Position numbers and translations under genes: made by a program. Under the pieces are notes generated by a model. It was not told where the DNA came from and did no database searches. It was given only the letters and a program-made list of their open reading frames with translations. A stretch of 64,000 nt of DNA from Mycolicibacterium chubuense NBB4 (GTDB lineage Bacteria > Actinomycetota > Actinomycetes > Mycobacteriales > Mycobacteriaceae), in contig NC_018027.1 of NCBI RefSeq assembly GCF_000266905.1, forward strand, positions 806,001 to 870,000, written 5' to 3'. Below, piece by piece: positions 1 to 64,000 of this stretch. The number at the start of each line of letters is the position of its first letter. The stretch's first letter is position 1.

Positions 1-1119
1 CCACAGCACCGATCCCAGCGCCTGGCCGCCCATGAAGATCAGCTGGTACACCGACAGTCCGCGAGCCCGCACCCAGGCCGGCAGGCTCAGCTGCATCGAG
101 GCGTTCAACGTCGACAGCGACAGCAGCCACGAGGCGCCGCCGACCACCAGTGCCGCCACCACCGCGCCGAAGTTGTGCACCAGTGCCAGCACCGCGGTGG
201 CCGCGGCGAAGCCCGCCGCGCCGATCGTCAGCAACACGTTCTGGCCGTACCGCATTCGCAGCCGCGACAGCAGGAAGGCGCCGGCGACGGCGCCCAGTCC
301 CAGCGCGCCCAGCAGCAACCCGTATCCCGCCGACCCCAGCCCCAGTTGCCTCGCCGCGATCACCGGCAGCAGGCCCCACAGCGCACTGGCCGGTCCGATG
401 AACAGCGCGGCGCGCAGCAGGATGCGCCGCACGATCGGCGAACTGCGGATGAACCGCCCGCCGGCACTGAGCGCCGCCAGGGCACGCTCGGGCGGGTACT
501 GCTGCTCCACGGCGGGGCGCCGCCACGAGACCAGCACGATCACGATGCCGACGAACGACACGGCGTTGAGCGCGAAGACCAGCGTGGGCCCGGCCAGGGA
601 CACCAGTGCGCCGGCGATCGCCGGACCGATCGCCCGCGCGCCGTTCATGCTCATGCTGCCCAGCGCGGCGGCAGCCGGAATCTGTTGCGGAGGAACGAGA
701 TCCGGTTGGATCGCCTGCCACGCCGGCGCGGTGAGCGCCTGCCCGCAGCCGATGACGAACAACAGCGTCAGCAGCACCGCCGGCGTCGTCAACCCCGCGC
801 CCGTCAGCGCCGCCAGAAACGCCACGCCGGCGGCCATCGCGCCCTGGGTGGCGATCAGCAGCCGACGCCGGTCGACGAGGTCGGCCAGCACGCCCGACGG
901 CAGGGCCAGCAGCATCACCGGCAGGGTCGTGGCCGTCTGCACCAGCGGAACCAGGACGGCGGCGCGCGGGTCGGCGACGAGCATCCACTGCGCGCCGACG
1001 GTCTGCATCCAGGTGCCGAGATTGGAGACCAACTGCGCGATCCACAGCGCCCGGTAGATCGGAGACCGCAGCGGCGCCCACGTCGAGATCGACTGCGTGG
1101 CCGTCACCGCCGAGCTCAT
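1..1119 (-). CDS. MFS efflux transporter (EntS/MFS_3-like), partial at window edge
   Basis: The reverse strand is open from an ATG at 1119 to the window edge (373 codons) and encodes a polytopic membrane protein. It starts MSSAVTATQS and then shows the family-typical stretch around YRALWIAQLVSNLGTWMQT, a loop DLVDRRRLL between TM2 and TM3, and repeated Ala/Leu/Gly-rich helices. This pattern fits the enterobactin-exporter-like (MFS_3) branch, whose members are usually 400-540 aa, so the C-terminus lies outside the window. The start is only 4 nt after the stop of the upstream TetR gene, so it is the last visible gene of a tetR-tetR-MFS operon. Export of a drug, siderophore or lipophilic compound is likely; the substrate cannot be read from sequence. 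Confidence 0.85.
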   Translation of the reverse strand, partial: MSSAVTATQSISTWAPLRSPIYRALWIAQLVSNLGTWMQTVGAQWMLVADPRAAVLVPLVQTATTLPVMLLALPSGVLADLVDRRRLLIATQGAMAAGVAFLAALTGAGLTTPAVLLTLLFVIGCGQALTAPAWQAIQPDLVPPQQIPAAAALGSMSMNGARAIGPAIAGALVSLAGPTLVFALNAVSFVGIVIVLVSWRRPAVEQQYPPERALAALSAGGRFIRSSPIVRRILLRAALFIGPASALWGLLPVIAARQLGLGSAGYGLLLGALGLGAVAGAFLLSRLRMRYGQNVLLTIGAAGFAAATAVLALVHNFGAVVAALVVGGASWLLSLSTLNASMQLSLPAWVRARGLSVYQLIFMGGQALGSVLW

Positions 1120-1123
1120 GGGG

Positions 1124-1708
1124 TCACTGTAGGCCGGGATCGTCCGCCAGTTTGGCGTCGAGAATCGACAGCATCGTCAGGAGTGCGTTCTCAGGCAGCG
1201 GGGTGTTGTGCGCGGCCGCGATGAGCACGCCGACGATCGCCCCGGCGATGACGCGGCGCTCGACGGCGTCGGTCGGGGCGTCGGGCCGCTGCTGCAGCGC
1301 CTCGGTGATCAGGTCGGTCAGCTCCACATATGCCGTGTAGAGCAGGCCGCGCGCCTCCGGCACGGCGTACATCAACCGCTCGCCGGTGACCAGATCGTCG
1401 CGCTCCTCGGGCGAGAGCCGCCCGAACACCTCGGCCACGGCGTGGCGATAGGCGCCGACGATCGACAGCTCGGGAGGAGCTGCGGCGAACGCCTCGACGA
1501 TGGGCGTTATCTGATCCTCCGAGAGCAGGACGGCCTCTTTGACGCCGAAATACCGGTAAAACGTGCGCGGAGACACCTCCGCGGCCGTGGCGATCTGCTC
1601 GACGGTGGTGTTGGCGAAGCCGTGCTCGTGAAACAGCCGGAACGCTTCGCGGCGGATCGCGCGGCGGGTCTGCGACTTCTTGCGCTCCCGGAGACCGTCC
1701 GCACTCAT
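1124..1708 (-). CDS. TetR-family transcriptional regulator (first of tandem pair)
   Basis: A 194-aa protein with an N-terminal TetR helix-turn-helix (about residues 12-58; AEVSPRTFYRYFGVKEAVL is the recognition-helix region) followed by an all-helical ligand-binding domain. Its ATG overlaps the TGA of the upstream tetR by 4 nt (ATGA), so the two regulators are translationally coupled, and the MFS gene starts 4 nt after its stop. A local repressor of the exporter operon that responds to the exported compound is the natural inference. Two different TetR proteins in one operon is unusual and could mean a heteromeric or two-signal switch. Confidence 0.9.
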   Translation of the reverse strand: MSADGLRERKKSQTRRAIRREAFRLFHEHGFANTTVEQIATAAEVSPRTFYRYFGVKEAVLLSEDQITPIVEAFAAAPPELSIVGAYRHAVAEVFGRLSPEERDDLVTGERLMYAVPEARGLLYTAYVELTDLITEALQQRPDAPTDAVERRVIAGAIVGVLIAAAHNTPLPENALLTMLSILDAKLADDPGLQ

Positions 1709-2310
1709 GAGGCGGGGGACCCCATGACGCGCTCGGTATAGGCCAGTATCGGCTTCCGGAGCGCCTTGACCTCGTCGGCGCCGCCGTCGGTCAGCGCGTT
1801 GGTGACGAGGGTGGAGATCGCCGCGACCAGCGCCTGGCAGGCGAACCGGTCGGCTTTGCTGCGCACCTTGAACACCTTCGCTACGCCGGAGACGAACTCG
1901 TCCTGCAGCTCGACCCGGCGGCGCATGGCCTCCGGGCCGGCCGCGTACACCTCGAGAAGGAACAGCCGGGCCGTCGGGGGATCGAGGGCGATGAAGCCGA
2001 GGTAGTTGTCCAGCATGACCGCGAAGCGCTGCATCGGCGTACCGGTCGCCGGCGCGGCCAGGATCGCGTCGATGACGCGCCGCTGCATCCGTGCGTACCC
2101 GGACATGAAGCAGTCCTGCTTGGAATCGAAGTGCTGGTAAAACGTCGCCCTGGAGACCTTTGCTTCCTTTATCAGGTCATCCACGGTGGTGTTGCTGTAG
2201 CCATTCTTCGCCATTACTGCGGCGAGCGCTTTGAACAGCCGTTGCTTCTGATTGGCGGCGACCTCTTCTTTGGTGAGATGGTGACGGCCAGACGCGAGCC
2301 GCTCGGCCAT
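1705..2310 (-). CDS. TetR-family transcriptional regulator (second of tandem pair)
   Basis: A 201-aa TetR-family protein. The helix-turn-helix lies at about residues 30-65 (VDDLIKEAKVSRATFYQHFDSK), after a charged leader containing HHLTKEEVAANQKQRLF. I chose ATG 2310 because a perfect AGGAGG lies 7 nt upstream (2318-2323); an in-frame start at 2346 is possible but has no such site. It overlaps the next tetR by 4 nt and is first in the tetR-tetR-MFS operon. A plausible -10 hexamer TATACT lies upstream at 2378-2383 on this strand. Confidence 0.88.
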   Translation of the reverse strand: MAERLASGRHHLTKEEVAANQKQRLFKALAAVMAKNGYSNTTVDDLIKEAKVSRATFYQHFDSKQDCFMSGYARMQRRVIDAILAAPATGTPMQRFAVMLDNYLGFIALDPPTARLFLLEVYAAGPEAMRRRVELQDEFVSGVAKVFKVRSKADRFACQALVAAISTLVTNALTDGGADEVKALRKPILAYTERVMGSPAS

Positions 2311-2863
2311 TGCGTGGCCTCCTATTACCGGTGCAACCCCTGGCATCGTCTCTGTACCGGCTGCTTGTCTGCCGGAGAGTATAGGACAAACCAGGCTACA
2401 AGCTCGCCGACGGCGCTTTGTGGACAGCGAACACGCAGGCGCCCGCCGTGGTCACGAGCGTACACCGGACAGCAAATGGGCCTCGGGCAATTGCTCAGCG
2501 CAACAATTTGCTGGAAGGCTTGTTTGTGACTGACTGAGAAAAACTCACGCTTTGTGTCTACGCGGCGAGGAGCAGGGCCCCGCCGCCTGGACTAGACCAC
2601 CTGGTCTAGTCCAGTTGCCTTGAGTGGCACAGCGATTGGATCGGGGCCTCGGGAGCCGATAGTCCCGCTTTCAAGAATCCGTTCGTTTCTCGGAAACACG
2701 CATGTTTATGTACGATGCCATTGGTTTCTCCGGCAGAGCTGTCAAGGCGCGCGCAGTGAGGGGTTGGGCGAAGCCTTCTGCAAAGACGCGTCGGTCTCTG
2801 GTGTCCCCGGATGGGGGAGGAGGGGCCACCAGAGCCGGCGTGGTCGCAAACTCTCGATCGTGC
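2311..2863. other. Gene-free interval between the jet operon and the TetR-MFS operon
   Basis: This 553-bp stretch holds no open frame that looks coding. It contains the ribosome-binding site and a possible -10 box (TATACT, 2378-2383, minus strand) of the first TetR gene, and one strong palindrome at 2587-2614. In a typical Wadjet locus jetD would follow jetC here; I found no remnant of a JetD reading frame. The base composition is lower in GC than its surroundings (for example near 2480-2560), which fits a regulatory region or the scar of a past rearrangement. Confidence 0.6.
2587..2614. promoter_or_regulatory. Perfect palindrome, candidate TetR operator
   Basis: Two 13-bp arms, CTGGACTAGACCA and TGGTCTAGTCCAG, are exact inverted complements around a 2-bp CC centre. 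Size and symmetry are typical of TetR-family operators. There is no U-tract on either side, so a terminator is less likely. It lies about 275 bp upstream of the nearer TetR gene's start, beyond that gene's likely -10 box, so either a more distant promoter is controlled or another regulator binds here. Confidence 0.6.
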
Positions 2864-5800
2864 TCAGACCGGCGCCGGCACCTTCGCGCTGGACCGCATT
2901 TCCTGCCGCAGGGCGGTGAACTCCGAGATGGTCCGCGTCGCGACCGTCGCCACCGGCCGCGCGTTGCGGCCCGTGGCCTCGGTTTTGCTCACCATCACCA
3001 CGCTGTCGATGTAGGGCTGGATGGTGGTCGCGTTCTGCACCGTCGCGACGATCACCAGCTGGAAGCCGAACTTGCGGAACGCCTGGAGCGCCTGCTGCGC
3101 GAACTGCGGGTCCGACTTGCTGAACGCCTCATCCAGCATCAGCTGCGCGAAAACCGGTCTGTTGTCCGGCATCTCGGCGGTAGCCGAAAATGAATCGTGC
3201 GCGGGGCTGGCCAGGTTGAAACTGAGGGCGCCCGCCAGGCAGAACGCCATCAGCTTCTCCTGCTCGCCGCCGGAGTTGTCGCCGGCGTTGCTGTGCGTGC
3301 GGATCAGCTCCTCTGACGCCACATCCCACTCGGCGCAGTCGAACGTGAACCGGTTACGCACGTCCAGCGCATCCCGCGTCCACGCCTTGCCCTCCGGCGC
3401 CGTCGACGCCAGCCGGTTGCGCAGCCGCAGGATGTCGGCGTACTGGTCGAGGATCGCCTGCTTGTCGCCCAGCCCGACCTCGGCGATGCGCCGCGAGATC
3501 GCCCGCACGATCTCCGTCAGCTCCGACACCGCCGTCAGGCTGCGCGGCGTCGCGCGCAAGGTCAGCCGGGTGCCGCGGTTGAACTCCACGGCACCCAGAC
3601 CCGTGTTGACTCGCTCGATCTGCTCGGCGATCCGACGGGCCTCCTGCTCGGCGACCCGGTGCAGCGTGAGGATCGCGTCCGGCGCCTGCTCGGTCACCAG
3701 CCGCATCATCCGCTCGTAGGCCTCGGGCAGCTCACGCTCGTCGATGTGCCGGCACAGCGCGACGTAATCGTGCACGCGCTCATCGAAGTTCTCGGAGTTG
3801 TTCGGCACCGCGTCCGGGAACGCCGTGTCGAACGTGTTCAGGATTCGGGCCAGTTCGTCGTAGGAGCGGCGACGGCTCTCGCGCAGCTGTTCTCGCTCCT
3901 TCTTGATCGCGGCGAACAGCGCGTCGCGGTGCGGTTCGGGCTGTAGCAGCTCCAGGCCCACCGGCACCTGTCCCGCATACCGGTGCAGCAGCTCCGTCAG
4001 CGGCTCCGAGACGAACACGGGCTGCAGCCGCTCCGAGAGCTCCAGCAGCCGGGTGCGCCGGGAGTCGAGGTCGTCGCGGCGCGTCTGGATCGCACCCCGG
4101 CGCGTCATCAATTTCTGGATCTGCGACCAGCATTCGTCGGCGCGGGCGTTCAGCGCCTCGATGTCGGGGTTGTCGGCCAGCAGCAGCTCGTACTGCTCAC
4201 GCAGCCGGTCGGCGTGGCCGTCGGCGGTCTCGGTGTCGATGTGGCTCCACTGCGGGAACTGTTCGCAGATCGCCTTGCACGCCGCGGCCCGGTCCCGCCA
4301 CCGCTGGCGCTGCGCGGCGATGTCGTCGGCGGTGCGCCGCGCCGTCTGGTAGGCCTCCTCGGCCGCGGCCAGATCGACCGTCAGAGCGTTGATCTTCGCC
4401 GACACGTCGCCCTGGTACAGGTACTCCGACTGCTTGAGCGGGCGTCGGTCGTCCTTGATCGCCAGCCGGTCGGAGTCCTTGTACAGCCCGGTGTCGGTGA
4501 CCGCGCGGCGGAACCGCGCGAACACGTCGGGGGTGTCGACGCAGACATGGTCGCCCGCGGTGGTGATGACGTCGACGGCCTCGGCGGCACACGGATGTGT
4601 GGGGTCGACGGGGAAGAGCTTGGCCGCCAACGTGTTCGGCTCCGGATCGACCGGCGTGGCACCGAGGAACTTCGCCCGCACGTGGTGCAGTTGCAGCCGG
4701 CCGCGCATGTTGGTCTCGTTGACGAACTGCAGCACCTTAGTCCAGTGCTGGTCGGGCACCATGAGCCGCAGCCCCACTCCGCGCAGCACCTTCTCCACCG
4801 CGGTGCGCCACCGGGTCTGGTCCGGACGCAGGTCCATCAGCTCGGCGATGTAGGGCAGTTCCGTGGCGTCGAGCCCGGCCGCGGCGCAGATCTGGTCGCG
4901 CATCGTCAACGCGAACTCCGGCAACGCCGAGCCGACGTGCTCGACGCGCTTGAGTTCCTTGGCGGCCTCGTCGCGGGCGATGCGGGCCGCCTTCTGGGCG
5001 TACTCCGCGTCGGTGGACGCCTCGCGGTGGCGCTCGACCTTGGCGAGCAGCTCGGTGGCCTGGGTGAGCAGCTCCTCGCGCAGGTTCCAGAACTCGTCGG
5101 CGGTGTCGGGGACGTCGAGATCCTGCGCGGCGAGCATGTCCTCGTAGGCGCCGCGGCGGCGCGACACCTGCTCGGCCTCGGTCTCGGCGGCGGTCACCTG
5201 CGACTGCAGCGGCCCGATGCTCGCGCTGTTGCCGCTGATCTGTGCGTTCAGCGAATCAGCTTCGGCCTTGGCCAGATTCAGCGATCGGGTGACGTCTTCG
5301 TATTCGTTGTCGAGCTGGTCGATGGTGGTGTCGAGCTGCTCGATCTGGGTGGGGCACTGCGCCAGGCGGACGTGGTCGGTGTAGGCGCGCACCATCGGCA
5401 GGTCGACCAGGTCGATGATGCCGAGGTCCGTCGACTCCGACGCGTAGCGCTGCTGGATCTTCTCGATGTCGCCGAGGATCTTGCGTTTCCTCTGCGCGAC
5501 GGCGAGCAGCTCGCGGGCTTCCACCAGCGGGTCGATCTGCTTGAGCGCCTCGGGCAGCCGGGCGAGGCTGTCCGGCTCGTCGAGCATGAACTCGCGGACG
5601 AACTGCTCCAGTCCGCCAACGCTTTTCAGCGACTTGGCCTTGCCGAGCAGCTGCTGGGCCGCATCCGATGCGCGGATGCCGATGGTCGCGTAGAGCTGCG
5701 CCAGATACTGCGACTCCACCTTGGTGGTGAACCGCCAGCCTTGGCTTTTCCCGTCGCTCCGCTCGCCCCGGTCCTCCTTGAACACCCCGGTGTCGAAACG

Positions 5801-6283
5801 GCCTGCAGCCCAACGGTTGCAGACGTCCTCGATGTCGAGGTCGCCGTCGCCGAGCACGAACCGGCTCGACGAGTCGTTGCGCGACTCCCCGGTCAGCCAC
5901 TTGAGCACCAGGCCCGTCACGGTGCGGCCGGAGTCGCCGGCGTACGTCACCGCCACCGCCGACCATGCGGTGCCGTCGCCGCGCAGGTACATCACCCGGC
6001 TGGTGCCGCCGTCGCTGCGTTGCCCCCACGCGCCGCGCACGTACTTGTCGACGGTGCGCCGTCCTGCGCTGGAGCCGGCCGCGGTGTTGTCGCCGGAGGC
6101 GTTGAAGTTGCGGCGGTTGAACGGCAGGAAACCCAGCGAAATGGCATCCAGCAGTGAGGATTTACCGCTGCCCGAGGCGCCGGCGATCAAGGCGCCGCCC
6201 TCGCTGAACGGGATCGAGTGGTAGCCGTCGAACACACCCCAGTTGATGACCTGCAGCCGCGACAGGTGGAACTGCTCAGTCAT
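2864..6283 (-). CDS. jetC: JetC/MksB-type SMC-like ATPase (Wadjet condensin subunit)
   Basis: A 1139-aa SMC/MukB-like ATPase. The Walker A is at residues 35-42 (GASGSGKS) in an N-terminal AAA head. Long heptad-rich coiled-coil arms follow (about 230-480 and 680-900) around a hinge-like middle. The C-terminal half-head carries SGGEQEKL (1004-1011) and Walker B LMLDEAF (D1051, E1052). This layout is that of JetC/MksB, the motor of Wadjet or MksBEF condensins, which extrude DNA loops together with JetA (kleisin) and JetB. ATG 6283 is preferred because [10 protein letters not shown] is the usual beginning of the family; it overlaps the jetB stop by 8 nt. All key ATPase residues are present. No jetD follows. 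Confidence 0.93.
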
Positions 6284-6965
6284 CGACCTCTTCTTCCTGG
6301 GCCACTGCCGCACCGCCGCCGTTCACGAGCAGCTCGAACTGCTGCTGCAACTCGGTGATCACGCTGGCCGTCATGACCGCGGTGATCACCGGGCTGATGG
6401 TGTAACTGTCCTCGTCGTCGCGGCTGCGGCGCAGGATCTCCAGCCCGGTCAGCCGGGCGATCGCGCCGTCGATGCGCGCGGCGAACGTCACGGCGTCGCG
6501 GTCGACGTCGTTGAGCACGCCGGAGAACAGGCCGTGCATCTCCTCGCGGCTGATCAGCACGCTCTGCCCGCCCGACGCGCGCATCATCTGCGCCAGGTGC
6601 AGCGCCAGGATGGAGTCGTAGGTGCCCAGCGGTTCGCGGCGGAGAAGCTTGATGCCCTTGGCGGATTCGTAGCGGGCCTGCTCGACGAACGCGACGTCGG
6701 TGCCGTCCACGACGCGCAGCAGCAGATCCAGTTCGGACAGCCGGGTCGACAGCTGGCTGCGGTACTCGAGTACCCACGCATAGACGTCGCTGTCGGTCTC
6801 GGCGCTGATGTAGCGGCGCGTGAGCAGGTGCTGCAACGCCCAGCACGCGCGGTCGGGCAACTGGGAGACGTCGCCGTCGAAGCGCGGCCGGCGCTGGTGC
6901 GGAGGCCGGGCGTTCTGGTCGACCTGCGGCAGGGACGAGAAGTCGATATCGGGCTCGGTCGTCAC
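6276..6965 (-). CDS. jetB: JetB/MksE-type accessory subunit (DUF4194)
   Basis: A 229-aa protein of the DUF4194 (JetB/MksE, KITE-like) type. It has a disordered start ([15 protein letters not shown]), then paired winged-helix-like helices including [13 protein letters not shown] and the stretch [17 protein letters not shown], and an acidic C-terminus EEEVDD. GTG 6965 is chosen because its first bases overlap the jetA TGA (GTGA, 4 nt), as expected for a coupled jetABC operon. It bridges the JetA kleisin and the JetC heads in the condensin complex. Confidence 0.9.
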
Positions 6966-8398
6966 TGAGCTACTCCAGCGGTGATCGGTTCGGTGAATGC
7001 CAAGTCGGGGACGGCGATTTCGCGGTCTCGGCCGTCGAGCGAACGGAACCGGACCGTCGTGGACTTCGCGGCCGCGTCGTTGGGTTGCTTGAGCGCCCAC
7101 GACCACAGCACGATGACGTGGCCGAGGTAGGCGTTGTCGAGTTTGGCGACCGCCTGGGGCAATGACACCGGCAGTGCGCTGTTGATCATCTCCGCCATCG
7201 CGGGCGCGTCGACCTGCGTGGTCAGTGCGGCGAAACTGGACAGGTCGACGTCGCCCTCGGCCGCGGCGGCCGGCTTCGGGTTGGACAGGTCGCCGATCTT
7301 GAAGCTCAGGGCGCCGACCGAGCTGATCGCGTGCCGGGCCAGCGGCAGCTCGAGGTCGATGCGCGAGTCGATCAACGACGTCTTCAGCAGGGTGCGGGCC
7401 GCGCCGATCGCCTCGTTGAGCTGACGGGCCACCCCCCGGCTCTGCTCCAATGTGCCGAACGCGGTGAACCGCTTGACCCGCTGCGCGCAGCGCTGCTGGA
7501 TGCGCTCGACCTCGTCGATCTGGTGGCCGACCAGTTCGAAGAAGCCGGCCATCACCGTGCGCAGCGCCGGGTCGAGGTGGGGCAGCGCGTCGGCGACGGC
7601 GGCGACGTCGGCCTCGAACTCGGCGCGCTGGTCGGGGTCGTTGATCATCCGCAGGAACGCGCGGTGGCTGTCGCGGCCCTGGGAGTCCCAGGCGGCCTGG
7701 TAGTCGGCGTACATCCGGCGCTGCCGGTCGCGGTAGGTGACATTGCTGTCGATGGGCTCGTCGAGGGCGGCGGTGGCCTGCTCGATCATCGTGCCGTACT
7801 GGCCGATGTCGGTGATCAGCCGTTCCATCTGCAGCGCGATGGCACGGGCCTCGTCGTAGGCGTCGGTGACGTCGGGCGCCGGGCGATCACCGGCGTCCAG
7901 TTCGTCGAGTTCCTGGTGCAGCGAGGCGATTTCGGCTTCGATGCTCTTGCGGATGCGGGCCGGGTCGTTGCCGACGCGGATGGCGACCTGCTTGAGGCGC
8001 CCGGCGATGCCGTTGATGGACCCGCCGGTGGCGATGGTGTCCTGGCGGCGCATCCCGCGCAGGAAGTCCAGTGCCCGGCGGGCGTCCTGGGTGAGGTAGC
8101 AGACGTTCTGGTCGAGGCGCTCGGCTCTGGTTTCTACGACGCGGTGCAGCCACCCCTGGCTGGCCCACGTCTTGATCAGCGCGAGCCCGGACTGGTCGTC
8201 GTCGAGGTCGTGCAGGTCGCGCTCGAGGCGGACCACCAGTTCGGTCTCGGCCATGACGCCGCCGGACAGGTGGCGGTCCATCAGCGTCGAGTACAGGCCC
8301 AGGTTGGTCGCCGCCAGCAGGCGGACCGTCGGCGAACTCTGCAGGTCGCGATTGAGGTCGAGCAGGTCAGCGGCCGACAGCCCCCCGTGGTCGTCCAC
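6962..8398 (-). CDS. jetA: JetA/MksF-type kleisin-like subunit (DUF3375)
   Basis: A 478-aa DUF3375 protein, the kleisin-like JetA/MksF component of Wadjet-type SMC systems. It is predominantly helical with an N-terminal winged-helix segment (LLAATNLGLYSTLMDRHL), coiled-coil stretches around 165-215 (EAEIASLHQELDELDAGDR) and a conserved middle region ending in FGTLEQSRGVARQLNEA. GTG 8398 has a strong GAGGAGG 4 nt upstream. It is the first gene of a minus-strand jetA-jetB-jetC operon with 4-nt and 8-nt overlaps, divergent from a toxin-antitoxin pair across about 160 bp. Confidence 0.92.
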   Translation of the reverse strand: MDDHGGLSAADLLDLNRDLQSSPTVRLLAATNLGLYSTLMDRHLSGGVMAETELVVRLERDLHDLDDDQSGLALIKTWASQGWLHRVVETRAERLDQNVCYLTQDARRALDFLRGMRRQDTIATGGSINGIAGRLKQVAIRVGNDPARIRKSIEAEIASLHQELDELDAGDRPAPDVTDAYDEARAIALQMERLITDIGQYGTMIEQATAALDEPIDSNVTYRDRQRRMYADYQAAWDSQGRDSHRAFLRMINDPDQRAEFEADVAAVADALPHLDPALRTVMAGFFELVGHQIDEVERIQQRCAQRVKRFTAFGTLEQSRGVARQLNEAIGAARTLLKTSLIDSRIDLELPLARHAISSVGALSFKIGDLSNPKPAAAAEGDVDLSSFAALTTQVDAPAMAEMINSALPVSLPQAVAKLDNAYLGHVIVLWSWALKQPNDAAAKSTTVRFRSLDGRDREIAVPDLAFTEPITAGVAQ

Positions 8399-8532
8399 CC
8401 GGCCTCCTCGATGCGTTCGTCGTTGGGTGCGGACGGTCCAAGATAGGCCACGGCGGCGACACCCCTGCGGTCCGGACGGGAGTGTCGGCGGCTTTCCGGC
8501 GCGTCGTGTGACGCATGTGATTCCAGTGGTGT

Positions 8533-8559
8533 GGTATCAGACTGGTATCGTTCCGGTAT
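8533..8559 (+). promoter_or_regulatory. Leaderless promoter with 11-bp-spaced GGTAT repeats
   Basis: Three GGTAT words start at 8533, 8544 and 8555, exactly 11 bp apart, so all face one side of the helix. A mycobacterial -10-like TATCGT (8546-8551) ends 6 nt before the antitoxin ATG at 8558, which suggests a leaderless transcript. Repeats covering the -10 and the start are what an autoregulating ribbon-helix-helix antitoxin would use. Confidence 0.55.
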
Positions 8560-8764
8560 GGGCATGACACTGCGGACCAGCGAGGAGCAGGCGGCGGCAC
8601 TGCGGCGACAGGCTGCTGCCGAGGGCCGTTCGATGCAAGCCGTCGCGCTCTCGGCAATCGACGAATACATCGCTCGCAGAACACATAAGTCCAAGGTGGA
8701 TAGCGCGCTGAAACGCGTGGTCGCCGAAGAGGCGGAAGTGCTGGAGCGGCTCAAAGACGCATGA
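8558..8764 (+). CDS. Ribbon-helix-helix-type antitoxin of a Doc toxin-antitoxin pair
   Basis: A 68-aa protein beginning MGMTLRTSEEQAAALRRQA. The short beta segment MTLRTS followed by helices (EEQAAALRRQAAAEGRS and MQAVALSAIDEYIARR) fits a MetJ/Arc/RHH DNA-binding antitoxin; the charged C-terminal helix [17 protein letters not shown] would wrap the toxin. Its stop overlaps the toxin's ATG by 4 nt. Start 8558 is favoured by a leaderless -10 spacing; ATG 8564 is an alternative. RHH-Doc/Fic pairings are known in actinobacteria. Confidence 0.85.
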   Translation: MGMTLRTSEEQAAALRRQAAAEGRSMQAVALSAIDEYIARRTHKSKVDSALKRVVAEEAEVLERLKDA

Positions 8765-9150
8765 TCGAATACCTCGACCTCGAGGACCTCCTGGTGATTG
8801 CGCGCCACGCTGTCGGCGAGGACGTTGCGGTTCGCGATTTCGGGCTTCTCGAGTCGGCTTTGGCGCGGCCCCGTGCTTCGGTATTCGGTCAAGATGCCTA
8901 CCCGGATCTGCATCTCAAAGCTGCCGCACTCATGCATTCACTTGCCCGCAATCACGCGCTGGTGGACGGAAACAAGCGTCTGGCATGGACGGCGTGTCGA
9001 ACGTTCCTGGCTCTCAACGGTCAGATGATCCGCGCCACGGAAGACGAGCGCTTCGACTTCGTCATGCGCGTGGCCACAGGGGCCGAGCCTGAACTCGATT
9101 ACGTTGCCGAGACGCTGAGAACATGGAGCTACCAGGACCCGCCTGGTTGA
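8761..9150 (+). CDS. Doc/Fic-family toxin (death-on-curing)
   Basis: A 129-aa Doc-type Fic protein. The signature motif HALVDGNKR (residues 65-73) matches the Doc/Fic consensus HxFx(D/N)GNKR, with His65, Asp69, Asn71, Lys72 and Arg73 present, except that Leu/Val replace the usual Phe region. Doc toxins phosphorylate elongation factor EF-Tu and stop translation; other Fic proteins AMPylate targets. The short length and [17 protein letters not shown] start are typical of Doc. It is coupled by ATGA overlap to the antitoxin. Catalytic residues look intact, so it is probably active. Confidence 0.88.
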
Positions 9151-9791
9151 CTGATTCGGTGAGGTCGCCCCGAGTGCACAGCCCCGCCGTCCGCCTGCTC
9201 GGCGCCGCCGTCGTCGGGCTCATCGCCGGCGCGGCCTGCTCGCTCGAGTTCGGCTGGTTCTCGCTGCTCGTCGGGTGGGACGTCCTGGCGCTGACGTACA
9301 TGGCGTGGACCTGGTCGGTGATCTGGCGCTTCGACGCCGCGCGGACCGCCTCCCACGCCGAGTTCGAGGAACCGGGCCGGGAGGTCGTGTTCGTGCTGAT
9401 CCTCTCCGGCGCGTTCGCCAGCCTCGTCGGGGTCGGCCTGCTGCTGGCCAACGCCCGTCCGGACCACTTCGCCGCTGCGGCGCCGGCGATCGCCGTGGCC
9501 AGCGTCGTGATCTCGTGGTTCGCCGTGCACACCCTCTACGCGTTGACGTACGCCAAGATCTACTTCCGTGAAAAGCCGGTCGGGGGAATCGATTTCAACA
9601 CCGACGAGCCGCCCCGCTACAGCGACTTCGCTTACGTCGCCTACGCCGTCGGCATGAGCTTCGCGATTTTGGACACCAATCTGACGTCGTCGCGGATGCG
9701 GGCTGCCGCGCTCAAGCACGGCCTGCTGTCCTACCTGTTCGGGTCCATCATCGTGGCCTCGGTCGTCAACCTCATCGCCTCCGGTCTGTAG
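9123..9791 (+). CDS. DUF1345 integral membrane protein
   Basis: A protein of up to 222 aa with about five hydrophobic segments ([93 protein letters not shown]) and the DUF1345 hallmark YAKIYF followed by [18 protein letters not shown]. Function is unknown. ATG 9123 overlaps the end of the toxin gene by 28 nt; GTG 9159, just after the toxin stop, is an equally plausible start that would avoid the overlap. No clear ribosome-binding site decides between them. Confidence 0.8.
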
Positions 9792-9819
9792 CACTCATCG
9801 GGCGTGTCAGGATGGGGTC

Positions 9820-10566
9820 ATGACGGTCGTGTTCGTCCATGGCAATCCCGAGACCGCGGCGATCTGGGGTCCACTGGTCGGCGTGCTCGGCCGCGACGAC
9901 GTCGTGCTCCTGTCGCCGCCGGGCTTCGGCGCGCCGCTGCCCGACGGGTTCGGCGCCACCGTCGTGGAGTACCGCGACTGGCTCGAGACCGAGCTCGAGA
10001 GCATCGACGGACCGATCGACCTCGTCGGGCACGACTGGGGCGGCGGCCACGTGCTCAACGCGGTCATGCACAGGCCCGAACTCGTCCGCAGCTGGGCTTC
10101 CGACGTCCTGGGCCTGTTCGACGCCGACTACGTCTGGCACGACATGGCCCAGGTGTGGCAGACCCCCGGGGCCGGTGAGGAACTGATCGAGACGATGACC
10201 GGCGGCGACCTGACCGCACGCACGGGACTGATGGCGTCACTGGGCATTCCGGACGACATCGCCGCGGCGATCGCCGAGCACCTTAACGCCGACATGGGCG
10301 CGGCGATCCTCGCGCTGTACCGGTCGGCCGCCCAGCCCGCGATGGCCGAGGCCGGACGGGCGCTGGAGTCGGCCGCGGCGCGACCCGGCCTGTCGCTGCT
10401 CGCCACGAAGGACCCGTACCTCGGGGCGAACGACACCAGGCGGCGGGCGGCGTCGCGGGCGGGCGCTCGCACCGAGGTGCTCGACGGCCTCGGGCACTGG
10501 TGGATGGTCGAGGACCCACACCGTGGCGCGGCGGCGCTGACCGCCTTCTGGCAGACGCTCGAGTAA
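9820..10566 (+). CDS. Alpha/beta hydrolase (epoxide hydrolase/dehalogenase-like)
   Basis: A 248-aa alpha/beta hydrolase. The oxyanion-hole motif HGNP is at residues 7-10 and the nucleophile elbow GHDWGG places Asp72 (not Ser) as nucleophile; the catalytic His lies in GLGHWWMVED near residue 226. An Asp nucleophile marks the epoxide hydrolase/haloalkane dehalogenase branch, which form an aspartyl-ester intermediate. The cap domain is short. The upstream CAGGAT placed 6 nt before ATG suggests a leaderless transcript. The next gene starts directly after its stop. Natural substrate unknown. Confidence 0.85.
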   Translation: MTVVFVHGNPETAAIWGPLVGVLGRDDVVLLSPPGFGAPLPDGFGATVVEYRDWLETELESIDGPIDLVGHDWGGGHVLNAVMHRPELVRSWASDVLGLFDADYVWHDMAQVWQTPGAGEELIETMTGGDLTARTGLMASLGIPDDIAAAIAEHLNADMGAAILALYRSAAQPAMAEAGRALESAAARPGLSLLATKDPYLGANDTRRRAASRAGARTEVLDGLGHWWMVEDPHRGAAALTAFWQTLE

Positions 10567-11106
10567 GTGCCCAGCGCGAGCGAATCGCCGTCGGCCACGA
10601 TCTACACCGTGGGCCATTCCACCCGCACCGCAGACGAATTCATCGGGCTGCTGCAAGAATTCGGCATCCGGCTGCTGGCCGACATTCGCACGGTGCCCAA
10701 GTCGCGGCACAATCCGCAGTTCCACCAGGATCAGCTCCCGGCGTCGCTGTCGACGGCGGGCATCGAGTATCGGCACCTTCCCGGCCTCGGCGGACTGCGC
10801 CGCGCCGCCAAGGACTCCCCGAACGCCGGGTGGCGCAACGCGTCCTTCCGCGGCTACGCGGACTACATGGGCACACCGCAGTTCGACGATGCGCTCGCCG
10901 AGCTCATCTCACTGGCCACCGAGCGGGTGACCGCGATCATGTGCGCCGAGGCCGTGTACTGGCGCTGTCACCGCTCGATGGTCGCCGACGCGTTGCTGGT
11001 CCGGGGTTTCGACGTCCAGCACATCATGGGTGCCGGCACGTTGAAACCGGCCCGGCTGACCGGGTTCGCCGTCGTGGAGGGAACCCGGATCACTTATCCG
11101 CCGTGA
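10567..11106 (+). CDS. DUF488 family protein
   Basis: A 179-aa DUF488 protein starting with GTG immediately after the preceding stop codon, so the two genes are probably co-transcribed. Visible family motifs are TVGHSTRT near the start, LADIRTVPKSRHNPQF, the central HLPGLGG, and the strongly conserved MCAEAVYWRCHRS whose Cys and His/Arg could coordinate a ligand. No catalytic activity is established for the family. The end overlaps the convergent nitronate monooxygenase gene by 13 bp. Confidence 0.85.
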   Translation: MPSASESPSATIYTVGHSTRTADEFIGLLQEFGIRLLADIRTVPKSRHNPQFHQDQLPASLSTAGIEYRHLPGLGGLRRAAKDSPNAGWRNASFRGYADYMGTPQFDDALAELISLATERVTAIMCAEAVYWRCHRSMVADALLVRGFDVQHIMGAGTLKPARLTGFAVVEGTRITYPP

Positions 11107-12020
11107 CCGCAGAGTCTTTCGATCACCGCGGCCGCCGGCTCCACCGTGCGCACCTCGCCGACTCCCTGCCCGGCGTTGATCGGCGCCACCCGGTAGTCCT
11201 GCTCGTCGATCGCCGTGTGCAGCACATCGATTGCGGCACTGTCGAGTTCGTCTTCCCGGCCGTCCCACCTGTCGGTGAAGGTGTTGCGGAGGACCCGCTC
11301 GGGAAGCGTCGCCGGCCAGGGGTACCCGAGTGCGACGTCGAACGCCCGTGTGGTGACGGTGTCGGTGTCGCCGGCGGCGATCATCACTGCGCGGGCGGCG
11401 TCGGGAAGCAACGACTCCTTGCAGGCGGCGAACGCGGTGCCGATCCACGCTCCGGCGGCGCCGGTGGCCAGTACCGCCGAAAGCGCACGGCCCGAGGCGA
11501 TTCCACCCGCAGCCAGCACGGGTACCGTCACCCGGTCGAGAATCTCGGTCAGCAGTGTCAAGGTGCCGACGGTGGGCCGGCCGTGCCCGCCGCCCTCGGC
11601 GCCGCGGGCGACCAGCACCTGCACTCCGGCGTCGACGGCGCGCTGCGCCGAGTGCAGATCCGCGACCTGCGTCGCCGTCACGCATCCCGCGTCGTGAGCA
11701 CGCGCGACCCAGGGCCAGTCGTCGCCGAAACTGACCGACAGCAGCGCGGGCCCGGCCGCCAGCGCCGTCTCGAGCAGCGCGGGCCGGCTGCGCACGCCCC
11801 AGCCGATGAGGCCGATGCCGAAGGGCCGTTCGAGACCCCTGACATGGGTGAGTTGTTCGTCGAGTGCGGATACCGTTGCGGCGCTGCCCATTCCGATCAT
11901 GCCCAGTCCGCCAGCACGGGAGACTGCGGCTGCGAGCGCGCCACCGGCCACCCCGCCCATCGGGGCGTTGACGATCGGCACGTCCAGCGTCATCGACGTC
12001 GACCACGGGGTCGCCGGCAT
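11094..12020 (-). CDS. Nitronate monooxygenase / 2-nitropropane dioxygenase family
   Basis: A 308-aa FMN-dependent TIM-barrel enzyme. Recognisable are PIVNAPMGGVAGG near the N-terminus (FMN loop), SFGDDWPWV, ARGAEGGGHGR containing the His that acts as base in the family, VLAAGGIASGRAL and GAWIGTAFAACKES (phosphate binding), and NAGQGVG. These enzymes oxidise alkyl nitronates or act as enoyl-type reductases. ATG 12020 is chosen because the protein then begins just before MTLDVPIVNAPMGG; ATG 11993 is possible. It lies downstream of, and in the same direction as, the GntR regulator (28 nt gap), suggesting a shared transcript. Confidence 0.87.
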   Translation of the reverse strand: MPATPWSTSMTLDVPIVNAPMGGVAGGALAAAVSRAGGLGMIGMGSAATVSALDEQLTHVRGLERPFGIGLIGWGVRSRPALLETALAAGPALLSVSFGDDWPWVARAHDAGCVTATQVADLHSAQRAVDAGVQVLVARGAEGGGHGRPTVGTLTLLTEILDRVTVPVLAAGGIASGRALSAVLATGAAGAWIGTAFAACKESLLPDAARAVMIAAGDTDTVTTRAFDVALGYPWPATLPERVLRNTFTDRWDGREDELDSAAIDVLHTAIDEQDYRVAPINAGQGVGEVRTVEPAAAVIERLCGHGG

Positions 12021-12048
12021 GCGCTGAGCATAGGACGCCGGCCCGGGG

Positions 12049-12735
12049 CTATGTCGGCGCACCGTCGGAACCCGGGGAACGCTCCAGCATCTCGTCGATG
12101 AAGCCGCCGGCTTCCCGGCCGGCCGCCTCGACGTCCCCGGCGGCGATGGCGGCCACCAGGCGGTCGTGATCCTTGACGGCGGTGGCCGGTTCATCGGCCA
12201 CCGTGGCGACGCTGGACATGACCAGTTCGGTGAGTCCCCGGTAGAGCTCGGTCAACACGACGTTGTGCGAGGCGCGGACGACGGCGACGTGGAACTCGGT
12301 GTCTGCGCGGGCGAACGATTCGGGATCGTCGGACGGCGAGGTCCAGTTGCGGCGTTTGAGCAGTCGCCGTAGCTCTCGGAGGTCGGCCGCGGTGCGCACC
12401 TGCGCGGCCAGCCGCGCTCCCTCCATCTCCAGGCAGCGCCGCACCTGCAGGACCTCGCGGAACTCGGCTCCGCGCAGCCGGCGCAGCGCGCCGGACACCT
12501 CGCTGGTGGCCCGGACATACGTGCCGTCGCCTTGGCGGACCTCCAGCAAGCCGCCGTGCGCCAATGCTCTGATCGCCTCCCGCACGGTGTTACGGCCCAC
12601 CCCGAGGGCGGCGGCGAGCTCGGGTTCTGCGGGTATGCGCGAGTCGATCGGCCACTCGCCGGAGGCCACCGATCCTCTGAGCTGCTCGATGACCTGCTCC
12701 ACCAAGCCGGTTCTGCGGGTGGTAGCCAATGTCAC
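12049..12735 (-). CDS. GntR-family regulator, FadR/FCD type
   Basis: A 228-aa regulator with an N-terminal winged helix (residues about 10-75; PAEPELAAALGVGRNTVREAIRAL is the recognition region, then LLEVRQGDGTYV) and an FCD effector domain (helices with DTEFHVAVVRASHN and KDHDRLVAAIAAGDVEAA, whose Asp/His residues usually bind a metal or carboxylate). GTG start. It is divergent from the MFS gene across only 27 bp and precedes the nitronate monooxygenase, so it probably controls both sides. Ligand unknown. Confidence 0.9.
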   Translation of the reverse strand: MTLATTRRTGLVEQVIEQLRGSVASGEWPIDSRIPAEPELAAALGVGRNTVREAIRALAHGGLLEVRQGDGTYVRATSEVSGALRRLRGAEFREVLQVRRCLEMEGARLAAQVRTAADLRELRRLLKRRNWTSPSDDPESFARADTEFHVAVVRASHNVVLTELYRGLTELVMSSVATVADEPATAVKDHDRLVAAIAAGDVEAAGREAGGFIDEMLERSPGSDGAPT

Positions 12736-12748
12736 GTTGGGCGCCTTT

Positions 12749-12765
12749 CATCCGATCATGGGATG
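12749..12765. promoter_or_regulatory. Inverted repeat in the gntR/MFS divergent gap
   Basis: The arms CATCC (12749-12753) and GGATG (12761-12765) form an imperfect dyad, centred in the 27-bp gap between the two divergent starts and touching the MFS ATG. Position suggests the GntR operator, but arms are short and the sequence does not match the classical FadR half-site, so confidence is limited. Confidence 0.35.
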
Positions 12766-14035
12766 TATGGCACCCTACTGGGCGTGGTTCACAACGGGTC
12801 GCGCGAGGCCGTCGACGGGACAGCGGTCGGTGCGGCGGACGATCTCCACGTCGCCTCCGGCCGTCCTGCGCACCTGGCGGTCGGGCGCCTGCTGCTGGTC
12901 GTCGCGGTTCTTCTCACCGCGCTCAACCTCAGGCCTGCGATCACCAGCGTGGGGCCGGTGCTGGGGGACATGCGGGAGTCGTTGGACGCGTCGGCGACCT
13001 GGGCCGGCCTCCTGACGACGCTGCCCGGTCTGTGTTTCGCCGCTGCCGGTCTCGCGGCGCCGTGGCTCTCGCGCCGGATCGGGTTGTCGTCGGCGATCGC
13101 GGGCGCCTTGGTGACGTTGGCCGTCGGGCTCGTCATCCGGGTCTTCGACGGCGTGTTCGTCGTTCTCGGCGGCACCGTCGTGGCCACTGCGGGGATCGCG
13201 GTCATCAACGTGTTGATCCCGGTGGTGATCAAATCGTCGTTCCCCGCGCAGGTCGGAGTGATGACCGGTATCTACACCGCCGCCCTGCAAGGCGGCGGGG
13301 CGCTGGGCGCGTCGGTCACGCCGAGCCTCGAGGGGATGCTTGGCGGGTGGCGCGGCGCGCTGTCCGGGTGGGCCCTCCTCGCGGTGCTGGCCCTGGCGGC
13401 GTGGCTGCTCGGCGGCAGAGGGCTCGGCCATCCCGGCGGCGCGGTGGTGACTGTCGCGCCCCGAAGCCGCCCGCTCCTGCGCAGTGGGCTGGCGTGGATG
13501 GTGACGCTGTTCTTCGGATGCCAGTCCTGCCTCGCCTACATCGCCATGGGGTGGCTGCCCGAGGTCCTCATCGACAGCGGCCTGACCAAGACCGAGGCGG
13601 GCCTGCTGGGCGGGCTGACCTCTCTGATCGGTGTGCCCATCGCGCTGATCGCCCCGCCGCTGGCGGCCCGTGCGTCCAGGTCAGGCGGGGTGGGTGCTCG
13701 GCCTGGGCCTCGCGGGGTGCGCGGGCGTCGTCGGTCTGCTCGTCGCACCGGCCGCCGCGCCGCTGCTGTGGACCGTGCTGTTCGGCATCGGACTGGGCGC
13801 GTTCGCCCTGGCGTTGACGATCATCGCGCTGCGGGCGCGGGATTCGGCTGACACCGCGCGACTTTCGGGTATGGCCCAGGGGATCGGCTACCTGCTGGCG
13901 GGCGTGGGTCCCTTTCTGTTCGGCGTGCTGCACGAGGCGACCGGCAGCTGGACCGCACCGTGGACGCTGGTCCTCGTCGTCTACGCCGTGCAGATCGTCA
14001 CCGGTGTGTTCGCGGGGCGGAACCGCTACGTCTGA
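12763..14035 (+). pseudogene. CynX/NimT-like MFS transporter broken by a +1 frameshift
   Basis: Two overlapping frames together encode one MFS transporter of roughly 420 aa. The first (from ATG 12763) has the CynX-type start LLLVVAVLLTALNLRPAIT and runs through about nine membrane segments to LAAR near 13670; after about 13680 it degenerates into Arg-rich nonsense. The neighbouring frame then continues the protein (QAGWVLGLGLAGC through VFAGRNRYV, to 14035). One extra base close to 13682 (in CCAGGTCAGG) would explain the break. Either this is a real single-base disabling mutation or a sequencing/assembly error. The intact family exports cyanate, nitroimidazoles or related small compounds. It is divergent from the GntR gene. 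Confidence 0.8.
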
Positions 14036-14198
14036 CTCTGCCGCTGAGCGCGCTGTGGGTGGCCGGTGAGCGTGCGCACAATCGCGTGACACGCCGCGCG
14101 GAGGCGTGCAGACACGCACGTTCGCGGTACCCCCGCCGCTCGCGGTGTAGCCGAAACGGGAAGGCGTTCAATCGCGCGATTCCGGGAACACGTCACCC

Positions 14199-15128
14199 GT
14201 GGAATGGGAATGCGCAGTCGTCGGCGCGGGCGCGGCGGGTCTCAGTGCGGCGCTGGTGCTGGGCCGGGCGCGGCGCAGGACGATCGTCGTCGACGCCGAC
14301 AATCCGAGCAACCGGGCGTCGCCGGGAATCGGCGGCCTGCTCGGCTTCGACCAGCGTCCGCCCGACGAGTTGTATGCGGCGGGGCGGGCGGAGCTGGCGG
14401 CCTACCCGAGCGTCGAATACCGCCGCGGCGAGGTGCTCAGCGGCCGCGGAGTGGACCGCGGGTTCGTGCTCGACGTCGCCGACGGTCCCGAGGTCCGCGC
14501 CAAACGGGTGCTGCTCGCGACGGGCATGGACTACTGTCCGCCGCAGCTGCCGGGCCTGGCCGAGATGTGGGGCCGCTCGGTGTTCCAATGCCCGTTCTGC
14601 CACGGCTGGGAGATGCGCGACAAGAAGCTGGCCGCGCTGGCCTCCGGCGAGCAGGGCATGCACACGGCGCTGATGCTGCGGGGGTGGACCGACGACGTGG
14701 TGCTGCTGACCGACGGCCGCTCCTCGCTCACCCCCGACGACGAGCGGGTGCTGGACGCCGCGGGCATCACGCTCGACGACCGGCGCGTCGTCGAATTGAT
14801 CGGCGCCGACGGCGAATTGAGCGAGGTCGCGTTCGCCGACGGGACCAGGCTGGCCCGGGAGGGCCTGCTGGTCGAGGCGCCGGTGCGGCAGCGCTCACCG
14901 TTGGCGGAGCAACTGGGCGCGACGTGCGCGCCGGGGCCGCTGGACACCCAGCCGCTGGGGGTCGACGCGATTCACCGGACGAGTGTCGGCGGGGTCTTCG
15001 CGGCCGGCGACGTCTGCACCGAGCAGCCCCACATCGCGGGCGCGATCGCCACGGGTTCACAGGCCGCGATGATCATCGTGCAGAGCCTGCTCGCCGAAGA
15101 GTTCGGGCTGCCGTACCCACCGGTGTGA
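14199..15128 (+). CDS. Thioredoxin-reductase-like FAD/NAD(P) oxidoreductase
   Basis: A 309-aa two-domain flavoprotein. It has an N-terminal FAD-binding GAGAAGLSAAL, a redox pair in QCPFCHGWE (Cys131, Cys134) as in thioredoxin-reductase-like enzymes, and the C-terminal GGVFAAGDVCTEQPHIAGAIATG flavin motif. The CPxCHGWE form and the lack of an obvious NADPH GxGxxA loop are typical of the thioredoxin-reductase-like subgroup that includes tropodithietic acid/gliotoxin-type disulfide oxidases, so it may act on a small thiol. GTG start at 14199; no partner thioredoxin gene is adjacent. Confidence 0.85.
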   Translation: MEWECAVVGAGAAGLSAALVLGRARRRTIVVDADNPSNRASPGIGGLLGFDQRPPDELYAAGRAELAAYPSVEYRRGEVLSGRGVDRGFVLDVADGPEVRAKRVLLATGMDYCPPQLPGLAEMWGRSVFQCPFCHGWEMRDKKLAALASGEQGMHTALMLRGWTDDVVLLTDGRSSLTPDDERVLDAAGITLDDRRVVELIGADGELSEVAFADGTRLAREGLLVEAPVRQRSPLAEQLGATCAPGPLDTQPLGVDAIHRTSVGGVFAAGDVCTEQPHIAGAIATGSQAAMIIVQSLLAEEFGLPYPPV

Positions 15129-15132
15129 CGGT

Positions 15133-15145
15133 TAGAGTCGTCTGA
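15133..15145 (+). promoter_or_regulatory. Leaderless promoter of the YceI gene
   Basis: TAGAGT (15133-15138) is followed by a 6-nt gap and the ATG at 15145, the spacing expected when the transcript starts at the start codon itself. There is no Shine-Dalgarno sequence in the gap. Confidence 0.55.
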
Positions 15146-15690
15146 TGGCGGCCGCGGTCTGGACTCTGGACTCCTCGAACGGTCAGCTGCTGGTGACGAC
15201 CGGGGTGACGGGCCCGGCGGCGAAGATGGGTCACCGGCTGACCATCGAGATGACGCGCTGGCAGGCGAGTGTGCAGTGGAACGGTGGTGAGCCCACCTCC
15301 ATGGAATTGACCACCGACGTCGACTCGCTCGAGGTGCTGCGGGGTGAGGGCGGTGTCAAAGGCCTGTCGGGTCCGGAGAAGGTGCTGGCCCGGTCGAACG
15401 CTGTGAATTGCCTGGACGCCAAACGGTTTCCGCAGATTCGCTTCCGGGCCGACGACATCGGCAAGGTCGACGGCGGCTATCGGCTGTCCGGGACGCTGGA
15501 GATCCACGGCACCACCCGCGATCGCGTGGTCGACCTGCACACCGAAGACCTCGGCGGGACCTGGCGCATGTCGTGCGAGGCGCGGGTCCGCCAGTCGGAG
15601 TTCGGGGTGAAGCCGTACTCCATGATGATGGGTGCGATGAAGGTCGTGGACGAGGTGACGGTGTCGTTCACCGCTGAGCACGCTGGTTAA
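15145..15690 (+). CDS. YceI-family protein
   Basis: A 181-aa YceI-family beta-barrel (lipocalin-like) protein. It shows the early WTLDSSNGQLLV..GPAAKMGHRLTI segment, the central LDAKRFPQIRF with the family-typical FP, and LEIHGTTRDRVVDL before the C-terminal FGVKPYSMMMG. YceI proteins bind isoprenoid-chain lipids such as polyprenyl quinones; this member lacks a signal peptide and is therefore probably cytoplasmic. The formate dehydrogenase operon starts 29 nt later, so some co-expression is possible. Start set by the leaderless -10 box. Confidence 0.88.
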   Translation: MAAAVWTLDSSNGQLLVTTGVTGPAAKMGHRLTIEMTRWQASVQWNGGEPTSMELTTDVDSLEVLRGEGGVKGLSGPEKVLARSNAVNCLDAKRFPQIRFRADDIGKVDGGYRLSGTLEIHGTTRDRVVDLHTEDLGGTWRMSCEARVRQSEFGVKPYSMMMGAMKVVDEVTVSFTAEHAG

Positions 15691-15719
15691 TCCGGCGCCG
15701 ACGGGGTAAAGAGGACGCT

Positions 15720-18700
15720 GTGGACATCAAGGGTCTGTTCGAGTCCTGGCCGGTGTACCGCCAGCTGACCGGCGACGACAAGCTGGGACGCGGGCACGCC
15801 GCGCAGTCCCCGCGCAGCCTGACGCTGACGCCGCGCACCGCGCAGGCCGACCACGTCGCGCACTCGGTGTGCCCGTTCTGCGCGGTCGGATGCGCCCAGA
15901 AGGTGTACGTCAAGGACGGCAAGGTCGTCCAGATCGAGGGCAACCCCGACAGCCCGATCTCCCGCGGCCGGCTCTGCCCCAAGGGCTCGGCCAGCAAGCA
16001 ACTCGTGACCGGTCCGCAGCGACTCACCAAGGTCCGCTATCGCGCGCCCTACGCCACCGAGTGGCGCGAGATCGACCTCGACACCGCGATGGAAATGGTC
16101 GCCGACCGCGTCCTCGACGCCCGCGAGAAGGGCTGGCAGCAGTTCGACAAGGACCGCAACACCCTGCGCCGCACGATGGGCATCGCGAGCCTCGGCGGCG
16201 CCACGTTGGACAATGAAGAGAACTACCTCATCAAGAAGCTCTTCACCGCGCTGGGCGCGCTGCAGATCGAGAACCAAGCCCGTATTTGACACAGCGCCAC
16301 GGTTCCCGGTCTGGGAGCCTCCTTCGGTCGCGGCGGGGCGACGGACTACCAGCAGGACCTCGTCAACTCCGACTTCATCGTCATCATGGGTTCCAACATG
16401 GCCGAGGCCCATCCCGTGGGGTTCCAGTGGGTGATGGAGGCCAAGGCCCGCGGCACCGAAGTGGTGCACATCGACCCGCGGTTCACCCGCACCAGCGCGG
16501 TCGCCGACCGGCACGTGCCGCTGCGCGCGGGCAGTGACATCGCGTTCCTCGGCGGGGTGATCAACTACATCCTGTCCAACGAGCTGGACTTCCGGGAGTA
16601 CGTCACCGCCTACACCAACGCGTCGTTCATCGTCGACGAGGGATTCCGAGACACCGAGGATCTCGACGGGCTGTTCAGCGGCTACGACGACGAGTCCGCG
16701 TCCTACGATCCGGCGACCTGGCACTACGAGACGACCAACCCGTCCAGCAGCCGCGCGGGCGGCAAGGAGCGGGCCTCCTCGGACCAGCACGGCTCGGGCG
16801 GCGCGCCGCTCGAGGGCGGTGCCGGCGACATCCCCGCCGACCCGACGCTGCAGCATCCCCGCTGCGTCTATCAGATCCTCAAGCGCCACTACTCGCGCTA
16901 CACCCCGGAGATGGTCGAGCGGATCTGCGGGGTGCCCGCCGAACAGTTCCTGGCGATCGCCAAGGCGTGGACGCAGAATTCGGGGCGCGAGCGCACCGCG
17001 GCGCTGATCTACAGCGTCGGCTGGACGCAGCACTCGGTGGGCGCGCAGTACATCCGCGCCGGCTCGATCATCCAGATGCTGCTCGGCAACATCGGCAGGC
17101 CGGGCGGCGGGATCATCGCGCTGCGCGGGCATGCCAGCATCCAGGGCTCGACCGACGTTCCGACGCTGTTCAACCTGCTGCCGGGCTATCTCGCGATGCC
17201 CAAGGCCGGCGACGCCACGCTGCCGGACTACCTGGACCGCATCATGGCCCGCAATCAGAAAGGCTTCTGGCGCAACGCCGATGCCTACATGATCTCGCTG
17301 CTCAAGGAGTACTGGGGCGAGCACGCCACCGCCGACAACGACTACTGCTTCGACTACCTGCCGCGGATCAACGGCGACCACGGCACCTACCGCACGGTCA
17401 TGGACATGGTCGACGGCAAGGTGTTCGGCTACTTCCTGCTGGGGCAGAACCCGGCGGTCGGCTCCGCGCACGGGCGGCTGCAACGTCTCGGCATGGCCAA
17501 CCTCGACTGGCTGGTGGTGCGCGACCTCGTCGAGATCGAGAGCGCGTCGTTCTGGAAGGACGGACCCGAGGTCGAGACCGGGGAGATCACGCCGCAGACC
17601 TGCCGCACCGAGGTGTTCCTGTTCCCGGCCGCCGCGCACACGGAGAAGGCCGGCACGTTCACCCAGACGCAGCGGATGCTGCAGTGGCGGGAGAAGGCGG
17701 TGGAACCGCCGGGCGACGCCCGTTCGGAGCTGTGGTTCTTCTACCACCTGGGGCGCATTCTGCGCGAAAAGCTCGCCGGCTCAACCGATGACCGCGACCG
17801 CCCGCTGCTCGATCTGTCCTGGGACTACCGGATGGACGGCGACGAACCCGACGGCGCCGATGTGTTGCGCCGGATCAGCGGTGTCGACCTGACGACCAAC
17901 CGGGCGGTCGACGGCTACACCGAGCTCAAGGCCGACGGGTCGACGATGTGCGGCTGCTGGATCTACAGCGGTGTCTACGCCGAGGACGTCAACCAGGCCG
18001 CGCGGCGCAAGCCGCACACCGAGCAGGGGCCCTACGACAACGAGTGGGGCTGGACGTGGCCGATGAACCGCCGCATCCTCTACAACCGTGCGTCGGCCGA
18101 CCCGCAGGGCCGCCCGTGGAGCGAGCGAAAAGCGTTGGTGTGGTGGGACACCGAGAAGAGTGAGTGGACGGGCCACGACGTGCCCGACTTCGAGAAGACC
18201 AAGGCGCCGGACTACCGCCCGCCCGAGGGCGCGGTCGGGGTGGAGGCCCTGCGCGGCGACGACCCGTTCGTCATGCAGGCCGACGGCAAGGGCTGGCTGT
18301 TCGCGCCCGACGGCGTGCAGGACGGTCCGCTGCCGACGCACTATGAGCCGCACGAGTCGCCGGTGCGCAACGCGCTGTACGGCCAGCAGGGCAACCCGGC
18401 GCGCAAGGTGTACGGCCGGGCGGACAATCCGTCGAACCCGTCACCGCCGGAGGCGCACGGCGAGGTGTTCCCGTTCGTGTTCACCGCGGCCCGGCTGACC
18501 GAGCACCACACGGCGGGCGGCATGAGCCGGCAGTTGCCGTACCTGTCGGAACTGCAACCCGAGTTGTTCGTGGAGGTGTCGCCGGAGCTGGCGAAGATCC
18601 GCGGCCTGAGCCACATGGACTGGGCGCACGTGGTCACCAGCCGCTCCGCGGTGGACGCGCGGGTGTTCGTCACCAGCCGCATGCGGCCGCTGCGGATCGA

Positions 18701-18995
18701 AGACCATGTGGTGCACCAGATCTGGATGCCCTACCACTGGGGCAACAAGGGGCTCGTCGACGGTGACGTCGTCAACGACCTGCTCGGTGTGGTCGCCGAC
18801 CCCAACGTGTTCATCCAGGAGAGCAAGGTCTCCACCTGCGACATCCAGCCCGGGCGGCGGCCGCGGGGGCCGGCGCTGCTGGAGTACCTCGCGCTGTACC
18901 GCAGTCGGGCCGAGATCACGCCGCAGACGGGCACGGACCTCGACACCACCAAGCCGTCCACGCAGCACAGCGAGCCCGAAGAGGAAAGGCCATGA
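15720..18995 (+). CDS. fdnG: Formate dehydrogenase catalytic subunit, selenoprotein (UGA recoded)
   Basis: A 1091-aa molybdopterin oxidoreductase interrupted by one in-frame TGA at 16287-16289. The sequence around it (NQARI, then U, then HSATVPGLGASFGRG) aligns with the active-site NQARVUH of FdnG-type formate dehydrogenases, so residue 190 is selenocysteine. The N-terminal [4Fe-4S] ligands are Cys51, Cys54, Cys58 and Cys86; the C-terminal MopB domain runs from about 820. Unlike E. coli FdnG there is no twin-arginine signal, so the enzyme probably faces the cytoplasm. GTG 15720 follows AAAGAGGA. The stop overlaps the iron-sulfur subunit ATG (ATGA). A 30-residue Ser/Gly-rich insertion lies near 340-375. 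Product: formate to CO2 with electrons passed to the beta subunit. Confidence 0.95.
16287..16319 (+). promoter_or_regulatory. Bacterial SECIS element for UGA-selenocysteine decoding
   Basis: Immediately after the TGA, GGTTCCC (16301-16307) and GGGAGCC (16313-16319) pair as a 7-bp stem (one U-G) around the loop GGTCT (16308-16312). The loop matches the SelB-binding GGUCU of E. coli fdhF, and the gap between UGA and loop is 18 nt, the same as in fdhF. This strongly supports recoding and argues against a nonsense mutation. Confidence 0.88.
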
Positions 18996-19891
18996 GGGAC
19001 AACAGCTTCTACGGCCCGCTGGACGACCCCGCGGGCAACGCCGGCTACGACGGCGACCACCCGCCGCGGGTCGGGTTCTTCACCGACACGTCGGTGTGCA
19101 TCGGCTGCAAGGCCTGCGAGGTGGCCTGCAAGGAATGGAACATGGTGCCCGAGGACGGGTACAACCTGCTCGGCATGTCGTTCGACAACACCGGCGAGCT
19201 GGGCGCCAGCACGTGGCGCCACGTCGCGTTCATCGAGCAACCCGAGCAGGAGCCCGTGGCGCTGGGCATGCCGGGTTTCGAGCGGCCCGGCGATGCGACG
19301 GGCGCGGAGACGCGGCAGGACTTCCGGTGGCTGATGAGCTCCGATGTGTGCAAGCACTGCACGCACGCGGGCTGTCTGGATGTCTGCCCGACAGGATCGC
19401 TGTTCCGCACCGAGTTCGGCACTGTCGTTGTGCAGGAGGACATCTGCAACGGCTGCGGCTACTGCGTGTCGGGCTGCCCGTACGGGGTGATCGAGCGACG
19501 CGAGGGCGACGGCCGGGCGTGGAAGTGCACGCTGTGCTACGACCGGTTGCACGACGGTCTGGAACCGGCGTGCGCGAAAGCGTGCCCGACGGACTCGATC
19601 CAGTTCGGGCCGCTGGAGGAGCTGCGTGAGCGGGCCGCGCTGCGGGTGTCCGAACTGCACGAGCAGGGTGTGACCGAGGCGCGGCTCTACGGCGAGGACC
19701 CGAACGACGGTGTCGGCGGTGACGGGGCGTTCTTCCTGCTGCTCGACGAGCCGGAGGTCTACGGGCTGCCGCCGGACCCGGTGGTGCCCACGCGCGATGC
19801 CGGGGCGATGTGGCGGTATGCCGGCATGGCGGCCTCAGCGCTGGTGGGGATCGCGGTGTCGTCGTTCGTGGGGAGAGGGCAGTGGCGATGA
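18992..19891 (+). CDS. fdnH: Formate dehydrogenase iron-sulfur (beta) subunit
   Basis: A 299-aa ferredoxin-like electron-transfer subunit with sixteen cysteines in four groups: CIGCKACEVAC (from residue 36), CKHCTHAGCLDVC, CNGCGYCVSGC and CTLCYDRLHDGLEPACAKAC, enough for four [4Fe-4S] clusters. It relays electrons from the Sec-containing subunit to the membrane. A single hydrophobic helix near the C-terminus (AGMAASALVGIAVSSFVG) anchors it, as in FdnH/FdoH. It overlaps the catalytic subunit by 4 nt and is followed 22 nt later by the NrfD-like anchor. Confidence 0.93.
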   Translation: MRDNSFYGPLDDPAGNAGYDGDHPPRVGFFTDTSVCIGCKACEVACKEWNMVPEDGYNLLGMSFDNTGELGASTWRHVAFIEQPEQEPVALGMPGFERPGDATGAETRQDFRWLMSSDVCKHCTHAGCLDVCPTGSLFRTEFGTVVVQEDICNGCGYCVSGCPYGVIERREGDGRAWKCTLCYDRLHDGLEPACAKACPTDSIQFGPLEELRERAALRVSELHEQGVTEARLYGEDPNDGVGGDGAFFLLLDEPEVYGLPPDPVVPTRDAGAMWRYAGMAASALVGIAVSSFVGRGQWR

Positions 19892-19913
19892 GCGCTTGCG
19901 CGAAGAGAAGAAG

Positions 19914-20957
19914 ATGATGAGCGATCAGGACCCCCTGCTGCGCGAGATGCGCAGCGACGCAGGCGCTTCGGACATGCATGCGCAATCCCGGCATCGGCGC
20001 GGCGGCCGAGAGGACATGGCCGTGCCGCCGGCCGATTTCCGGTCCTACTACGGCCGGCCGATTCTCAAGCCGCCGGCGTGGAACTGGATGATCGCGGCGT
20101 ATCTGTTCACCGGCGGACTGTCGGCCGGGTCGGCGATGCTGGGCGCCGGCGCCGATCTGACCGGGCTGCCGGCACTGCGCAAGGTGTCGCGGCTGGGCGC
20201 GCTGGCCAGCATCCTGGCGAGCCTCTACTTTCTGATCGCCGACCTCGGTCGGCCGGAACGGTTCCACCACATGCTGCGGGTGGCCAAGCCGAGTTCGCCG
20301 ATGAGCATGGGGACGTGGATCCTGTCGGCGTACGGGCCGGGCGCGGGGCTGGCGGCGCTGGCGGAGGTGATGCCGTCGCGGCTTCGGCGGACCTGGCTGG
20401 GCCGGCTCGTCGGCATGCTGGCTCGCCCGGCGGGCCTCGAGGCGGCGGCCGTCGCGCCGGGGGTGGCGTCCTACACGGCGGTGCTGTTGTCGCAGACGGC
20501 GGTCCCGGCGTGGCGGGAGGCGCATCCCTACCTGCCGTTCGTGTTCACCGGGTCGGCCGCGGCCAGCGGCGCGGGTCTGGGCATGCTGCTGGCGCCGGTG
20601 GCCGAGAGCGGGCCGGCGCGCCGGATGGCGGTCGCCGGCGTCGCGCTGGAGGTGGCGGCGTCGCGGACGATGGAGCAACGGCTGGGGTTATCCAGCGAGG
20701 CGTACACCACCGGGCGCTCCCACACGTTGCGGCGGTGGGCCGAGGTCCTGACCGTCGGCGGGGCCGTCGGCGCGGTGGTGTCGGGCCGTCGCCGGTGGGC
20801 GGTCGCGGCGTCCGGTGCGGCTCTGCTGGCCGGCAGCGCATTGCAGCGGTTCGGGGTGTTCGAGGCGGGCGTCGCCTCGACGAAGGACCCCAAGTACGTG
20901 GTGGTGCCTCAGCGGGAGCGGTTGAACGCCGGGCAGCCGGTGAAGGTCGACAGCTGA
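19914..20957 (+). CDS. NrfD/PsrC-family membrane anchor of formate dehydrogenase
   Basis: A 347-aa polytopic membrane protein with the NrfD features: an N-terminal cytoplasmic part ending YYGRPILKPPAWNWMIAAYLFTGGLSAGSAML and LGRPERFHHMLRVAKPSSPMSMG, followed by further membrane helices. NrfD/PsrC proteins pass electrons from the iron-sulfur subunit to the quinone pool without heme. This replaces the cytochrome b subunit (FdnI) of enterobacterial enzymes. Two ATG codons in tandem (19914, 19917) follow AGAAGAAG. fdhD, fdhE and selenocysteine genes are not nearby. Confidence 0.85.
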   Translation: MMSDQDPLLREMRSDAGASDMHAQSRHRRGGREDMAVPPADFRSYYGRPILKPPAWNWMIAAYLFTGGLSAGSAMLGAGADLTGLPALRKVSRLGALASILASLYFLIADLGRPERFHHMLRVAKPSSPMSMGTWILSAYGPGAGLAALAEVMPSRLRRTWLGRLVGMLARPAGLEAAAVAPGVASYTAVLLSQTAVPAWREAHPYLPFVFTGSAAASGAGLGMLLAPVAESGPARRMAVAGVALEVAASRTMEQRLGLSSEAYTTGRSHTLRRWAEVLTVGGAVGAVVSGRRRWAVAASGAALLAGSALQRFGVFEAGVASTKDPKYVVVPQRERLNAGQPVKVDS

Positions 20958-21003
20958 GTCGCCGACGCGAGACTGCCTCTCACGGTGATCTGCGTGACAT
21001 AAG

Positions 21004-21034
21004 TTGCGGACCAACCCTCCCCCAGGGGTAGAGT
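21004..21034 (+). promoter_or_regulatory. MerR-type long-spacer promoter upstream of sulP
   Basis: A -35-like TTGCGG (21004-21009) and a -10-like TAGAGT (21029-21034) are separated by 19 bp, the overlong spacer typical of MerR-activated promoters. A GC-rich imperfect dyad (AACCCT...AGGGGT) fills the spacer. The MerR gene is the second gene of the operon. The ATG lies about 120 nt downstream. Confidence 0.5.
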
Positions 21035-21156
21035 TTCGGGAGTCGGCATCGCCTGGGACGGCGTGGCGTGCGCCCCGTCCTCCGAATCCGGCCACCAAGC
21101 AACATTTTTCGCGCAACGACGCGCGTATGTGCATGCCCCCGTGCGAGAGGAGCCCG

Positions 21157-22677
21157 ATGAACGCCGTGCAAAAGAACGCCGTGCAAAAGACGGAATCGCC
21201 GCAGCACCAGCAGTCCGTGCTGGCCGCCCTGCGCTCACCGCGCCGGCTGCGCACCGAGGTGCTCGCCGGCCTGGTGGTCGCACTGGCGCTCATCCCCGAG
21301 GCGATCTCGTTCTCGGTCATCGCCGGTGTCGACCCGCGGGTCGGGCTGTTCGCCGCGTTCACCATGGCCGTCACGATCGCGATCGTGGGCGGCCGGCCCG
21401 CGATGATCTCCGCCGCGACCGGGGCCGTCGCGCTCGTGGTCGCGCCGTTGGTGCACAGCCACGGGCTGAACTACCTCATCGCCGCGGTGATCCTGGCCGG
21501 GGTGTTCCAGATGCTGTTCGGCGTCCTCGGCGTGGCCAAGCTGATGCGGTTCGTACCGCGCAGCGTCATGGTCGGGTTCGTCAACGCGCTGGCCATCTTG
21601 ATCTTCATGTCCCAGCTCCCACACCTGCTCGGAGTGCCGTGGCTGGTCTACCCGATGGTCGTGCTCGGCATCGCGATCATCGTCGCGCTCCCCAAACTGA
21701 CCACCGCCGTGCCGGCACCGCTGATCGCCATCGCCGTGCTCACCGCGGCCGCCGTCGCCACCGGATGGAACGTGCCGAACGTCGGCGACGAAGGGCAGCT
21801 GCCGTCGAGCCTGCCGTCCCTGTTGATCCCCGATGTCCCGTTCACGCTGGACACCCTTCGCGTCATCGCCCCGTACGCGCTGACCATGGCGCTGGTCGGG
21901 CTGCTCGAATCGCTGATGACCGCCAAGCTCGTCGACGACATCACCGACACGCACTCCGACAAGTCCCGTGAGGCCGTCGGGCAGGGCGTGGCCAACATCG
22001 TCACCGGGTTCTTCGGCGGCCTGGGCGGCTGCGCGATGATCGGGCAGACCATGATCAACGTCAAGGTCAGCGGAGCCCGCACCCGGATCTCGACATTCCT
22101 CGCCGGCTCGTTCCTGCTCGCTCTCGTGGTCGGGCTGGGCGACATCGTCGCGCGGATCCCGATGGCCGCGCTGGTCGCGGTGATGATCATGGTGTCGGTG
22201 GCGACCCTCGACTGGCACAGCATCAACCCGAAGACGTTGCGCCGCATGCCCAAGAGCGAGACCTTCGTGATGGCCGCCACCGTCGCGGTCACCGTCGCGA
22301 CGAACAACCTCGCCGACGGGGTGGCCGTCGGCACGCTGGCCGCGATGGTGCTCTTCGCCCGCCGCGTCGCGCACTTCACCGACGTCGAGGCCATCGACGA
22401 CATCGGCGAGGACACCCGGGTCTACGTCGTCAAGGGCGAACTGTTCTTCGCCTCCAGCAATGACCTGGTGTACCAGTTCGACTACGCCGGTGATCCCGCC
22501 AACGTCGTCATCGACATGACCGAGGCGCATATCTGGGACGCGTCCACCGTGGCCACTCTCGACGCGATCACGACCAAGTACGCGGCGAAGGGCAAGACCG
22601 TCACGATCATCGGGATGAACGACAACAGCGCCGAACGGCACGCTCGGCTGACCGGGCAGCTCGCCGGGGCGCACTGA
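21157..22677 (+). CDS. SulP-family anion transporter with STAS domain
   Basis: A 506-aa SulP (SLC26) permease: a membrane domain of about 10-14 helices beginning LAGLVVALALIPEAISFSVIAGVDP (the family signature) and including GGLGGCAMIGQTMINVKVSG, then a cytoplasmic STAS domain (about 410-506, VVIDMTEAHIWDASTVATLD). Such proteins import sulfate, bicarbonate or other anions; the substrate here is not determined. ATG 21157 follows GAGAGGAG. The first codons contain a tandem 15-bp duplication (21160-21189) encoding NAVQK twice. A MerR gene follows after 9 nt. Confidence 0.9.
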   Translation: MNAVQKNAVQKTESPQHQQSVLAALRSPRRLRTEVLAGLVVALALIPEAISFSVIAGVDPRVGLFAAFTMAVTIAIVGGRPAMISAATGAVALVVAPLVHSHGLNYLIAAVILAGVFQMLFGVLGVAKLMRFVPRSVMVGFVNALAILIFMSQLPHLLGVPWLVYPMVVLGIAIIVALPKLTTAVPAPLIAIAVLTAAAVATGWNVPNVGDEGQLPSSLPSLLIPDVPFTLDTLRVIAPYALTMALVGLLESLMTAKLVDDITDTHSDKSREAVGQGVANIVTGFFGGLGGCAMIGQTMINVKVSGARTRISTFLAGSFLLALVVGLGDIVARIPMAALVAVMIMVSVATLDWHSINPKTLRRMPKSETFVMAATVAVTVATNNLADGVAVGTLAAMVLFARRVAHFTDVEAIDDIGEDTRVYVVKGELFFASSNDLVYQFDYAGDPANVVIDMTEAHIWDASTVATLDAITTKYAAKGKTVTIIGMNDNSAERHARLTGQLAGAH

Positions 22678-22686
22678 GGGGTCACG

Positions 22687-23073
22687 ATGGCCGCAGAGCT
22701 GCTGCAGATCGGCGAGGTCGCCGCACGTACCCAGCTGTCCATCAAGACGATTCGGCACTACGACGAGCTCGGGCTCGTCGTTCCCTCGGCGCGGTCGGCC
22801 GGCGGATTCCGGCTCTACACACCGGCGGACGTGGCGCGGCTCATCGCCATCCGGCGGATGAAGCCGCTCGGCTTCACCCTCGAGGAGATGCGTGAACTGC
22901 TCGACGCGCTGGAAACCCTCGACTCCGGCGACGCGGGCGAGGCCGACCGCGCGCAGGCCGCAGCCTACGTGTCGGTCTGTCACCGCCGCGCCCAGGACGC
23001 GTGCGCCGCGCTGACCAAACAGCTGGGCTATGCGCGCGAATTGACCGAACAGCTGGCTCGGTTCACGGATTGA
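22687..23073 (+). CDS. MerR-family regulator
   Basis: A 128-aa MerR protein with the N-terminal winged helix (LLQIGEVAARTQLSIKTIRHYDELGLV, then GGFRLYTPADVARL) and a dimerisation helix. The C-terminus contains a single Cys (VSVCHRRAQDACAAL has two Cys) but no clear metal loop of the CueR/ZntR kind. It follows the SulP gene in the same operon and is the likely activator of the long-spacer promoter at 21004. Confidence 0.9.
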   Translation: MAAELLQIGEVAARTQLSIKTIRHYDELGLVVPSARSAGGFRLYTPADVARLIAIRRMKPLGFTLEEMRELLDALETLDSGDAGEADRAQAAAYVSVCHRRAQDACAALTKQLGYARELTEQLARFTD

Positions 23074-23112
23074 TCGGGCGGACTTTCCTTCCCACCTTCA
23101 ATCTATAGCGCA

Positions 23113-23138
23113 CCCGGGGGCTTGCGGCAAGACCCGGG
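23113..23138 (+). terminator. GC-rich hairpin after the sulP-merR operon
   Basis: CCCGGG (23113-23118) pairs with CCCGGG (23133-23138) and the inner CTTG (23121-23124) with CAAG (23128-23131), closing a CGG loop, with small bulges. No U-tract follows, so it would be a mycobacterial-style intrinsic or Rho-assisted terminator. Confidence 0.4.
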
Positions 23139-23167
23139 GCATACCGCACAATCGCTGGACCTGACTC

Positions 23168-23194
23168 GAGAATGGTTGACGGTCAACCACTCTC
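23168..23194. promoter_or_regulatory. 27-bp palindrome upstream of the flavin hydroxylase
   Basis: The 13-bp arms GAGAATGGTTGAC and GTCAACCACTCTC flank one central G and agree at 12 of 13 positions. Size and core (GGTTGAC/GTCAACC) are typical of a TetR-family operator. It lies 22 bp before the ATG of the following gene, but no TetR gene is adjacent, so the repressor would act in trans. Confidence 0.65.
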
Positions 23195-23216
23195 AGCGCA
23201 GGGGAGGGGATTGTGA

Positions 23217-25819
<2,603 letters not shown>

Positions 25820-26153
25820 TTACGCCGCATACCCATTGCACAGGCGCCAATATCGTCGCCTCCGTCAGGGATACCGAGCCGGTGACGCGCCGTGCTTCAC
25901 GGCGCAGCCGGGTCCGCGGTTCGGCCGAATGGAAACCGCCCGACGGGACGGCGCCGCAGGCAGCTCAAAGGGCCGTTTCTTCACAGCAGGAACGTCGCCG
26001 GTGTGACGGGTGTAGCCTCGAGAGAGGCCGTACTGCGGGATCCGATTCATTTACCGCGTTCGTCGAACCCGACAGCAACACAGCCTGTGGGTGATTACTT
26101 CGCCCGCTCCGATACGTGTGCGGTACGCCCGCACTGATGCAAGGACTTCCTGC
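25820..26153. other. Intergenic region with no supported gene
   Basis: Only short overlapping frames of unlikely composition occur here. It holds the upstream region of the ferredoxin-reductase-like gene (minus) and perhaps promoter sequences for the next plus-strand genes. I see no hairpin or repeat of note. Confidence 0.5.
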
Positions 26154-26285
26154 ATGGAATCAACTGATCTCTTCTCGCACCGTCAGGCCCCTCAGGTCGT
26201 GCACCGCGCCGACTCCGCAGAACCCGTCCAGTTGCCGACGTTCTCCGATTCGCCCCAGCGCGCTTCTGATTCGTCGACGGAGTGA
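26154..26285 (+). CDS. Possible small protein upstream of DUF5994 gene
   Basis: A 43-codon frame starting MESTDLFSHRQAPQVVHRA and ending QRASDSSTE whose stop overlaps the GTG of the next gene by 4 nt (GTGA). The overlap resembles translational coupling, but there is no good ribosome-binding site and the composition is low in hydrophobic residues. It could instead be the spacer of the downstream transcript. No homology is recognised. Confidence 0.3.
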   Translation: MESTDLFSHRQAPQVVHRADSAEPVQLPTFSDSPQRASDSSTE

Positions 26286-26764
26286 CCGCGTCCGCCGGTT
26301 CACGGCGCATGGCGCGTCCCGTACGACTGGTCATGGCCAAGCAACTGGGCGCTGACATCGACGGCGCCTGGTGGCCGTACACGTCGTCGGTGGCCCGCGA
26401 GCTTCCCGAACTCATCGGCGCGTTGCAGCGGCCGCTGGGCGAGATCGTCGACATCCGGGTGAACTGGTCTGCTCTCGACGGGCAGTGGGAGCTCGACAAG
26501 ATCGTGGCGTACGCGCGGCTGACGGTCGACCAGAAGCCGAGAAGCCCGCGGCTGATGTGCGTGAGCGGACGCGACGCGACGGCCAAACTGCTCGTGGTAC
26601 CGAGCATCACATCGCAGGCGCTGGGCATGATGATCCTGCGGTGCCTGTCGGGCATGCCGACCTGGCCGGGTGACGGCAACGGCGACCTCTACGAAACCGC
26701 CCGTAGGGTGCTGCAGATCGCCGGCGGCGAAAGCGCGCGCTGGCTGGCCGTCCCCGAGGTCTAG
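26282..26764 (+). CDS. DUF5994 family protein
   Basis: A 160-aa protein. The core beginning RPVRLVMAKQLGADIDGAWWPYTSSVARELPELI matches the actinobacterial DUF5994 pattern (an xDGAWWP motif). Later segments are VDIRVNWS, KPRSPRLMCVSG and a C-terminal helix. Function is unknown. GTG 26282 is assumed from the 4-nt overlap with the upstream small frame; ATG 26309 is an alternative that would remove MTASAGSRR. A strong terminator follows 10 nt after the stop. Confidence 0.7.
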   Translation: MTASAGSRRMARPVRLVMAKQLGADIDGAWWPYTSSVARELPELIGALQRPLGEIVDIRVNWSALDGQWELDKIVAYARLTVDQKPRSPRLMCVSGRDATAKLLVVPSITSQALGMMILRCLSGMPTWPGDGNGDLYETARRVLQIAGGESARWLAVPEV

Positions 26765-26774
26765 AAAAGCAAGC

Positions 26775-26808
26775 GGGCTGGTGTGGAGATTCCACACCAG
26801 CCCACTTT
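26775..26808. terminator. Bidirectional intrinsic terminator
   Basis: A perfect 12-bp stem GGGCTGGTGTGG (26775-26786) and CCACACCAGCCC (26792-26803) encloses the loop AGATT and is followed by ACTTTTT. On the other strand the same stem is followed by a T-rich stretch, so it should stop both the DUF5994 transcript and the convergent cold-shock gene. Confidence 0.88.
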
Positions 26809-26819
26809 TTCGCGGCCGC

Positions 26820-27023
26820 TCAGATGGCGGTGACGCCCACCGCCTGCGGGCCCTTGGCGCCCTGCTCGACGTTGAACTCGACGCGCTGGTTCTCTTCGAG
26901 CGTGCGGTATCCATTGCCCTGGATCTCGCTGAAGTGTACGAAGACGTCCGCTGCGCCGCCATCAGGGGCGATGAAGCCAAAGCCTTTGTCGCCGTTGAAC
27001 CATTTCACAGTTCCCTGTGCCAT
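26820..27023 (-). CDS. cspA: Cold-shock protein CspA
   Basis: A 67-aa single OB-fold protein with both RNA-binding motifs (KGFGFI at about 14-19 and DVFVHFSEI at about 27-35) and the start [10 protein letters not shown] of mycobacterial CspA. It binds single-stranded RNA/DNA and destabilises structures at low temperature. ATG 27023 follows AAAGGAAAG and an A/G-rich leader. It lies downstream of the DEAD-box helicase in the same direction (65 bp gap), a natural cold-response pairing. Confidence 0.96.
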
Positions 27024-27088
27024 TTTCTTTCTTCTTTCCTTTGTGGGGACCGGCGTCCCCGAATGGATCCGATGCTCTCGCACCGGAC

Positions 27089-28381
27089 TCAAACTCGTTG
27101 CCGCCCACGCCTGTCGCCGTGCGCGGAGCCGCGGCGGGGCCGACGGCGCGACGCGCCACCGGAGCGGGGCTGCGCCGCCGGGCGGTTGGCCGCGACGGGG
27201 CGCGGCTCGGGAGCGCGGCGCGGCGCCACTTCACCGGCGACTGCATGCACGGCGGGGGAGTCGGCCGTCACCTCGATGGGGCTGACGCGAATTCCCGCGC
27301 GCCGCAACAGGGTCTGCGTGTCGCGGCGCTGCTCGGGCAGCACCACGGTCACCACGTCACCGGCGCTGCCCGCCCTCGCGGTGCGTCCGGAGCGGTGCAG
27401 GTACGCCTTGTGCTCGGCGGGCGGATCGATGTGCACGACGAGCTCGATGTCGTCGACGTGCACGCCGCGCGCCGCGATGTCGGTGGCCACCAGGACCCGG
27501 ACCTCGCCGGAGCTGAACGCGGCCAGGTTGCGATCGCGTGCCGGTTGAGAAAGGTTGCCGTGCAGGTCAACCGAGGGGATACCGGCTTCGGTCAACTGCT
27601 TGGCCATCTTGCGGGCGTGATGCTTGGTGCGCATGAACAGGATTCGGCGTCCGGTACCGGCGGCCAGCCGGTGCACCAGGTCCTTCTTGTCCTGCGGTCC
27701 GGCCACGTGGAAGACGTGGTGGGTCATGTCGGGCACATGGGATTCGGGACTGTCGACCGAATGCAGCACCTCGTTGCGCAGGAAGCGCTTGACGAGCTTG
27801 TCGACGCCGTTGTCGAGGGTCGCGGAGAACAGCAGGCGCTGTCCCCCTGCCGGGGTGGCCGCCAGGATGCGGGTGACGCCCGGCAGGAAGCCGAGATCGG
27901 CCATGTGGTCGGCTTCGTCGATCACGGTGATCTGCACGGCGTCCAGGGTGATCAGGCGCTGCTTCATCAGGTCTTCGAGCCGACCGGGGCAGGCCACCAC
28001 GATGTCGGCGCCGTCCTTGAGCGCCCGGACCTGCCGCTGCTGCGGCACTCCGCCGAAGATGGTCGTCACCGTCAGGTCGTGCGCGGCGGCCAGCGGCGCG
28101 AGCGTCGCGGTGATCTGGGTGGCCAGTTCGCGGGTCGGCGCGAGCACCAGGCCCGACGGGCGCGACGCACGCCGGGTGGCGCCGGCCAGCCTGCTGACCA
28201 GGGGCAGCGAGAAGGCCAGCGTCTTGCCCGAGCCGGTCTTGCCGCGGCCGAGGACGTCGCGGCCGGCCAGCGTGTCGGGAAGGGTCTCGCACTGGATGGG
28301 GAAGGGTTCGGTGATGCCGCGCTCGGCGAGCACGGCGATCAGGGGTCGAGCCACGCCGAGGTCGGCGAAGGAGGTGGTCAT
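27089..28381 (-). CDS. DEAD-box RNA helicase (RhlE-like)
   Basis: A 430-aa DEAD-box ATP-dependent RNA helicase. Ordered motifs: Q-motif [14 protein letters not shown]...EPFPIQ, motif [11 protein letters not shown] (about 45-54), PTREL, GG, motif II DEAD, motif III SAT, then RecA2 with [12 protein letters not shown] and [10 protein letters not shown]. The C-terminal tail is rich in Arg, Pro and Ala (GDRRGRQRV at the end), an RNA-binding extension as in RhlE. It unwinds structured RNA. It is followed by cspA. Confidence 0.93.
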
Positions 28382-28737
28382 GCGTGGTGCCTTTCAGGCA
28401 TCGCTGTGCCGAACTGGCGGCGAGTGTCCCGCGGCAGATCAACACATGGTGGCGAGAGTGCCGGTGGGCACAATCGATCGCCGTGTTACGAACTGTGTTG
28501 GTCCACGGATCATCGGATTCGGCGGCCCGGCTGGAATGCCTGCTGGCGCCGGACGATGATGAGCGTTCCACGACGTGCTGGCCGATGAGTCGGACGGCCA
28601 ACGTGAGACCAGCCTACCTCACTGCGCTGCGGGCGCCGAATCGGTGGGGGAGGCCGAGGGGACCATCTGCGTGGACCGACAGTTCATTCGCCGTGACTTG
28701 CATTGGGCGAGGGAAACTTTCAGAGTTCCGGCCGTGC
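28382..28737. other. Gene-free leader region of the helicase gene
   Basis: 356 bp with no convincing frame in either direction, between the helicase start and the subtilase stop. A short hairpin TGCCT-TTC-AGGCA (28388-28400) sits just upstream of the helicase ATG and contains its GAAAGG ribosome-binding site. A long 5' leader would fit a cold-shock gene. Confidence 0.45.
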
Positions 28738-31389
28738 TCAGCCGGGCGCCCACAGCGGCGTGGTCAGCCTCAGGTCGCCGATGGGCTCCTCGGCAGGCCG
28801 CGTCAGCCGTACCGCGTACATGCCCGGCTCGAGGCTCGCAGTCGGGATGTCGAGCCGCCCGAACCCGTCGCGTTTGCCGACGGCGACCACGGTGCCGTCC
28901 CGGTCGAGCAGTTCGGCGGTGACGGGCAGCTCGGCCAGTCCGTCGGCGGCCACCGAGATCGACTCCCCGATCAGGGTGCCGAACGACGGCGGCTCGGCGG
29001 CCAACTCGACGCCGAAGTGCATCGTCGGGTCAGGCCATGGGATCGGGTCGCGAATCGCCCACCACGGTGGCAGCACCTCGTAGGTGGGCAGGTCTGCGAT
29101 CTGGATCCGCGGGTCCGCCGTCATCGTGATGCCCAGGACGTAGCGGGTCTGCTCCGACGCGGAGATCTTCAGGTAGCAGTTGGTCCGTTCGGGCGGCCGC
29201 AGAGTGATCGAACGCCTCGACTCGTGCCTCTGCAACTCGCGGCGTCCGTCGTCGTACAGCGTGGCGGTCACCGGTTTGTCCGACGTGATGGTCACCAGGG
29301 GGACACGCTTGCCGTCCGCCCTGGGCACCGGGAACCAGAAGTAATCGCTGTCGACGACCACCGTGACGTTGTTCGGAAACGTCGGTGACGCGATCAGCTG
29401 CCGGTGCAGCGTGAGCGCGAACACGCCGGGCCCGTGCCCCAGATAGATGTCGAGCGGTGTGCGGACGAAGCGCAGCGGGGTCGCGGTGTCGAAGGAATTG
29501 TTGGGCTCGAACCGGTCCACTTCGAGAGGCTCTGCGGTGCAGGCCACTTCGAGGTTGTAGGCGGTGAGCCCGATGGCTCGGACCCGCACCAGGTACTTGC
29601 CGTCGGGCAGCACGCCGCGACCGCGGATCACGCCGTCGCCGTAGGTGATCTCGAAGCGGTCGCCGTCCGTGTCCTCGACCCCGACGACGCTGTCCCCGGA
29701 CGAGTCGATGACATCGAGGAAGAGGTCGGCGATCCGGTCGTAGTAGTCGACCGTGATCGCCACCGAGGTGTACTCGTCGAGCTGGAGAGACCAGAAGTCG
29801 ATGTCGTGATCATTTCTGGCCGCCGACAACGAATCCCACCGCGGCGCGAACACGCCGGGCCGCACCTCGATCAACGGCTCGGCCGCCGAGGGGTCGTCAC
29901 CGGCGTCGAACCAATCCGGCAGTTGCGAATTCAGGGCCGCCTTCACCGCGGCGTAGGCGTCCAGCCCCTTGGTGACCCGCCCCTGACCGTCCCAGCCGCT
30001 GTCGATCAGCAGGCGCCCGACGTCCGAATTCGACAGCGAGGGCGCCACGGCGCGCATCATCGCCGCCGTGCCGGCGACCAGCGGCGCGGAGAACGAGGTG
30101 CCGCTGGGCCGTGAACCGCGGGGATTGTCCCCGTCGGGCATCACGGGAATCTTGGTTCCCGGCGCCCAGAGGGCCACCGACGACCCGTAGTTCGACCAGT
30201 CCGCCGCCGACACGTTGTCCTTGTCGAGCGCGCCGACGGTGAGGACGCCGGGCGTGCGGGTGGCAGGACGAATCCACTCGTCGGGCAGCTCCTTCCCGTC
30301 GTTGCCCGCCGACGCGATCATCACCACACCGTTGTCGGCGGCGAACTGGAATGCGTTGACCCAGTCGGTATCCGGGAAGAACAGGCCCTCCCAGACGGTG
30401 GTCGTGATGCCGAAGCTCATGTTCACCACGTCGATCCCCCAGGCCGCGCAGATGCGGATACCGCGCATGATCGCGTCGAGGTCGTCGGCCTTCATCAACA
30501 GCGGCCACGCCACCGATCCACCCGAGCCGGCGGCGCCGCGCCCGTTGTCCACCGTCGCTGCCGCGGCGCTGGCGGTCTTGGTGCCGTGCCACCCTTTCGC
30601 AGAGCGTCCCCCGATGTTCCTGCTGTCGTCGGCGGCGTTGATCGCCAGGAAGCCGCGGTCGAAGTCGGACGCCGATTGCCCGGACGGAATCAGCGGAGCG
30701 CCGGTGGAATCCACCCAGAAGCCGTTGTCCATGATCGCGAGCATGGTGAACGACGTGTCGGTGCCGGCGAGGCGGTACGAGTCCACGAGTTGCCAGGCGT
30801 CGACGATCCGCGAGCGTGTCACGAACGGTTGCCATTGCATCGGATCGGGGCCGGGTGGTTTCTTGACGTCCTCCCGGATCGTGTCCAACGGCAGCGCGGT
30901 CGGGTCGGCCAGATGGTTCAAGCCGACGGAGCCGTCGGGCAGCCCGAGCGACAGCGCGGCCACGGACACCGACGCGGCCATCGTCGAGGAGAACGTCAGG
31001 CGTCCTCGTACCGATGCCCGGTCGGTGATCTGCCCGAGGAGATTCACCGCGTCCGGTACTTCGGGCGGTTCGGTGAACGAGACCTTGATGCTGTGTGTCG
31101 GCGCGTCGGCCTCGCTGGGCCGACGCCCGGAGCGTGCCAGCCGGGCGGGCGGTGGCGGCAGCGGCCGAGGGGGGATCATCGTGCCGCCCAGACGCTCCAC
31201 CAGGTACTCCACCGCCTCCGGGTACTCGGAGCTGACCAGGATCTCGTTCTCCGCAAAGACGGCGGGTGCCGTCTCCGAGCCGTCGAGGTGCATGGCCCCG
31301 GCCCTCGACACCCGGTCTGTGGACCGCAGGTGCGCCGTCTTGGCGGCGAACGAGTACGGCCGCACGAATTCTTCGGGGATGTTCACCAT
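28738..31389 (-). CDS. Subtilisin-like serine protease (S8) with C-terminal beta domains
   Basis: An 883-aa S8 peptidase. The catalytic triad is visible: Asp221 (LAIMDNGFW), His268 (KGWHGTKTAS) and Ser432 (SGTSFSAPLVAGTAAMM), with the oxyanion Asn363 (ASAGNDG). Before it is a 190-residue N-terminal region and after about 520 an all-beta tail with repeated DxDRFE/DRFEPNNSF segments, resembling prepeptidase C-terminal type domains. There is no signal peptide or hydrophobic anchor, which is unusual for a subtilase. Its start is ATG 31389. The upstream 74 bp contain no other gene. Substrate unknown; a housekeeping or intracellular role is an inference. Confidence 0.85.
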   Translation of the reverse strand: MVNIPEEFVRPYSFAAKTAHLRSTDRVSRAGAMHLDGSETAPAVFAENEILVSSEYPEAVEYLVERLGGTMIPPRPLPPPPARLARSGRRPSEADAPTHSIKVSFTEPPEVPDAVNLLGQITDRASVRGRLTFSSTMAASVSVAALSLGLPDGSVGLNHLADPTALPLDTIREDVKKPPGPDPMQWQPFVTRSRIVDAWQLVDSYRLAGTDTSFTMLAIMDNGFWVDSTGAPLIPSGQSASDFDRGFLAINAADDSRNIGGRSAKGWHGTKTASAAAATVDNGRGAAGSGGSVAWPLLMKADDLDAIMRGIRICAAWGIDVVNMSFGITTTVWEGLFFPDTDWVNAFQFAADNGVVMIASAGNDGKELPDEWIRPATRTPGVLTVGALDKDNVSAADWSNYGSSVALWAPGTKIPVMPDGDNPRGSRPSGTSFSAPLVAGTAAMMRAVAPSLSNSDVGRLLIDSGWDGQGRVTKGLDAYAAVKAALNSQLPDWFDAGDDPSAAEPLIEVRPGVFAPRWDSLSAARNDHDIDFWSLQLDEYTSVAITVDYYDRIADLFLDVIDSSGDSVVGVEDTDGDRFEITYGDGVIRGRGVLPDGKYLVRVRAIGLTAYNLEVACTAEPLEVDRFEPNNSFDTATPLRFVRTPLDIYLGHGPGVFALTLHRQLIASPTFPNNVTVVVDSDYFWFPVPRADGKRVPLVTITSDKPVTATLYDDGRRELQRHESRRSITLRPPERTNCYLKISASEQTRYVLGITMTADPRIQIADLPTYEVLPPWWAIRDPIPWPDPTMHFGVELAAEPPSFGTLIGESISVAADGLAELPVTAELLDRDGTVVAVGKRDGFGRLDIPTASLEPGMYAVRLTRPAEEPIGDLRLTTPLWAPG

Positions 31390-31463
31390 GACGGGCCCGC
31401 CCTTCGTGTGAAAGCTGTCCGCTGAGGGTGACAGCGCACGGGCGCGTCCGATTGCGTAGTGGA

Positions 31464-33803
31464 CTACCTGACTTGGGCGAGCCAGGTGAAGAACTCGTCG
31501 GCGCAGAACACCGGCTTGCCGAACTCCTGGGCCTTGCGGGCCTTGCCCGACTGCGTGCCGGCCTCGGCCGTCACGAGCACGTCGCAGCGGGTCTTGCTCA
31601 CCGACTTCACCGGCGTCAGTCCCGCCGACTTCGCGAGCTGCTCCATCTCCCAGCGCTCCACGACCCGGCCCGCCGCGTCCTGCGCCGTACCCGTGAAGCA
31701 GATCCGGGCGCCGGGCGTCAGGGCGTCGTCGAGAGAATGCCGGCTCGCGGGAGTGAGGTCACCGGCGATATCGCATCCGAGCAACGTCTCCGCTTCCCGG
31801 AGCCGGGTGAGCACCTCGTCGGTGACGGGCACCCGCGCCGCGGCCGCGCGCAGCTGATCGGCCACCGACCGTCGCGCGGCCGCATCCACCGGCGAGTCCA
31901 GGTGTCGATGCCCGCGGGCGCCCAGCAGTACCGGGCCGACCTCCTGGCTGATCCGCAGCAGCGCGGACAGACCGGGCAGATGATCGGCCGCCGGTGTGGA
32001 CACCGACGGGTCGCGGCTGACCAGAAGTCCCGACTGCTCGACGGAATCGGGTTCGTCGAAGGCCGACGACCCCGCCTCGACCTCGGCACCGTCGTGTGCC
32101 GCCAGCGCCGAGCGGGCCCGCTCCAGCGCGGTGCGGCCGGTCACCCGCGCACCCCGCAGCTCGACCCCCAGCGGCATCGCGGTCACATGACCGAGTCGCT
32201 TGAGCTCGAAGTCGATCAGGCCGAGCTGCTCGTCGACCCCGGCGCCCACCGGCGTGCAGCCCGCGAGCATCGGGGCGATCACCGCCCACGCCTCCCGCAG
32301 CGTCGGCGCCAGCAGCACATCGGCCACCGTGATACCGAAAGCCGTTCGCGCGTCGGCGAGATCGCGTTGCGGGTTGATCAGCGTCGACACCGCCGTGCCG
32401 TCGTCGAACGCGACCGCGAGCTCGACGGGCCGCGGCCGCGACATCCGGCCCTCTTCCCCGACCGTCAGCATGCCGATCGCGCAGTACCGTCGCGCCTGAG
32501 ATGCCGGTGCCGCGCTGCGCAGGAATCGGGCGATGCGCCGGTCGGTCTTCAGATCTTTGGGCAGCACAGGCCTTTTCAGCACCAACCCGGCCAGAGAGGT
32601 GCAGCGACTCAGCGCCACGTAGAGCTGTCCCGTGGAGAACATGCCACCGGTGAGGTCGACGACGAGCCGGTCCAGCGTCTGGCCCTGGCTCTTGTGGATC
32701 GTGATCGCCCAGGCCAGTTTGAACGGCAATTGCGTGTAGGACCCGATGACCTCGCGTGTCAGGGAGGACCCCGAGACGACGGGGCGGGTGGCCTCCCAGG
32801 TGTAGGGCGCGACGTCGGCCACTGTTCCGTCGGCGAACTCGACCACGACCACGGCGCCGTAGCGGTCGTAGTCGACACCGACCACCCGCCCGAGGGTGCC
32901 GTTCACCCAGCGGTCGGCCTGGTCGTTGTTGAGCATCATCACCTGCGCGCCGACCTTGAACCGCAGCGTCTCCTCGACGGGCGGCTCGAACAGCGACAGG
33001 TCTCCCGACGCGCGGGCGTGATGGACCATCTCGTCGCCGGGCAGCCGTTCCAGCCGCTGCCGGTTGCGCGCGGTCACCAGCCGGTTCGTCGGCGCCAGCG
33101 TCAGCCAGAACTCGTCCACAGGCGGCACGAAGTCGGCGTCGGCACGGGCGTTGAGCTGCTCCTGCGCGTGCCCCAGCAGCACCCCTTCGCGAATCTCGTT
33201 GAGAATGGCCGTCATTCGATCGTCCCCGAGCTGGCGGAACACCGTCGTCAGCGACACCGTGGGGAAGTCCTCGCGGCGGAAGGAGTGTGCGGAGAAGAAG
33301 TACGGCGTCTCGTAGGTCGTCGTGAAATGGCCCGCCTCGTGCTCGCTGACCACCGGCGGCAGCTGATAGAGATCACCGACCAGGACGATCTGCACGCCTC
33401 CGAACGGGGTGCCCGGCGCGGGCCCGAAGCGTTCGAGTGCGGCGGCGACCATGTCGAACATGTCCGCGCGGACCATCGAGGCCTCGTCGATGATCAGCGT
33501 CTGCAGCCCCGCCAGGGTCTTGGTGAACCGGCCGGGCCGGTACTGCCCGCCGCGGATGTCGTCGAGCGTGGTCGTGGTGCGGAACCCGAACAGCCGGTGG
33601 ATCGTGTAGCCGTCGACGTTCAGCGCGGCGATGCCCGTCGGCGCCACCACGACGACGGTGCGGTCGGTGCCGGCCATGAAGCGGCGGATCAGGGTGGATT
33701 TGCCGGTGCCGGCCTTGCCCGTCAGGAAGAGGTGCTCACCGCCGGCGAGCAGGTCCAGCGCGTGGCGGAACTCGTCGGTGAGGACGATCCCGTCGAGCGT
33801 CAT
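31464..33803 (-). CDS. PIF1-like helicase with exonuclease-like middle and C-terminal BRCT domain
   Basis: A 779-aa multidomain protein. Residues 1-440 form a Pif1/RecD-like helicase: Walker A GKAGTGKST (29-37), PTGIAA, Walker B LIIDEASM (D106, E107), GDLYQLPPV, and late motifs AITIHKSQGQTL and YVALSRCTS. A segment near 480-600 resembles a DnaQ-type nuclease fold (AFDDGTAVSTLINPQRDL, then DVLLAPTLREAW) but lacks the usual DxE catalytic pair, so it may be inactive. The C-terminus (about 690-779, RICFTGT...KSVSKTRCDVLVTAEAGTQSGKARKAQEFGKPVF) is a BRCT domain. Start ATG 33803 fits the family start MTLDGIVLTDEF. Roles in DNA repair or replication-fork handling are inferred. Confidence 0.85.
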   Translation of the reverse strand: MTLDGIVLTDEFRHALDLLAGGEHLFLTGKAGTGKSTLIRRFMAGTDRTVVVVAPTGIAALNVDGYTIHRLFGFRTTTTLDDIRGGQYRPGRFTKTLAGLQTLIIDEASMVRADMFDMVAAALERFGPAPGTPFGGVQIVLVGDLYQLPPVVSEHEAGHFTTTYETPYFFSAHSFRREDFPTVSLTTVFRQLGDDRMTAILNEIREGVLLGHAQEQLNARADADFVPPVDEFWLTLAPTNRLVTARNRQRLERLPGDEMVHHARASGDLSLFEPPVEETLRFKVGAQVMMLNNDQADRWVNGTLGRVVGVDYDRYGAVVVVEFADGTVADVAPYTWEATRPVVSGSSLTREVIGSYTQLPFKLAWAITIHKSQGQTLDRLVVDLTGGMFSTGQLYVALSRCTSLAGLVLKRPVLPKDLKTDRRIARFLRSAAPASQARRYCAIGMLTVGEEGRMSRPRPVELAVAFDDGTAVSTLINPQRDLADARTAFGITVADVLLAPTLREAWAVIAPMLAGCTPVGAGVDEQLGLIDFELKRLGHVTAMPLGVELRGARVTGRTALERARSALAAHDGAEVEAGSSAFDEPDSVEQSGLLVSRDPSVSTPAADHLPGLSALLRISQEVGPVLLGARGHRHLDSPVDAAARRSVADQLRAAAARVPVTDEVLTRLREAETLLGCDIAGDLTPASRHSLDDALTPGARICFTGTAQDAAGRVVERWEMEQLAKSAGLTPVKSVSKTRCDVLVTAEAGTQSGKARKAQEFGKPVFCADEFFTWLAQVR

Positions 33804-33823
33804 GGACGCCCAGGATAGCGGCG

Positions 33824-33886
33824 CCGAGATTGCATTCTCTGCGGGATTCGGGCCCGGAATTGCGCGTGGAATGCAAGTTCGGCGGG
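33824..33886. repeat. Intergenic palindromic repeat, copy 1
   Basis: Arms CCGAGATTGCATTC (33824-33837) and GAATGCAAGTTCGG (33869-33882) form an imperfect inverted repeat (12 of 14). The 25-bp segment 33862-33886, including the right arm, is identical to one at 48689-48713. It lies between tandem minus-strand genes, shares only the arms with the other copy while the loops differ, and has no T-tract. Confidence 0.75.
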
Positions 33887-34570
33887 TCAGCGGCCGTTGC
33901 GCCAGGCGCGCCAGCCGCGGTGGGCGGCGAAGGCGCCCGCCACCGCCGTCATCGACCAGACGACGATCGCCGTGATCAGCAGCGGCAGCGAGAACTCGCC
34001 CAACGTCGAGCCCAGCGCCGTGTAGGCGAACGCCTTGGGCGCCGACCCGATGAAGGCGCCGACCGCCAGCTGCCACAACGGGACCCCGAACGCCCCGAAC
34101 GCATACGACGCCAGCGCGTCGTTGATGCCCGGCACGAAGCGCTGGCCGACCACCGCCCACAGCCCGGCCCGGACGATGAGCCCGTCGACCCTGTCAGCGC
34201 GGTCGGGCCCCAGCAGCGCCCGGGCGCTGCCGCGGCCGGCCCGGCGGCCCGCGAAGCCGGTCAGCACCGCCGATCCGACCGTCGCCCCCAGCGTCACGAA
34301 CGTCCCCAGGACCGGGCCGAACAGGAACCCGCTGCCGCCGGCCAGCAGCGGACCGGGCACCAGCAGCGCCCCGAGGACCGACGACACCAGCACGTACGTC
34401 AGCGGGGCGAAGGGACCCGTCGAGCGGACCAGTTCGCGGACCGCATTCACGTCGATGACGCGCTCGATGGCCGTCAGGTAGAACAGCACGGCCAAACCCG
34501 CCGCGAGCAGCGCCAACCGCAGAACGTGGCGGCGCCGCGACGTCTCGGGAGTGCCTTCGCCGTCAACCAT
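33887..34570 (-). CDS. TVP38/TMEM64 (VTT/SNARE-associated) membrane protein
   Basis: A 227-aa membrane protein of the DedA-like VTT/TMEM64 family. It has a first helix VLRLALLAAGLAVLFYLTA, then the domain core: GPFAPLTYVLVSSVLGALLVPGPLLAGGSGFLFGP, FGAFGVPLWQLAVGAFIGSAPKAFAYTALGS. These proteins act in lipid scrambling or membrane homeostasis. The ATG 34570 is divergent from the next operon (40 bp gap). Confidence 0.85.
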   Translation of the reverse strand: MVDGEGTPETSRRRHVLRLALLAAGLAVLFYLTAIERVIDVNAVRELVRSTGPFAPLTYVLVSSVLGALLVPGPLLAGGSGFLFGPVLGTFVTLGATVGSAVLTGFAGRRAGRGSARALLGPDRADRVDGLIVRAGLWAVVGQRFVPGINDALASYAFGAFGVPLWQLAVGAFIGSAPKAFAYTALGSTLGEFSLPLLITAIVVWSMTAVAGAFAAHRGWRAWRNGR

Positions 34571-34610
34571 GCCGATCGCAATCCTGCCGCACGCGGCTAC
34601 CGTGGCAGCC

Positions 34611-35225
34611 GTGAGTGTGACGGTGGGGGAGCTGACCGGGACCGAGCGAGCGGTGCTGCTCGTGCTGATGACCGAGTCGCGGCCCGTGTCCAACCCGGAG
34701 CTGGCCGTCCTCGGCCCGGCGCTGGACAAACCCGGCCGTGACAAGCTCAACCGGCTGGGCCTGATCGAGTCGGACCGCGTCCAGGGCCGCTTCGTCCACG
34801 AGCTCACCGACCGCGGCTGGCGGCTGTGCCGCGACATCGTCGACGCCGGTCCGCCGCCGCGTTCGACCGGCCCGGCCAAGACGCTCTACACCGTGCTGGG
34901 TTCGCTGGGCCGCTACCTGCAGCGCGAGCAGCTGAGCCTGGCCGACCTGTTCTGGCCCGCTGCCGAGGAGACCGTCGAGGACCGCGTCCGCGCGGCGTAC
35001 ACCCGGTTGGCGCCGCGCCCCGGCGGCTGGGTGCGGCTGAGCCGGCTGCGCGCCGAACTCGACGATCCGCGCGGCGACGTCGACAGCGCGCTCACGGCGC
35101 TGCACGGCAGCCGCGGCATCAGCGTGATCCCCGAAGAGGACCAGAAGGAGCTGACGGCCGAGGACCGTGCCGCGGCAGTGGTGATCGGGGACCGGCCCAA
35201 GCATCTGATCGCGATCGAGGCGTGA
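34611..35225 (+). CDS. Uncharacterised winged-helix-like protein, partner of the dual ATPase
   Basis: A 204-aa protein with no clear family. Its first third looks like a winged-helix domain (TERAVLLVLMTESRPVSNPELAVLG, then RDKLNRLGLIES, ELTDRGWRLCRDI), and a second wHTH-like unit follows at about 125-190 (VRAAYTRLAPRPGGWVRLSRLRAEL, DVDSALTALHGSRGISVIPEED). GTG 34611 is chosen for a leaderless -10 box TACCGT 7 nt upstream; GTG 34617 is possible. The stop overlaps the next ATG by 1 nt (TGATG), so the two proteins are co-translated and probably interact. Function unassigned. Confidence 0.75.
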   Translation: MSVTVGELTGTERAVLLVLMTESRPVSNPELAVLGPALDKPGRDKLNRLGLIESDRVQGRFVHELTDRGWRLCRDIVDAGPPPRSTGPAKTLYTVLGSLGRYLQREQLSLADLFWPAAEETVEDRVRAAYTRLAPRPGGWVRLSRLRAELDDPRGDVDSALTALHGSRGISVIPEEDQKELTAEDRAAAVVIGDRPKHLIAIEA

Positions 35226-38200
35226 TGGACCTTCTGCAGCGCGACGCGCTGGCCTCGCTGCGCCTGACGTGGGCGCCGACCGCCGACGACCTGTGGCGCC
35301 CGCAGGCCGCCACCCACGTGCGCGGGCTCAACGAGCACGCCGTCGACGACGTCATGGACGCGTTCGGCGATGCCCGGAGCGATCCGGCGTCGGCGCCGCT
35401 GGGCGTGGTGATCCGCGGGCCCGCGGGCTCGGGCAAGACGCACCTGCTCGGTCAGATCCGCGAGCGGGTGCAGGCCGAGGGCGGCTATTTCTTCGTCGTC
35501 GAGCTGCTCGACGCCGCGAGCTTCTGGCAGTCGGTGCGCAGCGGCATCCTCGAGAGCCTCGGCCGTCCCGGCGCGCAGCGCGAGACGCAGCTCAAGGACC
35601 TGCTGTGGGAGCTGTCGTCGATCGCGCACGTGTCGCGTGCCGACCGCCGCGCGATCATCGGCGACGACGACCTCGAACCCGAGACGCTGGACCGGTTCGT
35701 CACGGCCCTCGCGGGTGCGGCGAAAGAGACCGTGCGGCAATGCCATCAGACGTTGCGCGCGCTGGTGCTGCTCGGTGCGGCCGATTTCACCGCACACGAC
35801 ATCGGCGAGGCCCACCTGCAGGGCAGCGAGGAGTTCGGCGGGGACGACCGCGGCCACTGGGGGCTGCGCGCTGCGCCGGAGTCGGCGCAGGTGAGCGTCC
35901 GCGACATGTCGCGGCTGATCGCGCTGGCCGGACCCGCCGTGCTGGCGGTCGACCAGATCGACACGCTGCTGGCGCAGTCGGTGGCCGGCGGGGAGAGCGA
36001 CGGTGTGCTGGAGCAGGTCGCACACGGGTTGATGGCGCTGCGGCAGACGATGCGGCGCACGGTGCCGGTCGTCGCGTGCCTGCCCGCGGTGTGGGAGCGC
36101 ATCCGCGACCACGCGACCGCCAGTGTCGCCGACCGCTTCCGGGTGACGGGTGTGCTGGCGCCGCTGCCGACCGCCGACATCGGCCGCGCGATCCTCGAAC
36201 GCCGCTTCGTGGCGAGCTACGCGGCGAAGGGGTATGCGCCGCCCTACCCGAGCTGGCCGATTCTGCCCATCGCGTTCGACGAGGCGCCGTCCTACACCCC
36301 GCGACAACTCCTCATCCGGGCCGACACCCATGTGCGGGAGTGCCTCAAGCACGGCGAGGTCGTCGAACTCGCGCACCTGCGCGCCGATGCGCAGCCGACG
36401 TGGGACACGCAGTCCGGCAGCGGAAGTGATCTCCTCTCCACGGCACTGGACCGGCGCTTCCTGGAGTGCCGCCGCCGCGCGGTGCCCGGGGCCGCCCTCG
36501 ACCCCGAAGGCGAAGACGTGACGATGCCCGAGCTCCTCGGCGCGGCGCTGACGGCGTGGATCGCCGAATGTGACGGGGAGCAGACCTACGTGTGCGACCC
36601 GCCGCCGGGCGCGCACGTCGTGCTGCACGCCCGGCTGCGGCAGAGCCTCGACGCCGCAACCGACGACCAGCGGCACTGGGCGTTTCGCGCCATCGCCGCC
36701 TCCAACGCGCTGGCCGCGCAGAGCCGCATCCGCAAGGCCTTGACGGCTACGGGGTTGGTCCCGGGATCGGACCGCCGGCAGCTGTTCCTGCTGCGCAACA
36801 CTTCGTGGCCCACCGGGCCGAAGACCGCCGCGCTGCTCGACGAGGTGCACGCGGCGGGCGGGCGCACCCTACCGCTGTCCGACGACGACCTGCGGACGAT
36901 GATCGCGCTGCGGGACCTGTTGGCCGACAACGATCCCGAGCTCCCGGCCTGGCTGAGAGCCCGGCGCCCGGCACACGGACTGACCCTGCTGCGCGGTGCG
37001 CTGGGTGCCGACGGCGCCACGGTGCAGCCGGTCGCTCCGGAGCCGGAGCCCGAGCCCGCGGCCGATCCCGAGCCGGAGCCTTCGGCGGCGTTCGACGTGC
37101 CGGACGACGAGATCCCGCTGGGCCTGGACCTGCACACCCGCGAACCCGTCTCGATCGAACTGTCCGCGCTGCGCAAGCACATCGCGATCTTCGCGGGCTC
37201 CGGGTCGGGCAAGACCGTCCTGATCCGCCGCCTGGTCGAGGAGTGCGCGCTGCGGGGGGTGTCGTCGATCGTGCTGGACCCCAACAACGACCTGTCGCGG
37301 CTGGGCACGCAGTGGCCGGTGAAGCCGACCGGGTGGCGGCCGTCCGACGATCCGCGCGCTGCCGAATACCTGCAGGGCACCGAGGTGCGGATCTGGACGC
37401 CGCGCCGCTCGTCGGGCAGGCCCCTGGCGTTCCAGCCGCTGCCCGACTTCGCCAGCGTCCTCGACGACCACGACGAGTTCAACGACGCCGTCGAATCCGC
37501 GTGCGCAGCACTGGAACCGCGCGCGCTGATCGCCGGCCAGACGCAGAAGGCCAACCGCGCCCGGGCCGTCCTGCGAGAAGCCCTGCAGCAGTATGGAAGA
37601 ACGCCGGCACCGACGTTGCCGGGGTTCGTCGACATGCTCGCCGACCTGCCCGACGACACGAGCAATCTCGCCGATGCGCGCAAGATCGCCGGCAGCTTGG
37701 CGCAGGACCTGCGTGCGGCGATGGTCAACGATCCGCTGTTCGGCGGCGCGGGCGCGCCGGTCGATCCCGGTGTGCTGCTGACTCCGTCGGACGGCTACCG
37801 GGCCCGGGTGTCGGTGATCAGCATGATCGGCCTGTCGTCCGACGAGCAGCGGCAGGGTTTCGTCAACCAGTTGCAGATGGCGCTGTTCGCGTGGATCAAG
37901 CGCAACCCGGCCGGCGAGCGTCCACTCGGCGGGCTGCTGGTGATGGACGAGGCCCAAACACTGGCGCCCGCCAAGGGTTTCACCGCCTGCACCCGCAGCA
38001 CGCTCGCCCTGTCGTCGCAGGCCCGCAAGTACGGCCTCGGGCTGGTGTTCGCCACGCAGCATCCCAAGGGGCTGAACCTGCAGATCCCCGGCAACGCCGC
38101 CACGCAGTTCTACGGGCTGCTCAACGCGCCCGCCCAGATCGAGACGGCCCGCGAGATGGCGCGCGCCAAAGGCGGTTTGGTGCCCGACATCAGCCGGCTG

Positions 38201-38332
38201 AGCGCCGGCAACTTCTACGTCGCCACCGAGGGGGAGGCCTTCCACCGGATCGTCGCGCCCTGGTGCCTGTCGTATCACCCGTCGAGCCCACCGTCGGCCG
38301 AAGAGGTGCTCTCCCTGGCGGTTTCGGCGTGA
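35225..38332 (+). CDS. Two-headed P-loop protein: AAA ATPase joined to HerA/DUF87-type ATPase
   Basis: A 1035-aa protein with two nucleotide-binding halves. The N-terminal half carries Walker A GPAGSGKT (65-72) and a Walker B-like AVLAVDQID (D243), followed by a wHTH-like segment. After an acidic Pro-Glu linker (PEPEPEPAADPEPEPS, about 605-620) comes a HerA/FtsK-like half: Walker A AGSGSGKT (657-664), Walker B GGLLVMDEAQ (D908, E909), and VFATQHPKGL. HerA-type motors translocate DNA, often beside a nuclease such as NurA or Sir2. No known defence label (e.g. BREX, DISARM, HerA-Sir2) fits clearly, although the N-terminal half is reminiscent of PglY/BrxC. The upstream winged-helix protein overlaps by 1 nt, and the following gene by 4 nt. 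Confidence 0.8.
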   Translation: MDLLQRDALASLRLTWAPTADDLWRPQAATHVRGLNEHAVDDVMDAFGDARSDPASAPLGVVIRGPAGSGKTHLLGQIRERVQAEGGYFFVVELLDAASFWQSVRSGILESLGRPGAQRETQLKDLLWELSSIAHVSRADRRAIIGDDDLEPETLDRFVTALAGAAKETVRQCHQTLRALVLLGAADFTAHDIGEAHLQGSEEFGGDDRGHWGLRAAPESAQVSVRDMSRLIALAGPAVLAVDQIDTLLAQSVAGGESDGVLEQVAHGLMALRQTMRRTVPVVACLPAVWERIRDHATASVADRFRVTGVLAPLPTADIGRAILERRFVASYAAKGYAPPYPSWPILPIAFDEAPSYTPRQLLIRADTHVRECLKHGEVVELAHLRADAQPTWDTQSGSGSDLLSTALDRRFLECRRRAVPGAALDPEGEDVTMPELLGAALTAWIAECDGEQTYVCDPPPGAHVVLHARLRQSLDAATDDQRHWAFRAIAASNALAAQSRIRKALTATGLVPGSDRRQLFLLRNTSWPTGPKTAALLDEVHAAGGRTLPLSDDDLRTMIALRDLLADNDPELPAWLRARRPAHGLTLLRGALGADGATVQPVAPEPEPEPAADPEPEPSAAFDVPDDEIPLGLDLHTREPVSIELSALRKHIAIFAGSGSGKTVLIRRLVEECALRGVSSIVLDPNNDLSRLGTQWPVKPTGWRPSDDPRAAEYLQGTEVRIWTPRRSSGRPLAFQPLPDFASVLDDHDEFNDAVESACAALEPRALIAGQTQKANRARAVLREALQQYGRTPAPTLPGFVDMLADLPDDTSNLADARKIAGSLAQDLRAAMVNDPLFGGAGAPVDPGVLLTPSDGYRARVSVISMIGLSSDEQRQGFVNQLQMALFAWIKRNPAGERPLGGLLVMDEAQTLAPAKGFTACTRSTLALSSQARKYGLGLVFATQHPKGLNLQIPGNAATQFYGLLNAPAQIETAREMARAKGGLVPDISRLSAGNFYVATEGEAFHRIVAPWCLSYHPSSPPSAEEVLSLAVSA

Positions 38333-39354
38333 CGCGCTACATCGTCGTCGGTGCCGGCGCCGTCGGTGGGACCGTCGGCGGTACGCTGGCACGCTCCGGC
38401 GCGGACGTCGTTCTGATCGCCCGTGGTGCGCACGCCCGCGCCCTCGCCGACTCGGGTCTGCTGCTGCGCACTCCCGACGGAGCCTTCGAGATTCCGGTGT
38501 CGTCCGCGGCCGGGCCGTCCGACGTCCGGCTCACGACCGCCGATGTGCTGGTGTTCGCGACCAAGACACACCAGCTCGAGGCGGCGTTGCAGGAGTGGGC
38601 CGACCAGCCCGTGCGCAGCGATGGGCGCGAGATCGGGACTGCGGCGCAGCACCTTCCGGTGCTGACGGCACTCAACGGCGTGGTCGCCGAGGAGATGGCG
38701 CTGCGGTTCTTCGCCCGCGTGTTCGGGGTGTGCGTGTGGATGCCCGCCGCGCACGTGACGCCGGGAGAGGTGATCGTGCGGTCCTGGCCGGTCGCCGGCC
38801 ACTTCCGCATCTCGCGGTGGCCGGCGTCGTTGACCACGGCCGAAGACCGTGCGCTGCTCGACGAGATCGCGGCCGGCTGGACCGCGGCGGGCATCTTCAC
38901 CCAGCTGCCGCCCGACGTCGCGCCGTGGAAGTACAACAAGCTGCTGAGCAATCTGGGCAACGCCGTCGTCGCGCTCACCGGGGCGGAGTCGGCCGGCCTC
39001 GCCGCCGCCGCGCAGCGCGAAGGAGAAGGGATCCTCGCGACGGCGGGCATCGAGTACGTCTCCTTCGACGAGTCGAAAGCCGCCCGCAGGCAAGGAGTGT
39101 CGATGCGCCCGGTGCGGGGCGTCGAGCACGTGGTGTCGAACTCCACCTGGCAGTCCCTGGCCCGCAGCAGCGGCAGCGTCGAAACCGACTACCTCAACGG
39201 CGAGATCGTGCGCCTCGCGCACCGGCTCGGGACCGCGGCGCCGATCAACGCCACGCTGGCCCGGCTGACCCGTGCCGCCGCGCGCTCCGGCCGCGCGCCC
39301 GGCGAGTACACCGCCGGGGAACTCGAGACGCTGGTAGGAGGACTCGGTGCCTAG
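38329..39354 (+). CDS. Ketopantoate reductase/6-phosphogluconate-dehydrogenase-like protein
   Basis: A 341-aa NAD(P)-binding protein of the ApbA/PanE type: Rossmann start YIVVGAGAVGGTVGGTLARSG (4-24), the DVLVFATKTHQL region, and a C-terminal helical domain with YNKLLSNLGNA (Lys as in ketopantoate reductase). The family reduces 2-dehydropantoate or other branched 2-oxo acids with NADPH. Start is a GTG overlapping the ATPase stop (GTGA). The end overlaps the rhodanese start by 8 nt. Its role in an operon with a HerA-like motor is unexplained. Confidence 0.8.
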   Translation: MTRYIVVGAGAVGGTVGGTLARSGADVVLIARGAHARALADSGLLLRTPDGAFEIPVSSAAGPSDVRLTTADVLVFATKTHQLEAALQEWADQPVRSDGREIGTAAQHLPVLTALNGVVAEEMALRFFARVFGVCVWMPAAHVTPGEVIVRSWPVAGHFRISRWPASLTTAEDRALLDEIAAGWTAAGIFTQLPPDVAPWKYNKLLSNLGNAVVALTGAESAGLAAAAQREGEGILATAGIEYVSFDESKAARRQGVSMRPVRGVEHVVSNSTWQSLARSSGSVETDYLNGEIVRLAHRLGTAAPINATLARLTRAAARSGRAPGEYTAGELETLVGGLGA

Positions 39355-40174
39355 CCGCGACGAAGTATTCATCACCGCAAGGGAATTGGCCCGGCTTCTG
39401 GACTCGGGTGAACCGGTCACGCTGCTCGACGTGCGGTGGTCGCTGCCCGAACCCGACGGCCGCGCCGCCTTCGAGCGCGGGCACCTGCCCGGCGCGGTGT
39501 ACGTGTCGCTCGACGACGAGCTGAGCGACCACTCCGTGGACGGACGGGGCAGGCATCCGTTGCCGTCGGGATCGGCACTGCAGGCCGCCGCACGCCGCTG
39601 GGGCGTCCGGACCGGCGTGCCGGTCGTCGTCTACGACGACTGGAACCTCGCCGGGTCGGCGCGGGCCTGGTGGGTGCTCACCGCCGCGGGCATCCCGCAC
39701 GTGCGCATCCTCGACGGCGGACTCGCCGCGTGGTCGGGTGAATTGACCTCCGGCGCAGTGACTCCCGTACCCGGCGACGTGACGGTCGACCACGACGACC
39801 TGTACGCGGGCGCGTTGCGGGCCGTCACCGCGGACGAGGCGTCGTCGGCGCAGGTGCTGCTCGACGCCCGCGCGCCGGAGCGCTATCGCGGCGACCACGA
39901 ACCCGTCGACCCGGTGGCCGGCCACATTCCGGGCGCCCGCAACGTGCCGAGCACCAGCCTGCTCGACGCCGCGGGCGGGCTGCGGCCCGCGGCGGAGCTG
40001 ACCGGGCTCCTGGGCCCCGTCGGCGACGCGCCTGCCGTCTACTGCGGCTCGGGCGTCACGGCGTCGGTCGTCGTCGCCGCACTCGCGTCGGTCGGGGTGG
40101 ACGCCGCCCTGTTTCCGGGCTCGTGGTCGCAGTGGAGTTCAGACACCGGCCGCCCGGTCGCTCTCGGTGACTGA
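39347..40174 (+). CDS. Two-domain rhodanese-like sulfurtransferase
   Basis: A 275-aa protein with two rhodanese domains. The first (residues 1-125; LLDVRWSLPEPDGRAAFERGHLPGA) lacks the active Cys. The second (130-270) has the active-site loop CGSGVTAS with its cysteine, preceded by LLDARAPERYRG. This is the thiosulfate/3-mercaptopyruvate sulfurtransferase layout. GTG start 39347. The end overlaps the convergent permease gene by 36 bp. Confidence 0.9.
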   Translation: MPSRDEVFITARELARLLDSGEPVTLLDVRWSLPEPDGRAAFERGHLPGAVYVSLDDELSDHSVDGRGRHPLPSGSALQAAARRWGVRTGVPVVVYDDWNLAGSARAWWVLTAAGIPHVRILDGGLAAWSGELTSGAVTPVPGDVTVDHDDLYAGALRAVTADEASSAQVLLDARAPERYRGDHEPVDPVAGHIPGARNVPSTSLLDAAGGLRPAAELTGLLGPVGDAPAVYCGSGVTASVVVAALASVGVDAALFPGSWSQWSSDTGRPVALGD

Positions 40175-41527
40175 GGGCGTCTCGTCCAGGTCGAGCACCG
40201 GGGTCGGCCGCCGGAAGCCCCGGGTGACGGCCAGCAGCCAGATGAAACCGACGGCCAGCCAGATCAATCCGACGACCAGCGTCTCCTTGGACAAGCTCGT
40301 CCACAGCCACGCGGTCAGCAGGAAGCCGATGGCCGGCAGCACGACGTTCAGGATGACGTTGCGCTCCCGCCGGTCGACGAAGTAGTGCTTGATCACCGAC
40401 AGGTTCACCACCGAGAACGCCACCAGCGCACCGAAACTGACCAGCGAGGCCAGGGTCGTCAGGTCGATGACGATCGCGAGCAGCGAGATCAGGCTGACCA
40501 CCAGAATCGCGTACACCGGGGTGCTGAACCGCGCCGACACGTGGCCGAAGATCTTGCGCGGCAGGATGCCGTCGCGACCCATGGCGAAGAGGATGCGCGC
40601 CACCGACGCCTGAGACGTCAGCGCCGAACCCAGCGCGCCCGCGACGTAGGCGGCGGTGAAGAAGGTGTCGAGGAACGGCCCGCCGGCGGCCACCATCACG
40701 TCCAGCGACCCGGAGTCGACGTCGCCGAACTTGTTGGACGGGAACACCAACTGCGACACGTACGACAGCACGATGAAGATCACGCCGGACGCGATGGTGG
40801 CGATCATGATGGCCTGCGGCACCGACCGTCTGGCGTCTTTCGCCTCCTCCGACAGCGTGGACACCGCGTCGAAGCCGAGGAAGGACAGGCACAGGATGGC
40901 CGCGCCGGCCAGCAGCGGGCTCATGCCGCCGGCGGTGCCGTCACCGGTGAACGGCGCCATCAGGTCGACGCTGCCGTAGCCGGTGGTCTTGACCACCGCG
41001 AGCACGATGAACACGACGATGAAGATCGCCTGCACGGCGATGATCAGGAAGTTGGCGCGGGCCACCGACACGATGCCGACGACGTTGAGCACCGTGACGA
41101 TCGCGATCGCGATGACGACGATCACCCACTCGGGCAACGCGGGCACGGCGGCGTTGAGATAGAGGCCGATCACGAGATAGTTCAGCATCGGCAGGAACAG
41201 GTAATCCAGCAGCAGCGACCAGCCGGCCAGGAAACCGACCGGGGCGCCGAACGTTCGCTGCGTGTAGGTGTACGCCGACCCCGCCACCGGGATCGCCCCG
41301 GCCATGCGGGCGTACGACAACGCGGTGAACACCATCGCGATCGTCGTCACGACATACGACAGCGGCAGTCGCCCGCCGGAGGTCTCGGTGACGATGCCGT
41401 AGGTGGTGAACACCGTCAGCGGCACCATGTACACCAGGCCGAACAGCACCAGCGACGGCAGGCCCAGCGCCCGCTTCAGATGGCCCTCGTGGGGGCCGGT
41501 GATGTACGCCTCTGCGTCCCTGGTCAT
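40139..41527 (-). CDS. Amino acid/polyamine permease (APC superfamily)
   Basis: A 462-aa APC transporter with about twelve membrane helices, a start LPSLVLFGLVYMVPLTVFTTYGIV and the APC-type segment GAIPVAGSAYTYTQRTFGAPVGFLAGW. It probably brings an amino-acid or amide substrate to the two hydrolase genes upstream in the same operon (16-nt gap). ATG 41527. The C-terminus overlaps the convergent rhodanese gene by 36 bp. Confidence 0.9.
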   Translation of the reverse strand: MTRDAEAYITGPHEGHLKRALGLPSLVLFGLVYMVPLTVFTTYGIVTETSGGRLPLSYVVTTIAMVFTALSYARMAGAIPVAGSAYTYTQRTFGAPVGFLAGWSLLLDYLFLPMLNYLVIGLYLNAAVPALPEWVIVVIAIAIVTVLNVVGIVSVARANFLIIAVQAIFIVVFIVLAVVKTTGYGSVDLMAPFTGDGTAGGMSPLLAGAAILCLSFLGFDAVSTLSEEAKDARRSVPQAIMIATIASGVIFIVLSYVSQLVFPSNKFGDVDSGSLDVMVAAGGPFLDTFFTAAYVAGALGSALTSQASVARILFAMGRDGILPRKIFGHVSARFSTPVYAILVVSLISLLAIVIDLTTLASLVSFGALVAFSVVNLSVIKHYFVDRRERNVILNVVLPAIGFLLTAWLWTSLSKETLVVGLIWLAVGFIWLLAVTRGFRRPTPVLDLDETPSVTESDRAAGV

Positions 41528-41542
41528 CGTCGCACCTTTCAG

Positions 41543-43147
41543 TCAGTTCTCGGCCCGGTACACCTGCGCTCCGCGCAGGTAGGTGGCGCGGATGCCCACG
41601 CCCGGCAGGTCCAGCGGCTCGGTGGCCCGCGGGTCGCGATCCAGCCATACCATGTCGGCGCTGGCCCCGGGCGTGATCACACCCCAATCGTGCTCGGCGA
41701 AGGCCTGATTGGCGACCGCGGCGGTGTACGCCGACAGTGCCCGCTGGATCGGCAGGATCTCGTGCGGTGTCCAGCCGCCGTCGGGCTCGCCCTCGGAGGT
41801 GCGGCGCGAGGCGGCCACACTGATGCCGTCCAGCGGGGCGCCGGAGGACACCGGCCAGTCCGAGCCGAAGCTCAGCGCCGCGCCGGAGGTGTCCAGCGTC
41901 CTGATCGGGTACTGCTTGTCGGCGCGGTCGGCACCGAGGCGCGGGATCGTCAACACCGTCATCAGGGCGTCGAGCTGCGCCCACAGCGGCTGCATGTTCG
42001 GGATGGCGCCGAGCGCGGCGAACCGGTCGAGGTCGGCGTCGTCGACCAGCTGGCAGTGGGCGATCACCGGCCTGCGGTCGCGCGGGGGATTCTGCGCCAC
42101 AACGTGTTCGATCGCGTCGAGGGCCTGGCGCACCGCGGCGTCGCCGATGGCGTGGATGTGGATCTGCAGGCCGAGCTCGTCGACGCGGCGCGCGGCCTCG
42201 GCCAGTGAGTTGCCCTCCCAGTTGCGCATGCCCGAATGACTGTGCAGCCCGGAGCAGTACGGCGCCAGCAGGGCCCCGGTCTCGTTCTCCACCACGCCGT
42301 CGGCGAAGAACTTGACGGTGTGCGCGCTCAGCAGCGGGCTGGCCGTCTCGTCGACCCTTCGGCGCTGCTCGGCGAAGTGCGTGACCTGGCTGTCGAAGTG
42401 GCGCGGGTCGGCGTAGAGGGCGAGATTGAACCGCATCCGCAGAGCGCGGCGGCGGGCCGCTTCGACGTAGGTGGCGACGTCGGCGGGTTCCACCCAGGCG
42501 TCCTGCACCCAGGTGACACCGCGGGCCAGGTAGTAGTCGGCCGCGGTGCCGAGTGCGTCGATGCGCGCATGCTCGTCCCGGGGCGGCATCACATTCATCA
42601 CCAGATCGGTTGCGCCCCATTCCCGCAACGTGCCCAGCACGGAGCCGTCGTCGCGACGCGGGATCTCGCCGAGCACCGGGTCGGGGGTGTCGGCCGTGAT
42701 GCCGGCGCGGTCGAGGGCCGCCGAGTTGCACCACACCGTGTGGTAGTCCCACGCCCGCAACACCACCGGACGGTCGGGCACGGCGGCGTCGAGCCAGCGG
42801 GCGTCGAAGAGGCCGCCCGGCGCCAGGCTGCCGTCGTAGGACGCCCCGACGATCCACTCCTCGTCCGGGTGGGCGTCGGCGTACTGCTTGACGGCCAGCA
42901 CGATCTCGTCGACCGATGAGCAGGCGCGCACCGGGGGGCCGACCGCCTCCAGGCCGCCGTAGAGAGGGTGGGCGTGGCCGTCACCGAAGGACGGCATCAG
43001 GAATCCGCCGCCCAGGTCCGTGACCTCGGCGCCCTGTGTGCGTGCGTCGGCACCGGTGGCGACGACGACGCCGTCGTCGACCAGGACCGCGTCGGTGTCC
43101 TCCCGGCCGGTCCAGATGACCCCGCCGGTGAACAGCCGCGGGCTCAC
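41543..43147 (-). CDS. Amidohydrolase (YtcJ-like)
   Basis: A 534-aa metal-dependent amidohydrolase of the YtcJ/N-acyl-amino-acid type: metal ligands in FGDGHAHP (residues about 56-61), IHIHAIGDAAV, VIAHCQLVD and FGSDWPV (Asp). These enzymes cleave N-acyl or amide groups. GTG start overlaps the preceding nitrilase gene by 4 nt. With the permease downstream and a TetR divergently placed it forms an amide-catabolic block. Confidence 0.87.
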   Translation of the reverse strand: MSPRLFTGGVIWTGREDTDAVLVDDGVVVATGADARTQGAEVTDLGGGFLMPSFGDGHAHPLYGGLEAVGPPVRACSSVDEIVLAVKQYADAHPDEEWIVGASYDGSLAPGGLFDARWLDAAVPDRPVVLRAWDYHTVWCNSAALDRAGITADTPDPVLGEIPRRDDGSVLGTLREWGATDLVMNVMPPRDEHARIDALGTAADYYLARGVTWVQDAWVEPADVATYVEAARRRALRMRFNLALYADPRHFDSQVTHFAEQRRRVDETASPLLSAHTVKFFADGVVENETGALLAPYCSGLHSHSGMRNWEGNSLAEAARRVDELGLQIHIHAIGDAAVRQALDAIEHVVAQNPPRDRRPVIAHCQLVDDADLDRFAALGAIPNMQPLWAQLDALMTVLTIPRLGADRADKQYPIRTLDTSGAALSFGSDWPVSSGAPLDGISVAASRRTSEGEPDGGWTPHEILPIQRALSAYTAAVANQAFAEHDWGVITPGASADMVWLDRDPRATEPLDLPGVGIRATYLRGAQVYRAEN

Positions 43148-44130
43148 TTCACCACCGCCGTGGCGCGGTGCCCGGCACCGTAGGGGTGTTGTGCGTCAAC
43201 GGCTTCGGTGAGGGTGCGGTAGGTGTCGGGGCGGCGGGTCAGCAGGAACGGGAACAGTTCCAGCCAGTCGCGGCGCTGGTCGAGATCCAGGTCGGCGATC
43301 AGCACCGCCTCCTCGTCGCGGGGTGCCTGCACCAGCACGCGGCCGTACGGGTCGGAGATGAACGACGAGCCGTAGAACGTCACGGTGCCCTCGTCGCCGA
43401 CACGGTTGGGCACGACCATGAACAGCCCGCTGCTGATGCCGTTGGCCACGATGACCTGTTGCCACAGCGGCCGGGTGTCGAACTCGGGGAAGACCGGCTC
43501 CGACCCGATCGCCGTGGGGTAGACCACGATCTCGGCACCGGCGAGCGCGTAGCTGCGGGCCACCTCGGGGAACCACTCGTCCCAGCAGGTCGGCATCCCG
43601 ATCCGGGCGCCGAGGCCGTCGGGTTCGTAGACGGGGTAGGGCTCGGCGCCGGGCCCGGGCCCGGGACGGAAGTAGGTGTCCTCGTAGTAGCCCGCCGAGA
43701 TCGGGATGTGCAGCTTGCGGGTGCGGCCGAGCAACTCGCCCGTGGGCGAGACGAGGATCGCGGTGTTGAAGCCCAGCCCGTCGTCACCGGGGGCGCGTTC
43801 GTAGAGGGAGGCGTGCACGAAGATGCCGTTGGCGGTCGCGGCGTCCGCAGCGAGCGCGAACGTCGGCCCGTTCTCGAGCTCCTCGGCCAAGGCCGCGGGA
43901 TGCTCGCCGCCGGGACGGTCGGCCGGGTAGCGCAACAGCGTGATCTCGGGAAGGAACACCGCGACGGCGCCTTCGGCCGCGGCCCGGTCGATGCCCGTGC
44001 GCAGCGTCTCGGCCAGCTCCCGGGCGTCGGGACGCCAGCGGTGCTGCACGAGGCCGACGCGCACCGGGGCGCGCTGCGAGTCCGTCGACCGCGACAGTGG
44101 TGCAGCGGCGGGGGCGGCGAGGACGATCAT
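43144..44130 (-). CDS. Carbon-nitrogen hydrolase (nitrilase superfamily)
   Basis: A 328-aa nitrilase-superfamily enzyme with the Glu-Lys-Cys triad: Glu62 (FLPEIT), Lys139 (RKLHIP) and Cys182 (PTCWDEWFPE). The CWDEWFPE loop is typical of N-carbamoylputrescine amidase-like members. It hydrolyses an amide or carbamoyl group, probably of the compound taken up by the permease and processed by the amidohydrolase. ATG 44130 lies beside a palindromic operator shared with the divergent TetR. Confidence 0.87.
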   Translation of the reverse strand: MIVLAAPAAAPLSRSTDSQRAPVRVGLVQHRWRPDARELAETLRTGIDRAAAEGAVAVFLPEITLLRYPADRPGGEHPAALAEELENGPTFALAADAATANGIFVHASLYERAPGDDGLGFNTAILVSPTGELLGRTRKLHIPISAGYYEDTYFRPGPGPGAEPYPVYEPDGLGARIGMPTCWDEWFPEVARSYALAGAEIVVYPTAIGSEPVFPEFDTRPLWQQVIVANGISSGLFMVVPNRVGDEGTVTFYGSSFISDPYGRVLVQAPRDEEAVLIADLDLDQRRDWLELFPFLLTRRPDTYRTLTEAVDAQHPYGAGHRATAVVK

Positions 44131-44140
44131 CGTGCTCCTA

Positions 44141-44159
44141 AAACGAATGAGGTTCGTTT
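44141..44159. promoter_or_regulatory. Palindromic operator in the tetR/nitrilase gap
   Basis: AAACGAA (44141-44147) and TTCGTTT (44153-44159) are exact inverted repeats around TGAGG, in the 72-bp divergent gap. It is the likely site for the adjacent TetR repressor, controlling both itself and the amide operon. Confidence 0.7.
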
Positions 44160-44202
44160 ATTGTGAACTGCATCACCCGTTGCCGCAAGAGGGGAGCCGC
44201 GG

Positions 44203-44802
44203 ATGGGACGACCTCGCCACCCACTGCTGTCGACCGACCGCATCGCCGAGGCGGCGCTCGACCTCGTGCTGGCCACCGGCGGCTTCACCATCACCGGGAT
44301 CGCGCGCAAGCTGCGCGTGCAGCCGTCGTCGCTCTACAACCACGTCTCCGGCCGCGACGACATCGTCGAACTGCTGCGCGAGCGTGCGATGTCGGAGGTC
44401 GCTGTGCCGGCCGACGACCCGGGCCGGCCGTGGCGCGACGTCGTCGCCGACATCGCGCGCTCGTACCGGCGCAGCTTCGCGCGCTACCCGCAACTCATCC
44501 CGCTGCTGACGTCGCACGCGGTCGACAGCCCGCAGGCGATCACGATGTACGACGCGCTGGCGGTGACGCTGACGCGGGCCGGCTTCACCCCGGCCGACAC
44601 CCTGCGCACGATCAGTCTGGTCGACTCCTACGTGCTGGGCTCGGCGCTCGACGTCGCCGCGCCCGACCAGCCGTGGCACACCCGCGCCGAGGTGGGGCCG
44701 GAGCTGGCCGCCGCACTGGCCACCGGTGCGCCCAAACCCGAGCGCGCCGACGACGCCTTCGAGTTCGGGCTGGCGGTGCTGCTGCGCGGGCTCAGTAGCT
44801 GA
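44203..44802 (+). CDS. TetR-family repressor of the amide operon
   Basis: A 199-aa TetR-type regulator: HTH at about residues 10-55 (IAEAALDLVLATGGFTITGIARKLRVQPSSLYNHVSGRDDIVELL), then a helical effector domain with TetR_C features. It is divergent from the nitrilase gene and probably binds the palindrome at 44141. Its stop overlaps the convergent acetamidase by 11 bp. Confidence 0.9.
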   Translation: MGRPRHPLLSTDRIAEAALDLVLATGGFTITGIARKLRVQPSSLYNHVSGRDDIVELLRERAMSEVAVPADDPGRPWRDVVADIARSYRRSFARYPQLIPLLTSHAVDSPQAITMYDALAVTLTRAGFTPADTLRTISLVDSYVLGSALDVAAPDQPWHTRAEVGPELAAALATGAPKPERADDAFEFGLAVLLRGLSS

Positions 44803-45805
44803 TCGCGCCGAGTGATCCTGCCGCTGAACGCAATTCGGCGTGCACACCGCCGTAGGCCGCTGCGGCGGGCAAGAGCCGCTTGTCGATCTTGGTCACCGAG
44901 CTGTAGTTGGGGTCGACGACGTTGGCGATCGGCGCGAGCGAGATCTGGGTCAGCAGCTGATAGGCGTCGAGCCGGTCGAGGCCGTAGAGCTCGCCCAGCC
45001 AGGTGATCATCTCGACCTGACCGGCCCGCCACGCCTCCTCCAGCGGCCGGCCCGAGCCGATGCACGCCAAGTGGGTGTCGGTCTCCAACCGGGGCCACAC
45101 CGGGCCGCCGCCCTTGATCAGCTCGACGATCGCGGTGACGTTCATCGCGCCTTCCACCGCGGTGCCGCACGACTCGCCCTCGCCCTGGCGGTAGTGGCCG
45201 TCGCCGAGCGAGAACAGCGCCCCGGGGACGTTGACCCGCAGATAGCAGGTCGCCCCCGCGGCCATCTCCGGAGTGTCCATGTTGCCGCCGAACACGTCGG
45301 GCACCAGCGAGGTGCGGACCGCGCGGCGGGCCGGAGCGACACCGACCGTGCCCAGCATCGGGTTGGCGGGCAAGGCCAGCCCGAAGTCGCTGCCCTGCGC
45401 CGCGAACGCCAAAGTATGTGCGCTGGAATCGTATTCGTAGATATAGGTGCGTTCGGGCAGCGGGTCCTGCAGGGTCGGGCTGACGGGCACACTGGTGAGG
45501 CCGCCGAAGAAGGGGATCAGCGTGGATGCGCCCCACGTGCGCGCCGGGGTCAGGTCGACCAGGTGGACGGCCAGCGTGTCGCCGGGCTCGGCGCCCTCGA
45601 TCCAGAACGGCCCCGTCTGCGGGTTGAGGTCCTCGGTGTCCAGTGCGGTGGTCGCGACGTCGGCCGCGCTGCTGATCCGGCCGCCGTACGCGTCCTCCGT
45701 CCACAGCGTCAGCACCGTCGGCGGCGTGATCCGCGCGACCGGCGCCGCACCGCCGAACGTGAACGCGAACTGCTCCGGCGTCGGGATGAAGGTGACGTGA
45801 TCCAT
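44792..45805 (-). CDS. Acetamidase/formamidase (FmdA/AmdA family)
   Basis: A 337-aa acetamidase/formamidase. Key family segments are ISSAADVATTALDTEDLNPQTGPFWIEGAEPGD (N-terminal beta sandwich), LPANPMLGTVGVAPA, DVFGGNMDTPEM and FSLGDGHYRQGEGESCGTAVE, the metal and active-site region. It hydrolyses short-chain amides to ammonia and carboxylate. ATG 45805 is preferred over 45814 because a GAGG lies 9 nt upstream. It lies convergent to the TetR and may belong functionally to the same amide pathway. Confidence 0.88.
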   Translation of the reverse strand: MDHVTFIPTPEQFAFTFGGAAPVARITPPTVLTLWTEDAYGGRISSAADVATTALDTEDLNPQTGPFWIEGAEPGDTLAVHLVDLTPARTWGASTLIPFFGGLTSVPVSPTLQDPLPERTYIYEYDSSAHTLAFAAQGSDFGLALPANPMLGTVGVAPARRAVRTSLVPDVFGGNMDTPEMAAGATCYLRVNVPGALFSLGDGHYRQGEGESCGTAVEGAMNVTAIVELIKGGGPVWPRLETDTHLACIGSGRPLEEAWRAGQVEMITWLGELYGLDRLDAYQLLTQISLAPIANVVDPNYSSVTKIDKRLLPAAAAYGGVHAELRSAAGSLGAISY

Positions 45806-45841
45806 GGGCGCCATCCTCGTCCCGCCGCGGCCGGTGCGCCA

Positions 45842-45854
45842 TACGATGGGGCCG
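45842..45854 (+). promoter_or_regulatory. Leaderless promoter of the Ddn-like gene
   Basis: TACGAT (45842-45847) is followed by a 6-nt gap and then the GTG at 45854, with no Shine-Dalgarno, so translation probably starts at the transcript's 5' end. Confidence 0.6.
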
Positions 45855-46282
45855 TGGCCGACGAGATGAGCGACGAACGCGATTTCAACCAGCGCAACAT
45901 CGACGAATTCCGCGCCAACGGTGGCAAGGTCGGCGGTCAGTTCGAAGGCTTCCCGTTGCTGCTGCTGACCTCCACCGGCGCCAAGAGCGGGCAGCAGCGC
46001 GTCAACCCCGTGGCGTACTTCGACATCGGCGACCGCATCTACATCGTCGGCTCCGCCGCCGGGCGGGACCGCAATCCCGCCTGGGTGCACAACATTCGCG
46101 TTCATCCGGACGTCACCGTCGAGATCGGTGAGGACGCGCCGAAGCCGTTCTCGGTGCGCGAGTTGCCCCGCGGCGAGCGTGACCGCATCTACCCGGTCGT
46201 CGTCGAGCGCGCCCCCGGATTCGGTGACTACGAGAAGCGCACCGACCGCGTCATCCCCGTCTTCGAACTCCTGCCGGCCTGA
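45854..46282 (+). CDS. Ddn-type F420-dependent nitroreductase family (DUF385)
   Basis: A 142-aa split-beta-barrel protein of the deazaflavin-dependent nitroreductase family (DUF385). It has the hallmark sequence TSTGAKSGQQRVNPVAYF and GSAAGRDRNPAWVHNIRVHPDVTVEIG, where the Ser/Arg/Lys residues bind F420 phosphates. Members use F420H2 to reduce quinones or nitroimidazoles. GTG start is set by the leaderless promoter; ATG 45866 is possible. Confidence 0.9.
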   Translation: MADEMSDERDFNQRNIDEFRANGGKVGGQFEGFPLLLLTSTGAKSGQQRVNPVAYFDIGDRIYIVGSAAGRDRNPAWVHNIRVHPDVTVEIGEDAPKPFSVRELPRGERDRIYPVVVERAPGFGDYEKRTDRVIPVFELLPA

Positions 46283-46299
46283 GGTATCGGTAGCCGGGT

Positions 46300-47406
<1,107 letters not shown>

Positions 47407-47458
47407 TTATCGAATCGGGCGCGCAGAGCGACCGTGAGGGGGCCGCAGCGCGCCGAAT

Positions 47459-48136
47459 TCACCGGGGGGAGGTGAGCAGGACCGGCCCCTGGGCCATGAA
47501 ACGCGGCGTGGTGCCGCGGTGTTCGTCGGCGGCGTGCACCGTGAACGGGTGCACCACGTACACGTCACCGGGTGAGCCCGTGGCGTGGTGCACGGGACGG
47601 TGCGCACTGGCCGCGTCGACGAGCGCAGCGGCCTCGACGGCGCCGAACAGTCCGTCCCCGAGCGCTGCGGGCGTGTCCCGGTGCGAACCCGCGCGCAGGC
47701 GGGTCGGGGCGTCGTCCGTCGAGACCTCCGACAACAGCGTCAGCACCAGCATCGTGTGCGGTCGGGCGCTCACCGCCCACGAGCCGTCGGCGCAGGGCGT
47801 GTTCAGGTCGATGTGCCAGCCGCGATCGTCGGCGGGCGGACGCACCGGAAACCGGACCGGGATGTTGCCGAGCGAGCCGCGGGGCACCCAGGCGCCGGCC
47901 CCGACGAGGCGGTCCAGCGCGTCGGCGAGCACTGGGCTGCGGGCGATCTCGCCGAACGGTCCGTCCCCGGTGAGGTCGGCGGTCCACACGACCGGCCGGC
48001 TCCAGTTCTCCGGCTCGTCGGGTGACAGACCGAGCCGCTGCCACAACAGTTCGCGGGCCGCATCGACGGTCTCCCGAGGGGCGGTGCCCGCGACGTGGAC
48101 GAACCCGTCGGCGAGGAAGGCGTCGACGTCGACCAC
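47459..48136 (-). CDS. PhyH-like Fe(II)/2-oxoglutarate dioxygenase
   Basis: A 225-aa phytanoyl-CoA-dioxygenase (PhyH)-type protein. The metal site HxD is in RGWHIDLNTP (His108, Asp110), and a distal His lies in VVHPFTVHAADEHRG near 196-201; the 2-oxoglutarate-binding Arg could be Arg207. It would hydroxylate a lipid or small molecule. GTG 48136 is the most convincing start (VVDVDAFLADGFVHV). It is a single gene without clear neighbours in a pathway. Confidence 0.8.
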   Translation of the reverse strand: MVDVDAFLADGFVHVAGTAPRETVDAARELLWQRLGLSPDEPENWSRPVVWTADLTGDGPFGEIARSPVLADALDRLVGAGAWVPRGSLGNIPVRFPVRPPADDRGWHIDLNTPCADGSWAVSARPHTMLVLTLLSEVSTDDAPTRLRAGSHRDTPAALGDGLFGAVEAAALVDAASAHRPVHHATGSPGDVYVVHPFTVHAADEHRGTTPRFMAQGPVLLTSPR

Positions 48137-48235
48137 CGTGCGAGGGTGACACAGTGGCCGGACTGCAGGCCAATGGTTTTCAGATCGATGCCGGCAAATC
48201 CCGCGCAGGCGCGCCGCATGCGGCATCGTTGAGAC

Positions 48236-48643
48236 ATGGCCAGCCAGAAAGTCCCCCGACCCAAAGACATCGCCGCCGCTGCACACGAGGCGGCCGAGGC
48301 GGCGCAGACGGTCGCCGTCAGTGCGCTGCGGATCCCGCCCGCGACGATCAAGCTCACCGCCGAACTGCCCGACCTGATCGAGAACCTCGCGACCGCGACG
48401 GAACGCCTCAACGTCGCGATCGACCGCGCGGAGCGCTATCTCGCGCTCGCCGCCCCGATGATCCGGACGATGGACGCCCTGCTGCCGCAGCTCGAAGCGT
48501 TGGTGGCCACGGGCAACGAGGTCTACCGCATGGTCGGTTCGGTCCCCGGCGTCTCGACCCTCGGGCGCTTCGCATCGCGCGGGGCCGAGCATCCGCCCGA
48601 ACCGAAGACCACCAAGAGGCGGAACCCCAAACCGAAGACCTGA
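48236..48643 (+). CDS. Hypothetical helical protein with basic tail
   Basis: A 135-aa mostly helical protein (KDIAAAAHEAAEAAQTVAV, DLIENLATATERLNVAIDRAERYLALAAPMIRTMDALLPQLEALVA) ending in a basic, Pro/Lys-rich tail TTKRRNPKPKT. No family recognised. CATCGT at 48224-48229 lies 6 nt before the ATG, suggesting a leaderless start. The 3' end runs into the palindromic repeat at 48646. Confidence 0.6.
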   Translation: MASQKVPRPKDIAAAAHEAAEAAQTVAVSALRIPPATIKLTAELPDLIENLATATERLNVAIDRAERYLALAAPMIRTMDALLPQLEALVATGNEVYRMVGSVPGVSTLGRFASRGAEHPPEPKTTKRRNPKPKT

Positions 48644-48645
48644 TT

Positions 48646-48713
48646 CCCGCCGAAATTGCATTCCAGTAGCGGAAGTTCGAGGACGTGGGCGCGTGGAATG
48701 CAAGTTCGGCGGG
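48646..48713. repeat. Intergenic palindromic repeat, copy 2
   Basis: The 20-bp arms (48646-48665 and 48694-48713) are inverted repeats matching at 19 of 20 positions (core CGAAATTGCATTCC / GGAATGCAAGTTCG). 48689-48713 is identical over 25 bp to 33862-33886. It sits between the convergent stops of the hypothetical gene and glgP, with a 28-bp loop and no T-tract. Confidence 0.8.
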
Positions 48714-48722
48714 GGGAGGGGG

Positions 48723-51245
<2,523 letters not shown>

Positions 51246-51387
51246 GAAGGCTCCTGGGTGCTGCGGGAATGCGCGGACGCGTCATTGTGGCGCCCGCGTG
51301 TTTCCAGCCCGGGTCCGCGATGTGAACTCCACGCAAGCCGCGAATGGGTTCTGGTGGGTTGCCCAGCGAATATTGACGCGGTTGACT

Positions 51388-53334
51388 ATGGAGATGTCGA
51401 CGGGTGGGCAGCTCACGGCGACCGGGTTTGCCGGGCCGTTCGAGCGGGCGCGCGCACGCCTGGCGGCCGCCGACCTGTTCCCTCCGGTGGGGCACCTCCT
51501 CGGCTGGACCGCGGCGGTGGCCGCGTCGTCCTACGCACTGCGGTGGCTGGCGTCCTTCGACGGCCGCACCTTCACCGTGGTGTGGCTGGCCGCGGCGCCG
51601 CAGCTGGTGGCTCTGCTCACCTCCCGCCGCCGGCACTGGCCGGCCTACCTGCTCGCGTTCGCGGTCTTCCAGTACGGGCCGGCGTGGCTGGTGCTCGGCC
51701 AGCGTCCCGACCTGGCCGCGCTGTCGACGCTGACCGCGGTCGTCTTCGCGGCGTCGATGCTGCACTCCGACCAGGACTGGGTGCGGGGGCGCAGCGACTC
51801 GCTGCGCAGCTGGCGCCGCTTCGTGCTCTACGGCGTCGTCGCGGGGCCCGCGCTGGCCGGAGTCATCGGGGCGATCAGCGTGGCGGTGGGCGCCCGGGGC
51901 CGCACCGATGCGGGAGCCCTGGCCGTCGCCGCGCTGATGTGGTACCTCACCGAGGCGGTCGGCATCGCGTTCGTGACGCCGGTGCTGTTGCGGTGGCGGC
52001 GGTACTGGCGGCGCTACTCGGGGCGTGCGCTGCTGACGTCGGCGGGGTTCCTGTCGTTGATGGTCGCCCTCGGGGTGGTGGCCGCCGTCGAGTCCAACTT
52101 CGTGCTGATGTTCCTGACGGGCGTGCCCGCGCTGCTGGTGCTCATCGAGTTCGGCATCGCCGCGGCGTTCCTGCAGATGGCCGTCGGCGCGACGGTGGTC
52201 CTGAGCACGACGTTCGCCGGCATCGGGCCGTTCACGGCCGCGACCGACAGCCCCACGCTGGCGATGATGCACGCGCAGGTCTTCCTGCTCGCGGGGTACG
52301 CGATGGTGGTGCTGGTGGCCGCCGCGCTGGAGGAACGCAACCGGCTGACCGCGCTGGACCACGCCAGCCACGAGGTGTACGACCTCGTCGCCGAGCTGAC
52401 CGGCGACCTCGTGCTCGTCGTCGACGCCCGCGGCGACATCCTGCACAACGCCTCGGCGGGCACCACCACACTGTCGCTGCGGCCGGGGCGCATCGCGTAC
52501 TCGGAGTGGCAGCGCCACGTGCACCCCGACGATCTGCACGTGATCGCGCAGCGGGTCAGTGCCGGGCGGCCCGGTGCGTCGCTGCCGTTCCGGGTCCGCA
52601 ACCGGGACGGGTCGTGGGCGTGGTTCGTGGTGCACAGCCGCCGGGCGTCGCGCGGTCTGTCCGCGGCGATCCTGCGCGACGTCACGCTGGAGCACGAGGT
52701 GCACGCCTCACTGACCGACATGGCGAACTCCGACGCGCTGACCGGGCTGGCGAACCGGCGCGGGTTGTCGGAGCGGGCGCGCGGGATCTGGTCGCGCGCC
52801 TACGAGCGGGACCAGCCGCTCACCGCGCTGTTCGTCGACGTGGACCACTTCAAGGCCTTCAACGACTGCTTCGGGCACCAGGCCGGAGACGCGTGCCTGC
52901 GCAGCGTCGCCGACGTCCTGGCCCACCTGGCTGATCCCGACAGCTGCGTGGCCTCGCGCTACGGCGGTGAGGAGTTCGCGGTGGTGCTGGCCGGTTGCGA
53001 GAACCCCTACACGTTCGCCGAGGGACTGTCCTCGGCGATCCGCGCCCTCCGCATCCCCCACCCGGCAGCACCGTCCGGCGTGGTCACGGTCAGTGTCGGC
53101 GTGGCCACCGTGCACCCCCGCGACGGGGTGCTGTTCCGCGGCGTCGACCCCGACGCCGCGGTGGGGCAGTTGCTCGACCGGGCCGACAAGGCGCTCTACG
53201 CCGCGAAAGCCAGTGGACGCAACTCGATTTCGGTGTACCGCGACGACCCGGCGAACCGGGTGCTAATCGGCGAGCAGATTCACCACGCCGGTGAACGTCC
53301 GCGGCAGGCCGCCGGCAGCGGGCACGATGAGTGA
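51388..53334 (+). CDS. MASE1-PAS-GGDEF diguanylate cyclase
   Basis: A 648-aa signalling protein. The first 300 residues form a multi-helix MASE1-type membrane sensor (ALRWLASFDGRTFTVVWLAAAPQL...). A PAS-like domain follows (LVLVVDARGDILHNAS ... WQRHVHPDDLHVI), then a GGDEF domain with intact active site YGGEEF and DALTGLANRRGL; no EAL domain. It therefore probably synthesises c-di-GMP. ATG 51388 and ATG 51394 are alternatives. The C-terminus overlaps the convergent flavoprotein gene by 72 bp. Confidence 0.9.
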   Translation: MEMSTGGQLTATGFAGPFERARARLAAADLFPPVGHLLGWTAAVAASSYALRWLASFDGRTFTVVWLAAAPQLVALLTSRRRHWPAYLLAFAVFQYGPAWLVLGQRPDLAALSTLTAVVFAASMLHSDQDWVRGRSDSLRSWRRFVLYGVVAGPALAGVIGAISVAVGARGRTDAGALAVAALMWYLTEAVGIAFVTPVLLRWRRYWRRYSGRALLTSAGFLSLMVALGVVAAVESNFVLMFLTGVPALLVLIEFGIAAAFLQMAVGATVVLSTTFAGIGPFTAATDSPTLAMMHAQVFLLAGYAMVVLVAAALEERNRLTALDHASHEVYDLVAELTGDLVLVVDARGDILHNASAGTTTLSLRPGRIAYSEWQRHVHPDDLHVIAQRVSAGRPGASLPFRVRNRDGSWAWFVVHSRRASRGLSAAILRDVTLEHEVHASLTDMANSDALTGLANRRGLSERARGIWSRAYERDQPLTALFVDVDHFKAFNDCFGHQAGDACLRSVADVLAHLADPDSCVASRYGGEEFAVVLAGCENPYTFAEGLSSAIRALRIPHPAAPSGVVTVSVGVATVHPRDGVLFRGVDPDAAVGQLLDRADKALYAAKASGRNSISVYRDDPANRVLIGEQIHHAGERPRQAAGSGHDE

Positions 53335-54276
53335 CCGCAGCGGTGACGTGCTCGCGTGCAGCATCGCGGTGGTCATCAGCCGATAGCGGCGGGTGGCCCG
53401 CCGCCACTGCCGCTCATAGTCGCCGGGACGGTCGGCGAGCACGCCGGCGACCAGAAGCCGCGCCGCCTCAAACGCCAGGCCCAGGCCTTCGCCGGTGAGC
53501 GCGTCGACGTAACCCGCCGCGTCGCCCACCAGCAGCACCCGGCCCGCGACTCGCGAGCGCACCCGCTGCCGCAGCGGTCCCGCGGCGCGGTCGGGTTCGT
53601 GGGGGTGCCCGGCGAGACGTTCGCGCAGCACGGGAAACGCCTCCAGGTGGCTTTCGAAACGGCCCTGCCGGGAGGAGAGCATCGCGACGCCCACGCAGTC
53701 GCCGGCCACCGGTGTCACGTACGCCTCGGCCTCGCGCGACCAGTGCACCTCGACGCAGTCGCTCCACGGCGGCACGGCGACGTGCCGCCTGATGCCCCAG
53801 CGCCGCATCGGCCCCGGCGGCAGGCCCATGCCCAGAGCGGCCCGGACGGGGGAGTGCAGCCCGTCGGCGGCGGCCAGGTAGCGGCCGCGAATCCCGTTGA
53901 CGGTCACCGACTCCGCGTCCTGGATGACGCCGTCGACCCTGTCGTGCACGATCGTGACCCCGGCGGCCTCGGCGGCGTGCAGCAGTGCGGCGTGCAGCGT
54001 GGTGCGCCGGACGCCCAGTCCGGCGCCCCGGGCGAACGGCGCCGTGACGGCCCGGTGCGCGTCGGCGTAGGTGATGCCGCGGAAGGGGACACCCTCGGGT
54101 TTCGCGCCCAGCGCGTCGAGATGACGGACCGCGTGGGGCATCAGGCCCTCCCCGCAGGCCTTGTCGATCGGGCCCGGGCGCTTCTCGACGACGACGGTCT
54201 CGAGCCCGGCGTGCGCGGCGTGGATCGCGGTCGCCAGCCCGGCCGGTCCGCCTCCGGCGACGACGAGGTCGATCAT
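53263..54276 (-). CDS. Geranylgeranyl-reductase-family FAD oxidoreductase
   Basis: A 337-aa FAD-dependent enzyme: VVAGGGPAGLATAIHAAHAGLETVVVEKR (5-33), KACGEGLMPHAV, and GRVLLVGDAAGYVDALTGEGLGLAFEAA near 280. It belongs to the geranylgeranyl reductase/flavin hydroxylase branch. Last gene of an MMPL-PKS-methyltransferase-flavoprotein operon; comparable flavoproteins hydroxylate the resorcinol product to a quinol (as SrsC). ATG overlaps the ICMT stop (ATGA). Confidence 0.85.
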   Translation of the reverse strand: MIDLVVAGGGPAGLATAIHAAHAGLETVVVEKRPGPIDKACGEGLMPHAVRHLDALGAKPEGVPFRGITYADAHRAVTAPFARGAGLGVRRTTLHAALLHAAEAAGVTIVHDRVDGVIQDAESVTVNGIRGRYLAAADGLHSPVRAALGMGLPPGPMRRWGIRRHVAVPPWSDCVEVHWSREAEAYVTPVAGDCVGVAMLSSRQGRFESHLEAFPVLRERLAGHPHEPDRAAGPLRQRVRSRVAGRVLLVGDAAGYVDALTGEGLGLAFEAARLLVAGVLADRPGDYERQWRRATRRYRLMTTAMLHASTSPLRSLIVPAAGGLPRTFTGVVNLLAD

Positions 54277-54776
54277 GTCAGTGCCTCGAGGGCGCGGTTC
54301 TCGCAGCGGATCCGGGTGCGCAGCAGTGCCGCGTTGAGCACCGTGAAGGTCAGCGCGGTGATCCACGCGGTGTGCACCAGCGGGAGTGCGACGCCCTCGA
54401 CGGCGACCGCCACGTAGTTGGGATGCGGCAGCAACCGGTAGGGCCCCGCGGTGACGCGGCCCGCGTCGGGGACGACCACGACACGGGTGTTCCACTGCGG
54501 GCCCAGTGTGGCGATGCACCACCAGCGCAGCGCCTGGGCGGCGATCACAAGGGCGAGCATCGGCCAGCCCAGCGCGGGCAGGAACTCCCGGTGCGCGGCC
54601 TCGAGCAGGCAGCCGGCCAGCAGCCCGGTGTGCAGCACGACCATCGCCGGGTAGTGCCCGGCGCCGAACTCGACACCGCCGCGCCGCCGGCTCCAGGACA
54701 GGTTACGTTGCGAGACAACGAGTTCGGCGACGCGCTCGGCGGCGACCGCGGCGATCAGGATCGGATAGGCGAGCAC
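54273..54776 (-). CDS. ICMT-like (isoprenylcysteine carboxyl methyltransferase) membrane enzyme
   Basis: A 167-aa membrane protein with about four or five helices and the ICMT motif GPYRLLPHPNYVAV near residues 106-119 plus the later RIRCENRAL (SAM-binding region of the family). Small ICMT-type methyltransferases methylate phenolic lipids made by type III PKS, e.g. SrsB. GTG 54776, 8 nt after the PKS stop. No reason to doubt activity. Confidence 0.87.
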   Translation of the reverse strand: MLAYPILIAAVAAERVAELVVSQRNLSWSRRRGGVEFGAGHYPAMVVLHTGLLAGCLLEAAHREFLPALGWPMLALVIAAQALRWWCIATLGPQWNTRVVVVPDAGRVTAGPYRLLPHPNYVAVAVEGVALPLVHTAWITALTFTVLNAALLRTRIRCENRALEALT

Positions 54777-54784
54777 GTCGGATC

Positions 54785-55870
54785 TCAGCGCCAGCGCAGC
54801 AGCACGAGTTCGGCGCAGAAGCCCGGGCCCATCGCCATCAGCAGGCCGGGGCGCCCGGATTCGGGCTTCTTGGCGCGGGTGTCGCGCAGCACGTGCAGCA
54901 CCGACGACGACGACAGGTTGCCGACTTCTGCCAGTGAGCGCCAGGTCAATTCGAGTGCGTCGTCGTCGAGTCCGAGCGCGGCGTTGATGGCCTCGATGAC
55001 CTTGGGGCCGCCGGGGTGGGACACCCATGCGGCGATGTCGCCGGTGCTCAGATGATGCTCACCGAGGAAGCCGTTCACGTCGTCGGCCAGGTAGCGGTTG
55101 ATCAGCTCGGGCAGATCCGGTGAGAGCACGAGCGCAAAGCCCTTGTGGCCGACCTTCCATCCCATGATGTCGAGCGTGTCGGGATACATGCGGCTGCGCG
55201 AGTCGAGCACGTCGGGTCCGGTCGCGTGGGTGGCGTCGGCCCGATTCCGGCCGACCGCGACCACCGCGGCGGCGCCGTCCCCGAACAGCGCGCTGCCCAC
55301 CAAACTCGCGATGTTGGGCTCCGCGGCGGGATAGGTCAGCGAGCACAGCTCGACCGACACGAGTGCGGCGATGTGATCCGGTGCGCCGCGCAGATAGTCG
55401 TGCATCCGGGCGATGCCGGCGGCGCCGGCCACGCACCCGAGCCCGAACAGCGGAACGCGGCGGACGTCGGGCCGCAGACCGAGCCGGCCGACGAGGCGCG
55501 CATCCAGCGACGGCACGGCGATCCCGGTCACGGTGGTCGTCATGATCATGTCGAGATCCTCTGGGCGCAGCCCTGCTTCGTCGAGGGCCGCGGTCAGCGC
55601 CTCGCACGCGAGGTCGAGGGCGTGTTCGAGGTAGAGATCGTTGGCGTCGTCGAAGTTCGTCAACTCCGGATACCGGTCGAGCGGCATCACGAGGTGGCGG
55701 GAGTCCACCTTCGCGTTCTCGTGCAGACTACGAACGACGTCGCCGAGGCCGGCGAAGGCCGGCACCTCCAGGAAGGCGTCGGTGATCTCCCGCTGGGTGT
55801 ATCGATGGGGCGGCAGGGCCCCTTGGACGCCGGCGATGACGCTGATGGTGTCGTTAGTGGTGTCGGTCAT
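54785..55870 (-). CDS. Type III polyketide synthase (chalcone-synthase-like)
   Basis: A 361-aa type III PKS with all three catalytic residues: Cys146 ([11 protein letters not shown]), His285 (WVSHPGGPK) and Asn318 (EVGNLSSSS). It extends a fatty acyl starter with malonyl units to an alkylresorcinol, alkylpyrone or similar. ATG 55870 overlaps the MMPL stop by 4 nt. The gene set MMPL-PKS-methyltransferase-flavoprotein is that of a phenolic-lipid or polyketide-quinone pathway; related mycobacterial sets are reported to make polyketide quinones used at low oxygen. Confidence 0.93.
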
Positions 55871-58120
55871 GAGGCGATCCGTTCGCAATCTCTGTCGTCG
55901 GGTGTTTCCGTCGTCGGCGCTTCGTCGAAGCCGAGGCGTTCGTGGATGCGGGCGAGCCATCGCGGCGCCCACCAGTTGAATTCGCCCATCAGACGCATGA
56001 AGGCGGGTACCAGAACCATCCGCACCAGCGTGGCGTCGACGAGTACGGCCAGCGTCAGGCCGAGACCGAACATCCGCATGAACGAGACGTGGGCCGCGAT
56101 CAGCGCGGCGAAGGAGATCGACATGATGAGCGCGGCAGCGGTGACGATGCGGCCGGTGTAGGCGATGCCCAGCGCGACGGATTCGTCGGATTGTCCGGTG
56201 TCGAGCCAGAATTCGCGGATGCGGGCGACGAGGAAGACCTCGTAGTCCATCGACAGGCCGAAGGCGATGCAGAACAGCAGCACCGGCATGTTGGCCACCA
56301 GCGTGCCGGTGGGGGTGGTGCCGAGGCCGGCCAGGTGGCCGTCCTGGAAGATCCACACGAGTGCGCCGAACGCCGCGGTCAGCGACAAGACGTTGAGCAC
56401 CAACGCTTTCAGCGGGACCACGACGCTGCCCGTGAGCAGGAACAGCAGCACGAAGGTGATCACCGCGATCACGCCGAGCACCAGCGGCAGCGTCGAGGTG
56501 ATCGCGTGGACGCTGTCGCGGTTGACCTGGGCGGTGCCGGTGAACTCGACCGTCCGCCCGCCGGGGGTGGTCACCGCGTGCAATCGGTCGAGCTGCGTCT
56601 CGGAGGCGTCGGAGAACAGAGGTGCGGTGCTGGCGACGGTGAGGAAGGTGCTGCCGTCTCGGTCACCCACCGGGCCCGACGGCGGGCCCGTCAGGGCCCC
56701 GCGCACGAAGGTCCCGGTCGGTGCGGAGACGGCCGGGACGTCGGGCACACGGGAGAGTTCGGCGGCGTAGCGGGACAGTTCGGCGGGTGCGAGCCCGCGA
56801 CTGTCCGGGATCACCACGGTCACGGCGGTGTCGGTGTTGTCGGCGAACTCCTCGCGCAGTTGCGTGCCGACCTGGTGCGCGGACGCCGAGCGCGGCAGCA
56901 CGCGGTCGTCGGGGAAACCCCACCGCACACCGAGGAACGGCGCGCCCAGCACGAGCAGCAGCACGACCACGGCCAGCCCCAGCGGCAGCGCGCGCCGCAT
57001 CACGACCTTGGCGCACCGGTACCAGAAGCGCCGTTCGACCGGTGTCGGTGCGGGGGCCGGCCTGCGCAGGACGCGGCGGGCGAGGCGGCGGACGTCGAGC
57101 GCGTCGAGTCGGTGGCCCAGCAGCACCAGTGCGGCGGGCGTGACGATGACGGCCGAGGCGGCGGCGAAGGCGACGGTCGCGACGCCGGCATAGGCGAACG
57201 ATTTGAGGAAGTGCATCGGGAACAGCACCATGGCCGACATCGACAGCGCGACGGTCGTCGCGGAGAAGATCACGGTGCGCCCGGCGGTGGACATGGTCCG
57301 GGTGACGGCGGCGGTGCGGTCGGCGCCGGCGGCGATCTCGTCCCGGTAGCGGCTGACGATCAGCAGGGTGTAGTCGATGGCCAGCGCCAGGCCCATGGCG
57401 GTCGCCAGGTTCAGCGCGAAGATGGACACGTCGGTGACGAGGGTGACCACCCGCAGCACCGCGAGGGCGCCGATGATCGCCATCCCTCCGATGGCCACGG
57501 GCAGGGCCGCGGCCAGCAGGCCGCCGAACACCCAGACCAGCACGAGGAAGCTCAGCGGAATCGCCAGGGACTCCATGACCAGCAGGTCCCGCTGGGACTG
57601 CTCGGTGATCTGGACGTTGACCATGGCAGTGCCGCCGGTGCGCACGGTCACTCCGTTGCGGTCGCCGCTGACGGCGTCGGAGATCTCCTTGGCGTAGGTC
57701 TGCTGCTGGGATTCCGTGCCGGTGATCCCTGCGACGACGAGTCCGGCGGTGCGGTCGGTGTTGACGAGATCTGCCGCGGTGCTGGTCCACGCTGAGGTGA
57801 CGGCCGCGACGTGCGGGTTCCTGGCCAGCGAATCGACGATGCCGGTGCCGACCTCGCGTGCGTTCGAGGTGTCGATCCCCTCCGGCGACGACACCAGGAT
57901 CAGCATCTGCACGTCCCCCTGGCCGAACGTTTTGGTGAGAATCGCCGATGCGCGCGCCGATTCGGAGCCGGGATCGGAGAAGCCGCTGGGGGACAGGCTC
58001 TTTGCGACCGGCACGCCGAATGCCGCGAGTGCGATCGTCAGCAGCGCCGCCGCGACGACGATGCGGCGCGGTGCGGCGAGCCCCAGTAGCGCGATGCGGT
58101 GCAGCAGCGGAGTCTCCCAT
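55867..58120 (-). CDS. MMPL/RND-family lipid transporter, N-terminal frame disrupted
   Basis: An MMPL transporter (about 750 aa if complete): first helix, large loop with [17 protein letters not shown], five membrane helices at about 150-340 and again at the C-terminus ([19 protein letters not shown]). From GTG 58014 a frame of 715 aa stays open to the stop. The first transmembrane helix ([16 protein letters not shown]) lies upstream in this frame but without an ATG/GTG/TTG; the only ATG (58120) is in the next frame. Removing one G from ATGGGAGACT would give [19 protein letters not shown] in frame, so a 1-bp insertion or sequencing error is likely. It probably exports the product of the downstream PKS operon. 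Confidence 0.8.
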
Positions 58121-58192
58121 CGTCAGAAGGGCGCCTAAATTTACGACACGGAATATTGCCCGTGGGGGTTCACGCTTCTGACGATTTCGTGA

Positions 58193-58891
58193 TCAGTCGT
58201 GCTCGAAGTGCTGGTAGTCCAGCGGCGTGCGCCAGTGACCTCCCCAGCGCCAGCCGCGTGCGGTGAAGGCCCGCACGACGGGATCGCCGTCGTGCAGCAC
58301 GCCGGGGTCGGTACGGGAGCGGTCGAGCCACGGACCCGCGTTCGCGGGCTGGTGCTCGCCGCGACTGTCGATGTAGGGGTTGATCAGCGGGTTGAGGTCC
58401 ACCGCGTGGCCGTACGCGTGCAGCGACCAGTTGTCCGTCCCGGGGATGCCGCGACAGTTGAACGCGGAGGTGTTGTTGTCCCGCATCGACAGTTCGTCCT
58501 CCGCCCCGGGGTAGTGGTCGGGCGTCTGCATCTTCTCGATGGGGTAGCGCAGTTGGTAGAGCTGCTCGAACACCGTGATCACCTCGGCGGTGAGGTCTTC
58601 GTTGACGACCAGCTCGCCGCGGTGGGTCCGGCCGTCGAAGCCCCAGTAGTCGAGGTCCACGCGCCGCAGCTGCTCGGGAGGTAGCGGGCAGCCGGCATGC
58701 CAGGTCGCGCCGAGATCGGCGGCGGTGACGGGTTCGACCGCCGCGGGCTGAACCGACGGTGCCGGGGCAGGAGCCGGTGGGTGGGGCGCCTGCGGAGTCG
58801 AAGCCGGGGCCGGCGGCGGGGCCGGGGCAGGCGCGCACTGCACCAGGACTGCTCCCAGAGCCGCCAGTGCGCAGAGCCGTGCGATCGTCAC
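58193..58891 (-). CDS. Secreted D-Ala-D-Ala carboxypeptidase-like (M15/VanY) protein
   Basis: A 232-aa protein with an N-terminal hydrophobic segment, a possible lipobox (LVQC, atypical Gln at -1), a proline/alanine-rich spacer (PAPSVQPAA) and a C-terminal M15_4-type peptidase domain. Zinc ligands: His and Asp in WSLHAYGHAVDLNP and His in QHFEHD. It would trim peptidoglycan peptides on the cell surface. GTG start. The gene stands alone. Confidence 0.82.
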   Translation of the reverse strand: MTIARLCALAALGAVLVQCAPAPAPPPAPASTPQAPHPPAPAPAPSVQPAAVEPVTAADLGATWHAGCPLPPEQLRRVDLDYWGFDGRTHRGELVVNEDLTAEVITVFEQLYQLRYPIEKMQTPDHYPGAEDELSMRDNNTSAFNCRGIPGTDNWSLHAYGHAVDLNPLINPYIDSRGEHQPANAGPWLDRSRTDPGVLHDGDPVVRAFTARGWRWGGHWRTPLDYQHFEHD

Positions 58892-59053
58892 CGAGAACCA
58901 CGGTACCGAAGCCGCCCCATGCGGTTAGTCGCGCTAATCAGTTCTGTTAGTTGGGCTTTCGATCCCGAGTCAAGATCACAACCTCGCCGTCAAAGCTGTG
59001 ACGCATGCCATTGCCGGGTTATATTGTGGGCGCCATCACAGAGAGGGACGATC

Positions 59054-59275
59054 ATGACGGGTTTCGGCGAGGGCGCTTTCGTCCCGCAGGAGTTGGACCC
59101 TCCGCGTGCTGCCCACGCATCGAGTTCGATCAATTGGCTGGTCGCGACCTTGATGCTGGCGATCCTGATCGCCGCGATCGCCGGCGTGGTGGTCGCGCTG
59201 TCCAGCGGCATGCCGACGCTCGCGATCCTGATCGCCCTGGTCACCGGCGCGGTGTTCGCCGGCCAGGCCTGCTAG
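59054..59275 (+). CDS. Small two-helix membrane protein
   Basis: A 73-aa protein: short hydrophilic start MTGFGEGAFVPQELDPPRAAHAS and two hydrophobic helices (LVATLMLAILIAAIAGVVVALS and TLAILIALVTGAVFAGQA). ATG 59054 follows AGAGAGGGA and a -10-like TATATT lies upstream (about 59023-59028). No known family. It is on its own transcription unit. Confidence 0.6.
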   Translation: MTGFGEGAFVPQELDPPRAAHASSSINWLVATLMLAILIAAIAGVVVALSSGMPTLAILIALVTGAVFAGQAC

Positions 59276-59291
59276 TCGGTACGGCCGCGCG

Positions 59292-60031
59292 CTACAGGTC
59301 TCTGTCACCGAGCCAGCGGAGAATCCGCTCGGCAACCACCTGCCAGCCGGGTTCGAGCATCATGTTGTGGCCCATGCCGGGGAGGATCTCCGCGCTGGTC
59401 CGATACGCGCGTGCGGTCGCGTGGACCTCGGGTGGCGGGAACGCGCCGTCGAATTCCGCACCGAGAACCAGGAGCGGAGCGGTGACCCGCCCGGGACGCG
59501 GCAGGTCCCGGAACAACACGTCGACATTGGCCGCCCGCCTGCTCTCCTGCTGCAGGCGGGCCAGGCACTCGAGTACCAGCGGTTCCGGAGTCGCCGGCGA
59601 GAACAGGAATTCACGGGCGCGTGCCGGGCTGCTCACGACCGCCATGGTGTCGCCGGTGACCATCGATTTGACGGTGAGCCACGGATGGCTCCGCACGAAT
59701 CGGGCCAGGGCCCAACGGGTTCCGTACGAGGGCACCGATGCCAAAAGAACCGCCGCCGGGGCGTCGTGCACCTCGAGGTACTTCTGAACGATGGCACCGC
59801 CCATGGAGTGGCCGATCATCACGGGTGGAGTCGGCAGGCTGCCGGCGACTGCGGTGACGTCGTCGACGTAGTCACCGATCGAGCACGCGTGCAGCGGTGT
59901 GGCCGTGGCGCTCTCGCCGCGTGCCACGCCCCGTGCACGAACAACAGCGGTGCAGCGTGAGCGTCGGTGGCACAACCGCGTTCGATGACCTCCAGCCCAC
60001 CGAGCGCATCGAGCGACCTCTCAACCGACAT
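59292..60031 (-). pseudogene. Alpha/beta hydrolase disrupted by an out-of-frame internal deletion
   Basis: The start (from ATG 60031) reads MSVERSLDALGGLEVIERG...LLFVHGAWHAAR in one frame, while the rest (SIGDYVDDVTAVAG...MIGHSMGGAIVQKYL through DRDL, ending 59292) reads in another. Between HGAWHAA and ESATATPLHACSIGD about 25-27 residues expected in this family (the region containing ...RGH) are missing, so a deletion of about 80 bp shifted the frame near 59935-59960. Nucleophile Ser (GHSMGG) and His (PGMGHNMML) remain. It overlaps the flavin monooxygenase stop. Confidence 0.75.
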
Positions 60032-61589
60032 CGGCGGTCTCCGTCGCGCTCCGCTCCTCCGGTGTGGTCGGCAAGGGGCCGCACCGGATGGCGAACCGGT
60101 CGCGAAGCGTGTCGAGGGTCTGCCGGTGGTGTTCGCGGTCGCGGCGGTGACTGAGGAGGAACTGTGCGCCGGCCAGCATCCGGCGCGGCATCGGGTACCA
60201 GCGATCGGGGTCGAGTCCGCAGTCCCGAAAGGCGCTGCCCGGCAGAGCATCAGAGAGCAGGCTGAGGTTGTACTGGGCGAGCGTGAAGACGGCGTAGGGG
60301 AACACCGCGTTCGATTTCCGCCGGAGATCGAACGCATCGAGTTCGTAGAGCGGAGTCTGCTGCAGCTTGTCTGAGAACATCAGGTGGGTCATGAAATAGC
60401 CCATGTACGTCGTCAAGTGAAGAGTGGCAGAGCGCAGATTGATCGACATCACCGCGCCGCTGTCGGAGACGTAGGGCTCATAGGGGGATTCGTGCCGAAC
60501 GAGGTAACCGGTGCAGTTCACTATCCAGCTGCCGGCCGGGATCGGCCGGCTCGCACCGCTGCGGAACAGCAGTTCGACGCCGTCATCGCGGTCGACGGCG
60601 TCGACCAGATGATCTATCACCACGTCGGTCACACCCGCGGCGATGGTTGCGTTCTCGGATTCGGATAACAGTCCGAGCAGGAAGTTGCCGGTCTCGGGAG
60701 TGAACCAGGTCCCATGGGTGGCGCGCATCCACGCGGCGGTTTCGGTCTCGTTGACACCGTCGAAGCGGCGGGCGAGTTCGCAGCCGATCCTGCTCAGGAG
60801 TGCGCCGCCGACCCACCGGCGAAAACCGTTGGGGAGCGTGCGGTCTCGGCTGATGAAGTACGTCCCGGAACCGGCCACGATATTGACCTCCCGGCCCGGA
60901 TACCCGGTCACGACCGCATGGGCGGTGTCCATCGCGGTCTTGCCGCCTCCGATGATCCATATCGGGGCGCGGTCGGCCCGCATCTCGTCGCCACGGACGT
61001 CGCAGTAGTCGGGGGAAACCGATCGCACCCGGGTGCTCGACAGTTCCAGGGGCTCGTTGGGGACGACCTGCGCCCCGAAAGCCTTGATCAAACGCCGTGT
61101 TTCGATGACGCGACGTCGGCCGTCCGCGGCGCGGCAGACGACCCGGACCACCCCGTCGACCTCGTCCTCGGACTCCAGGGACCAGCCGAAGAGCTCGTCG
61201 ACGTGCACGCGTTCCTTGATGACGTCGAGGCAGTGGTCGAGATGGTCGAGCACCTCCGGCTTCGTGGCCAGATACGACCGTTCCCTGCCGAGAGTCCACG
61301 TGATGTTGCCGGCGGTGAACATGCCGTGCGGCTGGTGCAGCCGGACGTACGGATAGGTGTCGACCCACATGCCGCCGAGTCGATGCCGGCGGTCGACCAG
61401 GATCACCGTCTGTTCGCGGGAGAGGTAACGGCCGGCGACGAACAACGCATTCAGGCCGGCGACGCCGGCGCCCACGACGCAGAGGTCGCATCTGTCGACA
61501 GTCTCGTCCGGTCCCGGCCCGGCATCCGATGTCCGGCGCGCGCTCGAGCCGGGCACGACCCCCCGCCGTGCCGGGTTCGTTTCGACCAT
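60021..61589 (-). CDS. Flavin-containing monooxygenase-like NAD(P)/FAD oxidoreductase
   Basis: A 522-aa flavoprotein: FAD motif VVGAGVAGLNAL (38-49), then LGGMWVDTYPYVRLHQPHGMF, NAD(P) motif IIGGGKTAMDTAHAVVTGYP (about 213-232), and CTGYLVRHES. This layout is like FMO/BVMO-type or lysine/ornithine-hydroxylase-like enzymes. ATG 61589; divergent from the LuxR regulator across about 118 bp. The stop overlaps the hydrolase pseudogene by 11 bp. Substrate unknown. Confidence 0.85.
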   Translation of the reverse strand: MVETNPARRGVVPGSSARRTSDAGPGPDETVDRCDLCVVGAGVAGLNALFVAGRYLSREQTVILVDRRHRLGGMWVDTYPYVRLHQPHGMFTAGNITWTLGRERSYLATKPEVLDHLDHCLDVIKERVHVDELFGWSLESEDEVDGVVRVVCRAADGRRRVIETRRLIKAFGAQVVPNEPLELSSTRVRSVSPDYCDVRGDEMRADRAPIWIIGGGKTAMDTAHAVVTGYPGREVNIVAGSGTYFISRDRTLPNGFRRWVGGALLSRIGCELARRFDGVNETETAAWMRATHGTWFTPETGNFLLGLLSESENATIAAGVTDVVIDHLVDAVDRDDGVELLFRSGASRPIPAGSWIVNCTGYLVRHESPYEPYVSDSGAVMSINLRSATLHLTTYMGYFMTHLMFSDKLQQTPLYELDAFDLRRKSNAVFPYAVFTLAQYNLSLLSDALPGSAFRDCGLDPDRWYPMPRRMLAGAQFLLSHRRDREHHRQTLDTLRDRFAIRCGPLPTTPEERSATETADVG

Positions 61590-61707
61590 GCCTGTTACAA
61601 GATCACTACGGGAGCGGCCCGAGCATCATCCAAACGGTTGAGATCGCGCTACAGTGCGGTGACCGGCGGGCAGAGCGTGTACTCGCCGCCGGTGTGGGGG
61701 TTGGGCA

Positions 61708-62808
61708 ATGGTCACCATCGACGATTTCTCGCGCGTGGTCTCGACGATCTACGCGTCATCGACGGATCCAGCCAACTGGGCGGTCGCGATGGCGGACATC
61801 AGTCGCGCCCTCGGCGCGACCGGCAGCGGGCTCGTCATCGGCGCGTCCGGCGGCCGCTCGGTGGCGCTGGGTTCGAGCATGCCCGCCGAGGCCATCACCA
61901 CCTACGAGCAGTACTACCACTCCCTGGACTTCGTGCTGCACGCCTGCGAGGTCAGCCCGGCCGGCCTGATCCGGGGCGGACGGGAACTCCTGGCCGAGCG
62001 AACCAACTCGGAGTTCTACGCCGACTGGCAGAGCCCGTTCGACCTCACGGACGGGTTGTTCGTCCAGCTCTCGGCGGCGCCGAAGTCCCACAGCCTCGCG
62101 ATCTCGGCGCCGGAGCGCAGCGAACCATTCGACACCGCCGAACGGGTCGGGTTCGTCAGCGCGCTCATTCCGCATCTGCGACAGGCGCTTCGCACCCAGG
62201 AGCATCTCGCCGAGCTGGGGGAAGCCGCAGCCGGCGCCGCCGAGGCGATCGACAGCCTGCGACACGGCGTCGTCGTCCTCGCCGGCACGCGCGTCGTCGT
62301 GCACTTCAACGCCATGGCAAGGCGCATCTTCAATGCCGATGACGGGCTGCGCGTCTGCGCAGACGGCGTTCACGCGACCCGCCGGTCAACCGACGAGAAA
62401 CTGCAGAACGCCGTCACCGCCGCACTCGTCACGCAGCCCAACGGTGCGCGCAGCGGCGACTCGCTGCTGTGCAGCCGCCCGTCGGGCAAGCGTCCGTACG
62501 TCATTCACGTGGTGCCGCTCGCCCCGCCGGCCGACGAGCCGTCCGCGACCCGGGCCCTTCTCCTGATCGTCGACCCCGAGCGGGGACGCGAACCGCCGAC
62601 GGCGGTGATCAGGCAGCTCTTCGGGCTCACCAAAGCCGAAGCCGACGTTGCGATGCGCATCGTCAACGGCGACGCTCTCGACACGATCGCAGCGGACCTG
62701 GTGCTCTCGAGGGCCACGGTCAAGACGCACCTGCAACGAGTCTTCGACAAGACCGACACCCACCGGCAAGCCGAGCTCGTGCGCCTGCTGATGGCCATCG
62801 TCCCGTGA
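61708..62808 (+). CDS. LuxR-family transcriptional regulator
   Basis: A 366-aa regulator with a C-terminal LuxR-type HTH (LTKAEADVAMRIVNGDALDTIAADLVLSRATVKTHLQRVF, about residues 305-345). The N-terminal ~300 aa lack an obvious receiver, ATPase or acyl-homoserine-lactone motif; two GAF/PAS-like halves are possible. ATG 61708. It is divergent from the flavin monooxygenase and may regulate it. Confidence 0.85.
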   Translation: MVTIDDFSRVVSTIYASSTDPANWAVAMADISRALGATGSGLVIGASGGRSVALGSSMPAEAITTYEQYYHSLDFVLHACEVSPAGLIRGGRELLAERTNSEFYADWQSPFDLTDGLFVQLSAAPKSHSLAISAPERSEPFDTAERVGFVSALIPHLRQALRTQEHLAELGEAAAGAAEAIDSLRHGVVVLAGTRVVVHFNAMARRIFNADDGLRVCADGVHATRRSTDEKLQNAVTAALVTQPNGARSGDSLLCSRPSGKRPYVIHVVPLAPPADEPSATRALLLIVDPERGREPPTAVIRQLFGLTKAEADVAMRIVNGDALDTIAADLVLSRATVKTHLQRVFDKTDTHRQAELVRLLMAIVP

Positions 62809-62833
62809 GCGCTGTGTGTGACGGCCGCGGGGG

Positions 62834-64000
62834 CTACACCATGTCCTTCTCGGTGAGCCAGCGCATGATCGGCCAGCCGAGGAACACCGGCAGCCAGCAG
62901 GTGAGTATCCGGTAGAGCAGGACCGAGGGCACCGCGATGCCGGCCGGCACGCCGAATGCGGCGAGACCGCCGATGAGCGCCGCCTCCACCGCGCCGACAC
63001 CACCGGGCGTGGGCGCCGCGGACGCCAGCGTGCCGCCGACCATCGTGACGATCGTGACGGTGACGAAGGTGGCGTGGCCGCCGAACGCCTCGACGCTGGC
63101 CCACAGCGCGAGCGCGGCGCCGAGAGTCGTTGCCGCGCAACCCAAGATGATCAGGGCCAAGCGCTTCGGCTCGCGGGCCAGCTCCACGAGGTCGTCGACG
63201 ACCTCCTTGAGCCGCGGCCGCACCGCGGTGCCCAGCCAGTGCCGGAGCTTCGGCACGAACAGGAACACGCCGATCGCGCCGAGGGCCACGCCGGCGATCA
63301 GGTACAGGATCGTGGCGCTCGGCACGAACCGTGACAGGTCGGCCGAGGCGCCCGCCGCGGCGCTGAAGATGACGAGCAACGTCAGGTGCGTGATCACCTG
63401 CACCGACTGCTGCAGCGCGACGGCGGTGGTGGCCCGCAGCGCACCCAGCCCGCCCTTCTGCAGGAACCGCGCACTCAGCGCGAGTCCCCCGACCCCGGCG
63501 GGCGTCGTCGTCGCGGCGAAGGTGTTCGCGACCTGCATGACCGTCAGCGATGCGAAGCTCACCACGCCGTCGGCGCACGCCCACAGCGCCGCGGCCGCGC
63601 CCACATACGTCAGCGCCGACACCGCGAGGCCGGCCAGCGCCCACCACCAGTTCGCCGACTGCAACTCGGAGAAGAACACCGGAACCGAACCGATGAACGG
63701 ATACGCCACGTAGACCAGTGCCACCAACAGCACCATCTGAACGAGCTGCTTGCGGGTGAAGCGGGTGATCGTGGCGGTCTTGATCTGGTCGGCCCCGGTC
63801 TGGCGTTTCACCTCGTCGCGCGCCGTCGACAGCGCCGCGGCGGCATCGCCGACCGACGTGCGGACCCGAGCGGGCACGGCGGCCTTGGTGAGCCGCCTCG
63901 ACGCGGCCAGCACCGTCTCGTTGCCGAACACCGCGATGGCCCCGCGCACCGCGGCTTCGGCTCCGTACAGATCGGTGGTCGTCAACAGCAACTGGGCGAT
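62834..64000 (-). CDS. MprF-like LPG-synthase transmembrane (UPF0104) protein, partial
   Basis: The reverse strand is open from the window end to a stop at 62834; at least 388 codons. The C-terminal ~320 residues contain about eight membrane helices with the family motifs TTPAGVGGLALSARFL, APTPGGVGAVEAALIGGLAAFGVP and WLPVFLGWPIMRWL of the lysyl-phosphatidylglycerol synthase TM region. The visible N-terminal part (TTDLYGAEAAVRGAIAVFGNETVLAASRRLTKAAVPARV) precedes it; the true start lies beyond the window. Flippase/lipid transport role is inferred. Confidence 0.85.
   Translation of the reverse strand: MAQLLLTTTDLYGAEAAVRGAIAVFGNETVLAASRRLTKAAVPARVRTSVGDAAAALSTARDEVKRQTGADQIKTATITRFTRKQLVQMVLLVALVYVAYPFIGSVPVFFSELQSANWWWALAGLAVSALTYVGAAAALWACADGVVSFASLTVMQVANTFAATTTPAGVGGLALSARFLQKGGLGALRATTAVALQQSVQVITHLTLLVIFSAAAGASADLSRFVPSATILYLIAGVALGAIGVFLFVPKLRHWLGTAVRPRLKEVVDDLVELAREPKRLALIILGCAATTLGAALALWASVEAFGGHATFVTVTIVTMVGGTLASAAPTPGGVGAVEAALIGGLAAFGVPAGIAVPSVLLYRILTCWLPVFLGWPIMRWLTEKDMV

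Follow-up and report, generated by a model that had tools for sequence, protein, structure and literature searches.

A winged-helix protein and a two-headed Orc/HerA-type ATPase of Mycolicibacterium chubuense, probably a nuclease-less variant of the predicted HerA/FtsK capture class

Introduction

To which system do a small winged-helix protein and a large ATPase with two P-loop heads belong, when their genes overlap on the chromosome of Mycolicibacterium chubuense NBB4 and no nuclease gene adjoins them? The pair was studied in a window of 64,000 nucleotides (contig NC_018027.1, positions 806,001 to 870,000), which is the whole stretch of DNA analysed and to which all coordinates refer.

Organization of the gene pair

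Both genes are located on the forward strand, and the pair and its flanks show the following organization:

34611..35225, forward strand: tandem winged-helix protein of 204 aa, with GTG start and TGA stop (AlphaFold2 model and Foldseek)
35225..38332, forward strand: two-headed ATPase of 1035 aa (open reading frame and predicted model)
35225..35225, forward strand: one base common to the TGA stop and the ATG start (sequence)
33890..34570, reverse strand: left flank, divergent VTT-domain membrane protein outside the system (Pfam VTT_dom, 9.9e-17)
38329..39354, forward strand: right flank, ketopantoate-reductase-like gene, with a possible GTG start at 38329 and a 4-nt overlap with the ATPase stop
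39347..40174, forward strand: right flank, rhodanese gene that marks the site and is near-core (57 of 60 genus genomes)

The TGA stop of the winged-helix gene occupies 35223-35225 and the ATG of the ATPase gene 35225-35227, which confirms the overlap of exactly one base described for the 204-aa and 1035-aa genes in the original prediction. From at least 539 relatives, the genome-contig scan kept the 80 best, so the locus set is biased to close relatives. Within this set, the winged-helix gene is directly 5' of the ATPase gene in all 86 related loci, and the gap between them is 48 nt or less in 84; the larger distances in L047 and L060 were measured where a match is split.

Domain architecture of the two proteins

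The domains and motifs are distributed as follows:

34638..34805, forward strand: first winged helix, about residues 10-65 (H-H-H-E-E order in the model)
34974..35216, forward strand: second winged-helix-like unit, about residues 122-202 (H-H-H-E...E-E-E order in the model)
35225..36352, forward strand: Orc/Cdc6/TnsC-like AAA+ head (head 1), residues 1-376
35417..35440, forward strand: Walker A of head 1, GPAGSGKT, residues 65-72 (sequence and alignment)
35951..35962, forward strand: Walker B of head 1, DQID, residues 243-246 (D243, Q244 and D246 in 61 of 61 proteins)
36425..36934, forward strand: alpha/beta domain, residues 401-570, a candidate inactive restriction-endonuclease-like domain (from the order of helices and strands in the model only)
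37082..38329, forward strand: HerA/FtsK-class head (head 2), residues 620-1035
37193..37216, forward strand: Walker A of head 2, AGSGSGKT, residues 657-664 (sequence and alignment)
37946..37957, forward strand: Walker B of head 2, DEAQ, residues 908-911 (sequence and alignment)

The 204-aa protein shows no match at E<=1 to Pfam, NCBIfam or PADLOC models. Its AlphaFold2 model, with a mean pLDDT of 93.4, contains two winged-helix units, so the earlier guess of a winged-helix-like protein was borne out. In Foldseek, the model is matched best by winged-helix proteins that bind DNA, RosR and MarR among them (best E of 1.5e-3), and the protein is predicted to be a DNA-binding, tandem winged-helix protein.

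According to its model, the ATPase chain starts with an Orc/Cdc6/TnsC-like AAA+ head, continues with an alpha/beta domain and ends in a HerA/DndH-like head. The two P-loops and the intact DEAQ motif, as first reported, are present and near-invariant in an alignment of 61 proteins that includes the one of the window: G68, G70, K71 and T72 of head 1 and G660, G662, K663, D908, E909 and Q911 of head 2 are found in 61 of 61 sequences, and T664 in 60. The Walker B motif of Orc/Cdc6 proteins usually contains a glutamate, in place of which all 61 aligned proteins show a glutamine (Q244); therefore, head 1 would hold ATP and not hydrolyse it.

Structural matches obtained with VIA-align span mainly residues 623-1030 and, at lower rank, residues 1-480, and barely cover the middle domain. 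They correspond to VirB4/TrwB-class proteins and TnsC, with HerA-NurA complexes among the best, and the HerA type proposed for the second head was supported. Head 1 also shows weak NACHT/nSTAND profile matches, which are below the cut-offs in the protein of the window. No winged helix was seen in the model after residue 570. When the profile of the middle domain was compared with the alignment of the DUF559 nucleases described below, no match resulted; the two folds may still agree.

A DUF559 nuclease in related loci

The absence of a nuclease stressed in the original prediction holds for the window, where none adjoins the gene pair, but not as a general statement: among 87 loci (genome-contig scan limited to the 80 best of at least 539 relatives), tblastn found a DUF559 gene immediately 5' of the winged-helix gene in 35, only broken pieces of it in four and none in 48. 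The 48 nuclease-less loci are 47 rows of the tree described below, window included, and L060, which was dropped as short. A gene caller with a GC3 filter reported the nuclease family in 21 loci, below the 35 found by tblastn. At eight of the nine boundaries examined, the nuclease stop and a possible winged-helix start overlap as (A/G/T)TGA.

DUF559 proteins are of the PD-(D/E)XK type. The catalytic-type residues E258, D292, E303, D305, H309 and R321, numbered on the 366-aa reading of L065, are found in 34 of 34 aligned nucleases (L102 was left out of the 35), and the four broken copies are without the ExDG motif. Pfam DUF559 was above its cut-off in the four nucleases scanned, and the match to Pfam REase_MTES_1575, which agrees with the PD-(D/E)XK type, was sub-threshold.

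A search of the rest of the genome that carries the window gave no full-length nuclease relative, and the same search finds the operon nuclease in two other genomes, G047 (3e-75) and G060 (7e-68). Supply of a same-family nuclease in trans was considered and rejected: the M. chubuense genome shows two DUF559 matches, at 22-23 bits, and no full-length counterpart of the operon nuclease.

Loss of the nuclease and selection on the core genes

In a tree built by a quick method with midpoint root, the nuclease-less rows are scattered among the nuclease rows and need six changes, and the window lies within a clade of 25 nuclease-less rows. The tree omits L060 (split match, 862 aa) and the eight loci L018-L025; at least four of these eight are repeat contigs also present as L038, L056, L075 and L098, and none of the eight has an intact nuclease. 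The nuclease is present, broken or absent by lineage, and the two core genes are kept. As read from these sequences, the lineage of the window has likely lost its nuclease gene; since its clade keeps no nuclease remnant, the loss rests on the tree.

Simple Nei-Gojobori estimates, made on high-GC DNA, gave dN/dS values of 0.046-0.113 for the ATPase and 0.086-0.289 for the winged-helix protein in seven close nuclease-less pairs. Pairs that involve the window are at larger distance and show values above those of the close pairs, 0.19-0.26 (ATPase) and 0.29-0.39 (winged-helix protein). In four nuclease-bearing pairs, the nuclease shows 0.17-0.26 versus 0.04-0.08 for the ATPase. According to these estimates, both core genes are under purifying selection without the nuclease.

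Distribution and genomic neighbourhood

The family has a patchy distribution, with matches in 73 of 297 genus genomes (the one in G640 starts at residue 406 and the one in G705 is in two pieces), and is full-length in six of 396 phylum genomes, one of which is that of the window. It is therefore not part of the genus core; universal conservation there is what the original prediction had named as speaking against a new module. No match was found in 50,697 phage records, and the viral contigs contain one distant locus, with 24% identity in the HerA part only. A copy in Methylobacterium is on a record typed as mobilizable.

Many neighbours of the family are housekeeping genes: in the window the rhodanese, a permease and the VTT-domain protein, which is of the DedA type, and in L015 and ten Rhodococcus/Rhodococcoides loci grouped with it ribosomal-protein genes. 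Within a clade the family stays at one site, a pattern that would fit a resident chromosomal gene equally well. Among the loci inspected, for 30 of 58 rhodanese matches, L129 shows the VTT and rhodanese genes about 90 bases apart with nothing between them.

Two neighbours were rejected as parts of the system. The ketopantoate-reductase gene is at that place in only six loci, all close relatives, of the set limited to the 80 best of at least 539 genome-contig relatives, and the DEAD-box helicase beside the Tsukamurella copy has matches in only four searched loci, L015 and the window among them. The DEAD-box helicase match in the window is 6 kb away from the gene pair. PADLOC matches near the window's copy were a subtilase, a PIF1-like helicase and the permease; the PIF1-like helicase shows a weak match to mad8 (0.00024).

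Proposed function and alternatives

The reading we prefer, with about an even chance of being right, is that the pair is the core of an operon whose DUF559-type nuclease was likely lost here, and that this core docks on foreign DNA and holds or pumps it. The winged-helix protein and the Orc-like head would recognise DNA and close around it; head 1, with its Walker B glutamine, would stay ATP-bound as a clamp, and the HerA heads would assemble as a ring that translocates duplex DNA. In the three-gene forms, the DUF559 nuclease would then cut the delivered DNA, while, where only the two genes are present, clamping and pumping might by themselves block the element, or a host nuclease might be borrowed. 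The role would be one in defence. Tentatively, the action may be independent of any nuclease, with an Orc-like head, naturally locked by its Glu-to-Gln change in Walker B, gripping invading DNA and the fused HerA ring stripping or stalling it mechanically, so that several lineages could have discarded the nuclease and yet be protected.

A rather unlikely alternative is a translocase for chromosome maintenance or DNA repair, similar to HerA-NurA, in which the Orc-like head would load the HerA ring at breaks or stalled forks and the nuclease would be an optional resection partner. The HerA-NurA complexes among the best structural matches, the many housekeeping flanks, the site kept within clades and the purifying selection that holds the pair without nuclease are consistent with it. 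However, presence in 73 of 297 genus genomes and full length in six of 396 phylum genomes argue against a general repair factor, and the partner here is DUF559, whereas the known repair HerA pairs with NurA.

Four broken nuclease copies, a nuclease that evolves faster than the ATPase in the same four pairs, and the weak sub-threshold NACHT/nSTAND matches of head 1 would fit a toxin-like sensor-effector system, in which the ATPase and winged-helix protein sense infection and trigger a self-harming nuclease, and lineages free of infection pressure drop the costly nuclease and reuse the sensor. This is improbable, because a motor of 1035 aa that stays at low dN/dS once the effector is lost must have its own task, and the HerA head suggests work on DNA and not signalling.

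Homology to FtsK or a conjugation ATPase, also named beforehand as evidence against a new system, was not borne out by any NCBIfam model, nor was homology to repair HerA: repair HerA gave 25.4 and 22.4 bits (cut-offs 800 and 970), TraD 22.7 (366) and VirB4 17.2 (643). Pfam TrwB_AAD_bind was barely passed, with 20.8 versus 20.5 bits over residues 642-687, that is, 46 P-loop residues of 387 model positions. That the protein serves the transfer or mobilisation of an integrated element, in a role like that of a coupling protein or TnsC, is very improbable, since the TraD and VirB4 cut-offs are missed, the six flanking proteins include no relaxase, T4SS component or transposase in Pfam, and the phage records gave no match, despite the VirB4/TrwB-class and TnsC structural matches, the TrwB_AAD_bind model (which all 41 members match at E<=0.1), the mobilizable-typed Methylobacterium record and the empty site of L129; a conjugation coupling protein or FtsK is likewise unlikely, with no transfer genes in the six flanks, though TrwB just passed.

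For a predicted class of defence ATPases, the family represents a natural experiment, with one core accompanied in close relatives by a nuclease, a broken nuclease or none. The core variants make testable both the action of a HerA-class motor without a cutter and the role of an ATP-locked Orc-like head fused to a DNA pump.

Comparison with known systems

The best PADLOC match of the ATPase is Mad8 of MADS (mad8, 2.9e-21), restricted to residues 630-1003 in the HerA head; membership in MADS was rejected, as no other mad gene was found among the eight neighbours (PADLOC, E<=0.001). Head 2 was also compared with the C-terminal HerA/FtsK domain of DndH (PDB: 7es4), although the PADLOC DndH profile gave a match only at 0.024 and in one relative, and no Dnd genes were found among the eight window neighbours scanned with PADLOC. 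In relation to SIR2-HerA (8wld), HerA-DUF4297 (9c1m, 8zit) and the 'anti-phage defense complex' 8xav, the partner here is DUF559 or none and, unlike in them, the HerA head shares its chain with an Orc-like head. Among the papers listed in literature searches, none was recognised as describing a DUF559-wHTH-Orc/HerA operon.

The original prediction could name no system for the combination; that it matches none was not supported, since its domain set is that of the Orc/CDC6 'HerA-FtsK capture' neighbourhoods described in PMC10853773 (Nucleic Acids Res. 2024, gkad1213). There, Orc/CDC6-coupled 'HerA/FtsK capture' systems are predicted to act against invaders, and an inactive REase lies between the AAA+ core and the C-terminal wHTH of the Orc/CDC6 protein. 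Common to both are an Orc/Cdc6-type AAA+, a HerA/FtsK ATPase and a wHTH, together with an active-looking REase-type nuclease in the relatives; fusion of the domains in one chain fits the wording of the paper. The pair of the window shows the Orc/Cdc6-family AAA+, the HerA/FtsK-class ATPase (with the Q sensor and an Arg finger just before it) and the wHTH, but no active REase stands in the operon of the window. Of the 87 loci (genome-contig scan limited to the 80 best of at least 539 relatives), 35 carry the predicted nuclease gene. By position and helix/strand order only, the middle domain (401-570) stands where the class has its inactive REase. Unlike in the class as described, the ATPase model shows no wHTH beyond the middle domain, the nuclease is missing in the clade of the window and, where present, it is of the DUF559 type, a name absent from the main text of the paper. 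Because the active REase is absent from the window, the pair is placed as a variant working like the class and not as a complete member: on this comparison, it is likely a slimmed-down, nuclease-less variant of 'HerA/FtsK capture'.

Two-gene core of the system

The system consists of a gene for a predicted tandem winged-helix (wHTH) protein and a gene for a two-headed ATPase. The original prediction had placed both genes, and their coordinates, P-loops and DEAQ motif were found again in the sequence as follows:

34611-35225 (+): wHTH gene, 204 aa, GTG start at 34611 and TGA stop at 35223-35225
35225-35227 (+): ATG start of the ATPase gene, 1035 aa
ATPase residues 65-72 and 657-664: P-loops
ATPase residues 908-911: DEAQ motif

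The wHTH stop codon ends at 35225, where the ATPase start codon begins, therefore a single base is common to both genes. According to Pfam, the ATPase shows an AAA_22 match (8.8e-12) in its first half, a DUF87 match (1.3e-10) in its second half and a TrwB_AAD_bind match barely above the cut-off at the second P-loop, while the small protein has no match in the same scan. The top PADLOC match of the ATPase was mad8 (2.9e-21, residues 630-1003), and its scores against NCBIfam repair and transfer models were far under the cut-offs. The Walker-B motif of the first, Orc/Cdc6/TnsC-like head (window 35951-35962) shows Gln instead of Glu in 61 of 61 aligned proteins and, judged from the sequence, is a naturally occurring version of the classic ATP-trap mutation.

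Predicted nuclease partner in related loci

Relatives of the system were found by plasmid search in Tsukamurella and Methylobacterium, both with a DUF559-family nuclease gene directly upstream of the wHTH gene, which it overlaps in Tsukamurella. The locus set contains the window and 86 related loci (87 in total). Of the related loci, 80 are the top-ranking ones of at least 539 in a genome-contig scan, and the other six are L015-L017 and L026-L028. By tblastn, the wHTH gene is directly upstream of the ATPase gene in all 86 related loci, and the nuclease is found upstream of the wHTH gene in 35 of the 87. The nuclease stop and a possible wHTH start overlap by 4 bases at eight of nine boundaries printed. 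All four nuclease proteins scanned passed the Pfam DUF559 cut-off, residues E258, D292, E303, D305, H309 and R321 are present in 34 of 34 aligned nucleases, and these enzymes are predicted to cut DNA. In Rhodococcus locus L097 (610-9576), a complete nuclease-wHTH-ATPase operon precedes another wHTH-ATPase pair that lacks a nuclease of its own, which looks as though a single cutter served both cores.

The Tsukamurella record of L015 (11928-21991), labelled as plasmid, is probably a mislabelled chromosome piece because it bears ribosomal-protein operons; its cassette, PIN/VapB pair included, is located between rplN and rpsQ. In the alphaproteobacterial locus L016, the wHTH partner (14309-14986) weakly matches the DUF6293_C winged helix (0.0011) and a CARF-linked model (0.012), which may connect it with ring-nucleotide-sensor families.

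Probable nuclease loss and selection on the core

In four loci (L064, L072, L085 and L098), the nuclease is present only as pieces, and the ExDG motif is absent from them. A quick maximum-likelihood tree with midpoint root was generated on 86 rows (35 with nuclease, four with remnant and 47 with none), on which six changes are required to explain the "none" label. The window is placed in a 25-row "none" clade, nested in a 57-row mycobacterial set which also has nine nuclease and four remnant rows; nuclease rows also lie outside this set. In the window's own clade no remnant is left, and we infer from the tree that the nuclease was lost there. No full-length nuclease relative was found elsewhere in the window's genome (G000), and the identical query matched genomes G047 (3e-75) and G060 (7e-68).

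In seven close nuclease-less pairs, the ATPase had a dN/dS of 0.046-0.113 and the wHTH protein one of 0.086-0.289; both were higher in two more distant window pairs (0.19-0.26 and 0.29-0.39, respectively). Nuclease dN/dS was 0.17-0.26 in four nuclease-bearing pairs.

Distribution and genomic site

The ATPase was found in 73 of 297 sampled genus genomes (partial in two of the 73). At phylum level, full-length copies were found in six of 396 genomes, counting the genome of the window, and HerA-only matches numbered six more. Similarity searches at E<=0.001 returned at least 2592 and at least 1453 proteins, and named rows are mainly mycobacterial and Methylobacterium among the matches listed (120 per search). 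The downstream rhodanese gene is present in 57 of 60 genus genomes. Thirty rhodanese loci were read: three contain the system, the window's among them; in one (L129), the VTT and rhodanese genes are separated by only about 90 bases and nothing lies between them; and the remaining 26 have neither within 1.5 kb.

Genomic neighbourhood

Housekeeping flanks are common among the loci examined and weigh against a defence role. L015 has ribosomal-protein genes as flanks, as do ten Rhodococcus/Rhodococcoides loci of its group, and the VTT protein, rhodanese and permease of the window were counted as housekeeping. In a raw count over eight window neighbours scanned, the subtilase, the PIF1-like helicase and the permease have PADLOC matches. 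Three neighbours are:

28741-31389 (-): subtilase-domain (4.9e-24) protein of 883 aa, also matched by the PADLOC subtilase model
31467-33818 (-): PIF1-like helicase, its C-terminal part (residues 654-782) matching PADLOC candidate PDC-S48 (5.9e-23)
38329-39354 (+): ketopantoate-reductase-like gene, with a possible GTG start overlapping the ATPase stop by 4 nt

In one Mycolicibacterium clade, the helicase accompanies both the VTT gene and the system. Besides the window, only five close relatives (L029, L031, L033, L035 and L106) have the ketopantoate-reductase-like gene at this site.

Comparison with Orc/CDC6 HerA-FtsK neighbourhoods

A published class of neighbourhoods (PMC10853773) combines an Orc/CDC6 ATPase, a HerA/FtsK, a wHTH and two REases, one inactive and one active, which occur in a single chain or in several. 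It is suggested there that the Orc part serves to localise the apparatus and that invading DNA is intercepted by the HerA part. Compared with this class, the three-gene relatives have four of the five parts, the fifth being uncertain, whereas the two-gene form of the window has three. Because only three of the five parts are in the window, we call its pair a variant working like this class, and the two-gene form is not counted as a complete member.
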